Shown: positions 1 through 64,000 of the stretch, one piece after another
Layout of the letters: every line of letters begins with the position of its first letter
Numbering within the stretch: the first letter of the stretch is position 1
Assembly: GCF_003946085.1 (NCBI RefSeq)
Contig: NZ_RHOB01000009.1
Coordinates: 62,001-126,000, forward strand
Reading direction: 5' to 3'
From: Levilactobacillus angrenensis
GTDB taxonomy: Bacteria; Bacillota; Bacilli; Lactobacillales; Lactobacillaceae
Length of the DNA stretch: 64,000 nucleotides
Notes under the pieces: model-generated
What the model was told of the DNA's origin: nothing
What the model saw: the letters and a program-made list of their open reading frames with translations, nothing else
The model's database searches: none
Translations under genes and position numbers: made by a program

Positions 1-413
1 ATACGACCCTTCAAGTTCACGGTCAGTTCCATGCTGTCAGCGCTCAGTGAGTCTAACGTTCCTTCGTAAACCTTGCTGTTACCGATCTTTTGGTAAAGTG
101 ACACGTGGATGTAATCGCCCACGGCTTTTTCAAAATCAGCTGGCTTCTTCAGTGGTCGTTCAGCACCCGGTGAGGATACTTCTAAGAAATACGCTTGAGG
201 AATGGGATCAGGGTCGATGCTGTCTAACTTCTCAGACACTTCATCACTGACCATCGCACATTCTTCAATGTTGATGCCCCCGGGCTTATCGATGTAGAGC
301 CGCAGGTACCAACTCTTGCCTTCCTTGACAAATTCAACGTCAACTAATTCAAACTGATGATGCGCCACGATTGGCTGGGCTAAGGCCGTCACGGTCTCGA
401 CGACAGTACTCAA
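1..413 (-). CDS. rimP: Ribosome maturation factor RimP (partial, cut by window edge)
   Basis: RimP binds the 30S subunit and is needed for its late maturation. The visible N-terminal ~137 residues contain the family's typical segments ([50 protein letters not shown]). The start is a TTG at 413, about 9 bases after an AGGAGG-like site at 423-427; no ATG fits. The C-terminal end lies beyond base 1. RimP normally heads the nusA-infB operon in Firmicutes, which would continue leftward out of the window. Confidence 0.9.
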
Positions 414-441
414 AGAATTCCGCCTCCTACATTTATCCATT

Positions 442-475
442 AAAAAGAGTGAGCATTGACTGCTCACTCATTTAA
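442..475 (-). terminator. Rho-independent terminator upstream of rimP
   Basis: On the minus strand a 9-bp stem (GAGTGAGCA / TGCTCACTC) with a 5-nt loop is followed directly by TTTTT. It ends the transcript of the small membrane-protein gene at 541-825 and separates it from rimP. It could also act as an attenuator in the rimP leader. Confidence 0.75.
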
Positions 476-540
476 AAAACGAGTTTAACTACAAGTACTA
501 CAATACTACACTAAGCCCGAGATTGCAACTGTTCTGCCGC

Positions 541-825
541 CTAGGCTTCGCAAGTTACCAGTAATAAAATAAATCCCACGATGGTAATGAACTCAAAAAC
601 TAAGAAATTCAGCCGCGTCGTGGTCATCGACCGGAGACTAATAGTCTTAATCAGGGTCAAAACGAATGCCACCACGAAGTACGCCAGGACCATGGCCAAG
701 AACGTGGCTTCCCCGACGCTCGCCAATGTACCGAACAAAATGTAACCTAAGCCAATCAAACAATAACCTGCCAGAAAAATCCACCCATCTGGTAACCGCA
801 CGAACCGCCGTAACATGGTGAACAC
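541..825 (-). CDS. Small integral membrane protein, unknown function
   Basis: This 94-residue protein is almost entirely hydrophobic, with about three membrane helices (roughly residues 14-34, 38-60 and 72-92) and a basic N-terminus. It resembles the many unnamed lactobacillar membrane proteins with no known role; I recognise no motif. It stands alone between two spacers and has its own terminator at 442-475. Its base composition is like that of its neighbours. Confidence 0.6.
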   Translation of the reverse strand: MFTMLRRFVRLPDGWIFLAGYCLIGLGYILFGTLASVGEATFLAMVLAYFVVAFVLTLIKTISLRSMTTTRLNFLVFEFITIVGFILLLVTCEA

Positions 826-1078
826 CCGCTTTCGCTAAAGTTTATTAATGGTTTACGTTTCCTTGGTTCAAGTATAACATAATTCTTTCATTTTGTAAGC
901 GTTTCCATAACGCTAATCCGGTCAATTGCCGGGTGAGTCACTGCCTGCTTTTTTATCCGGTAGAAACGCTGATTTGCCGGTCTTGGCTATGGTTGATAAT
1001 TAGTTAGTGATTGAACTATCTGATAACTGAGTGACTTGGCGCGACACTCGTTCACCAACTAAAGGGCTAAGAGATAGA

Positions 1079-1165
1079 AATCAGCTAGAGCCAGATTCAG
1101 CATGTTAGGATTAATCGGTTACAGCTTTGTAGCGAGAGCTGGCCGCCTGCCGTCCGCCCAATACA
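1079..1165 (-). repeat. Dispersed intergenic repeat, copy A (end fragment)
   Basis: On the minus strand this matches the right end of the longer copies at 15,710-16,120 and 25,780-26,385: first the GGCGGACGGCAGGCGGCCAG block, later the AGCTGATTTCTATC end. Only the distal part is present. The rest of the 826-1264 spacer shows no gene, only the polC terminator. Confidence 0.65.
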
Positions 1166-1197
1166 AAAAGAGGTCAGGACCGAAGTCCCCACCTCTT
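1165..1197 (-). terminator. Terminator of polC
   Basis: The minus strand has an AAGAGGT / ACCTCTT stem with a G/C-rich apical part, followed by a run of five T. It lies about 70 bases past the polC stop codon. Confidence 0.85.
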
Positions 1198-1264
1198 ATG
1201 CACCAATTTTATTTGGCTGAAACGTGCGTCCACAGACACTGGTTCCGCCTGCTGCCACACGCTT

Positions 1265-4200
1265 TTACATCATATCATCAAATAAACTCAATTGGTTTTC
1301 ATCCGGCAAGCCCTTCAGCACGCCGTTTTCCGTCATGAAGTCGATGATGGTCTTGGAAACCTTGCCGCGTTTAGCCAGGTCTTCCTTGGAAATGAATGGC
1401 CGGTCATTACGGGCCGCCACAATCTGCTTAGCCACGTTCAACCCCAAGCCAGGTGCGGCTTGGAACGGGGCAATCAACGTGTCGCCGTCAATGATCCAGT
1501 CAGCAGCATCGGAACGTTCCAGGTCAATCATCTTGAACTTGAAGCCCCGTTCTAGCATTTCGTTGGCTAACTCCAGCACCGTCAAGAGGTTCTTGTCCTT
1601 GGCGGAAGCATCCATCCCCTGGTCATTGATGGCCTTCATGGCCGCCTTGACCGCCGTCTTTCCTTGTGCCATGGCCACGACATCGAAGTCGTCAGCCCGC
1701 ACGGAAAAGTAGGCAGCATAGTAAATGATGGGGAAATAGACCTTGAAGTACGCTACCCGCAGTGCCATCAACACGTAGGCTGCGGCATGGGCCCGCGGGA
1801 ACATGTACTTGATCTTCAAGCAAGAATCAATGTACCAATCTGGGCAATCCGTTTGCTTCATCTTCTCTTGCCATTCGTCCGGAATCCCCCGGCCCTTCCG
1901 CACGTGTTCCATGACTTGGAAGGACGTTTCAGAATCCAGGCCGAAGTTGATCAAGTCGGTCATGATGTTATCCCGACACCCAATCACGTTGGCAATGGTG
2001 GCCGTACCGTTTTTGATCAGCTCTTCGGCGTTGCCCAACCACACGTCGGTCCCGTGAGACAGGCCAGAGATCTGTAGCAGTTGGGAGTAGTTTTGCGGAT
2101 TGGTTTCTTCCAGCATTCCCCGGACGAAGCGCGTCCCAAATTCAGGCACACCCAGTGTCCCCGTCTTGGACTGAATCTGTTCCGGCGTGACACCTAGAGA
2201 ATCCGTACCAGAGAACAGCGCCATGACCCCAGGATCATCCATCGGAATCGTTTGCGGATCGACCCCGGACAAATCTTGCAGGGTCCGAATCATGGTCGGG
2301 TCATCGTGTCCCAGAATATCAATCTTCAAAATATTATCATGGATCGAATGGAAATCGAAGTGGGTCGTTTGCCAAGCGGCGTTCTGGTCGTCGGCTGGGT
2401 ACTGGATCGGCGTGAAGTCGTAAATGTCCATGTAATCCGGCACAACAATGATCCCCGCGGGGTGTTGACCAGTGTTTCGTTTGACCCCGGTCACGCCCTT
2501 GGCCAGCCGATCGACCTCGGCTCCCCGAAGGTTCTGCTCAGTATCGCGCTCATAGGCCTTCACGTACCCGTAACCCGTCTTATCGGCCACGGTCCCAATC
2601 GTTCCGGCCCGGTAAACATTCTTCTCACCGAACAAGACTTTGGTATAGTTGTGCGCGATCGGTTGGTAGTCCCCGGAGAAGTTCAAATCAATATCGGGAA
2701 CCTTGTTTCCCTTGAACCCCAAGAACGTTTCGAACGGAATGTTGTGACCGTCGCCAATCATCAGAGTCCCACACTTGGGGCAGTTTTTCTCGGGCAAATC
2801 ATAACCCGAGCTGTACTCACCCTTGGTGTAGAAATGCGAATACTGACAGTTCGGGCACCGGTAGTGCGGCGGCAAGGGGTTCACTTCGGTAATCCCAGTG
2901 AACGTCGCCACCACACTGGAGCCAACGGACCCCCGTGACCCAACCAAGTACCCGTCCTTGTTGGACTTGGCTACCAGCCGTTGGGCAATCAAATAAATCA
3001 CGGAGAACCCGTTACCAATGATCGACTTCAGTTCCCGGTCAACTCGGTGTTGCACCAGTTCGGGCAACGGATCGCCGTACCACGCGTGGGCGGTGTCCAT
3101 GGTCCGCTGACGAATTTCGTCTTCGGCCCCTTCCATTCGCGGCGTGTACAGCTTGTCTTTTAACGGGTGAACCTCGTCGATTTCGTCCGCAATCTTATGG
3201 GTGTTGGTGACCACGATTTCCTTGGCCGTGTCTTCACCCAGATAGGCAAAGTCGTCTAGCATCTCGTTGGTCGTCATGAAATGAGCGTCCGGCAATTCCT
3301 GCCGGTTCAACGGGTTGGCACCCCCTTGCGAGTGAATCAAGATCTTTCGGTAAATAAAGTCCTCGGGATCCAGGTAGTGCACGTCGCCGGTCGCCACCAC
3401 GGGCTTGTCGAGGTCGTGGCCCAACTTGACCATGTTGCCGACGATTTCTTCCAGGTTAGCCTCATCGGCAATCAGACCGGAATCAATCAACGGTTGGTAA
3501 GCCGCCTTGGGTTGGACCTCCAGGTAGTCGTAGTACTTGGCCTTCGCCGCAGCCTCGACCTGACCTTTTTGCATCATGGCGGTGAAGACCTCGCCGGATG
3601 AGCAAGCCGAACCGACCAGAATGCCTTCACGGTAGTGGTCTAACACGCTACGCGGCACCCGCGGAACGCGGTAGAAATAGTCCACGTTGGACGCGGAGAC
3701 CAGCTTGAACATGTTCTTCAAGCCCGCTTGCGTCTGTGCCAGCAAAATCGCATGGCTTGGCCGGGCGTGTTTGTAAGCATCGTTATCGGTCATGTGATCG
3801 TTCAACTGATCGTGGTACTGAATATCGTAGCGGTCCTCGGCATCCTTTAAGAACAAGTAGTTCAAGTGTCCCGTCGATTCCGCATCATAAACGGCCCGGT
3901 GATGGTGTTCCAGACTGACGTGGAAGCGTTTAGCCAACGTATTCAGCCGGTAACTCTTCAACGTTGGGTATAAGAAGCGGGCCAATGTCAAGGTATCAAT
4001 GATGGGATTAGGAATCTCCGGCATCCCGTGGCGCTGGTAACCGGTGTTCATGAAGCCGACATCGAAAGTCACGTTATGGCCGACGATGATTGCGTCGCCA
4101 CAGAACTTGCGGAAGAGCTTGAAGACTTCTTCTTCCGACTTGGACCCTGCGACCATATCATCGGTGATACTGGTCAAATTCGTAGTCTGCTCAGACAACG

Positions 4201-5602
4201 GGAAACCAGGGTCGATGAACTCTTCAAATTGGTCGATCACGTTCTTGTGTTGCATCTTAACGGCTGACAATTCAATGACCTTGTCGTAGATGGCGGACAG
4301 CCCCGTCGTTTCCACGTCAAAGACCACATAGGTCGCGCCGTCTAGGGGAACGTGGGCACTGTTGTACCCAATCGGTACCCCATCGTCGACGAGGTTGGCT
4401 TCGACACCGTACAGCATCTTCACGCCCGCTTTCGACCCCGCATTAAAGGCGGCTGGGAAGCCTTGCACGTCGGCGTGATCCGTAATCGCCAGAGCCGGCA
4501 TGCCCCACTTTTTCGCGCGACTGACGTAATCGCCAATCGGGTTGGTGGCATCCATTTGGCTCATGGACGTGTGCAAATGCAATTCAATGCGCTTCTCATC
4601 GGCGGGTGCCGTGTCTTGACGGGTGGCGTGCTTGACCTGGTTGATGTCGTAGGCGTTGAGGGCCAAATCATGCATGTACGTGTCTTCTTGGACACTCCCC
4701 CGTACCTTAACCCAGCTTCCCTCTTCAACTCCGGCAAATTGGGCTTCGTCTTCCGCTCCCCGTGAGAATTTCTTCACGGCAAACGATGACGTGTAATCGG
4801 TAATCTTCAGCGTCAACAGCTGACGACCCGAACGTAATTTCCGAACTTCCTTGTCGAAGACGTAGCCTTCCACCACCACGGAGCGTTCCTCTTGGGTAAT
4901 GTCGACCATTCGAGTAATCGGTTGGTCGCCCTTGATGGTCTTCCCAATCTGGGTAGGACCCGTGGCGGCTGGGGTATCCCCCTGAGCGGCCCGTTTCTGG
5001 TTAGCCTTTTCAATGGCTGCGGCGGCCTGTTGGGCTAGTTGCGCATCCGTTTTTTCCTGTCGCGCCTTGAACTCGTCGATTTTGGCCTGCGACTTGGACT
5101 CGTCGACCATCACCCGGATATTGAACTTGGGAAAACCGGCATCCCGGTAGGTGGCTTCCAACGGTCCTAGGGCTTGGTTGGCTAGAAAATCTTTGACCAC
5201 TTCATTTTGCGCATAGAGTAAGACCCGGTTGTCGGCGTCCAGTTCCGGCACCTGCGACTGGCACAACTCCTGAACCAAATTACTGGTCAGGCCACTGTTT
5301 TCGACGACCCATTTCCAATAATCGCCCAGTGCCCGGTTGGTCAATTCGGGAGCGTCGACCTCCAGGGTGGCTTCGACTTGGGCAATGTCTTTGAACGCCA
5401 TTTGTAAATGGTTATGGAAATCTACGAAAGCCGTGAACGGCATTAAACTAGGCAACTTTAAGAAAAAGTGCCAGCGCCGTGACTGCTCGTGCACCGTTAG
5501 CCGGTCAATGGTGGCCGTCTGAAAATACGGTTGTTCCGCAGCGGCGGTCAGATCTAGTTGTTGTAATAATTTTTCAAATAAAGCATGGCGATCTTCGTCC
5601 AC
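1265..5602 (-). CDS. polC: DNA polymerase III alpha subunit, Gram-positive PolC type
   Basis: PolC is the replicative polymerase of low-GC Gram-positives, carrying both polymerase and 3'-5' proofreading activity. The 1445-residue product has the family layout: an N-terminal domain, an OB-fold region near residues 240-320, a PHP domain ([12 protein letters not shown], about 335) split by a DEDDh exonuclease (FDVETTG, about 420; HHRAVYDAE later), the PolC zinc site (CPNC...CPKCG, about 914-945) and the catalytic [10 protein letters not shown] motif near 970. I place the start at GTG 5602, preceded by AAAGGAG; the open frame runs 40 codons further upstream but without a ribosome site. It lies downstream of proS, as in other lactobacilli, and ends with its own terminator. 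Confidence 0.97.
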
Positions 5603-5814
5603 GAGGAAACTCCTTTCGTTACTTAAAACTGATTGGTGACTAAAATAATTGCGGGAAAACTTGAAATATACTGGGAAATTAGATCCTGGTATCACAGTGA
5701 TTGACGACCTGTACTTGGGCAAAACACTATTATACCAGCCAGGACCGCGATCCTATATTGACCCCAGTCTAGCTGAACACTCACCTAGATCTTGGCGTAG
5801 GCTGATTGGGTCTA

Positions 5815-6014
5815 ACCACTCCCGTAGCCGAGAGTGAAGTGAAATCCAGGCTCAGCCGGGGAATTTAGCAGCGCTCTTGGCTGATAAACTGGTGACTTTG
5901 AGACGTGGTCTTCGGCCCAAAGCAAGGGGCGAGACCTTGGCTCGGCCCGTCCTCCCCCAGCGTTCCAGCCTGGCATTTCACGTAACGTCAGGCGGCCAGC
6001 AAAACACCAACCTG
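5815..6014. repeat. Dispersed intergenic repeat, copy B (divergent arms)
   Basis: The core shares blocks with copies C and E (CTTTGAGACGTGGTC, CGAGACC, CTCGG, CGTTCCA, AGGCGGCCAG). The outer hairpin arms are different in sequence: GTGAAATCCAGGCT at 5839-5852 pairs with AGCCTGGCATTTCAC at 5967-5981. The inner stem also differs (TTTA-CAGC / GCTG-TAAA) but still pairs. The rest of the 5603-6057 spacer holds only the polC upstream region. Confidence 0.7.
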
Positions 6015-6019
6015 GGACC

Positions 6020-6047
6020 AAAAAGACCAGCCGCGACAGCTGGTCTT
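6020..6047 (-). terminator. Terminator of the rseP-proS transcript
   Basis: The minus strand carries an AAGACCAGC / GCTGGTCTT stem followed by TTTTT, ten bases after the proS stop. Confidence 0.85.
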
Positions 6048-6057
6048 TACGGTGAGG

Positions 6058-7773
<1,716 letters not shown>

Positions 7774-7805
7774 TCAATATTCCCTTCTCGTAACGACCGA
7801 ATTTG

Positions 7806-9083
7806 TTAATGAATGAAGTAGCGTTCGATATCGTTCCACGTGACTAACAACATCAGCAGAACCAAGAACCCTACACCCACCAACGTAATCGCCGCTTCCA
7901 CATTTTCGGAAAGTGGTTTGCGCCGGATGGCTTCAATGAAGTTTAATAATATTTTACCACCATCCAAGGCTGGAATTGGTAGTAAATTGACAATTGCCAA
8001 GTTAATCGACAGAAAGGCCAGGAAATTCAAGACCCCGACGGCCCCATACTGAGTCGCCTGCGACGTCGTAGCAAAGATGGCCACGGGCCCACCTAAGTCA
8101 TTTAGACTAAAGTGCCCGGAAACCATGTGCCACAGGGCGCCAAAGAGTGCCTTGGTCATGGTCCAAGTTTGCGTAAACCCGGAGGCTAAAATGGCCCCCA
8201 CGTGTTTGTCTTGGGCCTGGGTAATCCCAATCATCCCGACCGTCTTGCCATTCGACTTTTGACCCGCCGGCGTTAAAGTGATGTCTTTAGTCGTCGATCC
8301 CCGTTTGATGGTGACCGTCGTCTTCTTGTTCGCTAGCGGCTGGATGGCGGTACTTAAATCCGTCCAGCTGGTGGTCTTCTTGCCGTTGACCGCCGTAATC
8401 TTGTCGTTGTTTTGAATGCCAGCCTTCTTGGCGACGGCAATCGGTGAACTGGCCACTTGAATCTGGTTGGTGCCCATCGCGACGCCACCTTGAACAAATG
8501 ACATCAACATGAAGGTCACGATGGCCAATAAAATGTTGTTCATCGGTCCGGCAAAGTTGGTCATCAACCGCCGACCCAGCGTGGCTGACTGGAACTGCAC
8601 GTCTTTGGGCGCAATCTGTAGCTCAGTTCCGTCCGCTTCAATGATGGTGGCGTTGTGGGCCACAGCATAGCGTTTGACCTCAGACTCGTCACCGTTTTCG
8701 TACCCTTCGATCCAGAGTTCATCCTCCAGATCCGTGCCGGTGACTTCCAATGGAATCCCATTGAACAAAGTAGATTTCTTACTGGTATTGATACGTTGGA
8801 CCTGGTCATCGGCGCCGACGTAAAGACTGACCGGCGTTCCCGGTTTAATCTCTTCTTCGTCGTCTTCAGCTCCGGCCATGCGGACGTACCCACCCACCGG
8901 CAACAGCCGTAGTGTGTAGGTCGTCCCGTCTTTGCCCCGGTGATAGACCAGCTTAGGGCCCATCCCGATGGAGAATTCCCGCACCAAGATGCCGCCGCGT
9001 TTGGCAAAGTAAAAATGCCCAAACTCGTGCACGATGACCAGAATCCCAAAGACGATGATAAAGGTAATAATCGTTGTAATCAC
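7806..9083 (-). CDS. rseP: Site-2 intramembrane zinc metalloprotease RseP
   Basis: RseP cleaves membrane-anchored anti-sigma factors and remnant signal peptides inside the membrane. The N-terminal helix carries the zinc motif HEFGH (about residues 19-23). A PDZ domain sits near residues 215-280, and the second active-site motif NLLPIPALDGG lies in the third helix near residue 365. Four membrane helices are expected. At 425 residues it is normal for lactobacilli. It lies between cdsA and proS, the classic Firmicutes order. Confidence 0.95.
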   Translation of the reverse strand: MITTIITFIIVFGILVIVHEFGHFYFAKRGGILVREFSIGMGPKLVYHRGKDGTTYTLRLLPVGGYVRMAGAEDDEEEIKPGTPVSLYVGADDQVQRINTSKKSTLFNGIPLEVTGTDLEDELWIEGYENGDESEVKRYAVAHNATIIEADGTELQIAPKDVQFQSATLGRRLMTNFAGPMNNILLAIVTFMLMSFVQGGVAMGTNQIQVASSPIAVAKKAGIQNNDKITAVNGKKTTSWTDLSTAIQPLANKKTTVTIKRGSTTKDITLTPAGQKSNGKTVGMIGITQAQDKHVGAILASGFTQTWTMTKALFGALWHMVSGHFSLNDLGGPVAIFATTSQATQYGAVGVLNFLAFLSINLAIVNLLPIPALDGGKILLNFIEAIRRKPLSENVEAAITLVGVGFLVLLMLLVTWNDIERYFIH

Positions 9084-9183
9084 AGGTGTCGTCCCTTCTT
9101 CAGTTAAGAGTAGCGTGTCGTTTTTTACATCTGCCCCCTAGCATACCCTAAGGACCCTAAGCGGCGCAAGCGAACAGCCACAC

Positions 9184-9972
9184 TTAGATCAATCCGAATA
9201 GATGGATGACTGGAAGAACTAACAGTAAACTATCAAACCGGTCTAAAATGCCCCCGTGACCGGGTAAGATCTTCCCGGAATCCTTGACACCATAGTAGCG
9301 TTTCAACGCGGATTCGACCAGGTCACCAAATTGGCCCACGATGGAGAAAATCAGCGTTAAGACAATCATGATGCCCAGGTTGAACTGACCGATCGGGAAG
9401 AAATACCAAAATACTGTTCCCACGATGGTGGCCACCAGGCTCCCACCGATCGACCCTTCCCAAGTCTTGTTGGGACTGATGTGCGGTGCCAGCTTGTGCT
9501 TACCTAATTTACGGCCAATCATGTAGGCCCCGGAATCGGTCGTCCACACGATAAACAGCGCGTACAAGAGTGCCACTAGGCTCACACCTCGGGCAGCGAT
9601 GAAGAAGTGAAACCCAATCCCGATGTATAGCATGCTCAGGGTGATTACCCCAGCATCGTCAAAGGAAAACCGGTTCTTGGAAACGACCGTCCGTAATAAT
9701 AATAACAAGACGAAGAGATAGACGACGTACCAAGGGTTCAAATAACTGGGGACCCAGTGCCACCAGCTATTGGGCGCAATCACCGCAATGATGCCGATAC
9801 CCGAGATCCAAGCTTCCGGGCTGACCAATAACTTTTTGCGCATGATCAGGACTTCTGATAAGGCGACTAGCCCCAAGGCAATGGCCGCAATGTCGACCCA
9901 GATACCCCCCGCGATGATGATGGGAATAAAGATAATCAAGGCGATAACCGCCGTAATGACCCGTTGTTTCAT
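9184..9972 (-). CDS. cdsA: Phosphatidate cytidylyltransferase
   Basis: CdsA makes CDP-diacylglycerol from phosphatidate and CTP, the branch point to phosphatidylglycerol and cardiolipin. The 262-residue protein is a polytopic membrane protein with about eight helices. It shows the family block SPNKTWEGSIGG (about residue 168) and the C-terminal signature ending KILPGHGGILDRFDSLL. It starts 18 bases after uppS, so the two are very likely coupled. Confidence 0.95.
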   Translation of the reverse strand: MKQRVITAVIALIIFIPIIIAGGIWVDIAAIALGLVALSEVLIMRKKLLVSPEAWISGIGIIAVIAPNSWWHWVPSYLNPWYVVYLFVLLLLLRTVVSKNRFSFDDAGVITLSMLYIGIGFHFFIAARGVSLVALLYALFIVWTTDSGAYMIGRKLGKHKLAPHISPNKTWEGSIGGSLVATIVGTVFWYFFPIGQFNLGIMIVLTLIFSIVGQFGDLVESALKRYYGVKDSGKILPGHGGILDRFDSLLLVLPVIHLFGLI

Positions 9973-9990
9973 AATTAAAAACTCCTCAGT

Positions 9991-10782
9991 TTAATTTTTC
10001 TCCGGTTCAGGTGTCAGCCCACCAAAGCGCCGGTGACGCTGTTGATACTCATAAATAGCCTCTTCCAGGGCTGTTTGGTCAAAGTCCGGCCAATGTTGTT
10101 GCATGAAGACAAACTCGCTATAGGCGACCTGCCAGAGCATGAAATTCGAGAGTCGTTCTTCACCGCTGGTCCGAATCAACAGATCAGGATCCCGCAATTC
10201 CCCCAAATCATGGGTCATCAACTGGCGGTCAATAGCGGCATCATCAATGGCTTCCGGAGCCAATTGGCCGGCCTGAACTTGTTTGGCCAGTTCTTGAACG
10301 GCCGTCACGATTTCAGCACGGCCCCCGTAATTGAGGGCAAAGTTCAACACCATCCCCGTGCAATGCGCGGTATCCGCAATGGCGTTGTTCACGGCTTGCT
10401 GGGTTGCTTGGGGCAATTGATCCGTGTAGCCCATAACCTTGACGCGGATATTGTTCTTGATCAGGTCCGGTACAAATGTCCCGAAGAAATCGACCGGTAG
10501 CTTCATCAGGTAGTTGACTTCGGTTGTTGGCCGTTTCCAGTTTTCCGTAGAAAATGCATAGAGGGTTAATACCTTAACGCCCAAATGGCTAGCAGCCTTC
10601 GCCACCGTTTTAACCGTATTCATCCCCTGCTTATGCCCGGCGATTCGCGGCAAATGCCGTTGTTGGGCCCACCGACCGTTACCATCCATGATGATGGCCA
10701 CGTGAGCTGGAATCTTGGTCTCGTCTAACTGTCGCTCCTCGACTTCACCTGTCGCTTGATTTTTATTTGAAAATGAAAACAC
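9991..10782 (-). CDS. uppS: Undecaprenyl diphosphate synthase
   Basis: This cis-prenyltransferase extends farnesyl diphosphate to the C55 lipid carrier used for cell wall synthesis. The N-terminal catalytic motif IIMDGNGRWA (about residues 31-40, with the Mg-binding Asp) and the C-terminal DLLIRTSGEERLSNF block are intact. The 263 residues include a short polar N-terminal extension. It precedes cdsA, the normal order. Confidence 0.96.
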   Translation of the reverse strand: MFSFSNKNQATGEVEERQLDETKIPAHVAIIMDGNGRWAQQRHLPRIAGHKQGMNTVKTVAKAASHLGVKVLTLYAFSTENWKRPTTEVNYLMKLPVDFFGTFVPDLIKNNIRVKVMGYTDQLPQATQQAVNNAIADTAHCTGMVLNFALNYGGRAEIVTAVQELAKQVQAGQLAPEAIDDAAIDRQLMTHDLGELRDPDLLIRTSGEERLSNFMLWQVAYSEFVFMQQHWPDFDQTALEEAIYEYQQRHRRFGGLTPEPEKN

Positions 10783-10823
10783 GGCGCACCTCCATTGTGG
10801 TCTTTACAACCTCTCATCATAAC

Positions 10824-10850
10824 AAAAAAGAGACCGGGAAACTATCCCGG
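10824..10850 (-). terminator. Terminator between the unknown gene and uppS
   Basis: The minus strand has a CCGGGA / TCCCGG stem with a 5-nt loop, followed by TCTCTTTTTT. It lies after the 10886-11317 gene and probably separates the frr transcript from uppS-cdsA. Confidence 0.7.
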
Positions 10851-10885
10851 CCCCCAAATTGAGCGAAAACTTAAATTTTGACCGG

Positions 10886-11317
10886 TTACTCAATTAACCG
10901 CCATTCGCCACGCTTAGCATCTGCTAACGTGCCAAAGTAGCTCAACAGGTTGTTGGCGTCATCGGCGCTAACTTGGCCCAATAGGTTCAAGCCTTCCCCG
11001 GTTGGTAATGGATCTGAGAGGTCCGTAATTTCATTGCCATTTTCAATGGTTGCCTTAGAGAAAGCCACGATCCAGTCGTCACCAATTAATTGGGTGACCA
11101 CGAAGAAGAGGTTGAAATCATCACTCACGAAAGCGGGTTGGGCGTAAACGCCATCTTGGATTTCTTCCAGTTCCGCACCGTTATAGTTCAAGATTGAGAC
11201 GTTCTCGGCGTTGACCGGGTTGTTCAACCGGAAAACCATCTTGCCGAATTCCTTTGAACCCGGGGTGATTTCAATGTTTTCTGGTTCTTCTTGGTTATTT
11301 TGCTTGTCTTCTGCCAT
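10886..11317 (-). CDS. Conserved acidic protein of unknown function
   Basis: The 143-residue product is strongly acidic, soluble and has no signal peptide or membrane helix. It begins with a charged Q/E/N-rich stretch, and its C-terminal part is a folded-looking region with many aromatic residues (FFVVTQLIGDDWIVAF). I do not recognise a family. It lies 24 bases after frr and before a terminator, so it probably belongs to the pyrH-frr transcript. Its place among translation and envelope genes gives no firm function. Confidence 0.75.
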   Translation of the reverse strand: MAEDKQNNQEEPENIEITPGSKEFGKMVFRLNNPVNAENVSILNYNGAELEEIQDGVYAQPAFVSDDFNLFFVVTQLIGDDWIVAFSKATIENGNEITDLSDPLPTGEGLNLLGQVSADDANNLLSYFGTLADAKRGEWRLIE

Positions 11318-11341
11318 GTTTAAGCGCTCCTTGTCCGTGAA

Positions 11342-11899
11342 TTAGTCGGTCATAACTTCTTTTTCTTTGTCGGCCGCAATGGCATCAACACCCTTGATGG
11401 CCTTGTCCGTTACCTTTTGAACTTGGTCTTCCAGGTTGTGTAAGTCATCATCGGTGTAATCGCCATTCTTGTGGCCCTTTTTGATGCTGTCCATGGCATC
11501 ACGCCGGACGTTACGAACCGCCACTTTACCTTCTTCGGCAGTCGCCTTAACTTGCTTGGCAATTTTCTTACGGCGTTCCTCGGTCAGTTGTGGAATGACC
11601 AACCGAATGGCCGTTCCGTCGTTGGCTGGCGTAATGCCGACGTCAGATTCCATGATGCCCTTTTCGATGTCTTCCAAAGCAGACTTATCATAAGGGGTCA
11701 CCATCAAGACCCGGGGTTCGGGAATGGTGATGGACGCCACTTGGTTCAGTGGCGTTGCGGCACCATAGTATTCCACCATGACCCGGTTCAAAATGCTGGC
11801 GTTGGCCCGGCCGGCCCGAATCGTTCCCAATTCGCGCTTTAAGGCGTCTTCTGCCTTCTTCATCTTTGTTTCTGCAGTTGTTACAATCTGATCAGCCAT
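11342..11899 (-). CDS. frr: Ribosome recycling factor
   Basis: RRF, with EF-G, splits the post-termination ribosome. The 185 residues match the family exactly, including the [19 protein letters not shown] block (about residues 28-46) and the helical C-terminus rich in Lys and Asp. It starts two bases after the pyrH stop, so translation is coupled. Confidence 0.97.
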
Positions 11900-11901
11900 A
11901 A

Positions 11902-12657
<756 letters not shown>

Positions 12658-12778
12658 CTATCATAAACGCGGGGCGAGTGATAGTCAGGGGCAACGAAAA
12701 CCCGGAATTCCTTACAAAATCGCTGATATTTTCCGTTGCGACCCGCTATTCTCCCACCATCAAGTCAGGTCAGTCTAA

Positions 12779-12815
12779 CAAAAAAGCGTAGTCCCTCACC
12801 GGAATCTACGCTTTT
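12779..12815 (-). terminator. Terminator of tsf
   Basis: A 10-bp stem (AAAAGCGTAG / CTACGCTTTT) with a run of T on the minus strand, just past the tsf stop. It separates rpsB-tsf from pyrH-frr. Confidence 0.85.
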
Positions 12816-12825
12816 GTTTCAAAAA

Positions 12826-13710
12826 TTAGCCGTTGATTTGGTCTTGAACTTCTTTGGCCAGGTCAACCGTCTTCTTTTCGATTCCTTCACCAACTTCGTA
12901 ACGAACGAAGGTGACTAACTTGCCACCCTTGCTAGCAACGAATTGGCTAACAGTTTGGTCGCCGTCTTTAACGAATGGTTGGTCAGCTAAGCTGATTTCA
13001 GCCAAGTACTTGTGCAAACGACCTTCGACCATCTTTTCAACGATCTTTTCAGGCTTGCCTTCGTTCAAGGCTTCTTGCTTCAAGACTTCGCGTTCGTGAG
13101 CTAAACGATCAGCAGGAATGTCATCGCGAGAAACGAATTCTGGGTTGATGGCAGCAACGTGCATCGCTACGTCCTTGGCAGTGGCTTCGTCAGCACCTTC
13201 CAGAACAACCAATGCGGCGATTTGGCCACCTTGGTGCAAGTATGAACCGAAGACTTGGCTATCCGTCTTCTTTTCAACAGCGAAACGACGTAACTTCACG
13301 TTTTCACTAGTTACTTGCGTTGTCTTAACGATGGCTTCGTTGATCGTGTCGCCATCAGCAGTTGGTAATGCCAAAGCAGCATCCAAGTCAGCTGGTTGCT
13401 TGTCAGCAATCGTGTCAGCAATCGTGTCCACTAAGGCGTTGAACGTGTCGTTCGTGGCAACGAAGTCGGTTTCAGAGTTCACTTCGATGATAGCAGCGGT
13501 GTTACCGTCTACCTTCACGCGAGCCAAACCGTTAGCAGCAATGTTGCCGCTCTTCTTCTTGGCCTTAGCGATACCCTTTTCACGTAAGAAGTCGATGGCT
13601 TTGTCCATGTCGCCTTCAGAAGCAACGAGGGCCTTCTTAGCATCCATCATCCCAACTTGAGTCTTGTCCCGTAACTCTTTAACTTGTGCTGCAGTGATTT
13701 TACTTGCCAT
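12826..13710 (-). CDS. tsf: Elongation factor Ts
   Basis: EF-Ts recycles EF-Tu by exchanging GDP for GTP. The 294-residue protein has the N-terminal UBA-like segment, the [12 protein letters not shown]-like signature (here [12 protein letters not shown], about residue 16), the [11 protein letters not shown] block (about 78) and the dimerisation domain. It follows rpsB at about 150 bases, the normal arrangement. Confidence 0.97.
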
Positions 13711-13858
13711 GTGTAATGGCCTCCTTTTATCAATTCATTCAAGGCATCAAAAAAGACTGACTCAATCTCAGGCCATTATCGGTCCTAAACATTAAGCCAG
13801 CCTAAGGTGCTTTAAATCATATTTGGAAAGTCGCGGTTACCCACGACCTTGCATTTAA

Positions 13859-14662
13859 TTACTTGTTGTCGCCTTCAACGGCGTTAACGATGCTTTCCAT
13901 TGAGTTGTCAGCGGTCTTCTTGTCGCCCTTAGCGGCATCGGACTTTTGACCTTCAAAGGTCTTTTCGTCAACTTGATCTTCACCTTGACGGCCTTCAACG
14001 ATAGCGTCAGCCATCTTAGAAGTGATCAAACGAACGGCACGGATAGCGTCATCGTTAGATGGGATAACCACGTCAATTTCGTCTGGGTCAGTGTTCGTAT
14101 CAACCATGGCAACGATCGGAATGTTCAACTTTTGTGCTTCGTGAACAGCGATTTGTTCCTTGCGAGGGTCAACGATGAACATTACGTCAGGCAACTTAGG
14201 CATGTCTTCGATACCGCCTAAGAAACGTTCCAACTTGTCTTGAGACTTCTTCAGCAAGGAAACTTCCTTCTTAGGAAGAACGTCAAAAGTACCGTCAGTA
14301 GCCATCTTCTTCAAATCTTTAAGACGCTTGATCCGAGTTTGGATGGTTTCCCAGTTGGTCAAAGTCCCACCTAACCAACGGTGGTTAACGTAGAATTGAC
14401 CGGCACGAGTAGCTTCTTCTTCGATAGAGTCTTGTGCTTGCTTCTTAGTCCCAACAAACAGAACAACGGCGCCCTTAGCAGCTTCGTCCTTCATGTAGTT
14501 GTAAGCAGCATCGATTAACTTCACCGTCTTTTGTAAGTCGATGATGTAGATACCGTTACGTTCCGTGAAGATGTATTGCTTCATCTTAGGGTTCCAGCGA
14601 CGCGTTTGGTGACCAAAGTGGACACCGGCTTCGAGCAGTTGTTTCATTGAAATAACAGCCAT
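13859..14662 (-). CDS. rpsB: 30S ribosomal protein S2
   Basis: S2 joins the small subunit late and helps to bind S1. The 267 residues carry the family signatures near the N-terminus ([19 protein letters not shown]) and in the middle ([12 protein letters not shown]). A lysine- and aspartate-rich C-terminal tail is common in lactobacilli. The ribosome site is strong (GGAGGC). The structured leader upstream suggests autoregulation. Confidence 0.97.
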
Positions 14663-14710
14663 GATAAAATGCCTCCAAATAGTTTTTGATTTCCTCCCCC
14701 ACGCTCATTT

Positions 14711-14745
14711 GACTGGAGAACTCGCAAGCGAGCACCCCTCCGGTC
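14711..14745 (-). promoter_or_regulatory. Candidate rpsB mRNA leader structure
   Basis: On the minus strand, about 50 bases before the rpsB start, GACCGGAG pairs with CTCCAGTC (7 of 8) around a perfect inner hairpin CTCGCTTGCGAG. rpsB leaders of several bacteria carry structures through which S2 represses its own operon. That this one does so is inference. Confidence 0.4.
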
Positions 14746-14841
14746 ATCACGCGAGGTGTGAATTGGCGCATACGCACCGAAAGTTATTATACAAAACACT
14801 GGCACTAAACACAAGAGAAAATTACGCCGTCCGCGATTAAA

Positions 14842-14870
14842 TTGGCTTTTTTTTCTGAATATGGTAAACT
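14842..14870 (+). promoter_or_regulatory. Promoter of the HAD phosphatase gene
   Basis: TTGGCT (14842-14847), a 17-base spacer, then TAAACT (14865-14870) with an upstream TGG that makes it an extended -10. The start codon follows 30 bases later. Confidence 0.6.
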
Positions 14871-14899
14871 GCTAAGGAATTAAACGAGGAGGAAACGAA

Positions 14900-15622
14900 A
14901 TGATAAAAGCGGTCGTCTTCGATGTCGATGACACGCTCTATGACCAAAAGGCGCCTTTCGTAGCCGCCTTAGCCCCACTAGTAACCAACTCAGAAAGTTT
15001 TGATTTCACCCAAGCCTTGCAGGATTACCGTTGCCAAAGTGCTGATGCCTACGCCCAGGTGGCCAATGGCAACTGGACGCACGCGGAAATGGCCGTCAAC
15101 CGGTTGAATGCCACGCTGCAACAACAGCAGCGCGGCCCGGTGACCCCCGCTATGGCCATGTCCTTTGAACAAGCCTACGCTGATGGGCTCAAGCACATTA
15201 AGCTCTTCCCCGGCCTGTCAACGGCCCTCGACCAGCTGAAAGACCAGTTCAAACTGGGCATTATTACCAATGGTAAAACGCAACACCAGCTGGCAAAAGT
15301 GATGCAATTACAAATGCACCGCTGGGTCGACCGGGATAACATCATCACGTCTGAAGAATCTGGCTTAGCCAAGCCGGATCCTCAGATTTTCACTTTGATG
15401 AATCACCGCTTAGACCTACGCGCCAGTGAAGTGGCCTACGTGGGTGACTGCTACGGCATGGACGTTCAAGGGGCCAAACAGGCCGGCTGGCACGCCTTTT
15501 GGTTTAACCATCGCAATGCGGAAATGACGAACGGCAACTGGATTCCCGACCAAACCGTTGGGGATTCGCTGGAGCTACAGGACCTTCTGTTGGCCCTCGC
15601 CGCCGTTCCCGAGATGTCATAA
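14900..15622 (+). CDS. HAD-superfamily hydrolase, 5'-nucleotidase-like
   Basis: This haloacid-dehalogenase phosphatase has motif I DVDDTLYD at the N-terminus (nucleophile Asp about residue 9), motif II (IITNGK, about 130), and the motif III Lys with motif IV (VGDCYGMDVQGA, about 177). The helical cap between residues 20 and 85 fits the YjjG/YfnB group, which removes phosphate from nucleotides and similar metabolites; the real substrate cannot be read from sequence. The start follows GAGGAGG. The gene is single, with its own promoter and terminator, in the opposite direction to rpsB. Confidence 0.85.
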   Translation: MIKAVVFDVDDTLYDQKAPFVAALAPLVTNSESFDFTQALQDYRCQSADAYAQVANGNWTHAEMAVNRLNATLQQQQRGPVTPAMAMSFEQAYADGLKHIKLFPGLSTALDQLKDQFKLGIITNGKTQHQLAKVMQLQMHRWVDRDNIITSEESGLAKPDPQIFTLMNHRLDLRASEVAYVGDCYGMDVQGAKQAGWHAFWFNHRNAEMTNGNWIPDQTVGDSLELQDLLLALAAVPEMS

Positions 15623-15637
15623 GATTACTAAATTTGT

Positions 15638-15677
15638 AAACTGGTGAGTTGACAGTAATGCTGGCTCGCCAGTTTTT
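15638..15677 (+). terminator. Terminator of the HAD phosphatase gene
   Basis: AAACTGGTGAG pairs imperfectly with CTCGCCAGTTT and is followed by a T run on the plus strand. Confidence 0.75.
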
Positions 15678-15709
15678 CTTTGGTCAGTTGGTGACTGTGG
15701 TGGGCCCTA

Positions 15710-16120
15710 ACCTCAGCCAACACCGTCGACACAGCTGGTTCCAGTGGACTGGTTACTTTCAGCAACATTGTGTTAGAGAACAGTCGCAGATCAGCTGTAA
15801 CCTGCAGCTTGGGGCTAAGTTGATTGGTACTAGCACGCACTTTTGTAGCCGGGAGTTCGCCAAATATGGGTTCAGCCGTGGGAGTTGTCTTAGGGGCGCG
15901 GTTCATGCCGCTTAGACAACTGGCGTCTTTGAGACGTGGTCCATCGGCTCAAAGCGAGGCCGAGACCGTCCCTCAGGCTCGGTCCGGTCCGCCCACCGCG
16001 TTCCAACCCATAGTTGGCGGACGGTAGGCGGCCAGTTCTCACTAAGATGCTGTAAACGACTAATTTTACACCATGAGTGCGTGGTGACAATGCTTCTAGC
16101 TGATTTTTATCTTTAGCTAC
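15710..16120 (+). repeat. Dispersed intergenic repeat, copy C (long form)
   Basis: This copy is closely similar over about 400 bases to copy E at 25,955-26,385. The outer arms at 15855-15872 and 16005-16022 pair at 17 of 18 positions (one of them G-U). Inside are stems GTTGTCT/AGACAAC, CTTTGAG/CTCAAAG and CCGAG/CTCGG. The element ends near AGCTGATTTTTATC. It fills the space between convergent genes and holds no credible reading frame. Confidence 0.8.
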
Positions 16121-16125
16121 ATAAC

Positions 16126-16170
16126 AAAAAATGACCAGCCAACTGAAAATTCAGCTGACTGGTCATTTTT
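16126..16170 (-). terminator. Bidirectional terminator downstream of ldhD
   Basis: AAAAATGACCAG pairs with CTGGTCATTTTT; both strands have a T run. It lies just after the ldhD stop on the minus strand. Confidence 0.85.
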
Positions 16171-16216
16171 AGAATAGCTCGTCCAAGGACCAACTATCAA
16201 ATTTACAGGTTAATGC

Positions 16217-17212
16217 TTAAAACTTAACTTCGTTTTCAGCCTTGCCCGTTTCGATCAATTGCTTGTTATTGTTCAAAGCAAATTGAACCATGTTCTTAAC
16301 GGCAGTCTTGGTGTAGAAGGCAATGTGTGGCGTAACCAGAACATTTTCGCGCTTCATCAAGTTCTTCAACCGTTCGTCAGGAATAGCATCGAAGCTGCCA
16401 AAGTCGGTGTTGAAGATACCAACTTCGTCTTCGTAAACATCCAAGGCAGCACCGGCAACCTTGCCGCTGTCCAAGGCACGGATCAAAGCATCAGTGTCGA
16501 TAAGGGCACCACGGGCAGGGTTCAAGATCCAAACGCCATCCTTCATCTTGCTGAAGGCATCATCGTTCAACATCTTGTCGTTGTCCTTCGTTGCTGGGGC
16601 GTGTAAGGAAATAACGTCAGCTTGGGCGTACAATTCGTCCATGGAGTCCACGTAGATCCCTTGCTTTTCCAGTTCTGGGTTGTGGTAAACATCGTAAGCG
16701 ATGACCTTAGCACCAAAACCTTGGTAGATCTTCATAGCAGCGCGGCCAATCCGACCAGTTGCCACAACACCAACCGTCATCTTGTTCAATTCGTCAGCAA
16801 TGTCTGGGGCCCAAGTCAGGTCACCGTTGGCTTGCTTGCGGTCGAACGTAGGGGTCCGACGTAACAAACGCATCAGTTGGGTCACCGTTAATTCAGCGAT
16901 GGCTTCTGGTGAGTAAGCTGGGACGTTCGTAACCTTGAAGCCGTTACGCTTAACAGCGTCAGCATCAACGTTATCAACCCCAACGTTCCGTAATGACAGA
17001 TTAGTTACCCCATTAGCGGCTAACTTGTCTAAGACTGCCGCCGTGTAAGGCTTTTGTTGGTAGACAACTGCGCCGTCATAGCCCTTAGCAAGATCGACCG
17101 TCTTTTCGTCCAGCAGATCTCCAACAGCCTTAACTTCAATCCCTTGGTCCTTTGACCATTGCTTCAAGTAAGGTTGTTCATCGTCACGAATGCCATAAGC
17201 AATAATTTTCAC
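16217..17212 (-). CDS. ldhD: D-lactate dehydrogenase (NAD-dependent)
   Basis: It reduces pyruvate to D-lactate and regenerates NAD in fermentation. The 331 residues match the lactobacillar enzyme. Visible are the nucleotide loop VVATGRIGRAAM (about residue 150, with Ala in place of the usual first Gly), the acidic residue at the end of beta-2 (IAYDVY) and the catalytic Arg (NPARGALID), Glu (DVYEDEVG) and His (VTPHIAFYT). The start follows AGGAGG. The gene stands alone with a strong terminator, and its codon use looks like that of a highly expressed gene. Confidence 0.95.
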   Translation of the reverse strand: MKIIAYGIRDDEQPYLKQWSKDQGIEVKAVGDLLDEKTVDLAKGYDGAVVYQQKPYTAAVLDKLAANGVTNLSLRNVGVDNVDADAVKRNGFKVTNVPAYSPEAIAELTVTQLMRLLRRTPTFDRKQANGDLTWAPDIADELNKMTVGVVATGRIGRAAMKIYQGFGAKVIAYDVYHNPELEKQGIYVDSMDELYAQADVISLHAPATKDNDKMLNDDAFSKMKDGVWILNPARGALIDTDALIRALDSGKVAGAALDVYEDEVGIFNTDFGSFDAIPDERLKNLMKRENVLVTPHIAFYTKTAVKNMVQFALNNNKQLIETGKAENEVKF

Positions 17213-17292
17213 AGTTTGTTCCTCCTAAAAAAATATCTGTTTCATTTCTGAAGCACTTAATTAGTTTAACACAAATCTTGGCTTGTGCACCA

Positions 17293-17562
17293 CTAAACAC
17301 GTATTCCGTGTGCCGCCAAATATGCTAATTTGTGTTGTCGGCTCTGATGCTTGAAGGCCCATTCCGCGTGAAGCGCGTCGTGTTTAGTGTCAAATTCCTC
17401 GCTGTAGAGCACTTTGAGCGGTCGATGGACCTTGGTGTATTTCGCGCCTTTGCCGGCCAGGTGTGTGGCAAATCGTTTGGCAACATCCGTGGTGAAGCCG
17501 CCATACAACGAGTTGTCTGCGCACAAAAGCACATAGAAATAATACGCCTTATTGGCGGCCAT
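17293..17562 (-). CDS. GIY-YIG domain protein (UPF0213 type)
   Basis: The 89-residue protein is a single small GIY-YIG nuclease fold: [20 protein letters not shown] holds the two Tyr motifs, followed by Arg in [16 protein letters not shown] and a catalytic-type Glu near residue 64 (HAEWAFK). The family (YhbQ/YazA) is widespread, and some members cut structured DNA. I choose ATG 17562, after GGAGG, over the longer open frame. It overlaps the end of the methyltransferase gene by 14 bases, a conserved pairing in Firmicutes. Confidence 0.85.
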
Positions 17563-18304
17563 AGAGCAACGCCTCCACTTCTGGCGTGTAGTGGCCCTGC
17601 GCATCATACACGGTCAGTGGTGCGGGAAAACGTACGCCACCGGGCTTGCCGTCCTTGATGGCTTCAACCAGGACCATATTGGCTTCACGGTTGGGTTTGG
17701 GGTAGACCAACCGAATCCGCTTAGGTGCCAACCGATTGTCAGCCATGAGCTGGAGCAACTGGAACAAGCGGTCCGGTCGATGGACAAAGTAAGCCTTGCC
17801 GTTCATTTTGAGTAGTCCACTGGTCGTTTCAACGATGGTGGCCAGGTTCGTCAAAATCTCGTGACGAGCAATCGCCAGGTAGCGATTCGGATTCTTTTGA
17901 CTGTCCGGCAAATCCTCAAAGTATGGCGGGTTGCAGGTCACCACATCCGCCGAATCCTTGGGAATCCACTGATTCACCTGCGCCAAGTCACCCTCGTAGA
18001 CAGTCATTTGGCCCGCTAACTGGTTCAAGGCCACACTGCGCCGCGCCATGTCAGCCAGCCGCGGTTGGATTTCCACTTCCGCAATCTGCCCACGGGTCTT
18101 GTGACTCATAAACAACCCCACCGCGCCGTTACCAGCACACAGGTCAACGGTTTGACTGCTAGCGCGCAACGGGAGTTTGGCAAAATCCGCGAGCAACACG
18201 GCGTCTAGCGAAAAGGCAAACACTTCGGGACTTTGGATGATCTGAATATCTTGACTGTATAACTGGTCGATCCGTTCATCGGGTTTCAAGGTCAATTTGA
18301 CCAC
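17549..18304 (-). CDS. tRNA1(Val) A37 N6-methyltransferase-like protein
   Basis: This class I SAM-dependent methyltransferase of the YfiC/TrmN6 group has 251 residues. It contains the SAM-binding loop [13 protein letters not shown] (about residue 52) and the catalytic NPPYF motif (about 125) of N6-adenine and N5-glutamine methylases. Relatives methylate A37 of tRNA-Val; here that substrate is inferred from family and from the neighbouring GIY-YIG gene, a common pair. Confidence 0.85.
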
Positions 18305-18394
18305 CCACTTTCAAAATTTTTAGAGATAACTTGCAACGGTGCCGTTTTTTTTGCATACTAGATGAAATGGTCTCATTCGAGAGGAGCGCACCAC

Positions 18395-19027
18395 ATGTTT
18401 TATAAATTTCTACGTGGCGTGGTTTGCACGATTCTATTTCTCATCAATGGTCGCGCCCGCTACGTTCACCAGGCTGACTTACCGGATGGCCCCTACGTCT
18501 TAGTGGGCCCGCACCGTACTTGGTTTGACCCGGTCTACTTCGCGATGGCGGCATACCCGCGCAAGTTCAGTTTTATGGCAAAAGAAGAATTGTTCCAAAA
18601 CCCTATTTTCCGATGGTTGTTGAAACATGTCAATGGTTTCCCAGTAAATCGTGACCACCCGGGTCCGTCTGCTATCAAGACGCCCGTGCGTATCTTGCGT
18701 CAAGGCGACTTGTCTCTGATCATGTTTCCTTCCGGTTCCCGCCATTCTAGTGAGCTCAAGGGAGGCGCGGCAGTCATTGCCAAAATGGCTGGTGTTCCGT
18801 TGGTCCCCGCTGTCTATCAGGGGCCGTTAACCTTCAAGCAACTGTTCTCACGCAAGCCCGTAACGATTGCCTTTGGCGCACCGATCGTCATTGACCGGAA
18901 AATGAAGCTCAACGAAGAAGGCCAAGCCGTCATCGAAAAACAGATGCAAGCGGCCTTCGACCAACTCGACCAGGAGATCGACCCTAATTTCCACTACGTC
19001 GATGTCACGGGGGAAAAGAAAGAATAA
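18395..19027 (+). CDS. plsC: 1-acyl-sn-glycerol-3-phosphate acyltransferase
   Basis: PlsC adds the second acyl chain to make phosphatidate, the substrate of CdsA. The 210-residue protein has an N-terminal membrane segment, the catalytic HX4D motif (VGPHRTWFDPVYF, about residue 40), the FPSGSRH substrate motif (about 110) and the VPLVPAVYQG block. I start at ATG 18395 after GAGGAG; an upstream in-frame ATG lacks a ribosome site. Confidence 0.92.
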   Translation: MFYKFLRGVVCTILFLINGRARYVHQADLPDGPYVLVGPHRTWFDPVYFAMAAYPRKFSFMAKEELFQNPIFRWLLKHVNGFPVNRDHPGPSAIKTPVRILRQGDLSLIMFPSGSRHSSELKGGAAVIAKMAGVPLVPAVYQGPLTFKQLFSRKPVTIAFGAPIVIDRKMKLNEEGQAVIEKQMQAAFDQLDQEIDPNFHYVDVTGEKKE

Positions 19028-19030
19028 GCA

Positions 19031-19077
19031 AAAAGGATTGTTCCGCCAGCAGCCGCTGACGAGAACAATCCTTTTTT
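19031..19077 (+). terminator. Terminator of plsC
   Basis: A long stem (AAAAGGATTGTTC / GAACAATCCTTTT) followed by a T run, starting within five bases of the stop codon. Confidence 0.9.
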
Positions 19078-19120
19078 GACTACCAATCTTTAACTAACAC
19101 TGCCTTACTGATAGTCACCA

Positions 19121-19232
19121 ATCCTGGCTGACGCAGGCCCTGTTTTCACTAGTCTTAGTGGCAAAAACAACATATTAATTCCACTTTCAACGTTCCAGAC
19201 CATAGTTGGCGGACGGTAGGCGGCCAGCACAG
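19121..19232. repeat. Dispersed intergenic repeat, copy D (composite fragment)
   Basis: The left part (CCTGGCTGACGCAGGCC, TTTCACTAGT) matches, in inverted orientation, bases 25,780-25,850 next to copy E. The right part (CGTTCCAGACCATAGTTGG onward to GGCGGCCAGC) matches the right arm of copies C and E. The hairpin core is missing. Confidence 0.65.
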
Positions 19233-19238
19233 ACAATT

Positions 19239-21035
19239 CTACTCCACGTGCGCCGCGTTTTGCAGTTCGATCATGTCGTAGTAGTAGCCGCGTTGGGCCA
19301 TCAGCTCGTCGTTGGTCCCGCGCTCGACGATTTTCCCTTGGTTCAAGACCAGAATCAGATCCGCGTTTTGAATCGTAGACAACCGGTGAGCAATCGCAAT
19401 CGTCGTCCGGTTTTCCTGAATGCGGTCCAGCCCGTTTTGAATCATCGTTTCCGTTTCCGTATCAACGTTAGCCGTGGCTTCATCCAAGATCAGAATCTTA
19501 GGATCCGTGACCACCGTTCGGGCAAACGTAATCAGCTGGCGTTGGCCGGCCGAATACTCCGTCCCCCGTTCCAGCACTGGTGTTGCATACCCTTGTGGTA
19601 GCTGATCGATGAACTCGTCAGCCTGAACAAAGTGGGCCGCGCGTTGGACCTGTTCATCCGAAATATCCGGATTGAACATGCGGATATTGGTCTGAATGTC
19701 CCCGTAAAAGAGCTGCGGTTCCTGCAAGACCAGCCCCATTTTCGACCGTAATTCGGCCGCTGGATATTCCCGGATATCGCGACCATCAATCAAGACTTGA
19801 CCTGATTGGAATTCATAGAAGCGCATCAACACGTTGATCGTTGATGTTTTCCCTGACCCCGTCTGGCCGACCAAGGCGACCGTTTGCCCCGGTTCTGCCA
19901 CGAACGAAACGTCGCGTAAGACCGGGTGTTCTTGGTCATAAGCAAAGGTCACGTGGCGAAATTCAATCTTGCCGGCCGTGATTTTGGCGTCCGCTACCGG
20001 ATGCTGTTGCGGTGCCAAGGTCTGGTCATCAATGATCCGTAAGACCCGTGAGCCCGCGACCATCCCGTTTTGGAAATCACTGAGGTTATCCATCATGTTA
20101 CTCATCGGACTGTAGAAATTGTTCAGGTAAGTAATGAAGGCGTAAATGACCCCGGCCGCCACGACCTCGTGGACCCCGCGAATCCCAAAGATTCCCAGGA
20201 CAATGACCGTGCCCAACGCGTAAAACAGGTTGATGATGGGACTCAATAGCAGTGAGTTGGTCCGAATCATATCGCGCCGCGTGCCGTAATAGGCCTCGTT
20301 GGTCTTCTCAAAGTTTTTAGCCGTCCGCTTTTCTTGCCGGAATTCTTGAATGACACTGATTCCAGTAATAGCCTCGGCCAACTTAGTGTTCAGTTCACTG
20401 AGCCGTTCACGCATGCGCCGGTAGACCTTGGAACTGAACCGTTGGTAGTACCAGATCGTTAATGCCAGGAATGGTACCAAGACCAGCGTCCACAACGCCA
20501 CAGTCACGTCGGTCACGTACATGGCAATGAATGACGAAATAACCGCAAACAGTGCCAGCACCAAGGTGTTGAACAGTGCCCAGAAGTTTGAGAACGTCAT
20601 GGTGTCGTTCATCAGCCGCGACAGGATCGACCCGCCCGGCGTTTGGTCAAAGTAGCGCATCCCCTTACCATGTAAATCATTAAAGAGTTTGCGGCGAACA
20701 TTTTCCAGCATGTATTCAGCACCCATGGTACTGGTGTAGTTTTGCCAGAACTGGAAAGTGGCCTTCACGATCATGCCGAACAGATATAGCCCGGCAAATA
20801 GCCACATGATAACGATGGTAGCGTTACTGGTTCGTAAATACTTGTCCATGTAGGTCTGCAGCAGCCACGGCAAGAAGACATTGACCGCGCTGATCAACGC
20901 CGACAGGACCACGGAGCCGATGAAGAACCACTTATACGGCGCCGCAAACTTGAAGAGCCGCTTGATCACCGTCAGTTGTTCCTTGCTGGACATGCTGTGG
21001 GCCCAAGCGGACTTGTGCGTGTTATCTGCCATCAC
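19239..21035 (-). CDS. ABC exporter half-transporter with catalytic NBD (LmrD/BmrD-like)
   Basis: The 598-residue protein has six N-terminal membrane helices followed by a nucleotide-binding domain. Walker A is LVGQTGSGKTSTI (about residue 395) and Walker B is ILILDEATANVD with the catalytic Glu. The signature motif is degenerate (YSAGQRQL instead of LSGGQ). Together with the partner gene, whose defects are the mirror image, this makes one good and one degenerate ATP site, as in the LmrCD, BmrCD and TM287/288 multidrug exporters. Its start overlaps the partner's end by 14 bases. Substrate unknown. Confidence 0.9.
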   Translation of the reverse strand: MMADNTHKSAWAHSMSSKEQLTVIKRLFKFAAPYKWFFIGSVVLSALISAVNVFLPWLLQTYMDKYLRTSNATIVIMWLFAGLYLFGMIVKATFQFWQNYTSTMGAEYMLENVRRKLFNDLHGKGMRYFDQTPGGSILSRLMNDTMTFSNFWALFNTLVLALFAVISSFIAMYVTDVTVALWTLVLVPFLALTIWYYQRFSSKVYRRMRERLSELNTKLAEAITGISVIQEFRQEKRTAKNFEKTNEAYYGTRRDMIRTNSLLLSPIINLFYALGTVIVLGIFGIRGVHEVVAAGVIYAFITYLNNFYSPMSNMMDNLSDFQNGMVAGSRVLRIIDDQTLAPQQHPVADAKITAGKIEFRHVTFAYDQEHPVLRDVSFVAEPGQTVALVGQTGSGKTSTINVLMRFYEFQSGQVLIDGRDIREYPAAELRSKMGLVLQEPQLFYGDIQTNIRMFNPDISDEQVQRAAHFVQADEFIDQLPQGYATPVLERGTEYSAGQRQLITFARTVVTDPKILILDEATANVDTETETMIQNGLDRIQENRTTIAIAHRLSTIQNADLILVLNQGKIVERGTNDELMAQRGYYYDMIELQNAAHVE

Positions 21036-22788
21036 TGATGCCTCCCTTCACTTGTGTTTCGAGCTGTTGCTGGTTAAACATGCGTTGATACCAGCCGTGC
21101 GCCGCCATCAGCTGTTCGTGGGTCCCGCGTTCGACCACGGCCCCCTGATCCAAGACCAAGATTTCGTCGGCATTCATGACGGAACTTAACCGGTGGGCGG
21201 AAATAATCGTGGTCTTATTGGCCCGTTCGGCCTTCAAGTTTTCCAAGATCTCCGCTTCCGTCTCGGCGTCCACGGCTGACAGCGCATCATCTAAAATCAG
21301 TAATTCCGGATTGATCAACAAGGCTCGGGCAATCGCTAGCCGTTGCCGTTGCCCCCCAGATAAGGAAATGCCTTCTTCACCGACTTCGGTATCGTACCCC
21401 GCCGGTAATTTAGCAATTTGCCCCGCCAGGTCACTCTTTTCTGCCGCGGCCTCTACCTGCGCTTGAGTGGCGTCGGGCCGGGCAAAGCGAATGTTTTCAA
21501 AAATATTTGACGAGAACAAGAAGCTTTCCTGTGGCACGTACCCAATGGCTGGCAAATAGCTATCCAGCGCGTACGCCTTAATGGGATGGCCACCAAAGTC
21601 GATTTCACCCGTGTAGTTGTCAAACTCCCGCAGGATCAATTTCATAATCGTCGACTTTCCTGCGCCGACCCGCCCCACGATACCGAGCGTGTGACCGGCT
21701 GGTAGCTCAAAGTCGATCCGTTTTAGACTGGCCCCCGCGTTATCGGGGTAGTCAAACTGCTGGACGTGATAACTCAGCGTTCCGGTTGGCCGCGCCTGAA
21801 TCCCATTGGTCTGATCGATGATGTGGGTCTTTTGGGCCAGCAGATCCATGACCCGGTCATAGCTGGCATTGCCCCGTTCCATGGTATTAAACAGCATCCC
21901 CACGGCAAACATCGGCCACACCATCATCGCCAGGTAGCTGATGAAAGAGACCAAGTTCCCAATCGTAATCACGTTATGTGTGACGAACAGCCCCCCTAAG
22001 ACGATGGTGGCCACGTATGAGATTGAGATGATCAGGGTGATTGCGGGGTCAAACATCGAATCCAGCCGGTTCACGCGTCGGTTGATGGCAATCGTCTGAT
22101 CGACCTGGTGATCAAAGTCAGCAACATCGGCGTCGTCTTGGCCCAATGCTTTGATGACCTTGATGCCACTGATACTTTCCTGGGCCTTGTTATTCAGCCG
22201 CGAAAATGCCGCCTGGGACTCACCAAAAGCCCGGTGAATTTTCTGTCCCAAATACCACGAGATGACCGCGAGAAATGGGAATGGCACGATAGCCAGCAAC
22301 GTTAGCCGCCAGTCGATCAACGCCATCATGGCGATCAGCGTCGTGCCCCCGGTAATGATGGCATCGGCGAACTGCAGAATCCCCCCACCGGCAACCCGTT
22401 GGACGGCTTCCAAGTCGTTGGTTGCGTGGGCCATCAAGTCCCCAGTCCGGTACTTCTGGTAGAAGACCCGGTCCATTTGCATGAAGTGGTTGAACAGCCG
22501 GTTACGTAATAGTTGTTCCAACCGTGCCGCTCCGCCCCAGATGGCGTTACGCCAAATGTAGCGCGTGCCGTATTGGGCAAGGGCCGCCAGCGTGACGAAC
22601 AACAAATCCATGGCTAGCATGCGCCCCGTCATGGTCTGCCCGTGAATGCCGTCGACCATGTTCCCGATGATCCGCGGGGGAATAATCGCAATCAACGCGG
22701 TTAACAACAGGCCAATGACCCCCACTAGGTATCGCCGCCATTCCAATCGGAAATACCAAGATAGTTTGCGAAAAATACTCACGAACAT
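21022..22788 (-). CDS. ABC exporter half-transporter with degenerate NBD (LmrC/BmrC-like)
   Basis: The 588-residue protein has six membrane helices and an NBD with Walker A GRVGAGKSTIMKL (about residue 368), a canonical ISLSGGQRQRLA signature and Walker B LLILDDALSAVD, where Asp replaces the catalytic Glu. Its LSGGQ would complete the active site built on the partner's Walker motifs. It is first in the two-gene operon, with a ribosome site GGAGGG. Likely role: export of drugs or other amphipathic compounds; not provable from sequence. Confidence 0.9.
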   Translation of the reverse strand: MFVSIFRKLSWYFRLEWRRYLVGVIGLLLTALIAIIPPRIIGNMVDGIHGQTMTGRMLAMDLLFVTLAALAQYGTRYIWRNAIWGGAARLEQLLRNRLFNHFMQMDRVFYQKYRTGDLMAHATNDLEAVQRVAGGGILQFADAIITGGTTLIAMMALIDWRLTLLAIVPFPFLAVISWYLGQKIHRAFGESQAAFSRLNNKAQESISGIKVIKALGQDDADVADFDHQVDQTIAINRRVNRLDSMFDPAITLIISISYVATIVLGGLFVTHNVITIGNLVSFISYLAMMVWPMFAVGMLFNTMERGNASYDRVMDLLAQKTHIIDQTNGIQARPTGTLSYHVQQFDYPDNAGASLKRIDFELPAGHTLGIVGRVGAGKSTIMKLILREFDNYTGEIDFGGHPIKAYALDSYLPAIGYVPQESFLFSSNIFENIRFARPDATQAQVEAAAEKSDLAGQIAKLPAGYDTEVGEEGISLSGGQRQRLAIARALLINPELLILDDALSAVDAETEAEILENLKAERANKTTIISAHRLSSVMNADEILVLDQGAVVERGTHEQLMAAHGWYQRMFNQQQLETQVKGGISDGR

Positions 22789-22866
22789 CCCTCCTTAAAA
22801 ATTAGAATATGATTAAAATATAGCACAGACTTACTCATTTTACTGGAAATTTGAGAAATTACAACG

Positions 22867-22904
22867 AAAAAGACTCGCCCCAGGAAGAAACCTGGAAGCG
22901 AGCC
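22867..22904 (-). terminator. Terminator downstream of yneF
   Basis: The minus strand has a stem of GCTCGC and CCAGG against CCTGG and GCGAG, followed by TCTTTTT. Confidence 0.8.
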
Positions 22905-22918
22905 TCAAATAAACCAAC

Positions 22919-23143
22919 TTATTTTTTGTGCGCATTTTGTTGCATGGCGTTCATCATTTGATGAAGTTTCCGCTGTGAAGGCTTTTGGCCCATTTGCAAC
23001 ATCATTGCCCGTAATTGGTCTTCGTTGATTGGTGGATTGTCTTTCAGATAGTTTTCCATGTACTTCCGTGCGCCGAAAAAGCCACCCGCTGCACAGGCCA
23101 ACCCCACGACGATCACGATTAAGATCCAGATCCAAGTTGCCAA
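22919..23143 (-). CDS. yneF: YneF family (UPF0154) membrane protein
   Basis: The 74-residue protein has one N-terminal membrane helix (residues 3-24) and a cytoplasmic tail with the family block [20 protein letters not shown]. It is conserved across Firmicutes near lexA and ynzC; the function is unknown. A longer frame in another phase covers the same bases but has no ribosome site. Confidence 0.85.
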
Positions 23144-23243
23144 GTCGTTTCCCCTCCTTTGATGAAGTCATTCATTTAACAATTCTACACAAACTTAACC
23201 CAAATTAAAAGAGCGAATCCTAAAAAGGACCCGCCATGACGCC

Positions 23244-23492
23244 TTAATCGTCCCGCAAGCCCTTGTCGCGTTGAATCTGCCGGACCTTTTCCGGGGTAAC
23301 TTCCTTGCCATCCTTGTTGTAGACCTGGAGCATTTCCACTTGGCTACGGAAGCTGGCCTTGAAGAGTTTCAGGTATTGTTGCCGCAGGCCGGCGCGTTCC
23401 GTCTTTTCAGCGGGCGTCAAGCCTTCAGCCTTGTTTTTGTGTGCGAGTTCATTGATGCGGACCAATAGCGTGTCCATCGTTGGTTCTGCCAT
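23244..23492 (-). CDS. YnzC family (UPF0291) protein
   Basis: The 82-residue soluble protein has the family's helix-turn-helix-like N-terminus (INELAHKNKAEGLTPAEK) and the QVYNKDGKEVTPEKV segment. In Bacillus subtilis the homologue YnzC lies in the SOS-controlled yneA operon next to lexA. Here it sits divergent from lexA across a 194-base spacer, so it may share the SOS region, but no second full SOS box is seen on its side. Confidence 0.85.
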   Translation of the reverse strand: MAEPTMDTLLVRINELAHKNKAEGLTPAEKTERAGLRQQYLKLFKASFRSQVEMLQVYNKDGKEVTPEKVRQIQRDKGLRDD

Positions 23493-23602
23493 GAACAGTC
23501 CTCCTTGTAAAAAAGTATTTGAGTTTAGTTACGAGATTTCCTTGAAAATTCAAGTCGATACCTATCATATCAGGGTTATTTTCAGATTTCAACTAATTCA
23601 CC

Positions 23603-23642
23603 CGAACATCTGTTTGAAAACGTTCGCTACCTATGCTACAAT
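23603..23642 (+). promoter_or_regulatory. lexA promoter with SOS box
   Basis: TTGAAA (23614-23619), a 17-base spacer, TACAAT (23637-23642). The LexA operator CGAACATCTGTTTG (23603-23616; consensus CGAAC-N4-GTTCG, one mismatch) overlaps the -35 box. This fits autorepression by LexA. Confidence 0.8.
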
Positions 23643-23686
23643 TGCACTAAACAAAACTACGAATGACGAACGAGGTGGCAGAAAAA

Positions 23687-24316
23687 ATGAGTAAGGCTTC
23701 TGAAAGCAAACAAATCGCCGTTCTCCGCTTCATTTGGGAACGGGTCAATGAAAAAGGGTATCCCCCTACTGTCCGGGAAATTGGAGAAGCCGTCGCGCTC
23801 TCTTCAACCTCCACGGTCCACGGTCACATCGCCCGTCTGGAAAAGAAGGGCTTGCTAGTCAAGGACCCGACTAAGCCACGGGCATTGGAAGTCACCCCCG
23901 CTGGTTTGGAAGAACTGGGCGTCCACGAAGAACAAACTAAGATTCCTGTGCTAGGCACCGTTACGGCTGGTGAACCCATTCTGGCCGTCCAGGAAGCCAC
24001 GGATTACTTCCCTGTGCCACCAGAATTTGAAAATGACGATGACCAACTCTTCATGCTAACGATTCGCGGCGAGAGTATGATCAACATCGGCATCCTCAAT
24101 GGCGACCAAGTCATCGTCCGCCGGCAACAGTCCGCTGACAACGGTGATATCGTCATTGCCATGACGGAAGAAAACGAAGCGACCTGCAAGCGATTCTTCA
24201 AGGAAGCTGATCACTTCCGGCTCCAACCAGAAAACGACACGATGGCGCCGATTATCTTGAATCACGTCAGCATTTTGGGTAAAGTCGTGGGTCTCTTCCG
24301 CGACGATGTCCACTAA
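23687..24316 (+). CDS. lexA: SOS regulator LexA (repressor and self-cleaving protease)
   Basis: LexA represses DNA-repair genes and cuts itself when RecA filaments form. The 209 residues contain the winged helix-turn-helix ([20 protein letters not shown], about 25-44), a cleavage-site Ala-Gly (TVTAGEP, about 93) and the catalytic Ser (GESMINIG, about 130) and Lys (about 168, in a DIVIAM block). Start ATG 23687 follows GAGGTGG; an in-frame ATG eight codons earlier overlaps that site. Its own operator and promoter lie just upstream. Confidence 0.95.
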
Positions 24317-24334
24317 CTTTGACATACTTAGATT

Positions 24335-24371
24335 AAAAGCCAACTCTCAATTTTCGAGGGCTGGCTTTTTT
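24335..24371. terminator. Bidirectional terminator between lexA and ntd
   Basis: AAAAGCCAACTCTC pairs with GAGGGCTGGCTTTTT. T runs lie on both strands, between two convergent genes. Confidence 0.85.
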
Positions 24372-24375
24372 CTGG

Positions 24376-24816
24376 TTAAATCACTTCGCCTTGGTAATGG
24401 CTTTCTGGCAGCGTGGAAAAATCATAGGCTGCCAGGGCTTCGGCTTCGCGGAGGTAAGCGTGCAGTCCTTCCGCTAACATTAAGTTCAAGATAGTATCCT
24501 TTTCGTGCAAGACCACGATTGGCTTCTTGCTGTGGAAAGCATAACCAATCTCAAAGGCTGTACCGGAATCGACCTGGTCATCCACGAAGTCGACCAAGGC
24601 GACCACCACGTCTGCCTGATCGATTTGTTGGACGTCCATTTGGAAGGTTTCCGTCGCCCATTTTGGTGTGCCCATTTCTAAATCACGGATTTCATTCAAC
24701 CGCGGGCTAAAAACGTTGCCCACCCGGGGATTGGCAGCTAAGGCCTTTTCCGCCCGTTCAATCCGGGAAATCTGTTCATCATCAAAGAAGGGGCCTGCTA
24801 AGTACACGTTAGTCAA
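24376..24816 (-). CDS. ntd: Nucleoside 2-deoxyribosyltransferase
   Basis: This enzyme moves 2-deoxyribose between bases and is a salvage enzyme typical of lactobacilli. The 146 residues show the N-terminal VYLAGPFFDDEQ motif, the ALVDFVDDQVDSGTAFEIGY block with the catalytic Glu (near residue 94), and a typical C-terminal aromatic region. It is a single gene convergent with lexA. Confidence 0.92.
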   Translation of the reverse strand: MTNVYLAGPFFDDEQISRIERAEKALAANPRVGNVFSPRLNEIRDLEMGTPKWATETFQMDVQQIDQADVVVALVDFVDDQVDSGTAFEIGYAFHSKKPIVVLHEKDTILNLMLAEGLHAYLREAEALAAYDFSTLPESHYQGEVI

Positions 24817-25057
24817 TCGAATCTCCTCATTTCTCTCTCGAATGTCCTTATTATACCGGAAACGTTAACTCTATGCGATAGGTTTTTGATTAATATTCGG
24901 TTATAATTCCTCAAGAAGCCGTTTTCAAGTTCTCAACTAAAGAAATATTCGAGTTTGCCTATTACTTCACGTTCACCCCTGCTTGACGGCCGCCCCCTAA
25001 CCTTCCCGGCTTCTTTCATGCTATACTTGACTTAACTTATCATGCGGAGGGGTTAAC

Positions 25058-25651
25058 ATGTTCTTAGGAATTGCGATTTTGGGTGCCATCTTCATTGTCA
25101 TTACCTTATTTTCGGTCATCAACGCTGGCCATCGGGGAGAGTCTCGGCGGGGGCCATTACTTGTTTTAGTGCTCACAATTTTAATCACGGCCGGAGCCGT
25201 TTGGAAGCTACCTTACTGGTCTGGCCAGCAAAAATCGGCCCAGTCCACCGCCAGTTCCGTCTCCCAGACGTCGACCATCAGCTCACAGTCGGGCCAAGCG
25301 TTTGCCAGCAGTGACCACACCATGACTCAGGCCGACGCCGAAAAGCAGGTCACCCAGCAACTAGCCAAGTCATTGAAGAAGTTGGGGCCCGTAACCTTTG
25401 ACAAGGCGACGAAGACCTACACGCTGACAATTACCAACAAAAATTTGAAACAGACCATCAAAGGCCTCCACGCAGATCCAAGTCAGGCTAAGCAAGCCAA
25501 GTGGCCCAAGTTTGCACATAACTTCATCCAGACCAGTGCCTCATTAAAGAAGGCGCTGGGCAAGGGCTACAGCCTGGTCATGCGCGTTGGCAAGCAGTCG
25601 CCGGTCCTGGTCTACAAGGACGGCTACCTCACGAAAAACCAATTTGAATAG
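25058..25651 (+). CDS. Membrane-anchored extracellular protein, unknown
   Basis: The 197-residue protein has two hydrophobic segments (about residues 2-22 and 34-53) followed by a Ser/Thr/Gln-rich linker and a soluble domain of about 110 residues with many Lys (from VTQQLAKSLKKLGPVTFDKATKTY). This suggests a membrane anchor with an outside domain. I recognise no family. It has a good ribosome site (GGAGGGG) and its own terminator. Confidence 0.75.
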   Translation: MFLGIAILGAIFIVITLFSVINAGHRGESRRGPLLVLVLTILITAGAVWKLPYWSGQQKSAQSTASSVSQTSTISSQSGQAFASSDHTMTQADAEKQVTQQLAKSLKKLGPVTFDKATKTYTLTITNKNLKQTIKGLHADPSQAKQAKWPKFAHNFIQTSASLKKALGKGYSLVMRVGKQSPVLVYKDGYLTKNQFE

Positions 25652-25701
25652 GTATTATTGAAAATGAAAGCCGGCACGTTTCGGTGATCTAAAGTAAATG
25701 C

Positions 25702-25739
25702 AAACGAGCCTGGGATGTTTGGTCCCGGGCTCGTTTTTT
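25702..25739 (+). terminator. Terminator of the membrane-anchored protein gene
   Basis: AAACGAGCCTGGGA pairs with TCCCGGGCTCGTTT, with six T on the plus strand. Confidence 0.9.
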
Positions 25740-25779
25740 ATGGAAATTTAAAGGTTGAAAGCTGAATTAGTGCCTTGAC

Positions 25780-26385
25780 TCCCGGAACAACAGCGTTTTG
25801 TCCACCCAAACTAGTGAAACCAAGGCCTGCGTCAGTCAGGATTCCGCCTGCTCTGGGGAACACCTCCAGCCTGAGGAGCGGTCTTCCGGTTCGCTTGAAA
25901 GACTGGCAAGGACCGCCAGTCTCTCAAGTCGTCCCACGCTGTAGGCTGAGACAAAACCTCAGCCAACACCGTCGCCACAGCTGGATCCACCCTGGCTGCC
26001 TCCGGCGAGGGTGATAATTGTCAGCAACACTGTGTTAGTTAAAGGCGGACTGTCAAATCAGCTGTCACCTGGGGCTGAACCAATTGTTGCTGGTATGCAC
26101 TGCTGTAGCCGTGAGTCCGCCAAATATGGGTTCAGCCGTGGGAGTTGCCTTAGCGGCACGGTTCATGCCGCTTAGACAACTGGCGTTTTTGAGACGTGGG
26201 TTTCCGGCTCAAAGCGAGGCCGAGACCGTCCCTCAGGCTCGGTCCGGTCCGCCCACCGCGTTCCAACCCATAGTTGGCGGACGGTAGGCGGTCAGCTCAA
26301 ACTACGAAGCTGTGAACGACTAATTTTAACGTGAGAAGTCGCGTGGCGATAATGCTCCTAGCTGATTTTCATCTTTCAACCTTCA
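25780..26385. repeat. Dispersed intergenic repeat, copy E (longest, composite)
   Basis: From about 25,955 rightward it is nearly the same as copy C. The outer arms (26115-26132 and 26265-26282) pair at 17 of 18 positions, and the inner stem AGCGGCA/TGCCGCT is perfect. The left part (25,780-25,950) carries an inverted block also found in copy D and a strong extra hairpin (CTTGAAAGACTGGC / GCCAGTCTCTCAAG). No gene is visible in this 740-base spacer between convergent genes. Confidence 0.75.
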
Positions 26386-26396
26386 GATGCAAGCTT

Positions 26397-27566
26397 TTAT
26401 TGTTGGCGATATTGGCGTTGCTGGTGTTGCCGGCCGGCCAAGTAATATGGCGCGGTCTCTTTCCCGACAGCCAGTTGGGTATCACGACCGTCGTTACTCA
26501 GCTGTTGTTGGAAAATAGCTTCGTATTCAGAGACACTGACGGCCCGGCGGTTGGTTAATTGTTGCGCCAAAGTTGCCTCGTCAAACCCATCGCGGTAGGT
26601 CGGCTGCAGGATACCGCTGAAGAATTCTCCCTCGGCTCCCGACCCATAACTGAAGAAACCTAAGCGTTCACTGCCAGTCAAGGTGCCGTGCCGCAGTAAG
26701 GACAAAAAGCTCAGATACAAGGAACCGGTATACAGGTTTCCCACCTCGCGATTGTCCGCTTGACTAGCCTCAAACGCCGCCGTTAAAACGGCCTGTTGCG
26801 GGGTGGTTGCCTCTGGTAAAATCTGCCGCAACCCCTTGCGCCCCATTTTTGTGAACGGGAGATGAAACACAAAGGCGGAGAAATCAGCGATTGACCGTTG
26901 CGTTTGTGCTTGGTAATCCGTCCAGACCGTCTTGAAAAAATCTAGGTAGACGTTGGTTGAGTATTTGCCATCGACCAGCGCCTCGGTCCGGTAGGTCGGC
27001 CGCCAAAAGTCCATCACGTCTTCGGTATGGTAACTGCTGACGGTATCCAACGCTAGAATCTGCGGGTTCGCCGTGACCAGCATGGCAACGGCGCCGCCTC
27101 CCTGGGTGACCTCACCAGCCGTGCGCAAGCCATAGCGCGCAATATCGGCCCCAATGACCAGTACCTTGGCCGTGGGGTGAACCCGCACAAAATCGGCCGC
27201 CAATTGTAAGCCTGCAGTCGCTCCATAGCATGCCTGCTTCAGCTCAATGGCACGCGTGTTAGCTGGCAATCCCAGTAAGTGCGCCAGGTACACGGCCGTC
27301 GCCTTAGAATTGTCCACGCCAGATTCGGTGCCAAACAAGACCATGCTGATCTCAGCCTTCGTGGTCGCTGTGAGAATCTGGCTCGCCGCATTGGCTGCCA
27401 TAGTCACAACGTCTTGTGTTGGCGGAATGACCGCCTGCTTAGATTGGCCAATGCCAATGAGATACTTATCAGGATCATCCCCCCGAGCCTGTGCCAGATC
27501 GACCATATCTAAATACAGCCCAGGCGTATAAAAACCAATCTTATCAATGCCTACAGTTACGGTCAT
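26397..27566 (-). CDS. mvaS: Hydroxymethylglutaryl-CoA synthase
   Basis: MvaS condenses acetyl-CoA and acetoacetyl-CoA at the start of the mevalonate pathway to isoprenoids, including the lipid carrier made by UppS. The 389 residues have the thiolase fold with the catalytic Cys in LKQACYGATAGLQ (about residue 111), a general-base Glu near residue 79 (LFGTESGVDNSKA) and a His near 233 (FHLPFTKMGRKGL). The C-terminus is unusually rich in Gln and Arg. It is a single gene. Confidence 0.93.
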   Translation of the reverse strand: MTVTVGIDKIGFYTPGLYLDMVDLAQARGDDPDKYLIGIGQSKQAVIPPTQDVVTMAANAASQILTATTKAEISMVLFGTESGVDNSKATAVYLAHLLGLPANTRAIELKQACYGATAGLQLAADFVRVHPTAKVLVIGADIARYGLRTAGEVTQGGGAVAMLVTANPQILALDTVSSYHTEDVMDFWRPTYRTEALVDGKYSTNVYLDFFKTVWTDYQAQTQRSIADFSAFVFHLPFTKMGRKGLRQILPEATTPQQAVLTAAFEASQADNREVGNLYTGSLYLSFLSLLRHGTLTGSERLGFFSYGSGAEGEFFSGILQPTYRDGFDEATLAQQLTNRRAVSVSEYEAIFQQQLSNDGRDTQLAVGKETAPYYLAGRQHQQRQYRQQ

Positions 27567-27781
27567 GGTGTCAAAGTCCTCCTAAAATCTTCTCGTTAAG
27601 TTAACGGCCATTGGTCGTGTTTTGACCAGTACCCTCTGATTTTTTGTGTGACAATCGTGCCTGTTCTAGTCAAATTACTTTAGCACGACTCACTAGTCAT
27701 TGGCAAATTTCTTGAAATTGTATGATACAATTCGACTAGTGGATATTCTCACACAATAGCCGTTGTATAGCTTTTTGTCTA

Positions 27782-28663
27782 TTACAATTCGCCTTTTTTC
27801 AGCTGATGTAAGGTTCGCTTCAACTGGGCCTGAGTGTCTGCTGTGACGACTGGATACGTTGGATGAATATTCTGCAGGCGTTTGACCAAAATGTTCGAGA
27901 CAATTAGTCGTGCAGCTCCCTTATCATCGGCGGGAATAATGTACCAAGGCTCCTTCTTCGTGGCCGTATTTTCCAGCATCTTGGTATAGGCAACTTGATA
28001 ATCAGCCCAAAAGGCCCGTTCACTCATGTCACTGGGCGAGAATTTCCAATTCTTGCTGGGAATCTCGATGCGCCGTTCGAACCGCTTCGTCTGTTCTTCA
28101 CGGGAAAGGTGCAGGAAAAACTTGATGGTCACAAAGCCCTGATGCCGCAAGTACGTTTCAAAATGACGGAGGTCATGGTAGCGCCGATCAAAAAATTTAT
28201 CACCGACGTCCGCCAAGGTGTTCACACCTGGTAGATTCTGTTTCAACAGCATTTCCGGGTGAACGTGACTGATCAAGACATCTTCATACTGTGAGCGATT
28301 GAAGATTCGAATCTCTCCGCGCTCTGGCAATTCTTGATTGACGCGCCATAAGAAATCGTGATTCAGTTGTAAGTGCGTCGGTTGCTTGAAGCTGATCACA
28401 CTGGTACCCGAGGGATTCAACCCGCTAAAGACGTGGCGAATCAGCCCGTCCTTCCCCGCGGTATCCATCCCCTGCAAGATGATGATGACACCGGTCTTCT
28501 TTTGCGCGTACAGCCGCGTTTGCAGGTCACTTAAGGTGGCCACGTTGGCCGCCAGTGCATTGGTGATCACGGCCTGTTCTGGTCCACGGTCCACCCGCGT
28601 AGCCAGCTCACTGAGATTGACGGGGTCTTCCCCGGTACAACGGTAACGACTTTCAGTACTCAA
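27782..28663 (-). CDS. Polyphosphate kinase 2 family protein
   Basis: PPK2 enzymes use polyphosphate to phosphorylate nucleotides. The product has the P-loop kinase features of the family: Walker A in LQGMDTAGKDGLIRH (about residue 63), the NRSQYEDVL block (about 125) and the lid region with FFLHLSREEQTKRF (about 190). I place the start at TTG 28663, nine bases after AGGAGG, giving 293 residues; the open frame extends further but without a ribosome site. Whether it prefers ADP or AMP cannot be read. Confidence 0.88.
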   Translation of the reverse strand: MSTESRYRCTGEDPVNLSELATRVDRGPEQAVITNALAANVATLSDLQTRLYAQKKTGVIIILQGMDTAGKDGLIRHVFSGLNPSGTSVISFKQPTHLQLNHDFLWRVNQELPERGEIRIFNRSQYEDVLISHVHPEMLLKQNLPGVNTLADVGDKFFDRRYHDLRHFETYLRHQGFVTIKFFLHLSREEQTKRFERRIEIPSKNWKFSPSDMSERAFWADYQVAYTKMLENTATKKEPWYIIPADDKGAARLIVSNILVKRLQNIHPTYPVVTADTQAQLKRTLHQLKKGEL

Positions 28664-28835
28664 AACGCATCGCCTCCTGTTATTAAAAATCATAGCATTC
28701 TTTGCCACCCATGACTGGTTAAAAGTGTTAAAATTCACGAAAAAACTTTTTCCTGTCGAAATGAGTGCGTTTGTTCGGCGGCCTTGCTATACTTAACTTG
28801 TAACCACTTACCAAGTTCATGAAGGAGTTTCCAAT

Positions 28836-29498
28836 ATGAAAAAAATTACGGCATATTTTGTGCGTCATGGCCAAACGATGTTGAATCATTATAACAAGGT
28901 CCAGGGCTGGATCGACTCCCCCCTCACGGAAAAGGGTCGCGCCGATGCCAAGCGCGCTGGCGAACAGCTCAAGAACGTTCAGCTGGCAGCCGCCTACAGT
29001 AGTGACTCCGGTCGCGCCATTGAAACGGCACGCATCGCCCTACGGCAAAATCCAGAGAACATGAACATCGTGTCTTACCAATACCCTGAATTTCGGGAAC
29101 AGTGCCACGGCTACTTTGAAGGCAATGATTTAAATCAAATGTGGCAATTCGTTGGCGCCCAGGTCAAAATGACTTCCGAATCCGCAGTTCTGGGCACCTA
29201 CGGCTTGGAAAAGGCCCGCGACTTGATTCACAAGGCCGACCTCTACGGAGAAGCCGAAAGTAACGACATGTTCTGGGAACGTTTAGACCGCGGCTTTAAC
29301 AAGCTTCGGGATAACTCGAAAGACGGTGACACGGTCTTAGTCGTTTCTCACGGGATGACGATTCGTTCCATCGTGGACCGTTACGCCCCAGAACTTGACG
29401 AAGGTGTGGCCACAATCAACGGGAGTATCACGAAGTTAGAAATTACCGATGATGATATTCACGTTGACTTCTTCAACAAGACTGATTTCCAATCTTAA
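28836..29498 (+). CDS. Histidine phosphatase (phosphoglycerate mutase family)
   Basis: The 220-residue protein has the catalytic RHG motif at the N-terminus (YFVRHGQTMLNHYNKVQGW; His about residue 11) and the second His in VVSHGMTIRSIV (about 172). The long insert and the lack of the usual mutase residues suggest a broad-range phosphatase rather than the glycolytic mutase. It is followed by the PspC-like gene with 26 bases between. Confidence 0.88.
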   Translation: MKKITAYFVRHGQTMLNHYNKVQGWIDSPLTEKGRADAKRAGEQLKNVQLAAAYSSDSGRAIETARIALRQNPENMNIVSYQYPEFREQCHGYFEGNDLNQMWQFVGAQVKMTSESAVLGTYGLEKARDLIHKADLYGEAESNDMFWERLDRGFNKLRDNSKDGDTVLVVSHGMTIRSIVDRYAPELDEGVATINGSITKLEITDDDIHVDFFNKTDFQS

Positions 29499-29524
29499 TT
29501 TCTTTTCCTAGGGAGGACAGACTC

Positions 29525-29710
29525 ATGAAAAACATTCATCGCTCAGCCAATAATCGCGTCTTTGCTGGGGTGCTCGGCGGCCTCGCCGAACACTTCGACT
29601 GGAACGTGGGCGTCGCTCGGATCTTATTTGTGGTCTTGGCCATCACGCCCGCTTTTCCCGGCATCATTGCCTACTTGATTTTGTGGATGATCATGGGCGA
29701 TCCTGAATAG
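29525..29710 (+). CDS. PspC-domain small membrane protein
   Basis: The 61 residues match the PspC domain: a basic start, then NRVFAGVLGGLAEHFDWN and a membrane helix (about residues 34-56). PspC proteins sense or report membrane stress in several bacteria; a stand-alone domain such as this is common in lactobacilli. The ribosome site is GGGAGGA. Confidence 0.88.
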   Translation: MKNIHRSANNRVFAGVLGGLAEHFDWNVGVARILFVVLAITPAFPGIIAYLILWMIMGDPE

Positions 29711-29856
29711 TCAGCTTCTCATGCAGTTCCCCGATTTTTTCGGTCGAACTGTTTTTTTAGTTGACGTGGCCGCACCAATCTTCTAGAATTTAGGGTGTAA
29801 CTTGTTACGTCATGAGCAATGTGCTTGGTTGCTCCAAATACAAGGAGGTCTCTATC

Positions 29857-30333
29857 ATGGCAAACTCAGAAAAGACTTTGGTACTGGTAAAACCTGACGG
29901 TGTCGCAGAAGGACACGTTGGTGAGATTATTTCACGGCTGGAAAGAAAGCGCTACCAAATCACGGCATTAAAGGTTATTCGCGCCACTCCTGAACAACTT
30001 GAAAGGCACTACTGCGAACAGGTCGACAAGCCCTATTTCCACGAAATCGAGACCTACATGATGGAGGGCCCTTTGGTCGCTATCATCGTGACAGGGACCG
30101 ATGTAGTGAAGGCCGTCCACAATTTAGCGGGCAAAACACGGCCTAACGACGCCCAACCCGGGACGATTCGCGGCGACTTTGCTCATGAATATCCCGATGG
30201 CATCCTGAGAAACATCGTACACACCGCGGATAGCCGCGAAAACGCGCACCACGAAATCGCCATCTGGTTCCCTGAACTAGCGGTCGAAGCCCATCAGCAA
30301 CAAGCAGCTAAGCAACAAAAAGTCACCGAATAG
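29857..30333 (+). CDS. ndk: Nucleoside diphosphate kinase
   Basis: Ndk balances nucleoside triphosphates by phosphate transfer through a His. The 158 residues show TLVLVKPDGVAEGHVGEII at the N-terminus and the active-site region NIVHTADSRENAHHEI (catalytic His about residue 118). The length is slightly above usual because of a Gln-rich tail. Start ATG 29857 follows AAGGAGG; an upstream in-frame ATG is not supported. Confidence 0.93.
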   Translation: MANSEKTLVLVKPDGVAEGHVGEIISRLERKRYQITALKVIRATPEQLERHYCEQVDKPYFHEIETYMMEGPLVAIIVTGTDVVKAVHNLAGKTRPNDAQPGTIRGDFAHEYPDGILRNIVHTADSRENAHHEIAIWFPELAVEAHQQQAAKQQKVTE

Positions 30334-30338
30334 AAAAT

Positions 30339-30367
30339 CGGCGGGTCTCGCAACTGAGGCCCGTTTT
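30339..30367 (+). terminator. Terminator of ndk
   Basis: GGGTCTC pairs with GAGGCCC around a 6-nt loop, followed by GTTTTT. Confidence 0.7.
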
Positions 30368-30414
30368 TGTGCCATCTCTGCTATAATCAACTGTAGCTAA
30401 GGTGGTGAATCACA

Positions 30415-30582
30415 ATGACTTTTCCGGAAGATATTTTTGAAGCGGCGGCCTACGAATGGCTGAAGCAACAGGACTTGACGCAACACACGCCCAAGGAAGT
30501 CACCAATGCTTTGACCGAGGCCATCAGACAAGCCAAGGGCTTAGCACCAGCGACTGAAGATCCGTGGCAAGCTAAACCATAA
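30415..30582 (+). CDS. Small acidic protein, unknown (55 aa)
   Basis: This 55-residue frame begins at ATG 30415 after AAGGTGGTGA and has a TATAAT-type -10 box at 30382-30387. It begins MTFPEDIFEAAAYEWL and looks like a short helical soluble protein. It ends 16 bases before the cupin gene, which suggests an operon. No family recognised. Confidence 0.6.
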   Translation: MTFPEDIFEAAAYEWLKQQDLTQHTPKEVTNALTEAIRQAKGLAPATEDPWQAKP

Positions 30583-30598
30583 CCAAAGGACTGATTCC

Positions 30599-31087
30599 AT
30601 GACCGGTAAATTAGCCTACATCGACGCACTAGCCTTGATCCCGCATCCCGAGGGCGGCTGGTACCAACAAACGTTTCAGAGCAACGATAAAGTTTTTGAT
30701 AATACCAGCCAAGATGCCCGTTACCAGTACACGAGCATTTACTTCTTGCTGGACGACACGCATCCCTCACATTTCCACCGACTCACTCACGACGAGCTGT
30801 GGTTCTTTCACGACGGTGCGCCCATCACGATTCACTGCATCGCCCCCGATGGCAACTACTCGCAGGTAACTCTGGGCGCCGACGTCACTGCCGGTGAACG
30901 CTTGCAGTTCAAGGTCCCCCACGACACGATCTTCGCCTCGGAGGTGACCAGACCCAATGCGTTTGGCTTGGTCAGTTGTGTGGTGGCCCCCGGCTTTGAT
31001 TTTGCAGACTTCACGTTGATGAGTCGCGAAACGTTGCTGGCTGATCATCCGGGGTTGGTGGCTGTGATTGAACGGTTGACGGATTAG
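30599..31087 (+). CDS. Cupin domain protein (DUF985)
   Basis: The 162-residue protein begins with the DUF985 signature (LALIPHPEGGWYQQTF) and carries cupin metal-site residues in HFHRLTHDELWFFHDG (about residue 58) and in the C-terminal VVAPGFDFADF block. Members are small beta-barrel proteins; some bind sugars or nucleotide sugars, and many are uncharacterised. It follows the small 30415 gene and ends at a strong terminator. Confidence 0.88.
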   Translation: MTGKLAYIDALALIPHPEGGWYQQTFQSNDKVFDNTSQDARYQYTSIYFLLDDTHPSHFHRLTHDELWFFHDGAPITIHCIAPDGNYSQVTLGADVTAGERLQFKVPHDTIFASEVTRPNAFGLVSCVVAPGFDFADFTLMSRETLLADHPGLVAVIERLTD

Positions 31088-31121
31088 GAAATAGATTTTT
31101 TTACCGCAGTTGTCCCCACTT

Positions 31122-31164
31122 AAAGGGCCACGTCTCTCCAGCTCGAAAAGACGTGGCCCTTTTT
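31122..31164 (+). terminator. Terminator of the cupin gene
   Basis: AAAGGGCCACGTCT pairs with AGACGTGGCCCTTT, followed by a T run. It marks the last clearly chromosomal signal before the prophage. Confidence 0.9.
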
Positions 31165-31227
31165 AATTCATCTTTAATCGACAGCATAACACACTTTTAG
31201 CAAGTTTAGCTGATAAAAAAATCACGC

Positions 31228-31716
31228 TTATTCCTCATCCGAATGTAAATCGTCATTGGCCACCAGTCTCGGAACCAAATCAAATACAGTTCCTATAATA
31301 CTTAAAAATCCACCACTCGCAAAGACAGTCCCAATAATAGTATGCCCCAGCATAATTAACCAAAAAGAAGCAACAATAAACAATCCACAAAGCATAAGCC
31401 CACCGATCATTGCAATCCAAGCAAGACGACCACGTCGCTTTTGACGCTTACTTTCCAATTCACGACGGTGCCTGGACTCGTCCACACCATTTTGAATAAT
31501 TTCTTTGGCGGCATCTGGATAAAGCTTTTGATAGCCTTCTAAAATTGCTGGATGAGGAATCGGTCCAGAATACATCTCCATCGTTGCAATAATATGTTCT
31601 TTATCTTCAGGTGGCAGGTGCTGAATTTTGTCTAAGATTTTCGTGTTTGTGCTTAATTCATCCGATTGTTCACTTTTCGCTTTTTCCTGTGTGGTGTTTG
31701 GTGAGCTGTCTGTCAT
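31228..31716 (-). CDS. DUF2335 membrane protein (prophage cargo)
   Basis: The 162-residue protein has a polar N-terminus, then the DUF2335-like block GPIPHPAILEGYQKLYPDAA with DESRHRRELESK, then two membrane helices (about residues 97-117 and 122-143). The family occurs in phages and other mobile elements; its function is unknown. It overlaps the end of the 31670 gene by 47 bases, so the two are one unit. Base composition is AT-richer than the flanking chromosome. It is not a typical lysis gene and lies after the endolysin terminator. Confidence 0.75.
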   Translation of the reverse strand: MTDSSPNTTQEKAKSEQSDELSTNTKILDKIQHLPPEDKEHIIATMEMYSGPIPHPAILEGYQKLYPDAAKEIIQNGVDESRHRRELESKRQKRRGRLAWIAMIGGLMLCGLFIVASFWLIMLGHTIIGTVFASGGFLSIIGTVFDLVPRLVANDDLHSDEE

Positions 31717-31933
31717 ACTTGATTACTCCCGACGCCATATCCTCGCCAACTTTCTTCCAGTCATTCGAAATGGCTTGGCTAGCTGTTTTATTTTTTTGAA
31801 ATTTAAGGGAATCTTTCGCACTTACCCGCGCTGAAAAAGTCAGATGCTTAGTCAGCGACCTGACAATCTTAGCACTTGTAGCATTCGCCATCCTCATAAA
31901 ATTAGAAACACGAATTGAGTTGAAGTCTTGCAT
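31670..31933 (-). CDS. Small basic protein paired with the DUF2335 gene
   Basis: The 87-residue product begins MQDFNSIRVSNFMRMAN and is rich in Ser, Lys and Ala. It has no membrane helix or known motif. Start ATG 31933 follows GGAGAGGAG; the longer frame lacks a site. It has its own promoter, so the pair could be expressed in the lysogen. Function unknown. Confidence 0.6.
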   Translation of the reverse strand: MQDFNSIRVSNFMRMANATSAKIVRSLTKHLTFSARVSAKDSLKFQKNKTASQAISNDWKKVGEDMASGVIKYDRQLTKHHTGKSEK

Positions 31934-31961
31934 GATTACTCCTCTCCTTTCAAGTAAACCT

Positions 31962-31990
31962 AGTTTAGGGTATCCTAGAAAAATTAGCAA
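31962..31990 (-). promoter_or_regulatory. Promoter of the DUF2335 unit
   Basis: Read on the minus strand: TTGCTA (31990-31985), 17 bases, TAAACT (31967-31962). The first start codon follows about 29 bases later. Confidence 0.55.
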
Positions 31991-32075
31991 GTTAAATATT
32001 CTTTAACACTTGAGTTAGCAGCATCGCAACCACCTTCCTTACAAAAATTTAGTAGCTTTATTCAACTATCCAAAC

Positions 32076-32121
32076 AAAAAGTCAGGAACCTTCCTACATA
32101 GAAAGACTTCCTGACTTTTTT
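32076..32121. terminator. Bidirectional terminator right of the cargo unit
   Basis: AAAAAGTCAGGAA pairs with TTCCTGACTTTTTT; T runs lie on both strands. The surrounding 31,934-32,336 spacer otherwise holds two promoters (31,962 and 32,247) and the endolysin terminator. Confidence 0.85.
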
Positions 32122-32246
32122 ACTACAATCCAAATATTAAGGAGAGTACAGGATTTAAGCTTCCCATAATGCCGGCCTTTTAAGGCTGTTTGCGCAAAAA
32201 ACGTGCAAACAAATGTTTCTAAACTAAATTTGTTCCCCCAATTACC

Positions 32247-32275
32247 TTGCTCACGCGAACGTAGGTTCGTATAAT
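32247..32275 (+). promoter_or_regulatory. Plus-strand promoter with consensus LexA box
   Basis: TTGCTC (32247-32252), 17 bases, TATAAT (32270-32275). The perfect palindrome CGAACGTAGGTTCG (32256-32269) matches the Gram-positive LexA operator CGAAC-N4-GTTCG and fills the spacer. Transcription would run rightward, antisense to the endolysin gene. No clear gene follows on that strand. Confidence 0.6.
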
Positions 32276-32294
32276 TGAAACCGAGATTGTACAC

Positions 32295-32330
32295 AAAAAA
32301 GGCGCCCACCCCGTCAGGAGTGAGCGCCTT
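32295..32330 (-). terminator. Terminator of the late operon after the endolysin
   Basis: The minus strand has AAGGCGC / GCGCCTT with an additional inner pairing, followed by TTTTTTGT, seven bases after the endolysin stop. Confidence 0.85.
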
Positions 32331-32336
32331 CGTGTG

Positions 32337-33389
32337 TTACTTGATAAAACTGTTAATCTTTTTGTTGCCACTAATAAATAATCCATTAGCAAGCTTAATC
32401 CGGGTAGTATCGCCGTATACAACTACCTTAGAAACGTCAAATTGTGTCCCAGCCGGTTGCCAATCAACAACTTTATGAAGCGCCTTATCCCTGTACCGAT
32501 GTGACCCATGTACCGATTTAACTCGTTTAACGCCACCCTTAGGGCTATAGTACAAGCGATTAACGTTAGCCCGGTTGGACGTAATATACAGTCCATTTGC
32601 TAACTGGAACCGGGTAATTTTACCATACTTTACTACCTTAGCAATCGAAAAAACAGTGCCCGCCGGAAAATGGTCTACCTTATGTTTGAACTTAATATCC
32701 TTATAGCGATTAATTGGCGTCCGGGCATAGATCATCTTGGGATTGTATCGGTAGTAGATGGCCTTCTTCGGCTTAGTTGCCTTAGTTGCGGTGCCATAGT
32801 AGTAGTTTGAGTACATTTGGGACACATCGAAACCACCATAACACCCAGGGAAGTGCATGCTTGACGTCCATTGCCAGCCGTTATATCCAGTATAAAGCTT
32901 AAACCCGGACGGGTTATAAGGATAGTTAGCCACCCAACCGCCACGGCCCGAGTTGTTCAATGGCACCGAATTAATCCAGCTACCCATCGTATAAACGTCC
33001 GTCTTAGGATAGCCCATGCGGTGGACTTCGTTGATCCAAGCCTTAACAATTTTGGAGTTCTGATTCCAACCAGAGTTGGTGGCTTCAAAATCAAGTACGA
33101 TCACACTGTTCTTGCCCAATCCTGCCTTAAGCGCACTTCGGGCTGCCATCCGGGCTTCGGCCTTAGCCCCAGCCACTGTCGTAAATCGGGCAAAGTGATA
33201 GCCGTTGACGTGTAAGCCAGCAGATACTGCGTTACGAATGCTCGGCTTGGCCGTTTGGTCAGTGAAGTACGTGCCCTCGGATAGCTTAGCTATCATGGCT
33301 TTAACCCCATACTTTTTCATCGCACGCCAATTGGCAACGGTCATGAGCCCATTGTTATTGGACGTATCCACAACATCATAATGCGGCAT
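32337..33389 (-). CDS. Phage endolysin, GH25 muramidase with two C-terminal repeats
   Basis: The 350-residue enzyme cuts the glycan strands of peptidoglycan to release phage. The GH25 domain (residues 1-195) shows VVDTSNNNG at the start and the catalytic DFEAT (about 100-104). Two related C-terminal repeats of about 65 residues follow (about 210-275 and 280-345; AGTVFSIAKVVKYGKITRFQ versus AGTQFDVSKVVVYGDTTRIK), similar to the DUF5776 wall-binding type of lactobacilli. No signal peptide, so the holin is needed. The start overlaps the holin stop by one base. Confidence 0.92.
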   Translation of the reverse strand: MPHYDVVDTSNNNGLMTVANWRAMKKYGVKAMIAKLSEGTYFTDQTAKPSIRNAVSAGLHVNGYHFARFTTVAGAKAEARMAARSALKAGLGKNSVIVLDFEATNSGWNQNSKIVKAWINEVHRMGYPKTDVYTMGSWINSVPLNNSGRGGWVANYPYNPSGFKLYTGYNGWQWTSSMHFPGCYGGFDVSQMYSNYYYGTATKATKPKKAIYYRYNPKMIYARTPINRYKDIKFKHKVDHFPAGTVFSIAKVVKYGKITRFQLANGLYITSNRANVNRLYYSPKGGVKRVKSVHGSHRYRDKALHKVVDWQPAGTQFDVSKVVVYGDTTRIKLANGLFISGNKKINSFIK

Positions 33390-33904
33390 TACTTCACATC
33401 TCCCTCCGTAGTGGCCGTGCCTTCTGGCACATTTAAGGGTGCTGGTTCAGCGGGCTCTGTTGCAGACTGCTTGTCCAGTTGTGCTTGCTTATCAGCGAAC
33501 GCTTGCTCTGTGTCCGCCAGAGCCGCATTGTATTCAGTCTGCTTTGTTTGGGCTTTCGTATTAGTACCCGACATGAGCTGATAGGCCTTCTCAATAGCCG
33601 CGGCCACAAGAACTGGATCAACATTATGCCCCCATCCTTTTAGTTGGGAAATCACACCGGCGATTGCTCGTTCTCGTTTCTCTTCTCCTGGCATTTCATA
33701 GTTCGTTGATAATTTGTGAACCCAACTTGCGGCCAATTGATCCACTATGCTTAAAACTTCTCGTTGACCAGCGGACTTGTTCGCTGCAATCTTGGTTTTC
33801 AATGCCGGGTTGATCCGGGTAAACCAGCCAACCAGGGCAAAAATTAAGACACCTAAGATACCGGTGTCACTGAGTAATTTAATAATCTTCGTAAATTCGT
33901 TCAT
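33389..33904 (-). CDS. Phage holin, LLH family
   Basis: Holins open the membrane for the endolysin. The 171-residue protein has one N-terminal membrane helix (about residues 12-30), then the LLH-type conserved part (REVLSIVDQLAASWVHKL, then RAIAGVISQLKGWG) and a Gln/Ala/Pro-rich tail. It lies directly before the endolysin. Confidence 0.88.
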   Translation of the reverse strand: MNEFTKIIKLLSDTGILGVLIFALVGWFTRINPALKTKIAANKSAGQREVLSIVDQLAASWVHKLSTNYEMPGEEKRERAIAGVISQLKGWGHNVDPVLVAAAIEKAYQLMSGTNTKAQTKQTEYNAALADTEQAFADKQAQLDKQSATEPAEPAPLNVPEGTATTEGDVK

Positions 33905-33915
33905 GCGTTTTCCTC

Positions 33916-34278
33916 CTAAAGCTCACCATACCGTTCCCGGTACGCTTGATTCTCACGTTCTAAAGCGGCATTGCGTTTTCGTAAAGCTTCATTTTCACTA
34001 ACCTTCAAGGCAATCTGCTGGTTAAGTTCTTGTTCCATGGCATCTTTCTTAGCCTTCAATTCGTTCAAATCTTTCGCAAATTGTGCTTGATCACTCTCAC
34101 GTTCTTTACGAAGCGACTCATTATCGGCCTTGACTTGTTCCATAATGTACTTCTCCATGCCCTGACGATCATGGTCAGCTTGCCGTGTGTCAGAATGATA
34201 ACTATGAATAACAGCCCAGATAGTGGTTGCAAACGTTCCCAGTGCGCCTAAAGCAACTGCCCAGGACTTAATATCCAT
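33916..34278 (-). CDS. Membrane-anchored coiled-coil protein of the lysis module
   Basis: The 120 residues have a single N-terminal helix (about 6-24) followed by a long charged coiled coil from residue 40 to the end. The shape resembles spanin-like or holin-partner proteins, but no family motif is seen. It overlaps the 34268 gene by 11 bases and lies 11 bases before the holin. Confidence 0.7.
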   Translation of the reverse strand: MDIKSWAVALGALGTFATTIWAVIHSYHSDTRQADHDRQGMEKYIMEQVKADNESLRKERESDQAQFAKDLNELKAKKDAMEQELNQQIALKVSENEALRKRNAALERENQAYRERYGEL

Positions 34279-34699
34279 GCGTGTCCCCCCTAATCAACGT
34301 ACCGACTAGCAAGAACAGCATGAGTAAAGCGAACACCCACGTTAGGTTAAACCGCACATCAAACAAGCCCCGAACAATAAAAGCCACTGATAAGGCCCCC
34401 ATTGCCGGTGATAGGGCGACTAGGCCACTATCGCGTAACCACCGCTGATTGTGAAAGACACCAACCAGAATAGCGATGCCACAGATAATTAACCACAATG
34501 AAAACCACCAGTCGTCAGCAAAGGCAAAGATTGCATGTTCAGCTGGTGAAGGTGGTGGCGGTGGCGTCACCCGTGGATCGTCTAAATAACCTTGATGAAA
34601 CCAGATATACAAACCGCCTATCATTGAAAATAAGCCAAAACAAAAATGATTCCAATGCGAAAAGGCCCGTTGAACCGGGCCATCTTTAATACGATGCAA
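34268..34699 (-). CDS. Four-helix membrane protein of the lysis module
   Basis: The 143-residue protein has about four membrane helices and a proline-rich loop after the first (TPPPPPSPAE, about residues 45-54). The start is TTG 34699, eight bases after AGGGGTG. A second holin or holin regulator is possible; I recognise no family. The stop of the -1 frame extension of the preceding gene (34,705) lies just before this start. Confidence 0.65.
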   Translation of the reverse strand: MHRIKDGPVQRAFSHWNHFCFGLFSMIGGLYIWFHQGYLDDPRVTPPPPPSPAEHAIFAFADDWWFSLWLIICGIAILVGVFHNQRWLRDSGLVALSPAMGALSVAFIVRGLFDVRFNLTWVFALLMLFLLVGTLIRGDTHGY

Positions 34700-34704
34700 T
34701 CACT

Positions 34705-34799
34705 TCACCCCTTTCCCACAAAAAATCCCATCAAAAAAGCACCAATCATCAATCCTAGGCCACAGGCGTAGAAGATGAGTCGGTGCTGGTAGAGTTTTT
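34705..34799 (-). CDS. -1 frame extension of the XkdX-like gene: membrane helix
   Basis: This open frame has no usable start codon between its upstream stop and the slippery site. Entered by a -1 shift at A-AAA-AAC (34800-34794), it adds about 31 residues containing a clear membrane helix (LIFYACGLGLMIGAFLMGFF) and ends at 34705, six bases before the next start. The fused product would have 73 residues. Without it, a 55-base gap would be left in a tightly packed operon. Inference, not proven. Confidence 0.55.
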
Positions 34800-34800
34800 T
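34739..34800 (-). promoter_or_regulatory. Candidate -1 frameshift signal (slippery site and hairpin)
   Basis: Heptamer A AAA AAC in the zero frame (GCA AAA AAC), a 7-nt spacer (TCTACCA), then a stem GCACC / GGTGC continued by TCATC / GATGA and GCC / GGC. Site, spacing and structure all fit the classic arrangement. Confidence 0.6.
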
Positions 34801-34925
34801 GCGGAGCCAAGGACATTCTTCACATCGTCCTGCAAGTAGGCTGGGACTTCTTCAATAGTACGACCACCGTCCAAAACGTTGGCGGCATAGATAGCGGCTA
34901 AAGCTGAAAATTTAAAGTTTAACAT
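34755..34925 (-). CDS. XkdX/CD1375-like short tail protein (copy 1)
   Basis: The zero-frame product has 56 residues: the short family pattern (FSALAAIYAANVLDGGRTIE, then VPAYLQDDV) and a Ser/Thr-rich end. Such proteins are encoded after the tail-fibre genes of PBSX-like phages; function unknown. It starts at ATG 34925 after GGAGAT. It carries a slippery sequence at codons 42-44 that may lead into a membrane-helix extension. Confidence 0.7.
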   Translation of the reverse strand: MLNFKFSALAAIYAANVLDGGRTIEEVPAYLQDDVKNVLGSAKNSTSTDSSSTPVA

Positions 34926-34939
34926 AGTTTATTATCTCC

Positions 34940-35071
34940 TTATTTGTTTGATTGTAGTTGTGTCAAAGCGGCTTGGGTATCAGACCGAAACGGGACTGGT
35001 ACGGCTTCAATGGAACGTGTGCCGTCAATAATTGCATGTGCGTAAATCTGTGCCAATGCAGAGTATTCCAT
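34940..35071 (-). CDS. XkdX/CD1375-like short tail protein (copy 2)
   Basis: This 43-residue frame (MEYSALAQIYAHAIIDGTRS, then IEAVPVPFRSDT) is clearly related to copy 1, so the pair arose by duplication. The ribosome site AGGAGGTG lies nine bases before ATG 35071; an ATG two codons earlier is too close to it. It lies directly after the 35084 gene. Confidence 0.7.
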   Translation of the reverse strand: MEYSALAQIYAHAIIDGTRSIEAVPVPFRSDTQAALTQLQSNK

Positions 35072-35083
35072 TTCCATCACCTC

Positions 35084-35512
35084 CTAAGATTCACTTGCTG
35101 CCGAACTAGCTGGGGCTGCTGAACTCGTTTCAGCTGAGCCAGTGTCAATCGGAGCGCTAGTTGTTGCCAGCTGTGAGGACAAGTAGTCGACAGCCTCCAT
35201 CAAGCCTTGCTGAGTCAACGCATTGGCTGACTTAAGGCTTTTATTTTCAGTTTGCAATGACTCAACCTGTTTAAGCACTTGAGTATGCGGATCATAAGTT
35301 ACTTCGGCGTCTGGATCATCCACACACAACATTTGTGGCTTGCCGTCCGAACCTATGATTTGTTTTCCATTATCATCTAAGGCCGGTACTTGCTTCATCT
35401 TGACCATCTTCCAACCGATAAATTGGTCAACCCCGTAGGGAACCGGTCCTAAGGCGTACACGGCATAACCGTCCGGCTTATCAATCGGTGCGGTTGCGTA
35501 AATTGTTTTCAT
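35084..35512 (-). CDS. Tail-associated protein of unknown function
   Basis: The 142-residue product starts MKTIYATAPIDKPDGYAVYA, has a coiled-coil stretch (about residues 78-105) and a Ser/Ala-rich C-terminal tail. Its place between tail fibre/RT and the XkdX-like genes corresponds to XkdW of PBSX, but similarity is not evident. ATG 35512 follows GGAG at good spacing; a TTG three codons earlier is too close. It overlaps the reverse transcriptase gene by 32 bases. It does not look like the Avd protein of DGRs. Confidence 0.65.
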   Translation of the reverse strand: MKTIYATAPIDKPDGYAVYALGPVPYGVDQFIGWKMVKMKQVPALDDNGKQIIGSDGKPQMLCVDDPDAEVTYDPHTQVLKQVESLQTENKSLKSANALTQQGLMEAVDYLSSQLATTSAPIDTGSAETSSAAPASSAASES

Positions 35513-36530
35513 GTTTGACAATCTCCTTTGCTTTTTTGATCGAACAGTTGGGTTTCACATACTTATGATAGAAGCCATATGAGTTGGTGTGCTTTAGCCA
35601 GCCCCAGTAGCTAATCATACTGGCCGCATCATGGTACGTTAGGTGGTCTTTACGCCCAACTTTGGCTGCCTTCCTACGAATCCGGAGAGCTAACTTACGG
35701 CGTAAAGTGACATGGTCGCGGTAAAACCGATAGCCCAGAAAGTCAATCGGTCGACTACCAACTCGAAAAAGCTGCCAGTTAGGCTTGATGGCTAGTCCTT
35801 CGGCTTTAAGATAGGTATCCATCTGGTCACGGGATCGATGCAACTTCTTTTTGTTACCACTCAACATGACTAGGTCGTCCATATATCTGACATAGTGCGG
35901 TACCCGCCAGTTGTTTTTTACCTGATGATCAAAATCCTCCAGATAAAAGTTGGCCAGCCATTGTGAAGTATACAAGCCTAGTGGTAATCCCGGTGAGTAT
36001 GAGTCAATAATCGCCCCCAACAGTCGTAAAACTTGCGGATCTTTAAAACGGTGTTGCAGTTTTAGTTTCAGAATGTCTGTGTTGATTGAAGCGTAAAAGT
36101 GGTGAATATCCATCTTGAGACAATACTTGGTATGTTTGGGGTCGTTCTGTAACCACTTTGGGATCACCTTGCGCCCCTGAGCCATCCCACGACCGGGAAC
36201 GGTGGCCAGATTGTACTCATACATGCTTTTTAAAAAGATTGGCTGCAGCACCAACATAATCGACCAGTGAATAATTTGGTCCGGGAAAAACGGGGTTGTG
36301 GTTATTTGACGGTCCTTATCCATTTCATGGGCTGTCCATGTTTTGACTTTGGCCGGCTTGAATTCACCCGACAGCAATAAATACTGGATCTGCTGAATCG
36401 TTTCTTCTTCATGGCTGAGCCTTCGGCTCACCGACTTTCGGTGCCGTTTTCCAATGGCTGCCTGGTGAAGTGCTAACTTAATGGTTTCCGGATCCGCAAT
36501 ATCATGGATCAAATTACCATAGCGTTTCAA
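35481..36530 (-). CDS. Reverse transcriptase of a diversity-generating retroelement
   Basis: The enzyme copies the template-repeat RNA with errors at adenines, and the cDNA replaces the variable repeat of the tail fibre. The 349 residues show the RT palm: SMYEYNLATVPGRGMAQG (about 102-119), catalytic Asp 141 in CLKMDIHHFYASI, GLPLGLYTSQWLANFYL (181-197, with the SQ pair typical of DGR enzymes) and YMDD at 216-219. A thumb-like region follows (FLGYRF, about 264). There is no maturase or endonuclease domain, as expected for this class. The start is TTG 36530 after AAGGAAG. It lies 146 bases after the template repeat. Confidence 0.95.
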   Translation of the reverse strand: MKRYGNLIHDIADPETIKLALHQAAIGKRHRKSVSRRLSHEEETIQQIQYLLLSGEFKPAKVKTWTAHEMDKDRQITTTPFFPDQIIHWSIMLVLQPIFLKSMYEYNLATVPGRGMAQGRKVIPKWLQNDPKHTKYCLKMDIHHFYASINTDILKLKLQHRFKDPQVLRLLGAIIDSYSPGLPLGLYTSQWLANFYLEDFDHQVKNNWRVPHYVRYMDDLVMLSGNKKKLHRSRDQMDTYLKAEGLAIKPNWQLFRVGSRPIDFLGYRFYRDHVTLRRKLALRIRRKAAKVGRKDHLTYHDAASMISYWGWLKHTNSYGFYHKYVKPNCSIKKAKEIVKHENNLRNRTD

Positions 36531-36675
36531 TCAATCACTTCCTTCTGAATTTAAATAACTTATTAACCTCAAGAACTTTCAATTTACTTACTAGCCCCTG
36601 CTTTGTAGCGGCGAATTTTTACCAAGTGGTACGGAGTCGTTGATGCATTACTTGTGTTTGCCGTGTTTCAGTTAA

Positions 36676-36776
36676 TATGGAGGCGAGAGCCGACATTGGA
36701 GTTCGTGTCAGACGACGAGTTGTTGCCGTTCCAGTACCAAAGACCGGAGTTGCCAGCGTTCCAATTCCAGCTGCCT
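36676..36776 (-). repeat. DGR template repeat (TR)
   Basis: 101 bases that align without gaps to the variable repeat at an offset of 162. On the coding strand it has 23 adenines, of which 14 differ in the VR; the other 78 bases are identical. In the VR frame it would read as AAC/AAT-rich codons (G-S-W-N-W-N-A-G-N...), the usual design that allows wide amino-acid change without stops. It is non-coding here, between target gene and RT. Confidence 0.95.
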
Positions 36777-36797
36777 GCATCAACAATCCCAAAAGTC

Positions 36798-36817
36798 CTG
36801 GGGGAGAAATCCCCCAG
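36798..36817 (-). promoter_or_regulatory. DGR target-recognition hairpin downstream of VR
   Basis: CTGGGGGA pairs perfectly with TCCCCCAG around a 4-nt loop (TTTC on the coding strand, GAAA on the other). It begins 20 bases past the VR, right after the tail-fibre stop codon. An 8-bp GC-rich stem with a 4-nt loop at this place is known to be required for retrohoming in the Bordetella phage DGR. Confidence 0.85.
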
Positions 36818-36823
36818 ACCTCC

Positions 36824-39493
36824 TTACAAAGCCTTCTTAAGGAGGCGAGAGCCGACATAGGAGTACGCGTCAGACGACGAGTAGCTGCCGTACCAGAACC
36901 AAAGACCGGAGCTGCCAGCGTGCCAAAACCAGCCGCCACCAGTGTAGACCACATAGTTACCACTGCCATAAACATAGCCATAGTCATGATAGTAAGTGTT
37001 GTATGAATCACTATTGAAAGAAGTTGGCGCCGTTACTCCAGGATGCTCCTTATCAAATCCAAGGCCAGTAATATTTCCATTCTCAGAATTTAATGAATAA
37101 TTGAGCTTGTAATAGGGACTTGTGAACACGTCTGACGCATACTTAGTTGCGTCATCGCATGAGTATAGAGACAAGCTATTAATGTTTAATCCGTCTGTCC
37201 ACATTGCCAAGTTTCCATAGAGATTTTCAATCCCGCGGTAAGTCATTGGTTTGGCACCGCTGGTTACAAATCCAGATGACCCTTTCACATTGTCAGTAGC
37301 TCCGTTGTTCATTAAGGAGTTCCCAGTATTGTCGGTGTTCCCTTTCATAATTGACTGGGAATCGAGAGTAGCGAATTCAATCGTGAACAGAACTTGCAAG
37401 GCGTCTAGTGTATGCACGTCCCACAAGTGATAGCCCTTCTTACCATCTGTGTTATTAGCAACCGCTGAACTTCTTAGCTGAACAATAGTTTGACTAGCTG
37501 TTGGCGTAGCTCCAGTTTTTGACTGTAATTTGCCTGAAGCAATCGACCCTTCGTATCGGGAAACATCGACATAGTCTAGCTCTTTCTTATTGCCAAAATC
37601 ATAGAAGCAGTTTGGCAAATACCAATCGTCGCCTTGCTTAACCAACGAAACTTGCCAAGTGCTTAATGGTTTATTTTTGTCTTGGGTTTTACGGATGTAG
37701 AATTTTGGCACGCGAACAAACGTGTTGCCATACGAATCGGTGACGGTTTTGTCCATCAATCCCCATGGGCCACGAGTATCAAAGTCGTTTTGAGCGCCAT
37801 TGATACCAGCTTTTAGACCCACCGCAGCATCGGTCCGCTGTAAGGCACCAGATGAAGAACCATCCCAACTAACGCCGTAAATGTTACCGTCAACGGTTGG
37901 CAATGGGTCGCTGACCGTAAAGTAGCCGCTTGACCCGGCTGCATTTTCAGCATTAAGGCGGAACAAGTAATCACTTCCAGCTTCAATGCCATCAGTAACC
38001 GTCCCAGTAAGGCTATCAGGATTTAGTGCAACTTTCATCCAGTCCGTGCTGCCTTGCTTTTGATACTCCAGGCTGTATCCGGTTATTTCAGAGCCACCAT
38101 CACTTTTTGGTGCCGTGACCGTGTAGTCGAAACCTTTTTTGCCAGCGTCGTACTCAACTGTCAGTGACGGGATTCCCGGCACTACGGCGGTCCCCAAAGT
38201 AATCACATCAGTATAGTCACTGGAACCCACCGCGTTTTGGGCTGCTGCTTTGAAGTCATACGTCTTCGGAATGTCAACGCCAGTGAGCTGGCCGGTTAAG
38301 TCATCTGGCTTAACAATGACCGTTGTCCAGTCATCCACGCTATGATCTTTCCACAGCAAATTGTACTGTAGGATGTCACTGAAACCGTCCTTCTCAGGCG
38401 CAGTCAGTGTATAGTCAAAGGCTTTGCTAGTTGCGTTGTACTTAACTGCCAGCTTTGGAATTCCAGGCGTCTTCGCTGTTAGAATCCATTTCCATATGGT
38501 TGTAGTACCGTTATAAGTGAAGCTCCACATCGCCCCGTCTGGACCTATCCCGTAGCCGGTAACTAAGCCGTCAAAATCGCAGAAATATTCTCCAATAAGC
38601 GAATGACCAGTTGGGTTATTTTTAGCGTCAATGTCAACTAAGAGCTTGCCGGTATCTTTGGTGCCGATAATCGCTTTCAGTTTGGTATCCACGTCTTCCC
38701 CACTAGCAATCACAAATTTAGCGGAGCCATCGTCACCAGTTAATTTATGTTTTTGCCAGTTAACAGTGTCCGCAGCCTTGACCTTGTCGCCAACCTGTGT
38801 GTCCGCATATTCCTTGGCCGATGTGAGTGCTTCCGCGTCGCCATCGGAAACATCCTTGGTGGTCGCAATGGCATTGCCTTCACCGTCCACCGCACCCTTT
38901 TCCAGCGTGACGGATTCCTTGAAATCCGCCGGCTTGCTACCATCGATGACGGTGGCAGGGATAAGGCTTTTTACATCGTCCGTTTTGACGTAATCGGCCA
39001 AGGTCACCTTCAATTCCTCGTTGGTCACTGCACCAGCTGGGTTGATTGATAGGTCGACGTTACTGGATTGACCCACTACAGTTTCCAGATCAATTCCTAA
39101 AGCCGACCCCATTGCATCTTGATGGATATAAACGGGATCTTTTAACACGGTGACACTGTACAGCACCTCCTTACCATCACCATCGACAGCGAACAATCCA
39201 ACCGAATTCATTTGATAATCATTTGGTGCTTTTGTTTGGTCGATTGCGATATTTACATCCACCGTGCTGTCATTGATGACTGTCACGGTATTAATGTCAG
39301 CCGTTTGCTGAACGTTATCCAGCGACGTTAGGACTTGTAGCTCGGTAACCGACTGATTAAAAAGATTAGTGGTACTGATTTCTGCTTTGGTAAATTTGGC
39401 CGTTGTTTTATTGGCGATAAGCCGTGCGGCTATTGACTGGGCGGCAGTCGTGAAGATGGTTGTTGCGCTTCTCTGCTCGTCATTACTTGCCAC
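36824..39493 (-). CDS. Tail fibre/adhesin, DGR target protein with C-type-lectin-like end
   Basis: The 889-residue protein is the receptor-binding candidate. Residues 1-140 resemble tail-fibre attachment domains. Two fibronectin type III-like repeats follow (about 335-430 and 432-520; each starts PGIP and ends with a GSSDYT- or GSSGYF-like motif). The C-terminal part (about 530-889) has the sulfatase-modifying/C-lectin-type fold marks (YRGIENLYGNLAMWTDGLNI, about 785). Residues 853-885 are encoded by the variable repeat. Twelve of these residues differ from what the template would give, among them Phe 856, His 858, Tyr 868, Tyr 871, Tyr 877 and Tyr 879, probably on the exposed binding face. 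Confidence 0.93.
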   Translation of the reverse strand: MASNDEQRSATTIFTTAAQSIAARLIANKTTAKFTKAEISTTNLFNQSVTELQVLTSLDNVQQTADINTVTVINDSTVDVNIAIDQTKAPNDYQMNSVGLFAVDGDGKEVLYSVTVLKDPVYIHQDAMGSALGIDLETVVGQSSNVDLSINPAGAVTNEELKVTLADYVKTDDVKSLIPATVIDGSKPADFKESVTLEKGAVDGEGNAIATTKDVSDGDAEALTSAKEYADTQVGDKVKAADTVNWQKHKLTGDDGSAKFVIASGEDVDTKLKAIIGTKDTGKLLVDIDAKNNPTGHSLIGEYFCDFDGLVTGYGIGPDGAMWSFTYNGTTTIWKWILTAKTPGIPKLAVKYNATSKAFDYTLTAPEKDGFSDILQYNLLWKDHSVDDWTTVIVKPDDLTGQLTGVDIPKTYDFKAAAQNAVGSSDYTDVITLGTAVVPGIPSLTVEYDAGKKGFDYTVTAPKSDGGSEITGYSLEYQKQGSTDWMKVALNPDSLTGTVTDGIEAGSDYLFRLNAENAAGSSGYFTVSDPLPTVDGNIYGVSWDGSSSGALQRTDAAVGLKAGINGAQNDFDTRGPWGLMDKTVTDSYGNTFVRVPKFYIRKTQDKNKPLSTWQVSLVKQGDDWYLPNCFYDFGNKKELDYVDVSRYEGSIASGKLQSKTGATPTASQTIVQLRSSAVANNTDGKKGYHLWDVHTLDALQVLFTIEFATLDSQSIMKGNTDNTGNSLMNNGATDNVKGSSGFVTSGAKPMTYRGIENLYGNLAMWTDGLNINSLSLYSCDDATKYASDVFTSPYYKLNYSLNSENGNITGLGFDKEHPGVTAPTSFNSDSYNTYYHDYGYVYGSGNYVVYTGGGWFWHAGSSGLWFWYGSYSSSDAYSYVGSRLLKKAL
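36838..36938 (-). repeat. DGR variable repeat (VR), 3' end of the tail-fibre gene
   Basis: 101 bases, ungapped against the template. The 14 differences (coding strand A to T nine times, A to G four, A to C once) are all at template adenines. The distal end (GTCGGCTCTCGCCTCC) is identical in both repeats and is the likely initiation point of mutagenic homology. Confidence 0.95.
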
Positions 39494-39495
39494 TA

Positions 39496-40164
39496 TTACC
39501 CCTCCTTTGCTTTAATCGTTTGTCTAATTTTGGTGACACTAGCTAGCCCTGCTTGTCCTTGCATTGAGATATGGCGGTCCTGCGAGACGTTCATAGTTGA
39601 CCGGATGTTCTGGTGAACCATAGTATAAGAGGTCATATAGAGATTACTTTTGACTGTCGTCCGGAACTGCACCGTGGCTACCTGCACACCCGCGACTACC
39701 GAACTGCGGATACGGTCCAGAACCATGGATTCCTTGCGTTGCGAGTCGATATACTCGGCCGGAACATTGGTGACCTGGATGGCTTGGGACTCATCCTTGA
39801 CTGGCTCAACGTTGATTTCTGAGTATTTGGCACCCAAAGAGTCTGCAATTAAGCGGATAAGACTGTTATAGGTGCCATCCGTTTGACGCGCTAGCTGACG
39901 GGTCTTGATCAGGAAGCGGTAGAAATCGTCGTCAAATCCATTGCGGTTGACGCCCCAGTCAGCTCCAAGTTTGTCCAACCACCCGCCAGCGGCTTCGTCA
40001 ATGCTTCGGGATTTGTCGACCTTGTCGACAGTACTCTGTGCATTTTCCATGTCGTTAGCTAGCAGTGACCACACGAAGGCCATCACCGAATCCAGATCGT
40101 TGGCGACAGGCGTTGGCAGCTCATTGAGCAAATCTGACAGCTCGTAGTGCCCATTACTGTCCAT
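39496..40164 (-). CDS. Baseplate protein, XkdU/YmfQ-like (gp48 type)
   Basis: The 222-residue protein occupies the XkdU position between baseplate J and tail fibre. The region GGWLDKLGADWGVNRNGFDDDFYRFLI (two overlapping parts, about residues 60-86) is typical of proteins that link the baseplate wedge to the fibre. Start ATG 40164 follows GAGGTGG and overlaps the end of the J-like gene by 11 bases. Confidence 0.8.
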   Translation of the reverse strand: MDSNGHYELSDLLNELPTPVANDLDSVMAFVWSLLANDMENAQSTVDKVDKSRSIDEAAGGWLDKLGADWGVNRNGFDDDFYRFLIKTRQLARQTDGTYNSLIRLIADSLGAKYSEINVEPVKDESQAIQVTNVPAEYIDSQRKESMVLDRIRSSVVAGVQVATVQFRTTVKSNLYMTSYTMVHQNIRSTMNVSQDRHISMQGQAGLASVTKIRQTIKAKEG

Positions 40165-41320
40165 CAACGACCACCTCGATTCCGCCATCGGCCATGACGA
40201 CCGTTTCAAACTCATCTAGCTGGATGTCACTCGCCCCTAGTGAGTCCGCTGACTTGCCTAGCTTGACGGTTGCTGAGGCAATGCCGGGCACGTTGTAGAT
40301 GGCCTGAAAGAGCTTGGTATAGACGACCTTCCCTCCCATTTCAACACTCTCAACGTAGTTGGTGATGCCTTGCTTCATGGCATCCGGCCCGTTCGTTGGA
40401 TCAAATTCATCAGCCGCTTGGATTGTGACGGATGCATGTAAGGCCACCTCAGCCGCCGTATCAAAGCTGATTTGGTGCGGGTGGCCCCCGATATCATCCA
40501 CTTGCAGGCTGATACCGCCGACTGTTTGAATGCCAGCCCCGATGCTATCCAAAATGGCCGCCGCGATAGCTTGCTGAGTGCCTCCTAAAACATAGATGTG
40601 AAGCGACTTGGGGGGGTTCCCCTGGTCGTCCGTCTCCGTGGTCAGGTTAGAGACGATTTGCGCCTTCTTGACCCCGGCCACGTTATAGAGCGCTGTGTAG
40701 ATTCCGGATAAAGTAGGCCCCGGTTGTGACGTGACCTGCAGGTGGATTCGATTGCGTAGAGATGTGTCTGCCTCGACGTCGACACCCCCACTAGCCGAAG
40801 CATCGTTGGTGACCGACTCAACTTGGGCCACATCGTCGACCGGAACCGTGATGGTACCGGCCCCAACATTGCTATCTGGTCCTGTATCAACTGCGGCCGC
40901 CCAGCCAGTGCCTCGCCCGGTACCGGTGCCGTCATCGACTAAGTTCACGTTATCGTAGAGCTCGAAGTCGACGCCGTCCTTAGTCCCGTAGGTCATAGGC
41001 TCGGTGATCGTATACCCCGGTTCACCGGTGAAGCTCAGCTTGACAGTGGCTGCCACCGCCGGATTACGATGCAAGCCGTAGTTTGATGCCAGCCGATCTA
41101 GGCTGACACCAGTCGCCGTATCGATAAATCCCGCGAAGTAAGAGGCTTCGATATCTTGATACAAGATAGCTTGAAACCATGAAAAAAGGCGGATGACAAT
41201 GCCGAAAGCAGAGGCTTCATCCGTCTTCGTATCTTCACCGTACTTAGCTTTGACCGTATCACTCATTTGGGCGACCAAGTCGTCGTTGTCGGGCACCGCC
41301 ATGCCCTTGTCATCAATCAT
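40154..41320 (-). CDS. Baseplate J-like protein (XkdT, Mu gp47)
   Basis: The 388-residue protein forms the baseplate wedge. It shows the family's N-terminal block (DIEASYFAGFIDTATGVSLD with LDRLASNYGLHR, about residues 55-85), a beta-rich middle with VDTGPDSNVGAGTI, and a C-terminal GGIEVVVDG end. The order XkdS-XkdT-XkdU matches PBSX. It overlaps its neighbours by a few bases on both sides. Confidence 0.9.
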   Translation of the reverse strand: MIDDKGMAVPDNDDLVAQMSDTVKAKYGEDTKTDEASAFGIVIRLFSWFQAILYQDIEASYFAGFIDTATGVSLDRLASNYGLHRNPAVAATVKLSFTGEPGYTITEPMTYGTKDGVDFELYDNVNLVDDGTGTGRGTGWAAAVDTGPDSNVGAGTITVPVDDVAQVESVTNDASASGGVDVEADTSLRNRIHLQVTSQPGPTLSGIYTALYNVAGVKKAQIVSNLTTETDDQGNPPKSLHIYVLGGTQQAIAAAILDSIGAGIQTVGGISLQVDDIGGHPHQISFDTAAEVALHASVTIQAADEFDPTNGPDAMKQGITNYVESVEMGGKVVYTKLFQAIYNVPGIASATVKLGKSADSLGASDIQLDEFETVVMADGGIEVVVDGQ

Positions 41321-41687
41321 CGAGACTCACCTCCGTTTCCAGTGTCTGCTGCTGTGATTCGTCTTCACGCTTCAAGTACACGATTTTCAAGTCAGCTGTT
41401 CGGTCGCTATCGGGATCACTCAGCTCGACCGATAGAACCGATGCCACCCGCGGTTCTTGCTCGGTGATAGCATCGGCGATATCTGTGGCTAGATACTCTT
41501 TGCTGACCCGCTTACCGAACATGTTTTCGGGGTCAACCCCCATTTCGTCGGCGGGCTCAAACTCCAGCAAGCGTGTCTGGACGATAATTTTGACCGATTG
41601 GGCCAGCTCATCATCGCCATTGACCGTGTTCAGGTCTCCGTTGACGATGTCCAGGTCACCATCAGCATTTAGCTTTAAGTCCATCAC
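41313..41687 (-). CDS. Baseplate wedge protein, XkdS-like (DUF2634, gp25 type)
   Basis: The 124-residue protein fits the small lysozyme-like wedge protein family: an N-terminal DGDLDIVNGDLNTVNGDDEL, then VKIIVQTRLLEFEPADEMG, then the DIADAITEQEPRV block. It precedes baseplate J with an 8-base overlap, the conserved order. Confidence 0.85.
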   Translation of the reverse strand: MMDLKLNADGDLDIVNGDLNTVNGDDELAQSVKIIVQTRLLEFEPADEMGVDPENMFGKRVSKEYLATDIADAITEQEPRVASVLSVELSDPDSDRTADLKIVYLKREDESQQQTLETEVSLDD

Positions 41688-42031
41688 ATCACCTCCAAAA
41701 TCGTCGCATCATTGATGTCGTGCTTCCGGCTAGACGCCTTGGTGAAGGCGCCGGATCCCGAAAAGTTATCCGTGTCACCATCCATGAAGAGAATTGCCAC
41801 CGTACTGCCCACCTTGATATCATGCTGGGCGCTTTTCGACACCCGGGCCCCGTGGATGACACCAATCCGGCTCCCGTCGCTGTCTTTTCCCAACGGCTGG
41901 ACATCGGCGATATGAGAAGCTGCATCATAGCGGACCACTGTGGCGTACTTGCCCACTGAAAGCTGGTCCATGATACTATCCACGACGTCTTGCAATACGT
42001 CATGAAAAACTGCCTCGACATTCTTGGCCAT
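41684..42031 (-). CDS. Tail protein, XkdR-like (DUF2577)
   Basis: The 115-residue beta-rich protein carries an OB-like segment (ATVVRYDAASHIADVQPLGK) and VGSTVAILFMDGDTDN, typical of the small protein between the hub and gp25 in PBSX-like phages. It overlaps neighbours by 4 bases and 1 base, showing tight coupling. Confidence 0.82.
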   Translation of the reverse strand: MAKNVEAVFHDVLQDVVDSIMDQLSVGKYATVVRYDAASHIADVQPLGKDSDGSRIGVIHGARVSKSAQHDIKVGSTVAILFMDGDTDNFSGSGAFTKASSRKHDINDATILEVM

Positions 42032-42897
42032 TAGGCATACACCTCCATCGTCGTGATCATTCCCGAGTCATCACAAGTATGCTGACCGGACTGGACTCGC
42101 TTAGTCCCACTGAAGACGGGGCTATCGACTTGGATGATAGATCCCGTTGATACCTGATACTGCAGGAGCGACTGGATTTCAACCGTCTTCTTTTTCGAAT
42201 CCTCATCATCCTCGTTGTAGACCGGCTCAGCAATTAGGCCCGTACCTCCGTGTTTTCCCTTCTGATGCATCGTCAAGTAGAGGTGTTCCTGGTAGCCATT
42301 TGCCTTGCTCAGGTCATCGACACACAAGATGCCTCGCCGACGGTAGGCCTTAGAACCGCCCTTTTTGGCTGCTTTCTTGATGAGCGTCACGGGATTTCCG
42401 TTGGCTGTATAGCCTGACTTGTAGGCCGCGCCCGGCTTCGCTAGCTTGAGCTTGCCAAGTGTGATGCCAGCTTCCCGTGCTATTCTCCGAATGGCGGTGC
42501 TGACCGTGGTTCCGGGGCCGAGAGACAGGCTAACCTTTTTCTTGACATTTTCATCATGGCCTTCCTTAAAATCGAAGTTGAAGGTACCAGTCACCCCGTC
42601 AGTGCTGTACGGCTGAGTATGCGTAATGAAGCCTTCAGTCAGTAGCCCCACGCCGGACTCACTGTAGCCGGCAAAAAGTTTGATATGGCGTTTTTCCTTG
42701 AAAATCTTGCGGTGTGAGGCTGACAGGTTCATGACTGACACACTGCAAGTCTGGGCCGTTGTCGAGTCGCTAAAAGGGACGGTGAAGCCAATGCCAAAAG
42801 AGTAGTTAAGCTTCTGGTGGTAGTAGAACTTATAGGTCTGGCTCTTTGTGATCACCCAAAGTTCTACTCGGCGGCCGTACAAGTACTTTGTCGCCAT
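42031..42897 (-). CDS. Tail hub protein, XkdQ-like (gpD/gp27 family)
   Basis: The 288-residue protein should form the central hub at the tail tip. The N-terminal half holds the phage late-control-like fold (FTVPFSDSTTAQTCSVSVMN about residue 39, then a LFAGYSESG block), and the middle the VSTAIRRIAREAGI segment typical of this family. It lies between the plug gene and the XkdR-like gene. Confidence 0.85.
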   Translation of the reverse strand: MATKYLYGRRVELWVITKSQTYKFYYHQKLNYSFGIGFTVPFSDSTTAQTCSVSVMNLSASHRKIFKEKRHIKLFAGYSESGVGLLTEGFITHTQPYSTDGVTGTFNFDFKEGHDENVKKKVSLSLGPGTTVSTAIRRIAREAGITLGKLKLAKPGAAYKSGYTANGNPVTLIKKAAKKGGSKAYRRRGILCVDDLSKANGYQEHLYLTMHQKGKHGGTGLIAEPVYNEDDEDSKKKTVEIQSLLQYQVSTGSIIQVDSPVFSGTKRVQSGQHTCDDSGMITTMEVYA

Positions 42898-43278
42898 TTA
42901 GTCCACCTCCTCATCATCATCGACATCGATAGGCCCCGGCGTCGCAGTATCTTCTGGGTCTAAATCATCTTCGAAAAGAAAGACTGACACCATAAACTCA
43001 TCGATGCCACACCTGGTCGCTTGCCCCGATTCGTCCATCGGGATGAGTGACGTCGCTGGTAAGCGCGGGTCCGGGTTCCCCTTGAAGAGCGGCGTATCTA
43101 AGACCAGCTTCTCGTCACGTACTAGTAGAGTCTCATCAAGTAAACTGACTCTGACGGTGAAGAAATCGTCCTCGTCGTTGTACTTGAAGGTTAGCAGATA
43201 CGTTCGTCCATCAAGATCGTACTCAAAGGTCTCCGGTAGATTCTCAACGTCTACCGGCACGTAGTTTCTCAGCGCCAT
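42898..43278 (-). CDS. Baseplate plug-like protein
   Basis: The 126-residue acidic protein has a compact beta-rich core (TYLLTFKYNDEDDFFTVRVS, about residues 27-46) and GNPDPRLPATSLIP, then a very acidic tail. It corresponds to the small plug proteins found between the LysM protein and the hub in lactobacillar myophages. It lies one base before the hub gene. Confidence 0.72.
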   Translation of the reverse strand: MALRNYVPVDVENLPETFEYDLDGRTYLLTFKYNDEDDFFTVRVSLLDETLLVRDEKLVLDTPLFKGNPDPRLPATSLIPMDESGQATRCGIDEFMVSVFLFEDDLDPEDTATPGPIDVDDDEEVD

Positions 43279-43290
43279 ATCATCACTCCT

Positions 43291-44454
43291 TTACTTGACT
43301 CGCAGTCGTTTAGGGTACTTGCCCATCTTGGGGTCCGGGTACATGGTCTTCTTCTCAGACCCGTTCCATTTGCGAAGTTGCGTCACAGTTGTGTGATAGG
43401 TCTTCGCCAGTCCCCAATAGGTCATACCGTACTTGACGGCGATGGTTTTCTTCTTCGACTTTTTCTTGGTCCCGGATTTCGACTTCTTCCCGGAATTCTT
43501 CTTCGTCTTCTTCTTAGTGACCACCTGAGCCTTGTAGGCAAACTGGAAGGTCATTGTGATCTGGATCATGCCCTTGTAGGGCGCATCTAGCGTCTTCTCA
43601 AGTCCCGTCATGAAGAGGTGCTTGTAGTAGATGTGGTTGAACCCAGGCTTGACCCAGTCCGACTTATAGACTAGCTCCGTTCCATCAAACTGCCATTTTC
43701 GCAGATTCTGAAACTGTTTCTGGACAGTTTTGGCGACCAACCCTGCTCCTGACACATCATCCTTCTTGCCGGACCATAGACGGTCACCAGCTTTCTGATC
43801 AAAAAGCCAGCCGGTGACGGTGATGGTCTTACCCGTTCGGCGAACGTGGTCGACGACCGGATCATCGTGATCGATGGGGTAAGTCGTCGCCTCACTTTCG
43901 TTGGATTCGGACTCGCTGGACGCGAAGATGAAGACTTCCAGCCCCGTCATTGAATTAGTGGCGTGAAGACTAGCGTGTGGAGCCAGAAACCGCTCGGCAT
44001 TCTGCTTGCGTTGCGCGGCGATGCGCTTAAGTGCCGTCTTGTGACGCTTAGACTCGTACTTGTCACGCTCAGATTTAGCCGATGAGAGCTTCTTTTGGGC
44101 GTTTGATACCTTAGAAGACGCATTGCTAGCCTTACTCTTGAAATCTGAGCTTTTGAGCTTGGCGTTGGCCTTATCGATTTGCGTTTGCAAAGTCGAGATG
44201 TGCTTCTTTTGGGCCGCAGTGAGCGGCTTAGGTGTCTTCCGCTTGGTTAGCTTCTTGTCACTCTTTTTCTTCCGGTAGTAGTTAACTCCCTTATTTAAAC
44301 TGTCAATTTCTTTCTGGTTTGCACTGATTGTTGCTTTGAGATTGGCTTTTTCCGATAGGATCGAGCCATTTTTCTTTGAAGCGCTGGTAAGCTTTGAGCG
44401 GGCAGACTTGACCTTAGCCTGCTCGGCTCGCCATTGCTTGGTATATACGGCCAT
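43291..44454 (-). CDS. XkdP-like tail protein with LysM domain
   Basis: The 387-residue protein has a long Lys/Ser-rich N-terminal coiled coil (residues 1-145), a middle beta domain (about 165-310; includes VTGWLFDQKAGDRLW) and a C-terminal LysM-like fold (VKYGMTYWGLAKTYHTTVTQ, about 343-362). The coiled-coil extension is longer than in PBSX XkdP. It lies between tape measure and plug, as expected. Confidence 0.82.
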   Translation of the reverse strand: MAVYTKQWRAEQAKVKSARSKLTSASKKNGSILSEKANLKATISANQKEIDSLNKGVNYYRKKKSDKKLTKRKTPKPLTAAQKKHISTLQTQIDKANAKLKSSDFKSKASNASSKVSNAQKKLSSAKSERDKYESKRHKTALKRIAAQRKQNAERFLAPHASLHATNSMTGLEVFIFASSESESNESEATTYPIDHDDPVVDHVRRTGKTITVTGWLFDQKAGDRLWSGKKDDVSGAGLVAKTVQKQFQNLRKWQFDGTELVYKSDWVKPGFNHIYYKHLFMTGLEKTLDAPYKGMIQITMTFQFAYKAQVVTKKKTKKNSGKKSKSGTKKKSKKKTIAVKYGMTYWGLAKTYHTTVTQLRKWNGSEKKTMYPDPKMGKYPKRLRVK

Positions 44455-44466
44455 CTATAGCCCTCC

Positions 44467-47400
44467 TTACTCAAAAGCATTCCCAAGTTCGTTGGTGAAG
44501 AGGTTGACCATGACGTCCTTGACCGCAGACTTCATCTTGCCGATGGCCTTGCTGTCAGCATTGCCCATGATCTTAACGTTCAGGCTGACCTTCACGTCCG
44601 GCTTGCCACTCTTAGTGCTCCGCAACATCTTCTTGCTGTCGGCATTGCTGGTGACGTGTGAGGCCTTATCGAACTGCATAATTTCAGGCCCTTTTTCGCC
44701 TACCAAAAAGGGCTCGTTAACTGGTGTTTGACCACCATTAGCAAACCCTTTTCCGAACGCTGCTTTAATTTTCTGGGCACCGGCCACGTGTGAGCTAGTG
44801 TAGCCGCCACGCTCCCATTGTTTGGAGAACTTTGCGGCCAAAGAACTAACGGATCCTTTTCCCCGCAGAACGCTCTTCAAGACTGCACTATCTGACCCAT
44901 CTCCATTGAGGGCGAAGGCTAATTGAGTGGCAGCTGATTTCCAATTTCCGCCATGTTTCTTGGCATAGCTGATCAAGTTGGATTTACGCCCACCGAGCCA
45001 TTGGCCTAGTCCAGATGCTCCACCACCGGGATTGATGGCCCCCGAGTTCAGGCCTGATTCAAAGGACCAGTTCCCAAGAACGGCGGCAATCCCGGCACTA
45101 GTTGCCGCTGGGTATGCGCTCTTGATGGCTTTGGCCAGAGTACGAGCACGACTAGCCACACTTCCGGACAAGCCACCGACCGAGATGTCATCAGTCTGCA
45201 GATTCTTCTTGATCCAGGCGATGGCTGACTTGCCAAGTTGCTGTTTAAAGAGTTTTTGTAGGCCAGTGTCCTTGGTAGACTTGGGCTTGACGCTCTTCAT
45301 CTTAGTGACATCTTCCCAACCAGCGGTTGAAGAGCCGCCAATGGAAAACATCTTATGCTTGGTAGCCCCAACGTGGACGTGTGTCCCGCTAGGACCCAGT
45401 TTAGCGATAGCTTGACCTGTTTTGACCTGGTCACCCTTGTGGACCAACAGAGTAGCCCCAGAGTTACTTTTACCATTAAGTTCTTGGTAGATGAGTGATT
45501 GGCCGCCACCACGCGTTGCGATGTACTCACCAATCCCATTACTGCCGCCCCAGTTACGGGGCGCACCTCCGGCACCAGTGACGACACCAGGATACATGGC
45601 GTAGACCGTCTTAGCACCGGAGAAATCGACACCATCATGGGAGCTAAAGCCGCCGCTGACAGCGCCACGATTACCGAAGCCCGATGATACAGACCAGCCC
45701 GGCCCCGGTGTATGCTTCCAAGTGCCACCGCCGTCGATGAGACTGTTGATGACGGACCAGCCAGCCGAGTACCATTGAGGGCCCACGGAGTTAGCCGCGT
45801 CCAGAGTGGCCTTATGCAGACCCCGTCCTAAGTCAGTTCCATTGGTCCCCTTGGCGTTGCCAGCGAAGTCACGGTCCCATGCTGCCTGCGGATGAGCCTG
45901 ATTTTTCGAAGCCAAGCTGATAAGCTTGCTCTTAGAAGCACCAGTCCCTTTAGCAAAGTGTGGTAGGTAAGGCTTGGCTTTCTCGACCTGATCGCCATTA
46001 AAGACTTCGTCGCCCTTGCGAAGCGGAGCAACTACGTCATTGCCGATAGGCTTAAGGAGTTGGTTGCCACGGCCTACCAGTTCTTGGCGTGGCCCCGACT
46101 TCGAGTCGTTCAGCACCGCCAGCTGGTCGCTCCCGATTGGCCCGTTAGACCCGGTGGCGTAGTGAATCGGCTTCAAGACAGATTTGTTGCCGCCAAACTG
46201 TCCCAGCGCCGTATCGATGCCAGAGATACCGCCATTAAGTGAATTGACCGCTGACTTCATTGCGCTGTGGGCGTATGGCCCCAATTTGCTCATAGCATCG
46301 CCAAAGTCACTAGCGGTCGCCTTGGCGTCAGAAGTCATACCCTTGTGGAGTGAATCCATTTGGGAGTTGACCCCATGGCGCATCTGCTTGACCTGCTTGA
46401 CGCCGCCCTTTTGCATCGAATCAAAATCTGAAACGGTGTTTTTGCGCAGCTTGTTGGTTTGCCGGTTAGTCGATGACGTGATTCCCTTGAAATCCCGTGT
46501 GTTCGTCGACTTGAAGGTCTTGACCGTTTTACCGGACTTCTTCGTAGCCTTGGAGTAGTTGCCGGTGATATCTCGCGAAATCTTAGTCATCGACTTCTTG
46601 GTCGACTTCTCGGTTCCGGATAAGCTAAGTCCCTTGACACGCGTCCCAACGCTCGCAGAGCCGGCTGTAGGTGATACGTTCGTCGTGCCTGCCACGTATC
46701 CGGGAAGCGTCTTCCCAGCGCCTAAACCACCGTGAAGCAGCTTCTGCGTATCCTTGGCGTTGATGACATGCTCACCAGCACGGAGTTGGGTGATAGCCGG
46801 CCCTTTACCCAATAGGCGGTAGGTCCCCGTCTTAGGGTTATAGGCAACTTCTTGCCCGGCTTCGTTGACCATGGCGGGTCCCGTCTTCTTGATGGGGCCA
46901 CCAGCCGCATGACTCAAACCACCGATATCTGTACCGGCACCGGCACCGTAGCCCTGAGTTGGTGATACGATGGGGTGATCATGATTCTTTTTAGCGGTGT
47001 TGTTGGCTTGTTCAATGTTTTTCTTCATGTTCGGGATAGCTTTTTTCCACAGCTTGACAAATCGCTGTGTGAAGGCGTCCCCAATCTGAGCCCCGATGAT
47101 GGCCCCAACGGGGTCACCACCAGTTAAGGCGAGGCCCACCGCGGCCCCAACGCTCTTACCAGTGATGCTCCAAACGGCCTTGCCGCCTTTCTTTGAGCTG
47201 ACGCCGTATTTGAAGGCGGTCGATACATCAGAGCCAATGTCACTAGCCCAGGCAGCCCAAGCGAGCCCCATGGCCGTGTTGCCCATTTTCAGGCCGATAT
47301 GCTTACCGGTCCGAGCCGAGCCAGCGTACGAAGCTTTACTAAATGCCGCACCGGATTTTTTACCAGTACGAGCCGCACCAGAGTAGCTGTACTTGGCACT

Positions 47401-49089
47401 AGTCTTGCCCTGGCGTCGGCCAATCTTTGCGGAATGAGCGTATGAGTAGTTGGTGGCTGTTCGACCAATGACGCGCCCGGTCTTGCCCGACTTGCTTGCC
47501 ATATAAGTAGCACTAGTCGTCCCGACCTTGCGACCAATCTTGCTACCGTCGCCAAGTGGTGATGACCCGCCACCTGTGACCGTGACCTGAGCAGCGTTGA
47601 TCGTCATTCGTGAGACGTTCTTACCAGCAGAATCAGTGGCATACGTCCCACTTGGCGAGTAGCTCTTAGGTGTTTTAGCCCAGGGTGCTCGCCCTTGGTT
47701 CATGTTGGCCGATAATCGATGGATTTTAGAGTAGACACCCCAGAATCGACTTGCGACCCGTCCTAAGGTCCTGAAGTTCTTGACCAGCATGCCGGTGATT
47801 GTCATCAATGGAGAGAAGGCCGCCACACCGATTGCGGTGTACGTGACCCAGGTCTTCTCCTTGCCACTAAGGTCATCAAACCACTTGGTCAACTTGGAGA
47901 CGTGCTTGAGCGCATCGTTGAGCACTGGCAGCAGGCGGCCACCCATGACCGTGGTGACATTCATGACGTTCTGCTTAAAGATCTTCCACTGCTGCTGGGT
48001 CGATTTCATGTTCTTGTTGGCTAGCTGGGTGATGTAGTCTTTCTTTGGAGCCTTCGAAACTTGCTTCTCTAGCTTTTTCAGCTCAGTAGCATTCTTAGAC
48101 AGTAGCATCGCAGACGTTTGTCCAGTCGTTCCAAAGAAAGTGTGGAAGAAGTCGAATTGCTTTTTGTCTGACATGCCCTTCATGTGCTTTTGGAAGAGCA
48201 AGAAGATATCGGACAAATCTTTCAGCTTACCCTTGCTGTCTCGCAAATCATCAGCCGACAGGCCAATCGATTTAAGCGCTGGAACTCCACTCTTTTCGCC
48301 AGGAGAAGCCAGCGAGTTGTAGACCTTTCGTAAACCAGTACCGGCAACGGATGCTTCTTGACCATTGTTTGAGAGTTCTCCTAAGGCAGCGGAAACTTGG
48401 CTGATAGACTGATTGGCCGTCTTACCAGTAGCACCGACATAGGTCATACCATAGCCTATGTCTTTGAAGTCCGTCGCTGTAAGGTCGGCGGCGTACGCCA
48501 ACTCATTAACGACTTTCTTGGTGTTTTTGGTCATCGTGGCCGTATTCTTTGACCGCAGACCAAAAGCTTCAAGGGCGGCCGTCGAGTTGTGGACGACGTC
48601 AGTATAGTTATCACCAGAGGCAATGGCCCCTTTGACCAGCGTCTCTTGCGCCGCTAATGCTTGCTTAGAAGAGTAGCCCCGTCGGACCAGCTCCTCGTAG
48701 CCCTTGGCGATTTGCTGTTGACTGACCCCGTACTTGTTGGAGATACCCAGCGACTGCTGTTGCATCTTCTTAACGTTACGAATAGCCTCGCCAGCCTTTT
48801 CACCGCCAGTGGTCAGCAAGTTGGTGATGACCAAGTACTTGTGCTGGAGCTTAGCTGCTTGGGTGACCCCGATTGCTAAAGCCCCGCCCATAGCCGCAGA
48901 CATGACCTTAGTCTTCTGCCCGGCATTGAGCATCGAGTTTCCGACACGATCTATCCCCCGCGCCATCCGACTGGCTACTGTGTCGCTCTTGCGGTCGAGG
49001 TTGTCGTACTGCTTGATCAGCTGATGATAGCCGGCAGAGTTAATCTTCCACGCCATCTCGATATATGAGCTTCGTGCCGCATTATCCAT
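44467..49089 (-). CDS. Tape measure protein with M23 peptidase and tail lysozyme domains
   Basis: The 1540-residue protein sets tail length and probably locally opens the wall during DNA entry. The N-terminal third has the TP901-like core (residues about 60-420). Tandem repeats of about 20 residues rich in Gly, Ala, Ser and Tyr (SATY, TNYSYAHSAKIGR, SAKYSYSGAARTG and others) lie near 505-600. An M23 metallopeptidase (SSHDGVDF and THVHVG, about 1150-1250) is followed by a tail lysozyme domain (NWSFESGLNSGAINPGG, about 1345) with GLGQW. A C-terminal hydrophobic region ends the protein. The start ATG 49089 lies three bases past the chaperone extension stop. Confidence 0.93.
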   Translation of the reverse strand: MDNAARSSYIEMAWKINSAGYHQLIKQYDNLDRKSDTVASRMARGIDRVGNSMLNAGQKTKVMSAAMGGALAIGVTQAAKLQHKYLVITNLLTTGGEKAGEAIRNVKKMQQQSLGISNKYGVSQQQIAKGYEELVRRGYSSKQALAAQETLVKGAIASGDNYTDVVHNSTAALEAFGLRSKNTATMTKNTKKVVNELAYAADLTATDFKDIGYGMTYVGATGKTANQSISQVSAALGELSNNGQEASVAGTGLRKVYNSLASPGEKSGVPALKSIGLSADDLRDSKGKLKDLSDIFLLFQKHMKGMSDKKQFDFFHTFFGTTGQTSAMLLSKNATELKKLEKQVSKAPKKDYITQLANKNMKSTQQQWKIFKQNVMNVTTVMGGRLLPVLNDALKHVSKLTKWFDDLSGKEKTWVTYTAIGVAAFSPLMTITGMLVKNFRTLGRVASRFWGVYSKIHRLSANMNQGRAPWAKTPKSYSPSGTYATDSAGKNVSRMTINAAQVTVTGGGSSPLGDGSKIGRKVGTTSATYMASKSGKTGRVIGRTATNYSYAHSAKIGRRQGKTSAKYSYSGAARTGKKSGAAFSKASYAGSARTGKHIGLKMGNTAMGLAWAAWASDIGSDVSTAFKYGVSSKKGGKAVWSITGKSVGAAVGLALTGGDPVGAIIGAQIGDAFTQRFVKLWKKAIPNMKKNIEQANNTAKKNHDHPIVSPTQGYGAGAGTDIGGLSHAAGGPIKKTGPAMVNEAGQEVAYNPKTGTYRLLGKGPAITQLRAGEHVINAKDTQKLLHGGLGAGKTLPGYVAGTTNVSPTAGSASVGTRVKGLSLSGTEKSTKKSMTKISRDITGNYSKATKKSGKTVKTFKSTNTRDFKGITSSTNRQTNKLRKNTVSDFDSMQKGGVKQVKQMRHGVNSQMDSLHKGMTSDAKATASDFGDAMSKLGPYAHSAMKSAVNSLNGGISGIDTALGQFGGNKSVLKPIHYATGSNGPIGSDQLAVLNDSKSGPRQELVGRGNQLLKPIGNDVVAPLRKGDEVFNGDQVEKAKPYLPHFAKGTGASKSKLISLASKNQAHPQAAWDRDFAGNAKGTNGTDLGRGLHKATLDAANSVGPQWYSAGWSVINSLIDGGGTWKHTPGPGWSVSSGFGNRGAVSGGFSSHDGVDFSGAKTVYAMYPGVVTGAGGAPRNWGGSNGIGEYIATRGGGQSLIYQELNGKSNSGATLLVHKGDQVKTGQAIAKLGPSGTHVHVGATKHKMFSIGGSSTAGWEDVTKMKSVKPKSTKDTGLQKLFKQQLGKSAIAWIKKNLQTDDISVGGLSGSVASRARTLAKAIKSAYPAATSAGIAAVLGNWSFESGLNSGAINPGGGASGLGQWLGGRKSNLISYAKKHGGNWKSAATQLAFALNGDGSDSAVLKSVLRGKGSVSSLAAKFSKQWERGGYTSSHVAGAQKIKAAFGKGFANGGQTPVNEPFLVGEKGPEIMQFDKASHVTSNADSKKMLRSTKSGKPDVKVSLNVKIMGNADSKAIGKMKSAVKDVMVNLFTNELGNAFE

Positions 49090-49092
49090 ACG

Positions 49093-49323
49093 CTAACCCC
49101 TCCCTTTCGAGCCGAACAGTAGTTCGGATAATTTGTTGGCAAAGACGTTTGCTTGCTCCTCCTGCAGCTTGTAGGCCACCGAGTTGATGACCTGCAACTG
49201 AGCCGAAGTCATTGATTCCGCTTCATCCAGCGTGCACAGGCCCATAGACACGGGCCGGTAGTAGTTAGCCCGCTGGCCTGTGACCTCATCAAGCTTCTTG
49301 TGATGCCCGATATAAGGGTTAGC
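49093..49323 (-). CDS. Frameshift extension of the tail-assembly chaperone (gpT-like)
   Basis: An open frame of 76 codons that starts in phase +1 (or -2) to the chaperone at its last codons and has no start codon or ribosome site. It reads ANPYIGHHKKLDEVTGQR and so on, a sensible soluble protein, and ends three bases before the tape measure start. A slip on TTT-C (49327-49324) just before the stop would join it to the upstream protein, giving about 281 residues. This copies the lambda G/GT logic. Confidence 0.7.
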   Translation of the reverse strand, partial: ANPYIGHHKKLDEVTGQRANYYRPVSMGLCTLDEAESMTSAQLQVINSVAYKLQEEQANVFANKLSELLFGSKGRG

Positions 49324-49939
49324 GAAACATCCGACTCATGAAGTTGTCGACCTTACCCATTGTGTCGTATACCCCAGATTCTTGAGCCCATTGGATCAGC
49401 ATTTCAGTGGCGGCATCCATGAGTTCGCTGTAGCCATTGTGGTGATCAAAGTAGTCCAAATCCTTGACGTTCTTGTTGGTAATGATGTTTTGAACGATTC
49501 CAAGATTGAATTCATAGTCAAGCACCCGTCCCAAAGCATCCGTGGCCTGGTCCCGCATTTGCAAGATGGTCAGCGTGCCCGGGAATTCGAGATTGTACTT
49601 GTGAACGGTGCCGTCATCATCAGTGACTTCGGTCTGCCGTTTGCGCGAACTTTCCGAGACTTTATCATCGAAGAAGCTCCAATCCATTTGTGGATTGTGG
49701 ATAACGATGTCCATGAAATTTTGGTACAAAATAGCAAGTGATCGCGATCCGTTAGGCATCGAGGCTGGGTCATAAACCTTCCGTTGAGCCCAGGCGGTCC
49801 CAGGGAAGACAACTGTCATCTTTGTTCCATCATCGAGATCAATTACTTCGGATTTCAGATTCTTGTTGATTTTATTGGGCTTTTTAGTTGCTTGTGCCTT
49901 AGTCGTGGTAGCCGCTACCTTTTCGTCTTTTTCAGTCAT
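49319..49939 (-). CDS. Tail-assembly chaperone (gpG-like)
   Basis: The 206-residue protein lies at the conserved place just before the tape measure gene. A Lys/Thr/Ala-rich N-terminus precedes a helical domain (LAILYQNFMDIVIHNPQMDW, about residue 65; EMLIQWAQESGVYDT near the end). ATG 49939 follows AAGGAG at eight bases; an earlier GTG in frame is too close. The chaperone coats the tape measure protein before the tube is built. Confidence 0.8.
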   Translation of the reverse strand: MTEKDEKVAATTTKAQATKKPNKINKNLKSEVIDLDDGTKMTVVFPGTAWAQRKVYDPASMPNGSRSLAILYQNFMDIVIHNPQMDWSFFDDKVSESSRKRQTEVTDDDGTVHKYNLEFPGTLTILQMRDQATDALGRVLDYEFNLGIVQNIITNKNVKDLDYFDHHNGYSELMDAATEMLIQWAQESGVYDTMGKVDNFMSRMFR

Positions 49940-49965
49940 ATCAAGCACTCCTTAAATTTTGGGAT

Positions 49966-50000
49966 TAAAAAGCGACCCGGGAGTCGAACCCTGGCCGCTT
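49966..50000 (-). terminator. Terminator-like hairpin between tail tube and chaperone
   Basis: The minus strand has AAGCGGCCAGGG / CCCGGGTCGCTT with a 7-nt loop and a T run. It probably lowers expression of the chaperone relative to the tube. The loop TTCGACT copies a tRNA T-loop, as in the tRNA-like elements at 61 kb. Confidence 0.75.
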
Positions 50001-50004
50001 GGCG

Positions 50005-50469
50005 TTATTCATCTAAAGTTTTGTGTTCATAGTCCAGTACAACAATGGTGAAAGTCCGTGTTGGGAAGTCCTTGCCATCGGCCACTTCTGGTGGCTGCTT
50101 GATGACACAGTGATCGCCGCCGACGTACTCCGTCCCATCGTTCTTGTGGAGCGAAAATGTTTCACCGGTATTGTACAAATTCAACAGCAATTTAAAGGAT
50201 GGCGATCCATACATCATGTTCGCCGTCCCGGTACCCAAGGAGTTATCATTTTCAGACAGCCCCACGTTTCCTTGCGGGTCAGAAATACCCGTGAACTTGG
50301 CCTCGTCCTTGGAGAAAGTGATCATGTCACCGTCCTGGAAGTTTTCTAGCAAATGCGTTTCACCGGATTGCAGGACCAGCGGGTATTGGACCTCTTTGGC
50401 CCGGTAAAACGCCGCTGTCCGCCCGTTCCCCATCGTCAAGGAATCGCCGGAGTTATAAGTTTCAGCCAT
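50005..50469 (-). CDS. Tail tube protein (by position)
   Basis: The 154-residue beta-rich protein follows the sheath gene, the fixed place of the inner tube protein in contractile tails. It has no membrane helix, many aromatic and acidic residues, and a good ribosome site (AGGAGG). I cannot match it to a named family from sequence alone. Confidence 0.75.
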   Translation of the reverse strand: MAETYNSGDSLTMGNGRTAAFYRAKEVQYPLVLQSGETHLLENFQDGDMITFSKDEAKFTGISDPQGNVGLSENDNSLGTGTANMMYGSPSFKLLLNLYNTGETFSLHKNDGTEYVGGDHCVIKQPPEVADGKDFPTRTFTIVVLDYEHKTLDE

Positions 50470-50482
50470 ATGATTTCACCTC

Positions 50483-51646
50483 CTAAGCTAAAGCGTCTTG
50501 CGTGATACCGACATTGATGTGGTTGATGGCGCCGCTTGGCTGGTAGTCAAAGAAAGCGCCCTTGTACAAGCGCTTAGCGATATCCGTCTTACGCAGGTCA
50601 GCGCGTTGCTTGACTGTCAAGTTAAAGATGCCGTCGCCAGTATCGTCATCGGTATCGATAATGGTCTGAGATGTTGCTTGATTGAGGATAGTCCGTAAAA
50701 CCTGTTCAATCTTGGCGACTCCCGCCTTATCAAAGGTCAGCTTGCCGCTGGTATTGAGCAAATTCTGCAGCTGGTTTTCAGTCTCTGACTTGATCCAGTC
50801 GGCACCGTGGTAAGTGTCAATAAAGTCGCCTAGCGGGTTGGCATCAGTCGTCTGATTACTGTGAGCGCCTTTGGTGTAATAGGCGATATATCCGTTCTTA
50901 TCGAGAGTCTGCATATCAGTGATAGGCAGGCTTTCTGGCGTAATATCAACCAGGTCAGAGACGAACTTCCAACTGATTGAGCCGACAGTCTCGGCACCAC
51001 CCTTGCCAACTAGTGCGGCCGTGTAGTACTCGTCCGCATCCGTGTGGTAGAAGCACCACGTCCGATGGAAGTCCTTGAAAGGATTCTCCTTGGTAAAATC
51101 AGATACTTGTGGGAAGAAGAAGTGGAATCCCTTACCGTCGTACCCACCCTTTTCGATGAGCGTTGCCAAATCCAAAGCGTCTTCTTCGTCGTATTCCGGC
51201 ATCAAAGCGAATTCCCAGTTACGGTAGAAGTAGTCAGCCACCGCCTTAGCTACCCCAGTGAGCTTAGTCCAGTCCACATCACCGGTAGCAGTCGTAGGCG
51301 ATTCGCTTTCAGTGATTTCAGCACCGTCAGCCGTCGGCGTGCTCTCTAAGTCTTCTGGCGTCGGAGCGGCCGCTGTAAAGCTCCCAGAGTTGTCCTTGAC
51401 GTAGCTGGTGATAGCTACTAGTTCTGGTGCGTTGGGTTGCGCAAATACGGCATACGCCGCGTTATAAGCGGGCGTTCCCATCGGGTAGTCGGCCATCACG
51501 TCTTCAATGGTCGTGTACTCTCCATAGCCCTCCTTGTCGCCCTTGACGAAGAGATTAGGGTTCGTCAATCCGACGGTTGGCTGCGGGTGGTCGATATCAA
51601 TTGTGACATTAACATCGGTCACATTTGGAATTACAATTCCTGCCAT
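50483..51646 (-). CDS. Contractile tail sheath protein
   Basis: The 387-residue protein makes the contractile sheath. It has the sheath-type pattern (IEDVMADYPMGTPAYNAAYA, about residues 46-65; FAQPNAPELVAITSY; C-terminal NLTVKQRADLRKTDIAKRLY). A low-complexity insert near residues 90-120 (PTADGAEITESESPTTAT) is shared with two other virion proteins of this phage and may form a surface loop. It establishes the contractile (myovirus) tail type. Confidence 0.88.
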   Translation of the reverse strand: MAGIVIPNVTDVNVTIDIDHPQPTVGLTNPNLFVKGDKEGYGEYTTIEDVMADYPMGTPAYNAAYAVFAQPNAPELVAITSYVKDNSGSFTAAAPTPEDLESTPTADGAEITESESPTTATGDVDWTKLTGVAKAVADYFYRNWEFALMPEYDEEDALDLATLIEKGGYDGKGFHFFFPQVSDFTKENPFKDFHRTWCFYHTDADEYYTAALVGKGGAETVGSISWKFVSDLVDITPESLPITDMQTLDKNGYIAYYTKGAHSNQTTDANPLGDFIDTYHGADWIKSETENQLQNLLNTSGKLTFDKAGVAKIEQVLRTILNQATSQTIIDTDDDTGDGIFNLTVKQRADLRKTDIAKRLYKGAFFDYQPSGAINHINVGITQDALA

Positions 51647-51648
51647 TT

Positions 51649-52119
51649 TTAAGCCTCCTTATTTTCTTGTTCGATAGAATCAATCGTTTGAACATCATCA
51701 GTGAAGTGGTCTTGCACGCGAATGCGGATGTCGAACCCTACCCGGCGTTTTTGCACACCCTCAATGTAGGGAACATCGCGACGTTCTGCCTGGCCCTCTT
51801 CAACTAGGTAGATGCCAACGTCCTCAAATGTCAGTGAAGCTTCTTGCGTCCGCAGAACCTTCAAGGCCTTCTGAGCCAAGCTCATAGCCTTGATCATGTC
51901 GTCAGCGACCGCATCGATAGACCACGTGCACTCCCAAATCTCGTCGTCAACCACGTCAACTGACAGCGGGATATAGGGGGTGATTGGTTCATACGTCAAA
52001 AACGGGTCCTTAGGCTGGCGACCCTCAAAAGAGGATTCATATACCTCAGCACCCGTTTTATCTTTGAGCACGGCAATCAGGGGCCGAATAAGCTCCCGGT
52101 AGTCGTAAGTATCAGTCAT
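51649..52119 (-). CDS. Neck/tail terminator-like protein
   Basis: The 156-residue protein lies just before the sheath gene, the position of the tail terminator. It has a mixed alpha/beta pattern (DPFLTYEPITPYIPLSVDVV, then DIRIRVQDHF) like other small completion proteins. ATG 52119 is preferred over a TTG two codons earlier. It overlaps the preceding gene by 8 bases. Confidence 0.7.
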   Translation of the reverse strand: MTDTYDYRELIRPLIAVLKDKTGAEVYESSFEGRQPKDPFLTYEPITPYIPLSVDVVDDEIWECTWSIDAVADDMIKAMSLAQKALKVLRTQEASLTFEDVGIYLVEEGQAERRDVPYIEGVQKRRVGFDIRIRVQDHFTDDVQTIDSIEQENKEA

Positions 52120-52486
52120 CTTCAATCGCCCCCAGTCCGTAAACGATAAATCCGCCTTGGGCCTGGAACCCCGTATGGCGCAGTACCTTGTATCGAATCT
52201 TTGGGCTGCCTTTTACTGTAACGTGAGACCCCTCGGGAACAATACGCTGGGAGTACCAGAACGCATCGTAGGTGACAACTTGGCCGCCTAGCTCCTGGCT
52301 CATGACTGCTTGCATGTTGGTGTTCAAACTGGCCGGGATAAGCGGTTCGTTGACGTCGTAGGGCTCGGCCTCACGGGGTACGAGTTGTCCTAAGTCATCC
52401 GGTTCAGCACCATCAAGACTGGCACTTGGTTCGATATACAGCGGAACTGCCTCTTCAGCCAAGATGTCGCTCACATCTTCTTGCAC
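52112..52486 (-). CDS. Head-tail joining protein, minor
   Basis: The 124-residue protein has an acidic N-terminal part and a beta-rich C-terminal part (VVTYDAFWYSQRIVPEGSHV, KYKVLRHTGFQAQGG-like). Its position between connector and terminator genes suggests a head-closure role. No family certain. Confidence 0.65.
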   Translation of the reverse strand: MQEDVSDILAEEAVPLYIEPSASLDGAEPDDLGQLVPREAEPYDVNEPLIPASLNTNMQAVMSQELGGQVVTYDAFWYSQRIVPEGSHVTVKGSPKIRYKVLRHTGFQAQGGFIVYGLGAIEDD

Positions 52487-52501
52487 ACTTATCCCTCCTC
52501 A

Positions 52502-52789
52502 CTAGTCAGTGGCAGTCGGGTCGCTTTCAGTGATTTCAGCACCGTCAGCCGTTGGGGTGACCGTCAAGTCACCCGGCGTCGGTGCCTTCTGTTTTGGGAC
52601 CGTCCACCCCTTGACAGATGCTCGGTCAGATTCATCTAAGGTGCCGGTGTCATCGATGTTGGTGGCTTCGTAGTCACCGTCTGCAACGACCGTCCCTGGC
52701 TTAAGACCAGTGATGTCAGCCTTCGTCTTAACGCCAGTGAAAGCCGCCTCAGATTCGCCCTTCTTGTAAATTGTTAAATTTAATGCCAT
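52502..52789 (-). CDS. Small virion protein with shared PTADG cassette
   Basis: The 95-residue protein has a short beta-type domain (TGVKTKADITGLKPGTVVAD) and ends with APTPGDLTVTPTADGAEITE and a few more residues. The same ending occurs in the sheath insert and in the capsid frameshift extension. It starts within the stop codon of the preceding gene (TAATG). Possibly a surface or decoration protein. Confidence 0.65.
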   Translation of the reverse strand: MALNLTIYKKGESEAAFTGVKTKADITGLKPGTVVADGDYEATNIDDTGTLDESDRASVKGWTVPKQKAPTPGDLTVTPTADGAEITESDPTATD

Positions 52790-53307
52790 TAAAGTTTTCC
52801 TCTTTTCGTAATTTTGTACTTAATTGACTTGCCCAGCTTGCCGGTGTCGACTAATGGGTCATTCTTGCCCTTGTTGGCCACAGTAAGCGGGGCGTTAGCT
52901 GGTTTCTTTTTACGGCTAATCGATTTCCTAATTTGTTTCTGCATGGTCACCCCCAAAGCTGTCATGACTTGGTTTGCTGTCACTTCACCATTACTACGCA
53001 CGATGCGGTGCGCTCCAGACGTGATAGTGTGCTCCCATTTTCGATGCTTAGCATCATAAGTGGAACGCAAAAAAGACCGGGCCGGAATATCGACTGATTT
53101 AAGCTGGTACACCTTGCCTTTAGGACCTGGGATATAAAGGTATTTACCCTTCTTAGGCTTGATGTGAGCCCCATACTCATTGACCACTGCAATCATTTGC
53201 AAAAATTCAGACTGCTTTGGCAGAATCCCAACTACTACAGCCTTACCTGAAAGATTATCTAGTTCACGCTTAATACGAGGGAGGTGGTTGTAATGGTCTT
53301 TAATCAC
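52789..53307 (-). CDS. Tail completion/virion morphogenesis protein (gp10 type)
   Basis: The 172-residue basic protein shows the pattern of HK97 gp10-like completion proteins: AVVVGILPKQSEFLQMIAVV, NEYGAHIKPKKGKYLYIP, an ARSFLRSTYDA stretch, and PLVDTGKLGKSIKY at the end. It overlaps the connector gene by 8 bases. Confidence 0.82.
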   Translation of the reverse strand: MIKDHYNHLPRIKRELDNLSGKAVVVGILPKQSEFLQMIAVVNEYGAHIKPKKGKYLYIPGPKGKVYQLKSVDIPARSFLRSTYDAKHRKWEHTITSGAHRIVRSNGEVTANQVMTALGVTMQKQIRKSISRKKKPANAPLTVANKGKNDPLVDTGKLGKSIKYKITKRGKL

Positions 53308-53638
53308 TGGACCACGCTCTTCCTTGTGAGCTGTCCAGCCCGTACTGCCGTAATAGTCGAAGATAGCCGTCTAGATATCGGTCATGAACCTTGGAGTAGT
53401 CGACCTTGGTCTTGGTGATGGGACCGATGGTGAAAGACTGCACGCCACTGGCCGCGACCTTTTCGGCCGTAAGCAAATGGCACGCAAACAACCGAGTAGC
53501 CCGCTCAGCCGCCTTTGGGGGAAGGCTGACCCATTGAGCAACCTCGGCTTGCGCATCATCGATAGCGTCCAAGATTACCTGGTCAGCCAGCGTCGCAAAC
53601 TGTGGGTATGCCTTGAGTTGTGATACTGTCAGTGTCAT
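53300..53638 (-). CDS. Head-tail connector protein (gp6/gp15 type)
   Basis: The 112-residue, largely helical protein fits the connector family that binds the portal: LKAYPQFATLADQVILDAID, AQAEVAQWV, ERATRLFACHLLTAE and FTIGPITKTK. It directly follows the capsid extension stop (53,649). Confidence 0.82.
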   Translation of the reverse strand: MTLTVSQLKAYPQFATLADQVILDAIDDAQAEVAQWVSLPPKAAERATRLFACHLLTAEKVAASGVQSFTIGPITKTKVDYSKVHDRYLDGYLRLLRQYGLDSSQGRAWSSD

Positions 53639-53648
53639 CTAACTCACC

Positions 53649-53849
53649 TCACTTCGATGGGACCAGGGCTAGCAAGTCAGCTTTAACCGTCTTGCCAGTG
53701 TGGTCGACATCATGATCATCAAGCCAAGCCGTGATTTCAGCGACCGTGTTGGCTGACGTCGGCTTCACATCAGGGGTGCTTTCGGTGATTGTGGCGCCAT
53801 CAGCGGTAGGCGTGACGGTTAGCTTCTCGGGTGCTGGCGCCTTTACGCT
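53649..53849 (-). CDS. Frameshift extension of the major capsid protein, HeH-like domain
   Basis: This frame lies -1 to the capsid gene and has no start codon. Slippery heptamer C-CCA-AAA (53855-53849) sits two codons before the capsid stop; seven bases later GGCGCCA can pair with TGGCGCC (53841-53835 with 53799-53793). The 66-residue extension contains the PTADGATITES cassette and a helix-extension-helix-like end (TVAEITAWLDDHDVD, then KADLLALVP). The same heptamer drives frameshifting in virion genes of Lactobacillus phage A2. The long form would have 410 residues. Confidence 0.78.
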   Translation of the reverse strand, partial: SVKAPAPEKLTVTPTADGATITESTPDVKPTSANTVAEITAWLDDHDVDHTGKTVKADLLALVPSK

Positions 53850-54880
53850 TTTGGGTCGTCATCCGTGCTGTCAGCCTTTGGCGAGTTGATGGTTGGAACC
53901 ACAAACTGGCTAGCGACCTTAAATCCATACTTGACGATGCCCAGCTTACGTGGGTCCGTGGCCACCTTGAAGACAGGCTTACCGTCTTCGATAGCTTGCC
54001 GGTACCCACTGATGCTGGATACCACGGAGGTATCGATATCGGTCCCGATGACTTGCATCGCTGAGACCCGCTTTTGGATGATGGCTTCGACCCCACCGTT
54101 CTTAAACTCGTCTCGCGTGATGACAAAGGCGTTAGCTGGGTTGGCAGTCGCGTAGGCTACGGAGCCTGGTGCAAAGGCATAAGCCGCCGTGGTCCCGTCA
54201 GCGGCGACTGGGATATCATCGTCTTGGATGATTTGAAGTCCGTTGTAGTACGAGATTGGCGCTCCGCCTTCGGATGGCTTGACGTCATCAATCAGGTTCT
54301 GTGCCCGCATTTCAAAGTAGGCACTCGAATTCATAGCCAATTTGACTAACTTTGGGTTAGCCATGTCGCCCATCCGAGCGAGTGCGGCCAATAAGTCCCC
54401 AGCGGACAGTTCCTTTTCAGTGCCGACCCCGTAGGACTTAGCCGTCAAAATGTCAGCGTTAGCGTAGGTCGCATTTAAGACGTTCAGCAGACGCTTCATG
54501 TCTTGACGTACCCAGAATTCGGAGAACCGACTGATAATCTGTGACCGAACCGGTGCTCCCGTGACCAATTGGCCGAAGTCAGTGGCCGAGTAGGATTTGT
54601 TATCAAACACTTTCATGGCTTGGCTGATACCAGTCGTCAGCGAGTCAGTGTCGATATCCTTGGTGTCGCTCCATTCTTCGGCGTCCCCTGGCAAATCGTT
54701 GATGTACGGCATGTCAATGGTCCGTCCGGGCTGAAGCAGTCGGCTTCCCCATACAGGGTCTGCACCCAGCACACCGCTCTTGATGAAGGCGTTCGTGTTG
54801 CTGACCTGTTCTTGCACGTAGTCCAGAAAGACTTGTGGTTCAATCAAGTCGGCGAGTGAAGTAATCTTTGTAAATGCCAT
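53843..54880 (-). CDS. Major capsid protein
   Basis: The 345-residue protein follows the scaffold gene, the standard place. It has the N-terminal LADLIEPQVFLDYVQEQ segment, GRTIDMPYINDLPGDAEEW, and a long beta-rich domain of the HK97 type. It ends with an acidic tail containing the CCCAAAA frameshift site, so a minority of subunits probably carries a C-terminal surface domain. Confidence 0.88.
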   Translation of the reverse strand: MAFTKITSLADLIEPQVFLDYVQEQVSNTNAFIKSGVLGADPVWGSRLLQPGRTIDMPYINDLPGDAEEWSDTKDIDTDSLTTGISQAMKVFDNKSYSATDFGQLVTGAPVRSQIISRFSEFWVRQDMKRLLNVLNATYANADILTAKSYGVGTEKELSAGDLLAALARMGDMANPKLVKLAMNSSAYFEMRAQNLIDDVKPSEGGAPISYYNGLQIIQDDDIPVAADGTTAAYAFAPGSVAYATANPANAFVITRDEFKNGGVEAIIQKRVSAMQVIGTDIDTSVVSSISGYRQAIEDGKPVFKVATDPRKLGIVKYGFKVASQFVVPTINSPKADSTDDDPKA

Positions 54881-54887
54881 TGTTTAT

Positions 54888-55481
54888 CTAATCCCCTTTC
54901 GATTTCATCCGTTGATACTCGTCCGGGTCCTTGCGATAGAGCTCAACGCGCTCATCAAAACTAAGCTCGCTCCACTTCTTCGTGATCAAGTCCTTAGGCA
55001 ACCCGCCCGTCTTGGGGTCACTCTTGCCCTTGGCTTGGTCACGGACCTTCTTGTCAACTGATTGGGTGTAGGTATCGTAGAAAGTCTCGACGTTAGCCTT
55101 GCGTTTGTCTTTGTCGGTGTCGCTCAGCATGGAAGCAAAGGAAGCTGGCAGGCCCTTATCGGCCAGCAGAACCTTGGTAGCTGATAAAGCATCACGGGCG
55201 TTTAACTTAGCCTCACGAGCGTCTAGTTCCTGCTGTCGTTCTTTATCACGCTTCTTGGCCTTTTCATCAGCTGAAAGCTTAGCGTCGTCTTGAGCCTTTT
55301 TAACCGCATCAGCAATCAGTTTGGGCAACTCGTTGGTTTTGAAGTCTTCAACGTCCTTCTTACCTTGACCCTTAGCTGCGGCCGCAAGTTGAGCCCGGGT
55401 GAAGGTCTTTTCCGACTTCCCACCTTCCTGCTGATTCTGTTCATCGGTTTCATTCGGCTTTGGTTCTTCGTTTTCACTCAT
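54888..55481 (-). CDS. Scaffold protein (DUF4355 type)
   Basis: The 197-residue protein is very polar and predicted mostly helical (rich in Lys, Asp, Glu, Ala). It has a central coiled coil (about residues 60-105) and a short C-terminal domain (KWSELSFDERVELYRKDPDE) that may bind the capsid. It lies upstream of the capsid gene and would guide assembly of the procapsid. Confidence 0.88.
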   Translation of the reverse strand: MSENEEPKPNETDEQNQQEGGKSEKTFTRAQLAAAAKGQGKKDVEDFKTNELPKLIADAVKKAQDDAKLSADEKAKKRDKERQQELDAREAKLNARDALSATKVLLADKGLPASFASMLSDTDKDKRKANVETFYDTYTQSVDKKVRDQAKGKSDPKTGGLPKDLITKKWSELSFDERVELYRKDPDEYQRMKSKGD

Positions 55482-55583
55482 CGCAAAAATCCTCCTTTTT
55501 AACGCCTCGTGGGCGAATTCACTTCTACGTGCGATAACGGGTCAGCTGTTCTTTTTGACGCCTGCAACCGAAAAAAAGGCATG

Positions 55584-55607
55584 AAAAAAGCACCCGTGAT
55601 GAGTGCT
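55584..55607 (-). terminator. Terminator between minor head and scaffold genes
   Basis: AGCACTC pairs with GGGTGCT on the minus strand, followed by TTTTT. It may set the ratio of packaging proteins to capsid proteins. Confidence 0.7.
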
Positions 55608-55619
55608 AGTTCTATCCTG

Positions 55620-56579
55620 CTAGTGCATAAAGATGAAATCATCGTGTGGGATCAGCGAGCATCGGCAGTTAGGATGGATAGGTATCCCTGGAGCTTCTTT
55701 AAGGCGATATGGCCCCTTGTCAGCAATATCCACACATTTAGGGCAGGCCCCTGGCTCGTTGACCACATCAACTTCATTAATATCGACAATCTCATAAATC
55801 TTACGATTCACTTCGTTGATGGCTCGGGCCGATTCAGTCCGTAACAATCGTTGAGCCTTGTAGTCCATTGAATCGACACTACCTGTGATGGTCGAAGGCG
55901 TTGCTTGCTCACTATATGGGAAAAGCTTATGAGTAAAGTCATCAATGCCTAATCCCGACGTAAGGTGCTGAGACACGATATTTTGAACTTTTCGCGTCAT
56001 TTCTTCGTTGTCCTGCCATAGTCGCGGCGACCACTGCTTAGAAGCGTCCTTAAAGCTATCTTTGACATAGGTATCGTAGACTTCACGACGCATTTTGTGA
56101 GCTCGATTGATGTAGTCTTGTCGCCGCTCAGCCAGCTTTAAAGCCTCGGCCTTACGATCAACTTCCTCAGTCACATCTTGGGCCAAACGCTTGGCCACTA
56201 AAGCATGCTGTTTAGCGGTGGCCACGGCCATGCGGACTGCAATGATGCTCATCAGTAGATACTCGCGGTTAATGCCGGCGGTGACCATCGCATACTTAAT
56301 GTGGTCACTTGCTTGGGGCGGAATCGTCACGGTACGCAAGTCGTCTAAGGCCTGCTTCCACTGTGTCATGTCCCATCGAGAGATACGCTGGTTGACCTGA
56401 GAGATAGTCAAGCCATTTTCGTCGGCGTAGCGAACGTAGAAAGCCATCAAGTTATCCCTGATGCCTTTTAACGCCTCACTGTAGTAACTATCCGTTTGAC
56501 GATTGCTGACGTCGTCCCGCTGGAGTAGCAGGTCTATCCGTTCCCGCTCCTGCACCTGGCTTATCGTCGGACTCATCAT
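55620..56579 (-). CDS. Minor head protein (SPP1 gp7 / Mu gpF type)
   Basis: The 319-residue protein should bind the portal inside the head. The N-terminal part is helical; the C-terminal third has the family end with a likely zinc site (CPKCVD, then HPNCRCSLIP at about 297-310) and LLRTESARAINEVNRK (about 243). Its start overlaps the portal gene by 92 bases in another phase. Confidence 0.88.
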   Translation of the reverse strand: MMSPTISQVQERERIDLLLQRDDVSNRQTDSYYSEALKGIRDNLMAFYVRYADENGLTISQVNQRISRWDMTQWKQALDDLRTVTIPPQASDHIKYAMVTAGINREYLLMSIIAVRMAVATAKQHALVAKRLAQDVTEEVDRKAEALKLAERRQDYINRAHKMRREVYDTYVKDSFKDASKQWSPRLWQDNEEMTRKVQNIVSQHLTSGLGIDDFTHKLFPYSEQATPSTITGSVDSMDYKAQRLLRTESARAINEVNRKIYEIVDINEVDVVNEPGACPKCVDIADKGPYRLKEAPGIPIHPNCRCSLIPHDDFIFMH

Positions 56580-58215
56580 CTAGGCCACCTGCTTTCTTCT
56601 GACTGTCGGTCAGGGCATCTAACCCTATAGATTGAACCGTTTTCTGATCAGCTTTTCTCTGATCAGCCATTCGGGACTGTTCTTGCTCCTTAGGCACCCC
56701 GGTCACATCGGCTGCCTTATCTTGGATAGTTTCGTCGCTGATGGCACCAGTATCCTTGAGACTCTTGAGGTTGGTGATGATTTCAGCGTCATTCTTCGGC
56801 AGATTGAGCGTAAAGGTCGGCTTGAAGCTGTCCATCACGTCGGCCCCCGGAAGTAGCTTGATATGATTCCAGTAATTGCCCAGCAGGCTCAGCCGCCGCA
56901 TGAGTCCCTTAGTGTACAAAGCTTCTTGTGTGGCAATCTCTTGATCACTACCCCACAGCTTGTAGGACATTGCCGCCCCAGTTGCTTGGCCGGAGAAGTT
57001 CTCGTCTGACATGTCGGGCGTGTTGGTGTCCTTGTGCATGTCCTTCATGAGTTGGTCAACGTAGGTTTGCCAGTCGGAGGCGTTGAGTTCCTTGGTGAGG
57101 TATTTGGCGTCGGTCGGCACAATGGTCGGGGAACTGCCGGGGTTGTCAATGATACGTGGCTTCAAGAACATCATGTTTTTGGTAGGATCAATCTTACGGA
57201 CCCGGACCAGTGGATTACCGTTATCGTCGTAGAGCTGCTTGCCCTCGGCATCGGTGACGGTCTCTTTGTACTCATCTTCGATATCGCCGCTGATGACTAG
57301 AATCGAATTGTTAAAGTCCTCCTCCGAATTAGCCATCTCAGACAGTGACTTGTCATAGGCATCGATTGTATCGAGTTTTGACTCCCACGCCCCCATCCGG
57401 TTGTCAGCCAGACTGTACTCGGTCATTGGCACTTTACCGAAATAATGATCCTCAGTGGGCCCATCAACCGAAAGGTTCCCATTGGGGTTCATATCTGAGC
57501 GGTAGTGGTAGATCTTGCTGTCGGTGTAGACGTCCACGTAGAAGACTGGCTTGTGGTCGAAGCGGACCAAGTAGTAACGTACGGCAAAGAGACTGTGCAT
57601 ACCGATGGTCGTGTCATATACGATAAAGGCGTTGGCTGGGTCAACTGGCCGGACTGCTACTGAGTTGCTGTCCTTACGCACGTACATCAACTCGTAGGCG
57701 CGCCCGGTAGTGACTAGGTTGGTTCCCATGACCATCTCGTGGTACTGCTCGCTGTTATCGGCATTGAAATCCTTCAGTAAGTCCGTGATGACAGCTTCTT
57801 GAGCATCGTCGACATCGGAGTTGTCGTACCCAAACTTGATGGGATTGCCAAATTGGTAACCAACACGGATGTTGGTGATATAGCGCGGTAACCCACTAGC
57901 AATGCGGTTGTCCGCCCGGTTGGGGGCCTTGTGTGACGCCCAGTAATGGATGTCATTATCGCCATTGTAGTAGCGCTCCAGTGTGATGATTCGAGGGACC
58001 TGCAGGCGGTAGTGGTCAGTAATGTACTTTTGCACCAGTTCGGCCACTTTCGCCGGGTCGTCCTTGATGGCCTCCCAATTGTCCGCCGGCATCCGGTAGA
58101 CCTGATTGGCGTCGAAATCGAAACGGTCACCCGTCAGCATGGCCTGCTTGCCGTGAGTTGGGTAAGGGCTTGGCAAACTCATAGCCCAAGCCCGCGGGTC
58201 GTTGTTGTTGCTCAC
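56488..58215 (-). CDS. Portal protein (SPP1 gp6 type)
   Basis: The 575-residue protein forms the dodecameric DNA gate. It shows the family's N-terminal part (PRIITLERYYNGDNDIHYW, about residues 74-92; YITNIRVGYQFGNPI) and the middle helices (PDMSDENFSGQATGAAMSYK, about 400). The C-terminus is acidic and Pro/Gly/Gln-rich. It starts at the terminase stop with a one-base overlap. Confidence 0.92.
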   Translation of the reverse strand: MSNNNDPRAWAMSLPSPYPTHGKQAMLTGDRFDFDANQVYRMPADNWEAIKDDPAKVAELVQKYITDHYRLQVPRIITLERYYNGDNDIHYWASHKAPNRADNRIASGLPRYITNIRVGYQFGNPIKFGYDNSDVDDAQEAVITDLLKDFNADNSEQYHEMVMGTNLVTTGRAYELMYVRKDSNSVAVRPVDPANAFIVYDTTIGMHSLFAVRYYLVRFDHKPVFYVDVYTDSKIYHYRSDMNPNGNLSVDGPTEDHYFGKVPMTEYSLADNRMGAWESKLDTIDAYDKSLSEMANSEEDFNNSILVISGDIEDEYKETVTDAEGKQLYDDNGNPLVRVRKIDPTKNMMFLKPRIIDNPGSSPTIVPTDAKYLTKELNASDWQTYVDQLMKDMHKDTNTPDMSDENFSGQATGAAMSYKLWGSDQEIATQEALYTKGLMRRLSLLGNYWNHIKLLPGADVMDSFKPTFTLNLPKNDAEIITNLKSLKDTGAISDETIQDKAADVTGVPKEQEQSRMADQRKADQKTVQSIGLDALTDSQKKAGGLDDESDDKPGAGAGTDRPATPAGRRQQSSNG

Positions 58216-59687
58216 TAGTAATCACCTCCTAAACCGTATTGTTTGAGCATTGATACCTGACTGGCCATCCGTGGCCGGTCGTCAATGTGGACCTTATTTT
58301 GAATGGATTCTGCCACCCCAGTTAGCGCATCGGGGGCATCGTCGTGTTCGTTTTTTCCTTCACGTTGGTAGCGCGTCAAGAAGTCGAATAGGTCAGGCCA
58401 TCTATCCCGCCAATTTACGGGGAAGTAGATGTGACCCATAACCCAAGTCGAATTTGATAAGATGCGAGCGATTTTGTTCTGGCTATTGTGAAACCACTGC
58501 ACCTTCGTAACGTTGCTGTGGTAGTTACCGTGCAGCCGTCGCTCAACCTGTCGGGCAAAACCGCGCCCACCGTTGTTAGATTCGATGGTGGCAACGTTGA
58601 CCTTATTCTCGAATAGCGATTGGGCCACAGCTGGTTCTGTCATCTCCATTGGGTCTTGCGAGAAGACTACGTCCAAGATATAGGCCTCGTCGTTGTATAC
58701 CCCATAGACGTAATGAGCCAACCAGTCAGAGCCTTCGTCGGCAGTATCGGTGTATGAAAAAATCCCCCGAAAGAGCGGATTGCCCTGCTCATCTCGTGGG
58801 ATTTCGTCGTAAGTTTTGAAGTGCTTGTACAATCGTCCTTCTTGGTCAATTGGTTTTTGCTGGTAGTTGGCCGCCGCAATCTCGGGCGATTGGGTCTTAA
58901 ACGTTCGCTCGTACTGCGCACGGGAAAGAATATCCTCACAAAGCATGGTTCCGTCGTCCTGGAGAGCTTTCATACTGATGTGCTTGACCTTATACCCTAA
59001 TCCGGGTAATTCGGCCAGAGCGCGTCCGGCGAGGTCTTGAGATGACCACCGTGTCATGATAATAATGATTTTCCCGCCGGATTCTAGTCGTGACAGCATG
59101 GTGTTTACGAACCATGACCACTGCGCGTCTAGGGCTACTTCGTTGAAAGCTTCTTGGGCGTTCTTGATAAGGTCATCGATGATCATGACGTCAGCCCCGA
59201 ACCCTGTCGCGGTACCAGTTGGTGACGTGGCCAAATAATTATTGTATCCGCCTTGCAGTGACCACAAGTTCATGGCTCCGTCACCTTGCTTGATGCCGAC
59301 GCCTGGGAAAACATCCGAAAACACCGGGATATCCGGGTCCGCCTTAACCTCTTGAATAGCGTTCCGTACCCCCTTCGAGAAAGTCGTTGAAAGCGTCTCA
59401 TTATAAGAACCGGTCATGACCTTTATCGATGGGTCTTTACCCAACAACCACTGAACGAAAAGCCCTGCTGTGCGCGATTTTCCGTGTCGGGGTGGCTCAT
59501 TGATGACTAGGATATCATCGTCGGATTTAACGAAGTCTTGCAGGGAATCACACATCTCTACTAAATAGCCCCGGCTCCGCTTGTAAAAGTCTGGGGCCAT
59601 TAACCGAGCATAGGAAAAGAAATGGCGCCGAGCCAGTTCAACCCGCGCGCCTTGTCTGATAAGCTGCATGTCAGCCATCGTCATCAT
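58215..59687 (-). CDS. Terminase large subunit
   Basis: The motor cuts and packages DNA. The 490 residues show Walker A in NEPPRHGKSRTAGLFV (about residue 61), Walker B ADVMIIDDLIKN (about 167) and the RNase H-like nuclease domain (SYTDTADEGSDWLAHYVYG, about 310; second acidic motif near 365). Several ATGs cluster at the start (59,687 to 59,669) without a clear ribosome site; translation is probably coupled to the small subunit, which it overlaps by 17 bases. Confidence 0.94.
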   Translation of the reverse strand: MMTMADMQLIRQGARVELARRHFFSYARLMAPDFYKRSRGYLVEMCDSLQDFVKSDDDILVINEPPRHGKSRTAGLFVQWLLGKDPSIKVMTGSYNETLSTTFSKGVRNAIQEVKADPDIPVFSDVFPGVGIKQGDGAMNLWSLQGGYNNYLATSPTGTATGFGADVMIIDDLIKNAQEAFNEVALDAQWSWFVNTMLSRLESGGKIIIIMTRWSSQDLAGRALAELPGLGYKVKHISMKALQDDGTMLCEDILSRAQYERTFKTQSPEIAAANYQQKPIDQEGRLYKHFKTYDEIPRDEQGNPLFRGIFSYTDTADEGSDWLAHYVYGVYNDEAYILDVVFSQDPMEMTEPAVAQSLFENKVNVATIESNNGGRGFARQVERRLHGNYHSNVTKVQWFHNSQNKIARILSNSTWVMGHIYFPVNWRDRWPDLFDFLTRYQREGKNEHDDAPDALTGVAESIQNKVHIDDRPRMASQVSMLKQYGLGGDY

Positions 59688-60144
59688 CAGCTAGCTTGGC
59701 TAACTGCTTCTCAGATAAATTCTTGTAGGGGTCACTGACCTGTACGCCTACGCCACCAGATAACTCGGTCTCCTTACGGTCACGCCACTCGTCTGGTTTG
59801 CGATTCTTTAGCCAAAAGATAGCAGCCGTCGTATCTGGTGGGACCTCACGTCGAACGGTCTTAGTAAGTGTCCCCTCGTCATCAGTGGTCTCCGTTACGT
59901 CCTCAGTGATAAAACCTTTAGCTCGTTTGAGCAGTGCCGATTCAACTTCACGGTCAACCACTTCTTTACCCTTTTTTAGGGCGTCAGAAATGTCAGGATG
60001 GCTCTTCTTCCATTCATAAAGTGTGGGCCGACGAATTCCAATATTATGCGCAATTTGTTCATCGGTCAGGCCATCTCGGGCCCAGCCCTCCAGCTTGGTC
60101 AGTCCCTCATGGGTCAACCAATCTTGATACTTGCCTTTACCCAT
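59671..60144 (-). CDS. Terminase small subunit
   Basis: The 157-residue protein binds the packaging site. The N-terminal helix-turn-helix is clear (GLTDEQIAHNIGIRRPTLYE, about 25-44), followed by the central helical part (LLKRAKGFITEDVTE) and the AAIFWLKNRKPDEWRD segment typical of the family. It is directly upstream of the large subunit. Confidence 0.92.
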   Translation of the reverse strand: MGKGKYQDWLTHEGLTKLEGWARDGLTDEQIAHNIGIRRPTLYEWKKSHPDISDALKKGKEVVDREVESALLKRAKGFITEDVTETTDDEGTLTKTVRREVPPDTTAAIFWLKNRKPDEWRDRKETELSGGVGVQVSDPYKNLSEKQLAKLADDDDG

Positions 60145-60155
60145 GGGGGCGCCTC

Positions 60156-60548
60156 CTAATCCATAAATACACAGGCCATCGTAAACTGACCCATTGGAAA
60201 TCCCTTGCCGTACACAACGTTCGGACCGTACTTAATATATCCCGAATGGCTCTCGTACAAGTTGTCAGTGTTGTCATCCTTGATAGCCAAGTGAATTGGC
60301 TTCTCTTGCCGGACTAAGCTCTTTAGCAGCTCATCCGAAGGCTTGCCCAGTGGGACCATAATCTGAACCAGCTTGTCTACGTAGTTTGATCCAGAGTCAA
60401 CGACTCTAACTGCCACGTCACTACTAAGACTGTTTAGTTCTTCATCATTGATCAAGACATGGAAATACTTTGGGTCAAAAAGGCTAATTAATGTACCGTC
60501 GCTAACCCGGATTGAGTGCTTGTTTTCTTTATCAGTCACGATCAACAA
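60156..60548 (-). CDS. Hypothetical phage protein (130 aa)
   Basis: A soluble 130-residue protein with a beta-rich pattern (KENKHSIRVSDGTLISLFDP at the N-terminus). No motif recognised. It lies directly before the terminase genes and overlaps the 60532 gene by 17 bases, so it belongs to the same operon. Confidence 0.65.
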   Translation of the reverse strand: MLIVTDKENKHSIRVSDGTLISLFDPKYFHVLINDEELNSLSSDVAVRVVDSGSNYVDKLVQIMVPLGKPSDELLKSLVRQEKPIHLAIKDDNTDNLYESHSGYIKYGPNVVYGKGFPMGQFTMACVFMD

Positions 60549-60813
60549 CCTCCTGTGCCTGCTTGTGGTTTTCCCACGTCATGGCGCCTTTGTAGTAGAC
60601 TTTGCCATCGATATCAGCAAAATGAGCTTCTTCTTTGCTATAGCTCTCAGTGAAGATATAGTCCTTGTTAACAATCATGCCATCACCGGAACCAGCTTCG
60701 GGCTTAAGCGGGATATAACTAATCAGCTCCCCGTTAGGTTGACTGACGGTAATGTAATTTGGCAGATCGTCCCATAGTTTGGCCTTCTCTTTGTCGCTTA
60801 ATTGCTTTTTCAT
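60532..60813 (-). CDS. Hypothetical phage protein (93 aa)
   Basis: The frame reads MKKQLSDKEKAKLWDDLPNY and continues with a likely mixed fold (GMIVNKDYIFTESYSKEEAH). ATG 60813 has AGGATG at a good distance; an ATG three codons earlier is also possible. No known family. Confidence 0.6.
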   Translation of the reverse strand: MKKQLSDKEKAKLWDDLPNYITVSQPNGELISYIPLKPEAGSGDGMIVNKDYIFTESYSKEEAHFADIDGKVYYKGAMTWENHKQAQEVVDRD

Positions 60814-60991
60814 TTTTGACATCCTTTCTTCCCGCAATCTCTTCCACAGAAAAAGCACCACTCTTTTGCGAGTGACGCTTTGCATACTGCTCTCTGACCC
60901 ACGGGTCCAAATCGCGTTCAATTTTATGCCCTGTTTTAGACGCATATGAGCCATTTTTCCAATACATGGGTGTTTGTTTGCGTTTTACCAT
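60734..60991 (-). CDS. Hypothetical basic phage protein (85 aa)
   Basis: MVKRKQTPMYWKNGSYASKT begins this basic protein. The start ATGGTAA overlaps the stop of the upstream 29-residue gene, a coupling that supports it. The C-terminal third overlaps the next gene by 80 bases in another phase, so the true end could be questioned. No family recognised. Confidence 0.5.
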   Translation of the reverse strand: MVKRKQTPMYWKNGSYASKTGHKIERDLDPWVREQYAKRHSQKSGAFSVEEIAGRKDVKNEKAIKRQREGQTMGRSAKLHYRQST

Positions 60992-61074
60992 AAGTAGGCC
61001 AACCACCCTATCAGAATACCCACAGCAAGCGCCGTAAGTCCCACTATCAAATCTTCAACACTTCGTCGCCACAT
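60985..61074 (-). CDS. Single-helix membrane peptide (29 aa)
   Basis: MWRRSVEDLI, then a hydrophobic helix (VGLTALAVGILIGWLAYLW) to the end. A strong ribosome site (GGAGGG) lies ahead of ATG 61074, and the stop overlaps the next start by 7 bases. It is the first gene after the terminator at 61,128-61,158. Function unknown. Confidence 0.55.
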   Translation of the reverse strand: MWRRSVEDLIVGLTALAVGILIGWLAYLW

Positions 61075-61127
61075 CGAGCATCCCTCCAAAACGGATAGAC
61101 ATAAGTCTAACCACCAAATTTATGTAA

Positions 61128-61158
61128 CAAAAAAGACCCAGTCGTCCAAACTGAGTCT
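61128..61158 (-). terminator. Terminator after the tRNA-like cluster
   Basis: AGACTCAGT pairs with ACTGGGTCT (one G-T pair) on the minus strand, followed by TTTTTT. It ends the transcript carrying the tRNA-like elements and separates it from the late genes. Confidence 0.8.
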
Positions 61159-61267
61159 CTACGAAATCACCTAACCGATGCAGGCGAGACTTCTCACTGA
61201 GAGGAGTCTTCACCTCTTTTCAATTAGATTTTTGACCCAATGTTAAGCAAGATTTGTTTAGGGCCAA

Positions 61268-61454
61268 TGTACTGGCAGGGATTCGCACCCTGCATAGCCT
61301 TAGTGTGCCATGGCTGGATTCTAACCAGTAACCTCACGCTTATCAGGCGTGCGCTCTTCGATTGAGCTTACATGTCCGACCTTGTCCCATGAAGGTAGGA
61401 ATTTCAGTTCTTACCCTCATGAGTCAATGCGTCTACCTATTCCGCCACAGTACG
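61268..61454 (-). ncRNA. Split tRNA-Leu-like element enclosing another tRNA-like element
   Basis: The 5' half (61454 leftward) has acceptor CGTACTG, then TG and the class II leucine D-arm GCGGAATAGGTAGACGC. The 3' half has a T-arm (GCAGGG / CCCTGC, loop TGCGAAT) and acceptor CAGTACA ending at 61268; six of seven acceptor pairs form. About 130 bases, including the Ile-like element, lie between them. It could be a pseudogene broken by an insertion. Confidence 0.4.
61305..61377 (-). tRNA. Degenerate tRNA-Ile(GAT)-like gene
   Basis: D-stem GCTC/GAGC, a perfect anticodon stem CACGC/GCGTG with loop CTGATAA (anticodon GAT), and a T-stem ACTGG/CCAGC with loop TTAGAAT instead of TTCGAAT. Five of seven acceptor pairs form. 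No encoded CCA. Probably decayed or strongly altered. Confidence 0.5.
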
Positions 61455-61515
61455 TGATGGACGCTATATCCTTGGATGAACGGGAGATCCCATCTCCTTT
61501 GAGTTATTTGCCCAA

Positions 61516-61573
61516 TACGTGCAACGGGAGTCGAACCCGTATCTTCTTTACTCTGCCGTTGAGCTATGCACGT
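61516..61573 (-). ncRNA. tRNA-like element without anticodon arm
   Basis: Acceptor ACGTGCA/TGCACGT (7 of 7 pairs), positions 8-9 TA, D-arm GCTC-AACGGCA-GAGT, then only nine bases (AAAGAAGAT), then a T-arm ACGGG-TTCGACT-CCCGT (5 of 5) and discriminator A. The whole anticodon arm is missing. Every remaining part is intact, unlike a decaying gene. Confidence 0.65.
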
Positions 61574-61618
61574 TACTCAGGGAGGTGATCTTGTGGCCGG
61601 TTCATCATTCCACCACAA

Positions 61619-61685
61619 TGCACGCAGCGGGGTTCGAACCCGCGTCGGGCAATGACTGCCTGCTCTGCCATTGAGCTATGCGTGT
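61619..61685 (-). ncRNA. tRNA-like element with shortened anticodon arm
   Basis: Acceptor ACACGCA/TGCGTGC (6 of 7), D-arm GCTC-AATGGCA-GAGC, T-arm GCGGG-TTCGAAC-CCCGC (perfect). Between D- and T-arms are 18 bases instead of about 22; they can only form GGCA-GTCAT-TGCC. A normal 7-base anticodon loop is absent. Confidence 0.6.
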
Positions 61686-61765
61686 TTTTCTTAATTCTTT
61701 CGATGATACTAGAATAACCCTTAAATATGGCCAGTGCCTGCTGACTTACTGCACAAAAACTGCAC

Positions 61766-62233
61766 TTAAACTGCACCAAAACTGCTTTTTTTAAAAACAT
61801 GGAGGTCATCTAGCATGTAACAATCGGCAAACTCTAGCAGTGCCTGCGGCTTACGAACGTGGAAGTAACTCGATTCTGAGAATCCCAGTCCCATGAAGCA
61901 CATCGTATCTGTGTCCCCCTGCAGGTACAAACTGCTAAGAATGCTGCGGCTGTCCTGTCCACAATGCTTAATGGCCACAACTGTCTGCTTTACGATTTGC
62001 TCCGCGTATAGCCGCCGTACGATACGAGCCTCCGCCGCGTTACCTGCTGGCTTGGCCTTTGGCATCCCATCGTAGCTGGGAGACTTCAGATCTGTCATAG
62101 ACTGACCACTTACCCGGACCATCTTAGGCAGTGTCACCCTAAGGAAGTGTGTCACTTTTTGAGTCGTCGCTTCTTCGTCAACCTCGGGGAACAGCGTCCC
62201 CATATCCATACTGTCAAAATCCAACTCTGTCAT
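61766..62233 (-). CDS. Late transcription regulator, ArpU-like
   Basis: The 155-residue protein has the ArpU-type pattern: a polar N-terminus, the central helical region (GNAAEARIVRRLYAEQIVKQ, about residues 69-88) and the sigma-like C-terminal part (GFSESSYFHVRKPQALLEFA, about 120-139). Such proteins sit just before the late genes of Gram-positive phages and switch them on. The location fits. Confidence 0.85.
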   Translation of the reverse strand: MTELDFDSMDMGTLFPEVDEEATTQKVTHFLRVTLPKMVRVSGQSMTDLKSPSYDGMPKAKPAGNAAEARIVRRLYAEQIVKQTVVAIKHCGQDSRSILSSLYLQGDTDTMCFMGLGFSESSYFHVRKPQALLEFADCYMLDDLHVFKKSSFGAV

Positions 62234-62266
62234 CCCTCGCCAGCCCCTTCACCGTGCGTTTTGTGG

Positions 62267-62322
62267 TATAATTTATCCATTCGAATGTTTTGTGGAGGGC
62301 TGCTGGCGGGCGGCCCTTTTTT
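62267..62322 (+). ncRNA. Candidate short plus-strand transcript
   Basis: An extended -10 (TGGTATAAT, 62264-62272) is followed about 25 bases later by GGGCTGC / GCGGCCC and six T on the plus strand. This would make an RNA of about 45 bases in the gap between two leftward genes. There is no good -35. Evidence is only this sequence. Confidence 0.35.
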
Positions 62323-62326
62323 ACGT

Positions 62327-62488
62327 CTACATAAGAATCATCATATCGACAACTCCAGCAATCATCATAAAAATCCAGAATGTGAAGGATCCCATCTTCT
62401 TCTGGTTCCAGCGACGATTGGCCATGTCATCAGCGAAGATTACTGTGATAAACGCTAGCAGCAGCTTCCAAAACAATGGCCACGTCAT
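62327..62488 (-). CDS. Small two-helix membrane protein (53 aa)
   Basis: MTWPLFWKLLLAFITVIFAD begins this protein; a second helix (FTFWIFMMIAGVVDMMILM) follows a charged loop. The ribosome site GAGGTGAAG lies ahead of ATG 62488, which overlaps the upstream stop by four bases. Function unknown. Confidence 0.65.
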   Translation of the reverse strand: MTWPLFWKLLLAFITVIFADDMANRRWNQKKMGSFTFWIFMMIAGVVDMMILM

Positions 62489-62754
62489 CGCTTCACCTCT
62501 GACAGCTGAACCATCGGAACTTCTGACATACCCTGGTGGCCCTTCAACCGCACAAGTGCTGTGAAATTTTTACGTCCGGGGCGCCGAATCACGCCAAAAC
62601 AATGGCCTGTAAAATCTTCCGCGTTGTGGTGGACCGTGTGTATGACGGGTGCACCCCCATCGTCACGCATGACCACGCCGCTTCTGTACTTCTTGACCGT
62701 CTCTGTATCAAATGGTGGCCGGTGCCACACTACCGTTGTGCCTCGCTTAATCAT
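62485..62754 (-). CDS. Hypothetical phage protein (89 aa)
   Basis: MIKRGTTVVWHRPPFDTETV begins this small, basic, beta-rich protein. ATG 62754 follows GGAGG at nine bases. It overlaps neighbours at both ends. Unknown family. Confidence 0.65.
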   Translation of the reverse strand: MIKRGTTVVWHRPPFDTETVKKYRSGVVMRDDGGAPVIHTVHHNAEDFTGHCFGVIRRPGRKNFTALVRLKGHQGMSEVPMVQLSEVKR

Positions 62755-63004
62755 CACTCATATCCTCCAAATCATCAGGTACTTTCCGCTCAATCCATGG
62801 CGTCCCAGCGAACTCAGCCACGGCTGCAGCCATTCTAGGTGATACTTGCTGCCAGTAAGGCGAACGAATGCTGTAAGACATGTTTTCCTTGCTGATGCTA
62901 ATTGCCGGATGGTCCTTGGCGTCGAACATCACAATTTCAGTCGGCACGATTAGTGGTTTGAACCCTTCGCTCTCAGCGATTTTTTTGAACTCAGCGTACT
63001 TCAT
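62747..63004 (-). CDS. Hypothetical phage protein (85 aa)
   Basis: MKYAEFKKIAESEGFKPLIV starts a soluble protein with an acidic end. It has a good ribosome site (GAGGAGG) and an ATGA overlap with the upstream gene. Unknown family. Confidence 0.65.
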   Translation of the reverse strand: MKYAEFKKIAESEGFKPLIVPTEIVMFDAKDHPAISISKENMSYSIRSPYWQQVSPRMAAAVAEFAGTPWIERKVPDDLEDMSDD

Positions 63005-63249
63005 CGTTTGACCTCCTCAGGTTCATCAATCGGCTTAAAGTATTCGGCGTCCTCGGGGTCGACCCCCATAAGCCACGCACCCTCTTCGCTGCCGCACCCC
63101 CACAGCATGTCGGGGATACTAGGGGTCTGTGACCACTTGCTACCTTTTTCGACATCGGCGGGCGGCTCGTCGTCAATCGTGAAGCCATCACCGTCACAAG
63201 CGTCAGCTTGAAATGATTTGATGCACACGTAAAACTTTTCACCAGTCAT
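63001..63249 (-). CDS. Hypothetical acidic phage protein (82 aa)
   Basis: MTGEKFYVCIKSFQADACDG starts this acidic protein. The ribosome site GGGGAGGAAG fits ATG 63249; the longer frame has none. Unknown family. Confidence 0.62.
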   Translation of the reverse strand: MTGEKFYVCIKSFQADACDGDGFTIDDEPPADVEKGSKWSQTPSIPDMLWGCGSEEGAWLMGVDPEDAEYFKPIDEPEEVKR

Positions 63250-63659
63250 TTGTCTTCCTCCCCAATCTGGTACCCGTCTAGCCACGCGCGGGCAGCCACT
63301 TCTGGATGATTTCTGATGAATTCCATTCCTGGCGAACCAGCCACCTCCAGCGAACTATAGAATAGGTCAGCAATTCCATCCTCACGTCTATCCTCAATTT
63401 CTTGTGCTGCCCATCGGGTAATCACCGGCAACTCGGCATACGTCTTCTTGAAGACCTCATCAGCAATCGGCCAGTGCTCGCCGTCGGTACCTGTGGCAAT
63501 CCAATCACCAAAATCAAAAATCATGTACTTTTCTTCAAGCTGGTAACATTCATAGTCTTCATTCCACTTGATACCGTACTTGGCTTTCAACTGGTCGAAG
63601 TTATCCTGAGTAAGCTGTTCGGCCGTGATGGTCGCCGTCTTGCGATAAATCTTAATCAC
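63246..63659 (-). CDS. Phage protein of the YRKKP-type small-protein group
   Basis: The 137-residue product begins at GTG 63659, eight bases after AGGAGG (MIKIYRKTATITAEQ). The following DFGDWIATGTDGEHWPIADE, then VFKKTYAEL, is typical of a widespread small phage protein group whose N-terminus reads like YRKKPV-EA and continues with DWI-G--GE--P---F--TY. Function unknown. The C-terminal part is acidic. Confidence 0.65.
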   Translation of the reverse strand: MIKIYRKTATITAEQLTQDNFDQLKAKYGIKWNEDYECYQLEEKYMIFDFGDWIATGTDGEHWPIADEVFKKTYAELPVITRWAAQEIEDRREDGIADLFYSSLEVAGSPGMEFIRNHPEVAARAWLDGYQIGEEDK

Positions 63660-63858
63660 GGTCGTCACCTCCTGCCAAAATCTTGCCAAATTCGTTAAAG
63701 TCAACCTTGACCAGTAACCTTTTATCGCCAAGACTCAACATCGTCCACCCGGGGTTATTTTCCGCTGCATAGTCAATCTTCTTTAGATTTACCCATACGC
63801 GGTTGTCGTCTCTGTCTTTGACCATGATCCAACTAGGCTCACTACTGTAGCTGTACAT
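63652..63858 (-). CDS. Hypothetical phage protein (68 aa)
   Basis: MYSYSSEPSWIMVKDRDDNR begins this small protein. ATG 63858 follows AGGGGCG. It overlaps both neighbours slightly. Unknown family. Confidence 0.62.
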   Translation of the reverse strand: MYSYSSEPSWIMVKDRDDNRVWVNLKKIDYAAENNPGWTMLSLGDKRLLVKVDFNEFGKILAGGDDRD

Positions 63859-63961
63859 CGGTCTTCGCCCCTTTCGCTTGATGTTCCCGTGCATGTTCCG
63901 CCATCCGCCGCTTTTTCTTGCGCATGGTCGACTTTTTCGTGTGTTTCCGCTGCTTACTCAT
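63842..63961 (-). CDS. Very small basic protein (39 aa)
   Basis: MSKQRKHTKKSTMRKKKRRM begins a strongly basic peptide. The ribosome site AGGAGG lies ahead of ATG 63961; it overlaps the next gene by 17 bases. Possibly nucleic-acid binding, inferred only from charge. Upstream (63,973-64,000) is the cut end of another gene (last residues GDCTDTG). Confidence 0.55.
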   Translation of the reverse strand: MSKQRKHTKKSTMRKKKRRMAEHAREHQAKGAKTDVQLQ

Positions 63962-64000
63962 GACTAGCCTCCTTACCCCGTGTCTGTACAATCGCCCATA

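What the first reader, a model, noticed from the sequence alone, without database searches (positions are those of the whole stretch)
35481..39493. Complete diversity-generating retroelement in the tail-fibre module of a Lactobacillaceae prophage
The template repeat (36676-36776) and variable repeat (36838-36938) align without gaps over 101 bases. All 14 differences are at template adenines of the coding strand; all 78 other bases and 9 of 23 adenines are unchanged. The adjacent reverse transcriptase has YMDD and the DGR-type TSQ motif. The variable repeat encodes residues 853-885 of an 889-residue tail fibre with a C-lectin-like end. Established knowledge (Bordetella phage BPP-1) says such an element diversifies the receptor-binding tip by adenine mutagenesis and so switches host range. 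Here it would tune recognition of lactobacillar cell surfaces.
Basis: partly seen in the sequence, partly recalled or inferred. Interest (0 to 1): 0.95.

Follow-up and report, generated by a model that had tools for sequence, protein, structure and literature searches.

The report
Self-mutating tail tip in lactobacillus prophage
A dormant virus inside a lactic-acid bacterium carries a known kind of built-in mutation machine that rewrites the tip of its tail fibre; comparison with relatives indicates that such machines have really been working, here in a compact form without the usual helper protein and with a conserved RNA beside it.

Summary
[quoted passage not shown] The adjoining gene is a diversity-generating-retroelement (DGR) reverse transcriptase by sequence. 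The fibre tip is predicted to have the C-type-lectin fold of known DGR variable proteins.

In 12 elements of the lactobacillar type, the window included, 144 of 274 template adenines are changed against 5 of 913 other bases; two pairs with identical templates have very different VRs. A relative that lost TR and RT keeps a stranded VR with three non-adenine departures. So A-directed rewriting has occurred in these elements; receptor binding and host-range switching are inferred.

The cassette is not a BPP-1 copy. No Avd gene was found, an architecture already in print. Its TR-RT spacer holds Rfam RF03021 (RT-18). RT-18 lies just upstream of the RT in 12 of 12 lactobacillar-type RT loci and 33 of 40 phage relatives scanned, and covaries strongly. 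Linking RT-18 to an Avd-less DGR branch is the new lead; the finding itself is a new member of a known kind.

The parts
36824..39493 (-). Tail fibre / target gene, 889 aa; fibronectin-III domain at about residues 459-522, lectin-like tip at the C end
36827..37822 (-). C-type-lectin (FGE subtype) tip domain, residues 558-889
   Evidence: AlphaFold2 pLDDT 91.7, pTM 0.93; TaqVP 5vf4 Z 28.2
36838..36938 (-). Variable repeat (VR), codons 853-885
36798..36817 (-). GC-rich hairpin, 8-bp stem CTGGGGGA/TCCCCCAG with a 4-base loop, 20 bases after the VR
36676..36776 (-). Template repeat (TR)
36556..36631 (-). Structured spacer RNA, Rfam RF03021 RT-18 (53.1 bits, gathering score 41.3)
35481..36530 (-). 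DGR reverse transcriptase, 349 aa, YMDD and GLYTSQ
35262..38770 (-). Stretch holding the distal fibre, DGR and start of the next gene, apparently exchanged between phages as a module (approximate bounds)
35084..35521 (-). Downstream phage gene overlapping the end of the RT; kept in a relative that lost the RT, so probably not a DGR accessory

Best explanation
This is a functional-looking diversity-generating retroelement of the compact, Avd-less type in the tail module of a complete-looking prophage of a Levilactobacillus-type host. An RNA is made from the TR and the spacer behind it. The spacer folds into the RT-18 structure, which I infer recruits the RT and sets the start of cDNA synthesis. 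The RT copies the TR with random errors opposite adenines, and the cDNA replaces the VR, helped by the hairpin just behind the VR. The result is a fibre tip with about 2.6e12 reachable peptides and no reachable stop codon. Shown from sequence: A-only differences, independent rewriting in related elements, RT kinship, RNA covariation, hairpin conservation; predicted: the fold. Inferred: the RNA's role, retrohoming itself, receptor binding and host-range effect.
For: 14 of 14 differences at template A. 144 of 274 A against 5 of 913 non-A changed in 12 elements, window included. L019 and L034 have identical templates (98 bases) but VRs with 16 differences, 16 at template A; L017 and L035 have identical templates (99 bases), 19 VR differences, 18 at A. 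In L004 and L010 a non-A template change relative to the sisters is also in their own VR, as TR-to-VR copying predicts. RT: 8ub7_A E 3.3e-54, next 4.9e-27. Fibre tip: TaqVP 5vf4 Z 28.2, 2.7 A over 263 residues; Mtd Z 13.5-14.4. RT-18 just upstream of the RT in 12 of 12 lactobacillar-type RT loci, and in exactly the 9 of 397 family genomes that hold the RT. Hairpin in 12 of 12 of these cassettes that have a TR/VR pair. Reachable diversity.
Against: No population or expression data. The identical record L002 shows no VR variation and is probably the same strain. BPP-1 needs Avd (PMC12875486, passages), and none was found here, so the mechanism cannot be identical unless an unrecognised protein serves. 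Three of the 12 elements (L013, L017, L022) have 2, 1 and 2 non-A differences although their RTs have no stops.
Confidence: 0.92

Rival explanations
1. Silent fossil: the element diversified in the past but is now inactive in this prophage, and the VR is fixed.
For: No population data. A related prophage (L027/L032) has lost TR and RT and keeps a stranded VR; L054 lacks the RT N-terminus beside its TR and has 3 non-A mismatches.
Against: Here the RT is full length with its motifs, TR and VR match at all 78 non-A positions, and RNA and hairpin are intact. In L027 the VR departs from all four sister templates at 3 never-A sites; the same leave-one-out count for the four intact sisters is 0, 0, 1, 1.
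Confidence: 0.1
2. Ordinary tandem duplication of the fibre end, with adenine bias by chance or by selection on the coding frame.
For: The repeats are adjacent and at the gene's 3' end.
Against: Probability 1.6e-11 for adenine confinement, same pattern in 11 further elements, RT and structured RNA beside it.
Confidence: 0.005
3. The RT serves another purpose (anti-phage defence RT or group II intron remnant) and lies beside the repeats by chance.
For: NCBIfam profiles of group II, retron and DRT reverse transcriptases match, all below their curated cut-offs; PADLOC's generic RT profile matches at 2.2e-33 and DRT profiles more weakly.
Against: Best solved relative is the 8ub7 series RT, 27 orders of magnitude ahead of the next; PHROG 1423 E 2e-102; TR/VR pairs found beside 61 of 73 RT relatives.
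Confidence: 0.005

Closest known systems
BPP-1 diversity-generating retroelement (Bordetella phage)
   Same: VR at the 3' end of the target gene, TR followed by a structured spacer RNA and the RT, A-directed differences; hairpin behind the VR (PMC3240598, passages)
   Different: BPP-1 has avd between VR and TR and Rfam RF03022 (Phage_DGR) in the spacer; here no avd was found, and the spacer holds RF03021 (RT-18)
Avd-less 'target gene-TR-RT' DGRs (lineage 3 as described for crAssphage LMMB, PMC7290462, passages)
   Same: Same architecture, no avd, C-type-lectin variable domain
   Different: LMMB's RT lies outside the RT-18 group in the tree and its locus has no RT-18 match at gathering score
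Lactobacillus phage LBR48
   Same: RT 52% identical to the window's, RT-18; its template equals that of L034 over 98 of 98 bases
   Different: The deposited record lacks the VR and has ambiguous bases nearby; its RT motif is NIDD
TaqVP variable protein (PDB 5VF4, Thermus aquaticus prophage DGR)
   Same: FGE-subtype C-type-lectin fold with the VR at the C terminus (PMC6328139, passages)
   Different: TaqVP is a single-domain monomer; here the domain ends an 889-residue fibre with an Fn3 domain

Membership tests
Diversity-generating retroelement | TR/VR pair whose differences lie at template adenines | tested here: met
   14 of 14
Diversity-generating retroelement | DGR-type RT adjacent, with YxDD and xGxxxSQ (motifs recalled) | tested here: met
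   YMDD, GLYTSQ; 8ub7_A E 3.3e-54
Diversity-generating retroelement | VR at the 3' end of a target gene with a known DGR variable fold | tested here: met
   codons 853-885 of 889; C-type-lectin fold of the predicted model
Diversity-generating retroelement | RT-dependent mutagenic retrohoming | not testable with these tools
   needs culture and an RT mutant; only natural variants seen
BPP-1-type DGR | Accessory protein Avd (Pfam PF22296) | tested here: not met
   0 matches in the own genome, cassette included; the same search rings in Prosthecochloris (41), BPP-1 (64), VP58.5, BalMu-1 and Fischerella (85)
BPP-1-type DGR | Hairpin 4-34 bases after VR with 4-base loop 5'-GRNA | tested here: inconclusive
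   8-bp stem, 4-base loop, 20 bases after VR; the loop reads GAAA on the plus strand here, but 7 of 12 lactobacillar-type loops fit GRNA on neither strand (my reading)
Rfam RF03021 RT-18 | Score above the family's gathering threshold | tested here: met
   53.1 bits against 41.3
Intact prophage | Structural, packaging, lysis, regulator and integrase genes between attachment-site repeats | tested here: met
   sheath, baseplate, tape measure, GH25 endolysin, integrase, HTH regulator, antirepressor, RecT, portal, terminase; exact 19-bp repeat at 32138 and window-equivalent 76063. The one capsid candidate scanned (53843-54880) had no Pfam match; inducibility not tested

The most novel reading that the evidence does not exclude
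The Rfam RNA family RT-18 is the cDNA-priming and RT-recruiting part of the template RNA of a large, Avd-independent branch of phage DGRs. In this branch RNA and RT alone do what RT plus Avd does in BPP-1. The tip-plus-diversifier stretch moves between phages of different lactobacillar genera as one module.
Probability: 0.55. Interest if true: 0.65.

Novelty: new member of a known kind. Interest (0 to 1): 0.45.

Why it matters
It gives a compact DGR in a lactic-acid bacterium, with natural sister elements that share one template and differ in the VR. It ties an Rfam RNA, which the library lists only as 'RT-18 RNA', to the spacer of an Avd-less DGR branch. That makes a concrete question testable: how does a DGR copy and home without Avd, and does the spacer RNA take over its role? 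A two-part system (RNA plus RT) would also be simpler to move into laboratory hosts for targeted protein diversification.

Tried and rejected
First structure model (9-sequence alignment A1) was poor, pLDDT 40, and was not used. NCBIfam found nothing for the fibre. A search for a second VR in the host genome gave only the known pair. Avd stand-in PF05635 was not found in the own genome, but its control rang nowhere, so this is inconclusive; HRDC and MSL accessories were not searched. RT-18 was absent at gathering score from Butyrivibrio, crAss-like, Psychrobacillus and other more distant DGRs, so it is not a general DGR RNA; Epona, BT-TP2 and BalMu-1 have RT-4, RT-3 and RT-14 there instead. I considered that Avd-lessness is itself new and rejected it: PMC7290462 (passages) says about a quarter of DGRs lack the accessory gene and describes a lineage that does. 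Template evolution by self-mutagenesis (about 4 of 8 template changes among four sister elements look like A to non-A, my hand count) is too few to judge. TR/VR pairs were missing for 12 of 73 RT relatives, 9 of them with under 500 bases upstream, and one found pair (L207) is probably chance; 7 of the 80 loci were not put into that script. The RT tree dropped one row with six stops (L057). Protein comparison of the tip with its own alignment told nothing. Papers: searches gave no title or abstract start that links RT-18 with DGRs (10 of 50, 4 of 4 and 15 of 17 papers listed); the paper that defined this set of RNAs is not held, so it may make the link itself. PMC8143477, a DGR phage paper that cites it, does so for protein domains (sections 3.3, 3.4 and Discussion read). 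One search (DGR with Lactobacillus, 25 of 28 papers listed) and 123 (LBR48, 1 paper) showed no title or abstract start about a lactobacillar DGR.

One search fetched a wrong paper from a guessed DOI; it was not used.

Full report
OBSERVATION. On the minus strand the TR (36776-36676) and VR (36938-36838) align without gaps over 101 bases. Fourteen differ, all at template adenines; all 78 other bases and 9 of 23 adenines agree; a chance placement has probability 1.6e-11. No third copy was found in the window or genome. The outer two differences touch non-homologous sequence. The one at 36678 (template CAT, VR CTT) recurs in L003, L010, L017 and L035, so I take it as a fixed template/target junction difference. 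About 12 sites are certain mutagenesis sites. The VR spans codons 853-885 of 889; 13 of 33 template codons contain A; no stop is reachable, and about 2.6e12 peptides are.

PARTS. Order on the minus strand: fibre with VR, hairpin, TR, spacer RNA, RT. The RT (349 aa) has YMDD and GLYTSQ, PHROG 1423 at E 2e-102, and as best solved relative 8ub7_A at 3.3e-54, against 4.9e-27 for the next, a group II intron-type RT. That 8ub7 is the BPP-1 enzyme is my reading of its length and my recall; the listing says only 'Reverse transcriptase', 328 residues. The fibre carries Fn3 and a tip that folds with pLDDT 91.7 from 45 sequences. Its best match is the DGR variable protein TaqVP (Foldseek E 6.6e-13; Z 28.2, 2.7 A over 263 residues), and Mtd follows at Z 13.5-14.4, among FGE-type enzymes with similar Z. 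The sequence profile agrees (1.7e-13). [quoted passage not shown] I could not compute exposure on this model.

THE PROPHAGE. Integrase, HTH regulator, antirepressor, RecT, portal and terminase are present, with sheath, baseplate and tape measure and endolysin. An exact 19-base repeat at 32138 and window-equivalent 76063 suggests attachment sites and a length near 43.9 kb.

NATURAL VARIANTS. I use 12 elements of the lactobacillar type: the window, L003, L004, L010, L013, L017, L019-L022, L034 and L035. The hosts of the IMG/VR contigs L003, L034 and L035 are not recorded; they are placed by similarity. Together they show 144 of 274 template adenines changed and 5 of 913 other positions; the A changes are 81 to G, 51 to T and 12 to C. 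Their VRs differ pairwise at 11-18 sites, 81 of 87 summed at positions that are A in one of the two templates; private non-A template changes in L004 and L010 also stand in their own VRs. L019/L034 and L017/L035 have identical templates and VRs with 16 (16 at A) and 19 (18 at A) differences. L002 is identical to the window over 10194 bases and adds nothing. Against strict purity: L013, L017 and L022 have 2, 1 and 2 non-A differences.

LOSS AS CONTROL. In L027 (same contig as L032) the stretch from the fibre stop to RT codon 331 is gone while the fibre and VR remain. Its VR departs from all four sister templates at three never-A sites; the leave-one-out figure for the intact sisters is 0, 0, 1, 1. 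The lost template itself is unknown, so this is suggestive. L054 lacks the RT N-terminus beside its TR and has three non-A mismatches. Incomplete DGR cassettes are already described in crAss-like phages (PMC7290462, passages).

AVD AND RT-18. Fibre stop to RT start is 293 bases, filled by hairpin, TR and spacer. bAvd (PF22296) was not found in 9 of 9 DGR-bearing Lactobacillaceae genomes, 3 of 3 other RT-18 genomes, or 48 of 48 phage contigs, many of them fragments. In one search it rang in 4 of 21 records, namely BPP-1, VP58.5, BalMu-1 and Fischerella; Prosthecochloris rang. Avd-less DGRs are in print (PMC7290462, passages), also in Faecalibacterium phages (PMC5883640, passages). The spacer matches Rfam RF03021, 'RT-18 RNA'; that RT stands for reverse transcriptase is my reading. 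It is in 12 of 12 lactobacillar-type RT loci given and 0 of the other 4 loci of that call: L014, L005, L011 and the RT-less L027. In a 397-genome family sample it rings in exactly the 9 that have the RT. In a phylum sample it rings in 4 of 398 including this one (G538 just under the cut-off); the other three are all DGRs by TR/VR, one with a broken RT. Of 80 phage loci found with an RT profile I scanned 40: 20 of 20 and 13 of 20 carry it, just upstream of the RT; for 3 of these 33 (L157, L190, L203) no TR/VR pair was found. BPP-1 has RF03022, Phage_DGR, in the same place. On 40 sequences 9 of 10 predicted pairs show double compensatory changes. For Rfam's own structure (17 of its 20 pairs could be mapped) 121 cells have double changes against 36.3 in shuffles (0 of 500 as high) and at most 26 when slid. 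Less decisive: the number of pairs with a double change (15) is reached by 70 of 500 shuffles and the number of pair types by 5 of 500, and one of four helices is weak, with 52% of cells paired. In a 71-row RT tree the 48 RT-18 rows and the 5 Avd rows fall on opposite sides of a branch (100/95). Nine rows scanned without an RT-18 match lie inside the RT-18 side, and two rows without a bAvd match (L006, L063) on the Avd side, so the labels are not perfectly clean.

HAIRPIN. A perfect stem of at least 6 pairs lies between VR and TR in 62 of 75 cassettes (some near copies of each other), and in 12 of 12 lactobacillar-type ones. With at least 4 G or C in the arm the count is 57, against 1 for same-length pieces of RT gene (pieces used only where room allowed; that number was not printed). 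In the lactobacillar set the stem changes in concert (CTGGGGGA or CCGGGGGA with its partner). BPP-1 work asks for loop GRNA (PMC3240598, passages); 7 of 12 loops here fit on neither strand.

MODULE. L004 shares fibre residues 241-852, RT and the first 86 residues of the next gene at 85-96%, but only 36-48% for the fibre start and baseplate and 23-54% for four genes beyond. L017 has the reverse: RT 59% and tip 53%, but two neighbour genes at 94% (one over part of its length). Tip and diversifier thus seem to travel together, also between genera.

HOW IT WORKS AND HOW SURE. Rewriting of the VR from the TR with errors at A is well supported. That the RT-18 RNA primes and recruits is inferred from position, covariation and the BPP-1 model (PMC12875486, passages). 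That Avd is dispensable rests on absence from the sequences searched; an unrecognised host or phage protein remains possible. Receptor binding and host-range change are inferred from BPP-1. Other DGR phages give support: in Bacuni phages of Bacteroides, nearly identical phages with different VRs infect different hosts (PMC8143477, sections 3.4 and Discussion read).

Noticed in passing
L027/L032 (IMGVR_UViG_2886212900_000002): Natural deletion of hairpin, TR and nearly all of the RT, leaving a stranded VR and 18 RT codons before the next gene.
   Followed up: yes
RTs of L019, L020, L021, L034 and LBR48 (L012): All five have NIDD at the catalytic motif where the window has YMDD, with no stops; L019-L021 and L034 nevertheless show 7-15 adenine-only changes.
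   Followed up: partly
LBR48 record NC_027990.1, both ends (L012, L025): The deposited genome lacks the VR and the fibre's end; three ambiguous bases lie within about 200 bases of the place, as if the VR did not assemble.
   Followed up: partly
L033 / L075 (IMGVR_UViG_2728369686_000001): A 46.8-kb contig ends inside the VR, as if assembly broke at the repeat or at VR heterogeneity.
   Followed up: no
L053 6759-6874: A second repeat copy between VR and TR has 26 of 28 template adenines changed plus 8 non-A changes; perhaps an old stranded VR or second target.
   Followed up: no
L011 6001-6942 (Clostridium sp. MAG): DGR RT with 5 in-frame stops in a standard reading, all five TAG; may come from a phage with a recoded TAG.
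   Followed up: partly
L060, L064, L066 spacers: Other Rfam RT-n families (RT-4, RT-3, RT-14) also lie between TR and RT of DGRs, so several of these RNAs may be DGR spacers.
   Followed up: partly
window 32138 and contig-equivalent 76063: Exact 19-base direct repeat, probable prophage attachment sites.
   Followed up: partly
window 35262-38770: Fibre tip and DGR look like one exchange module between otherwise different lactobacillar phages.
   Followed up: partly
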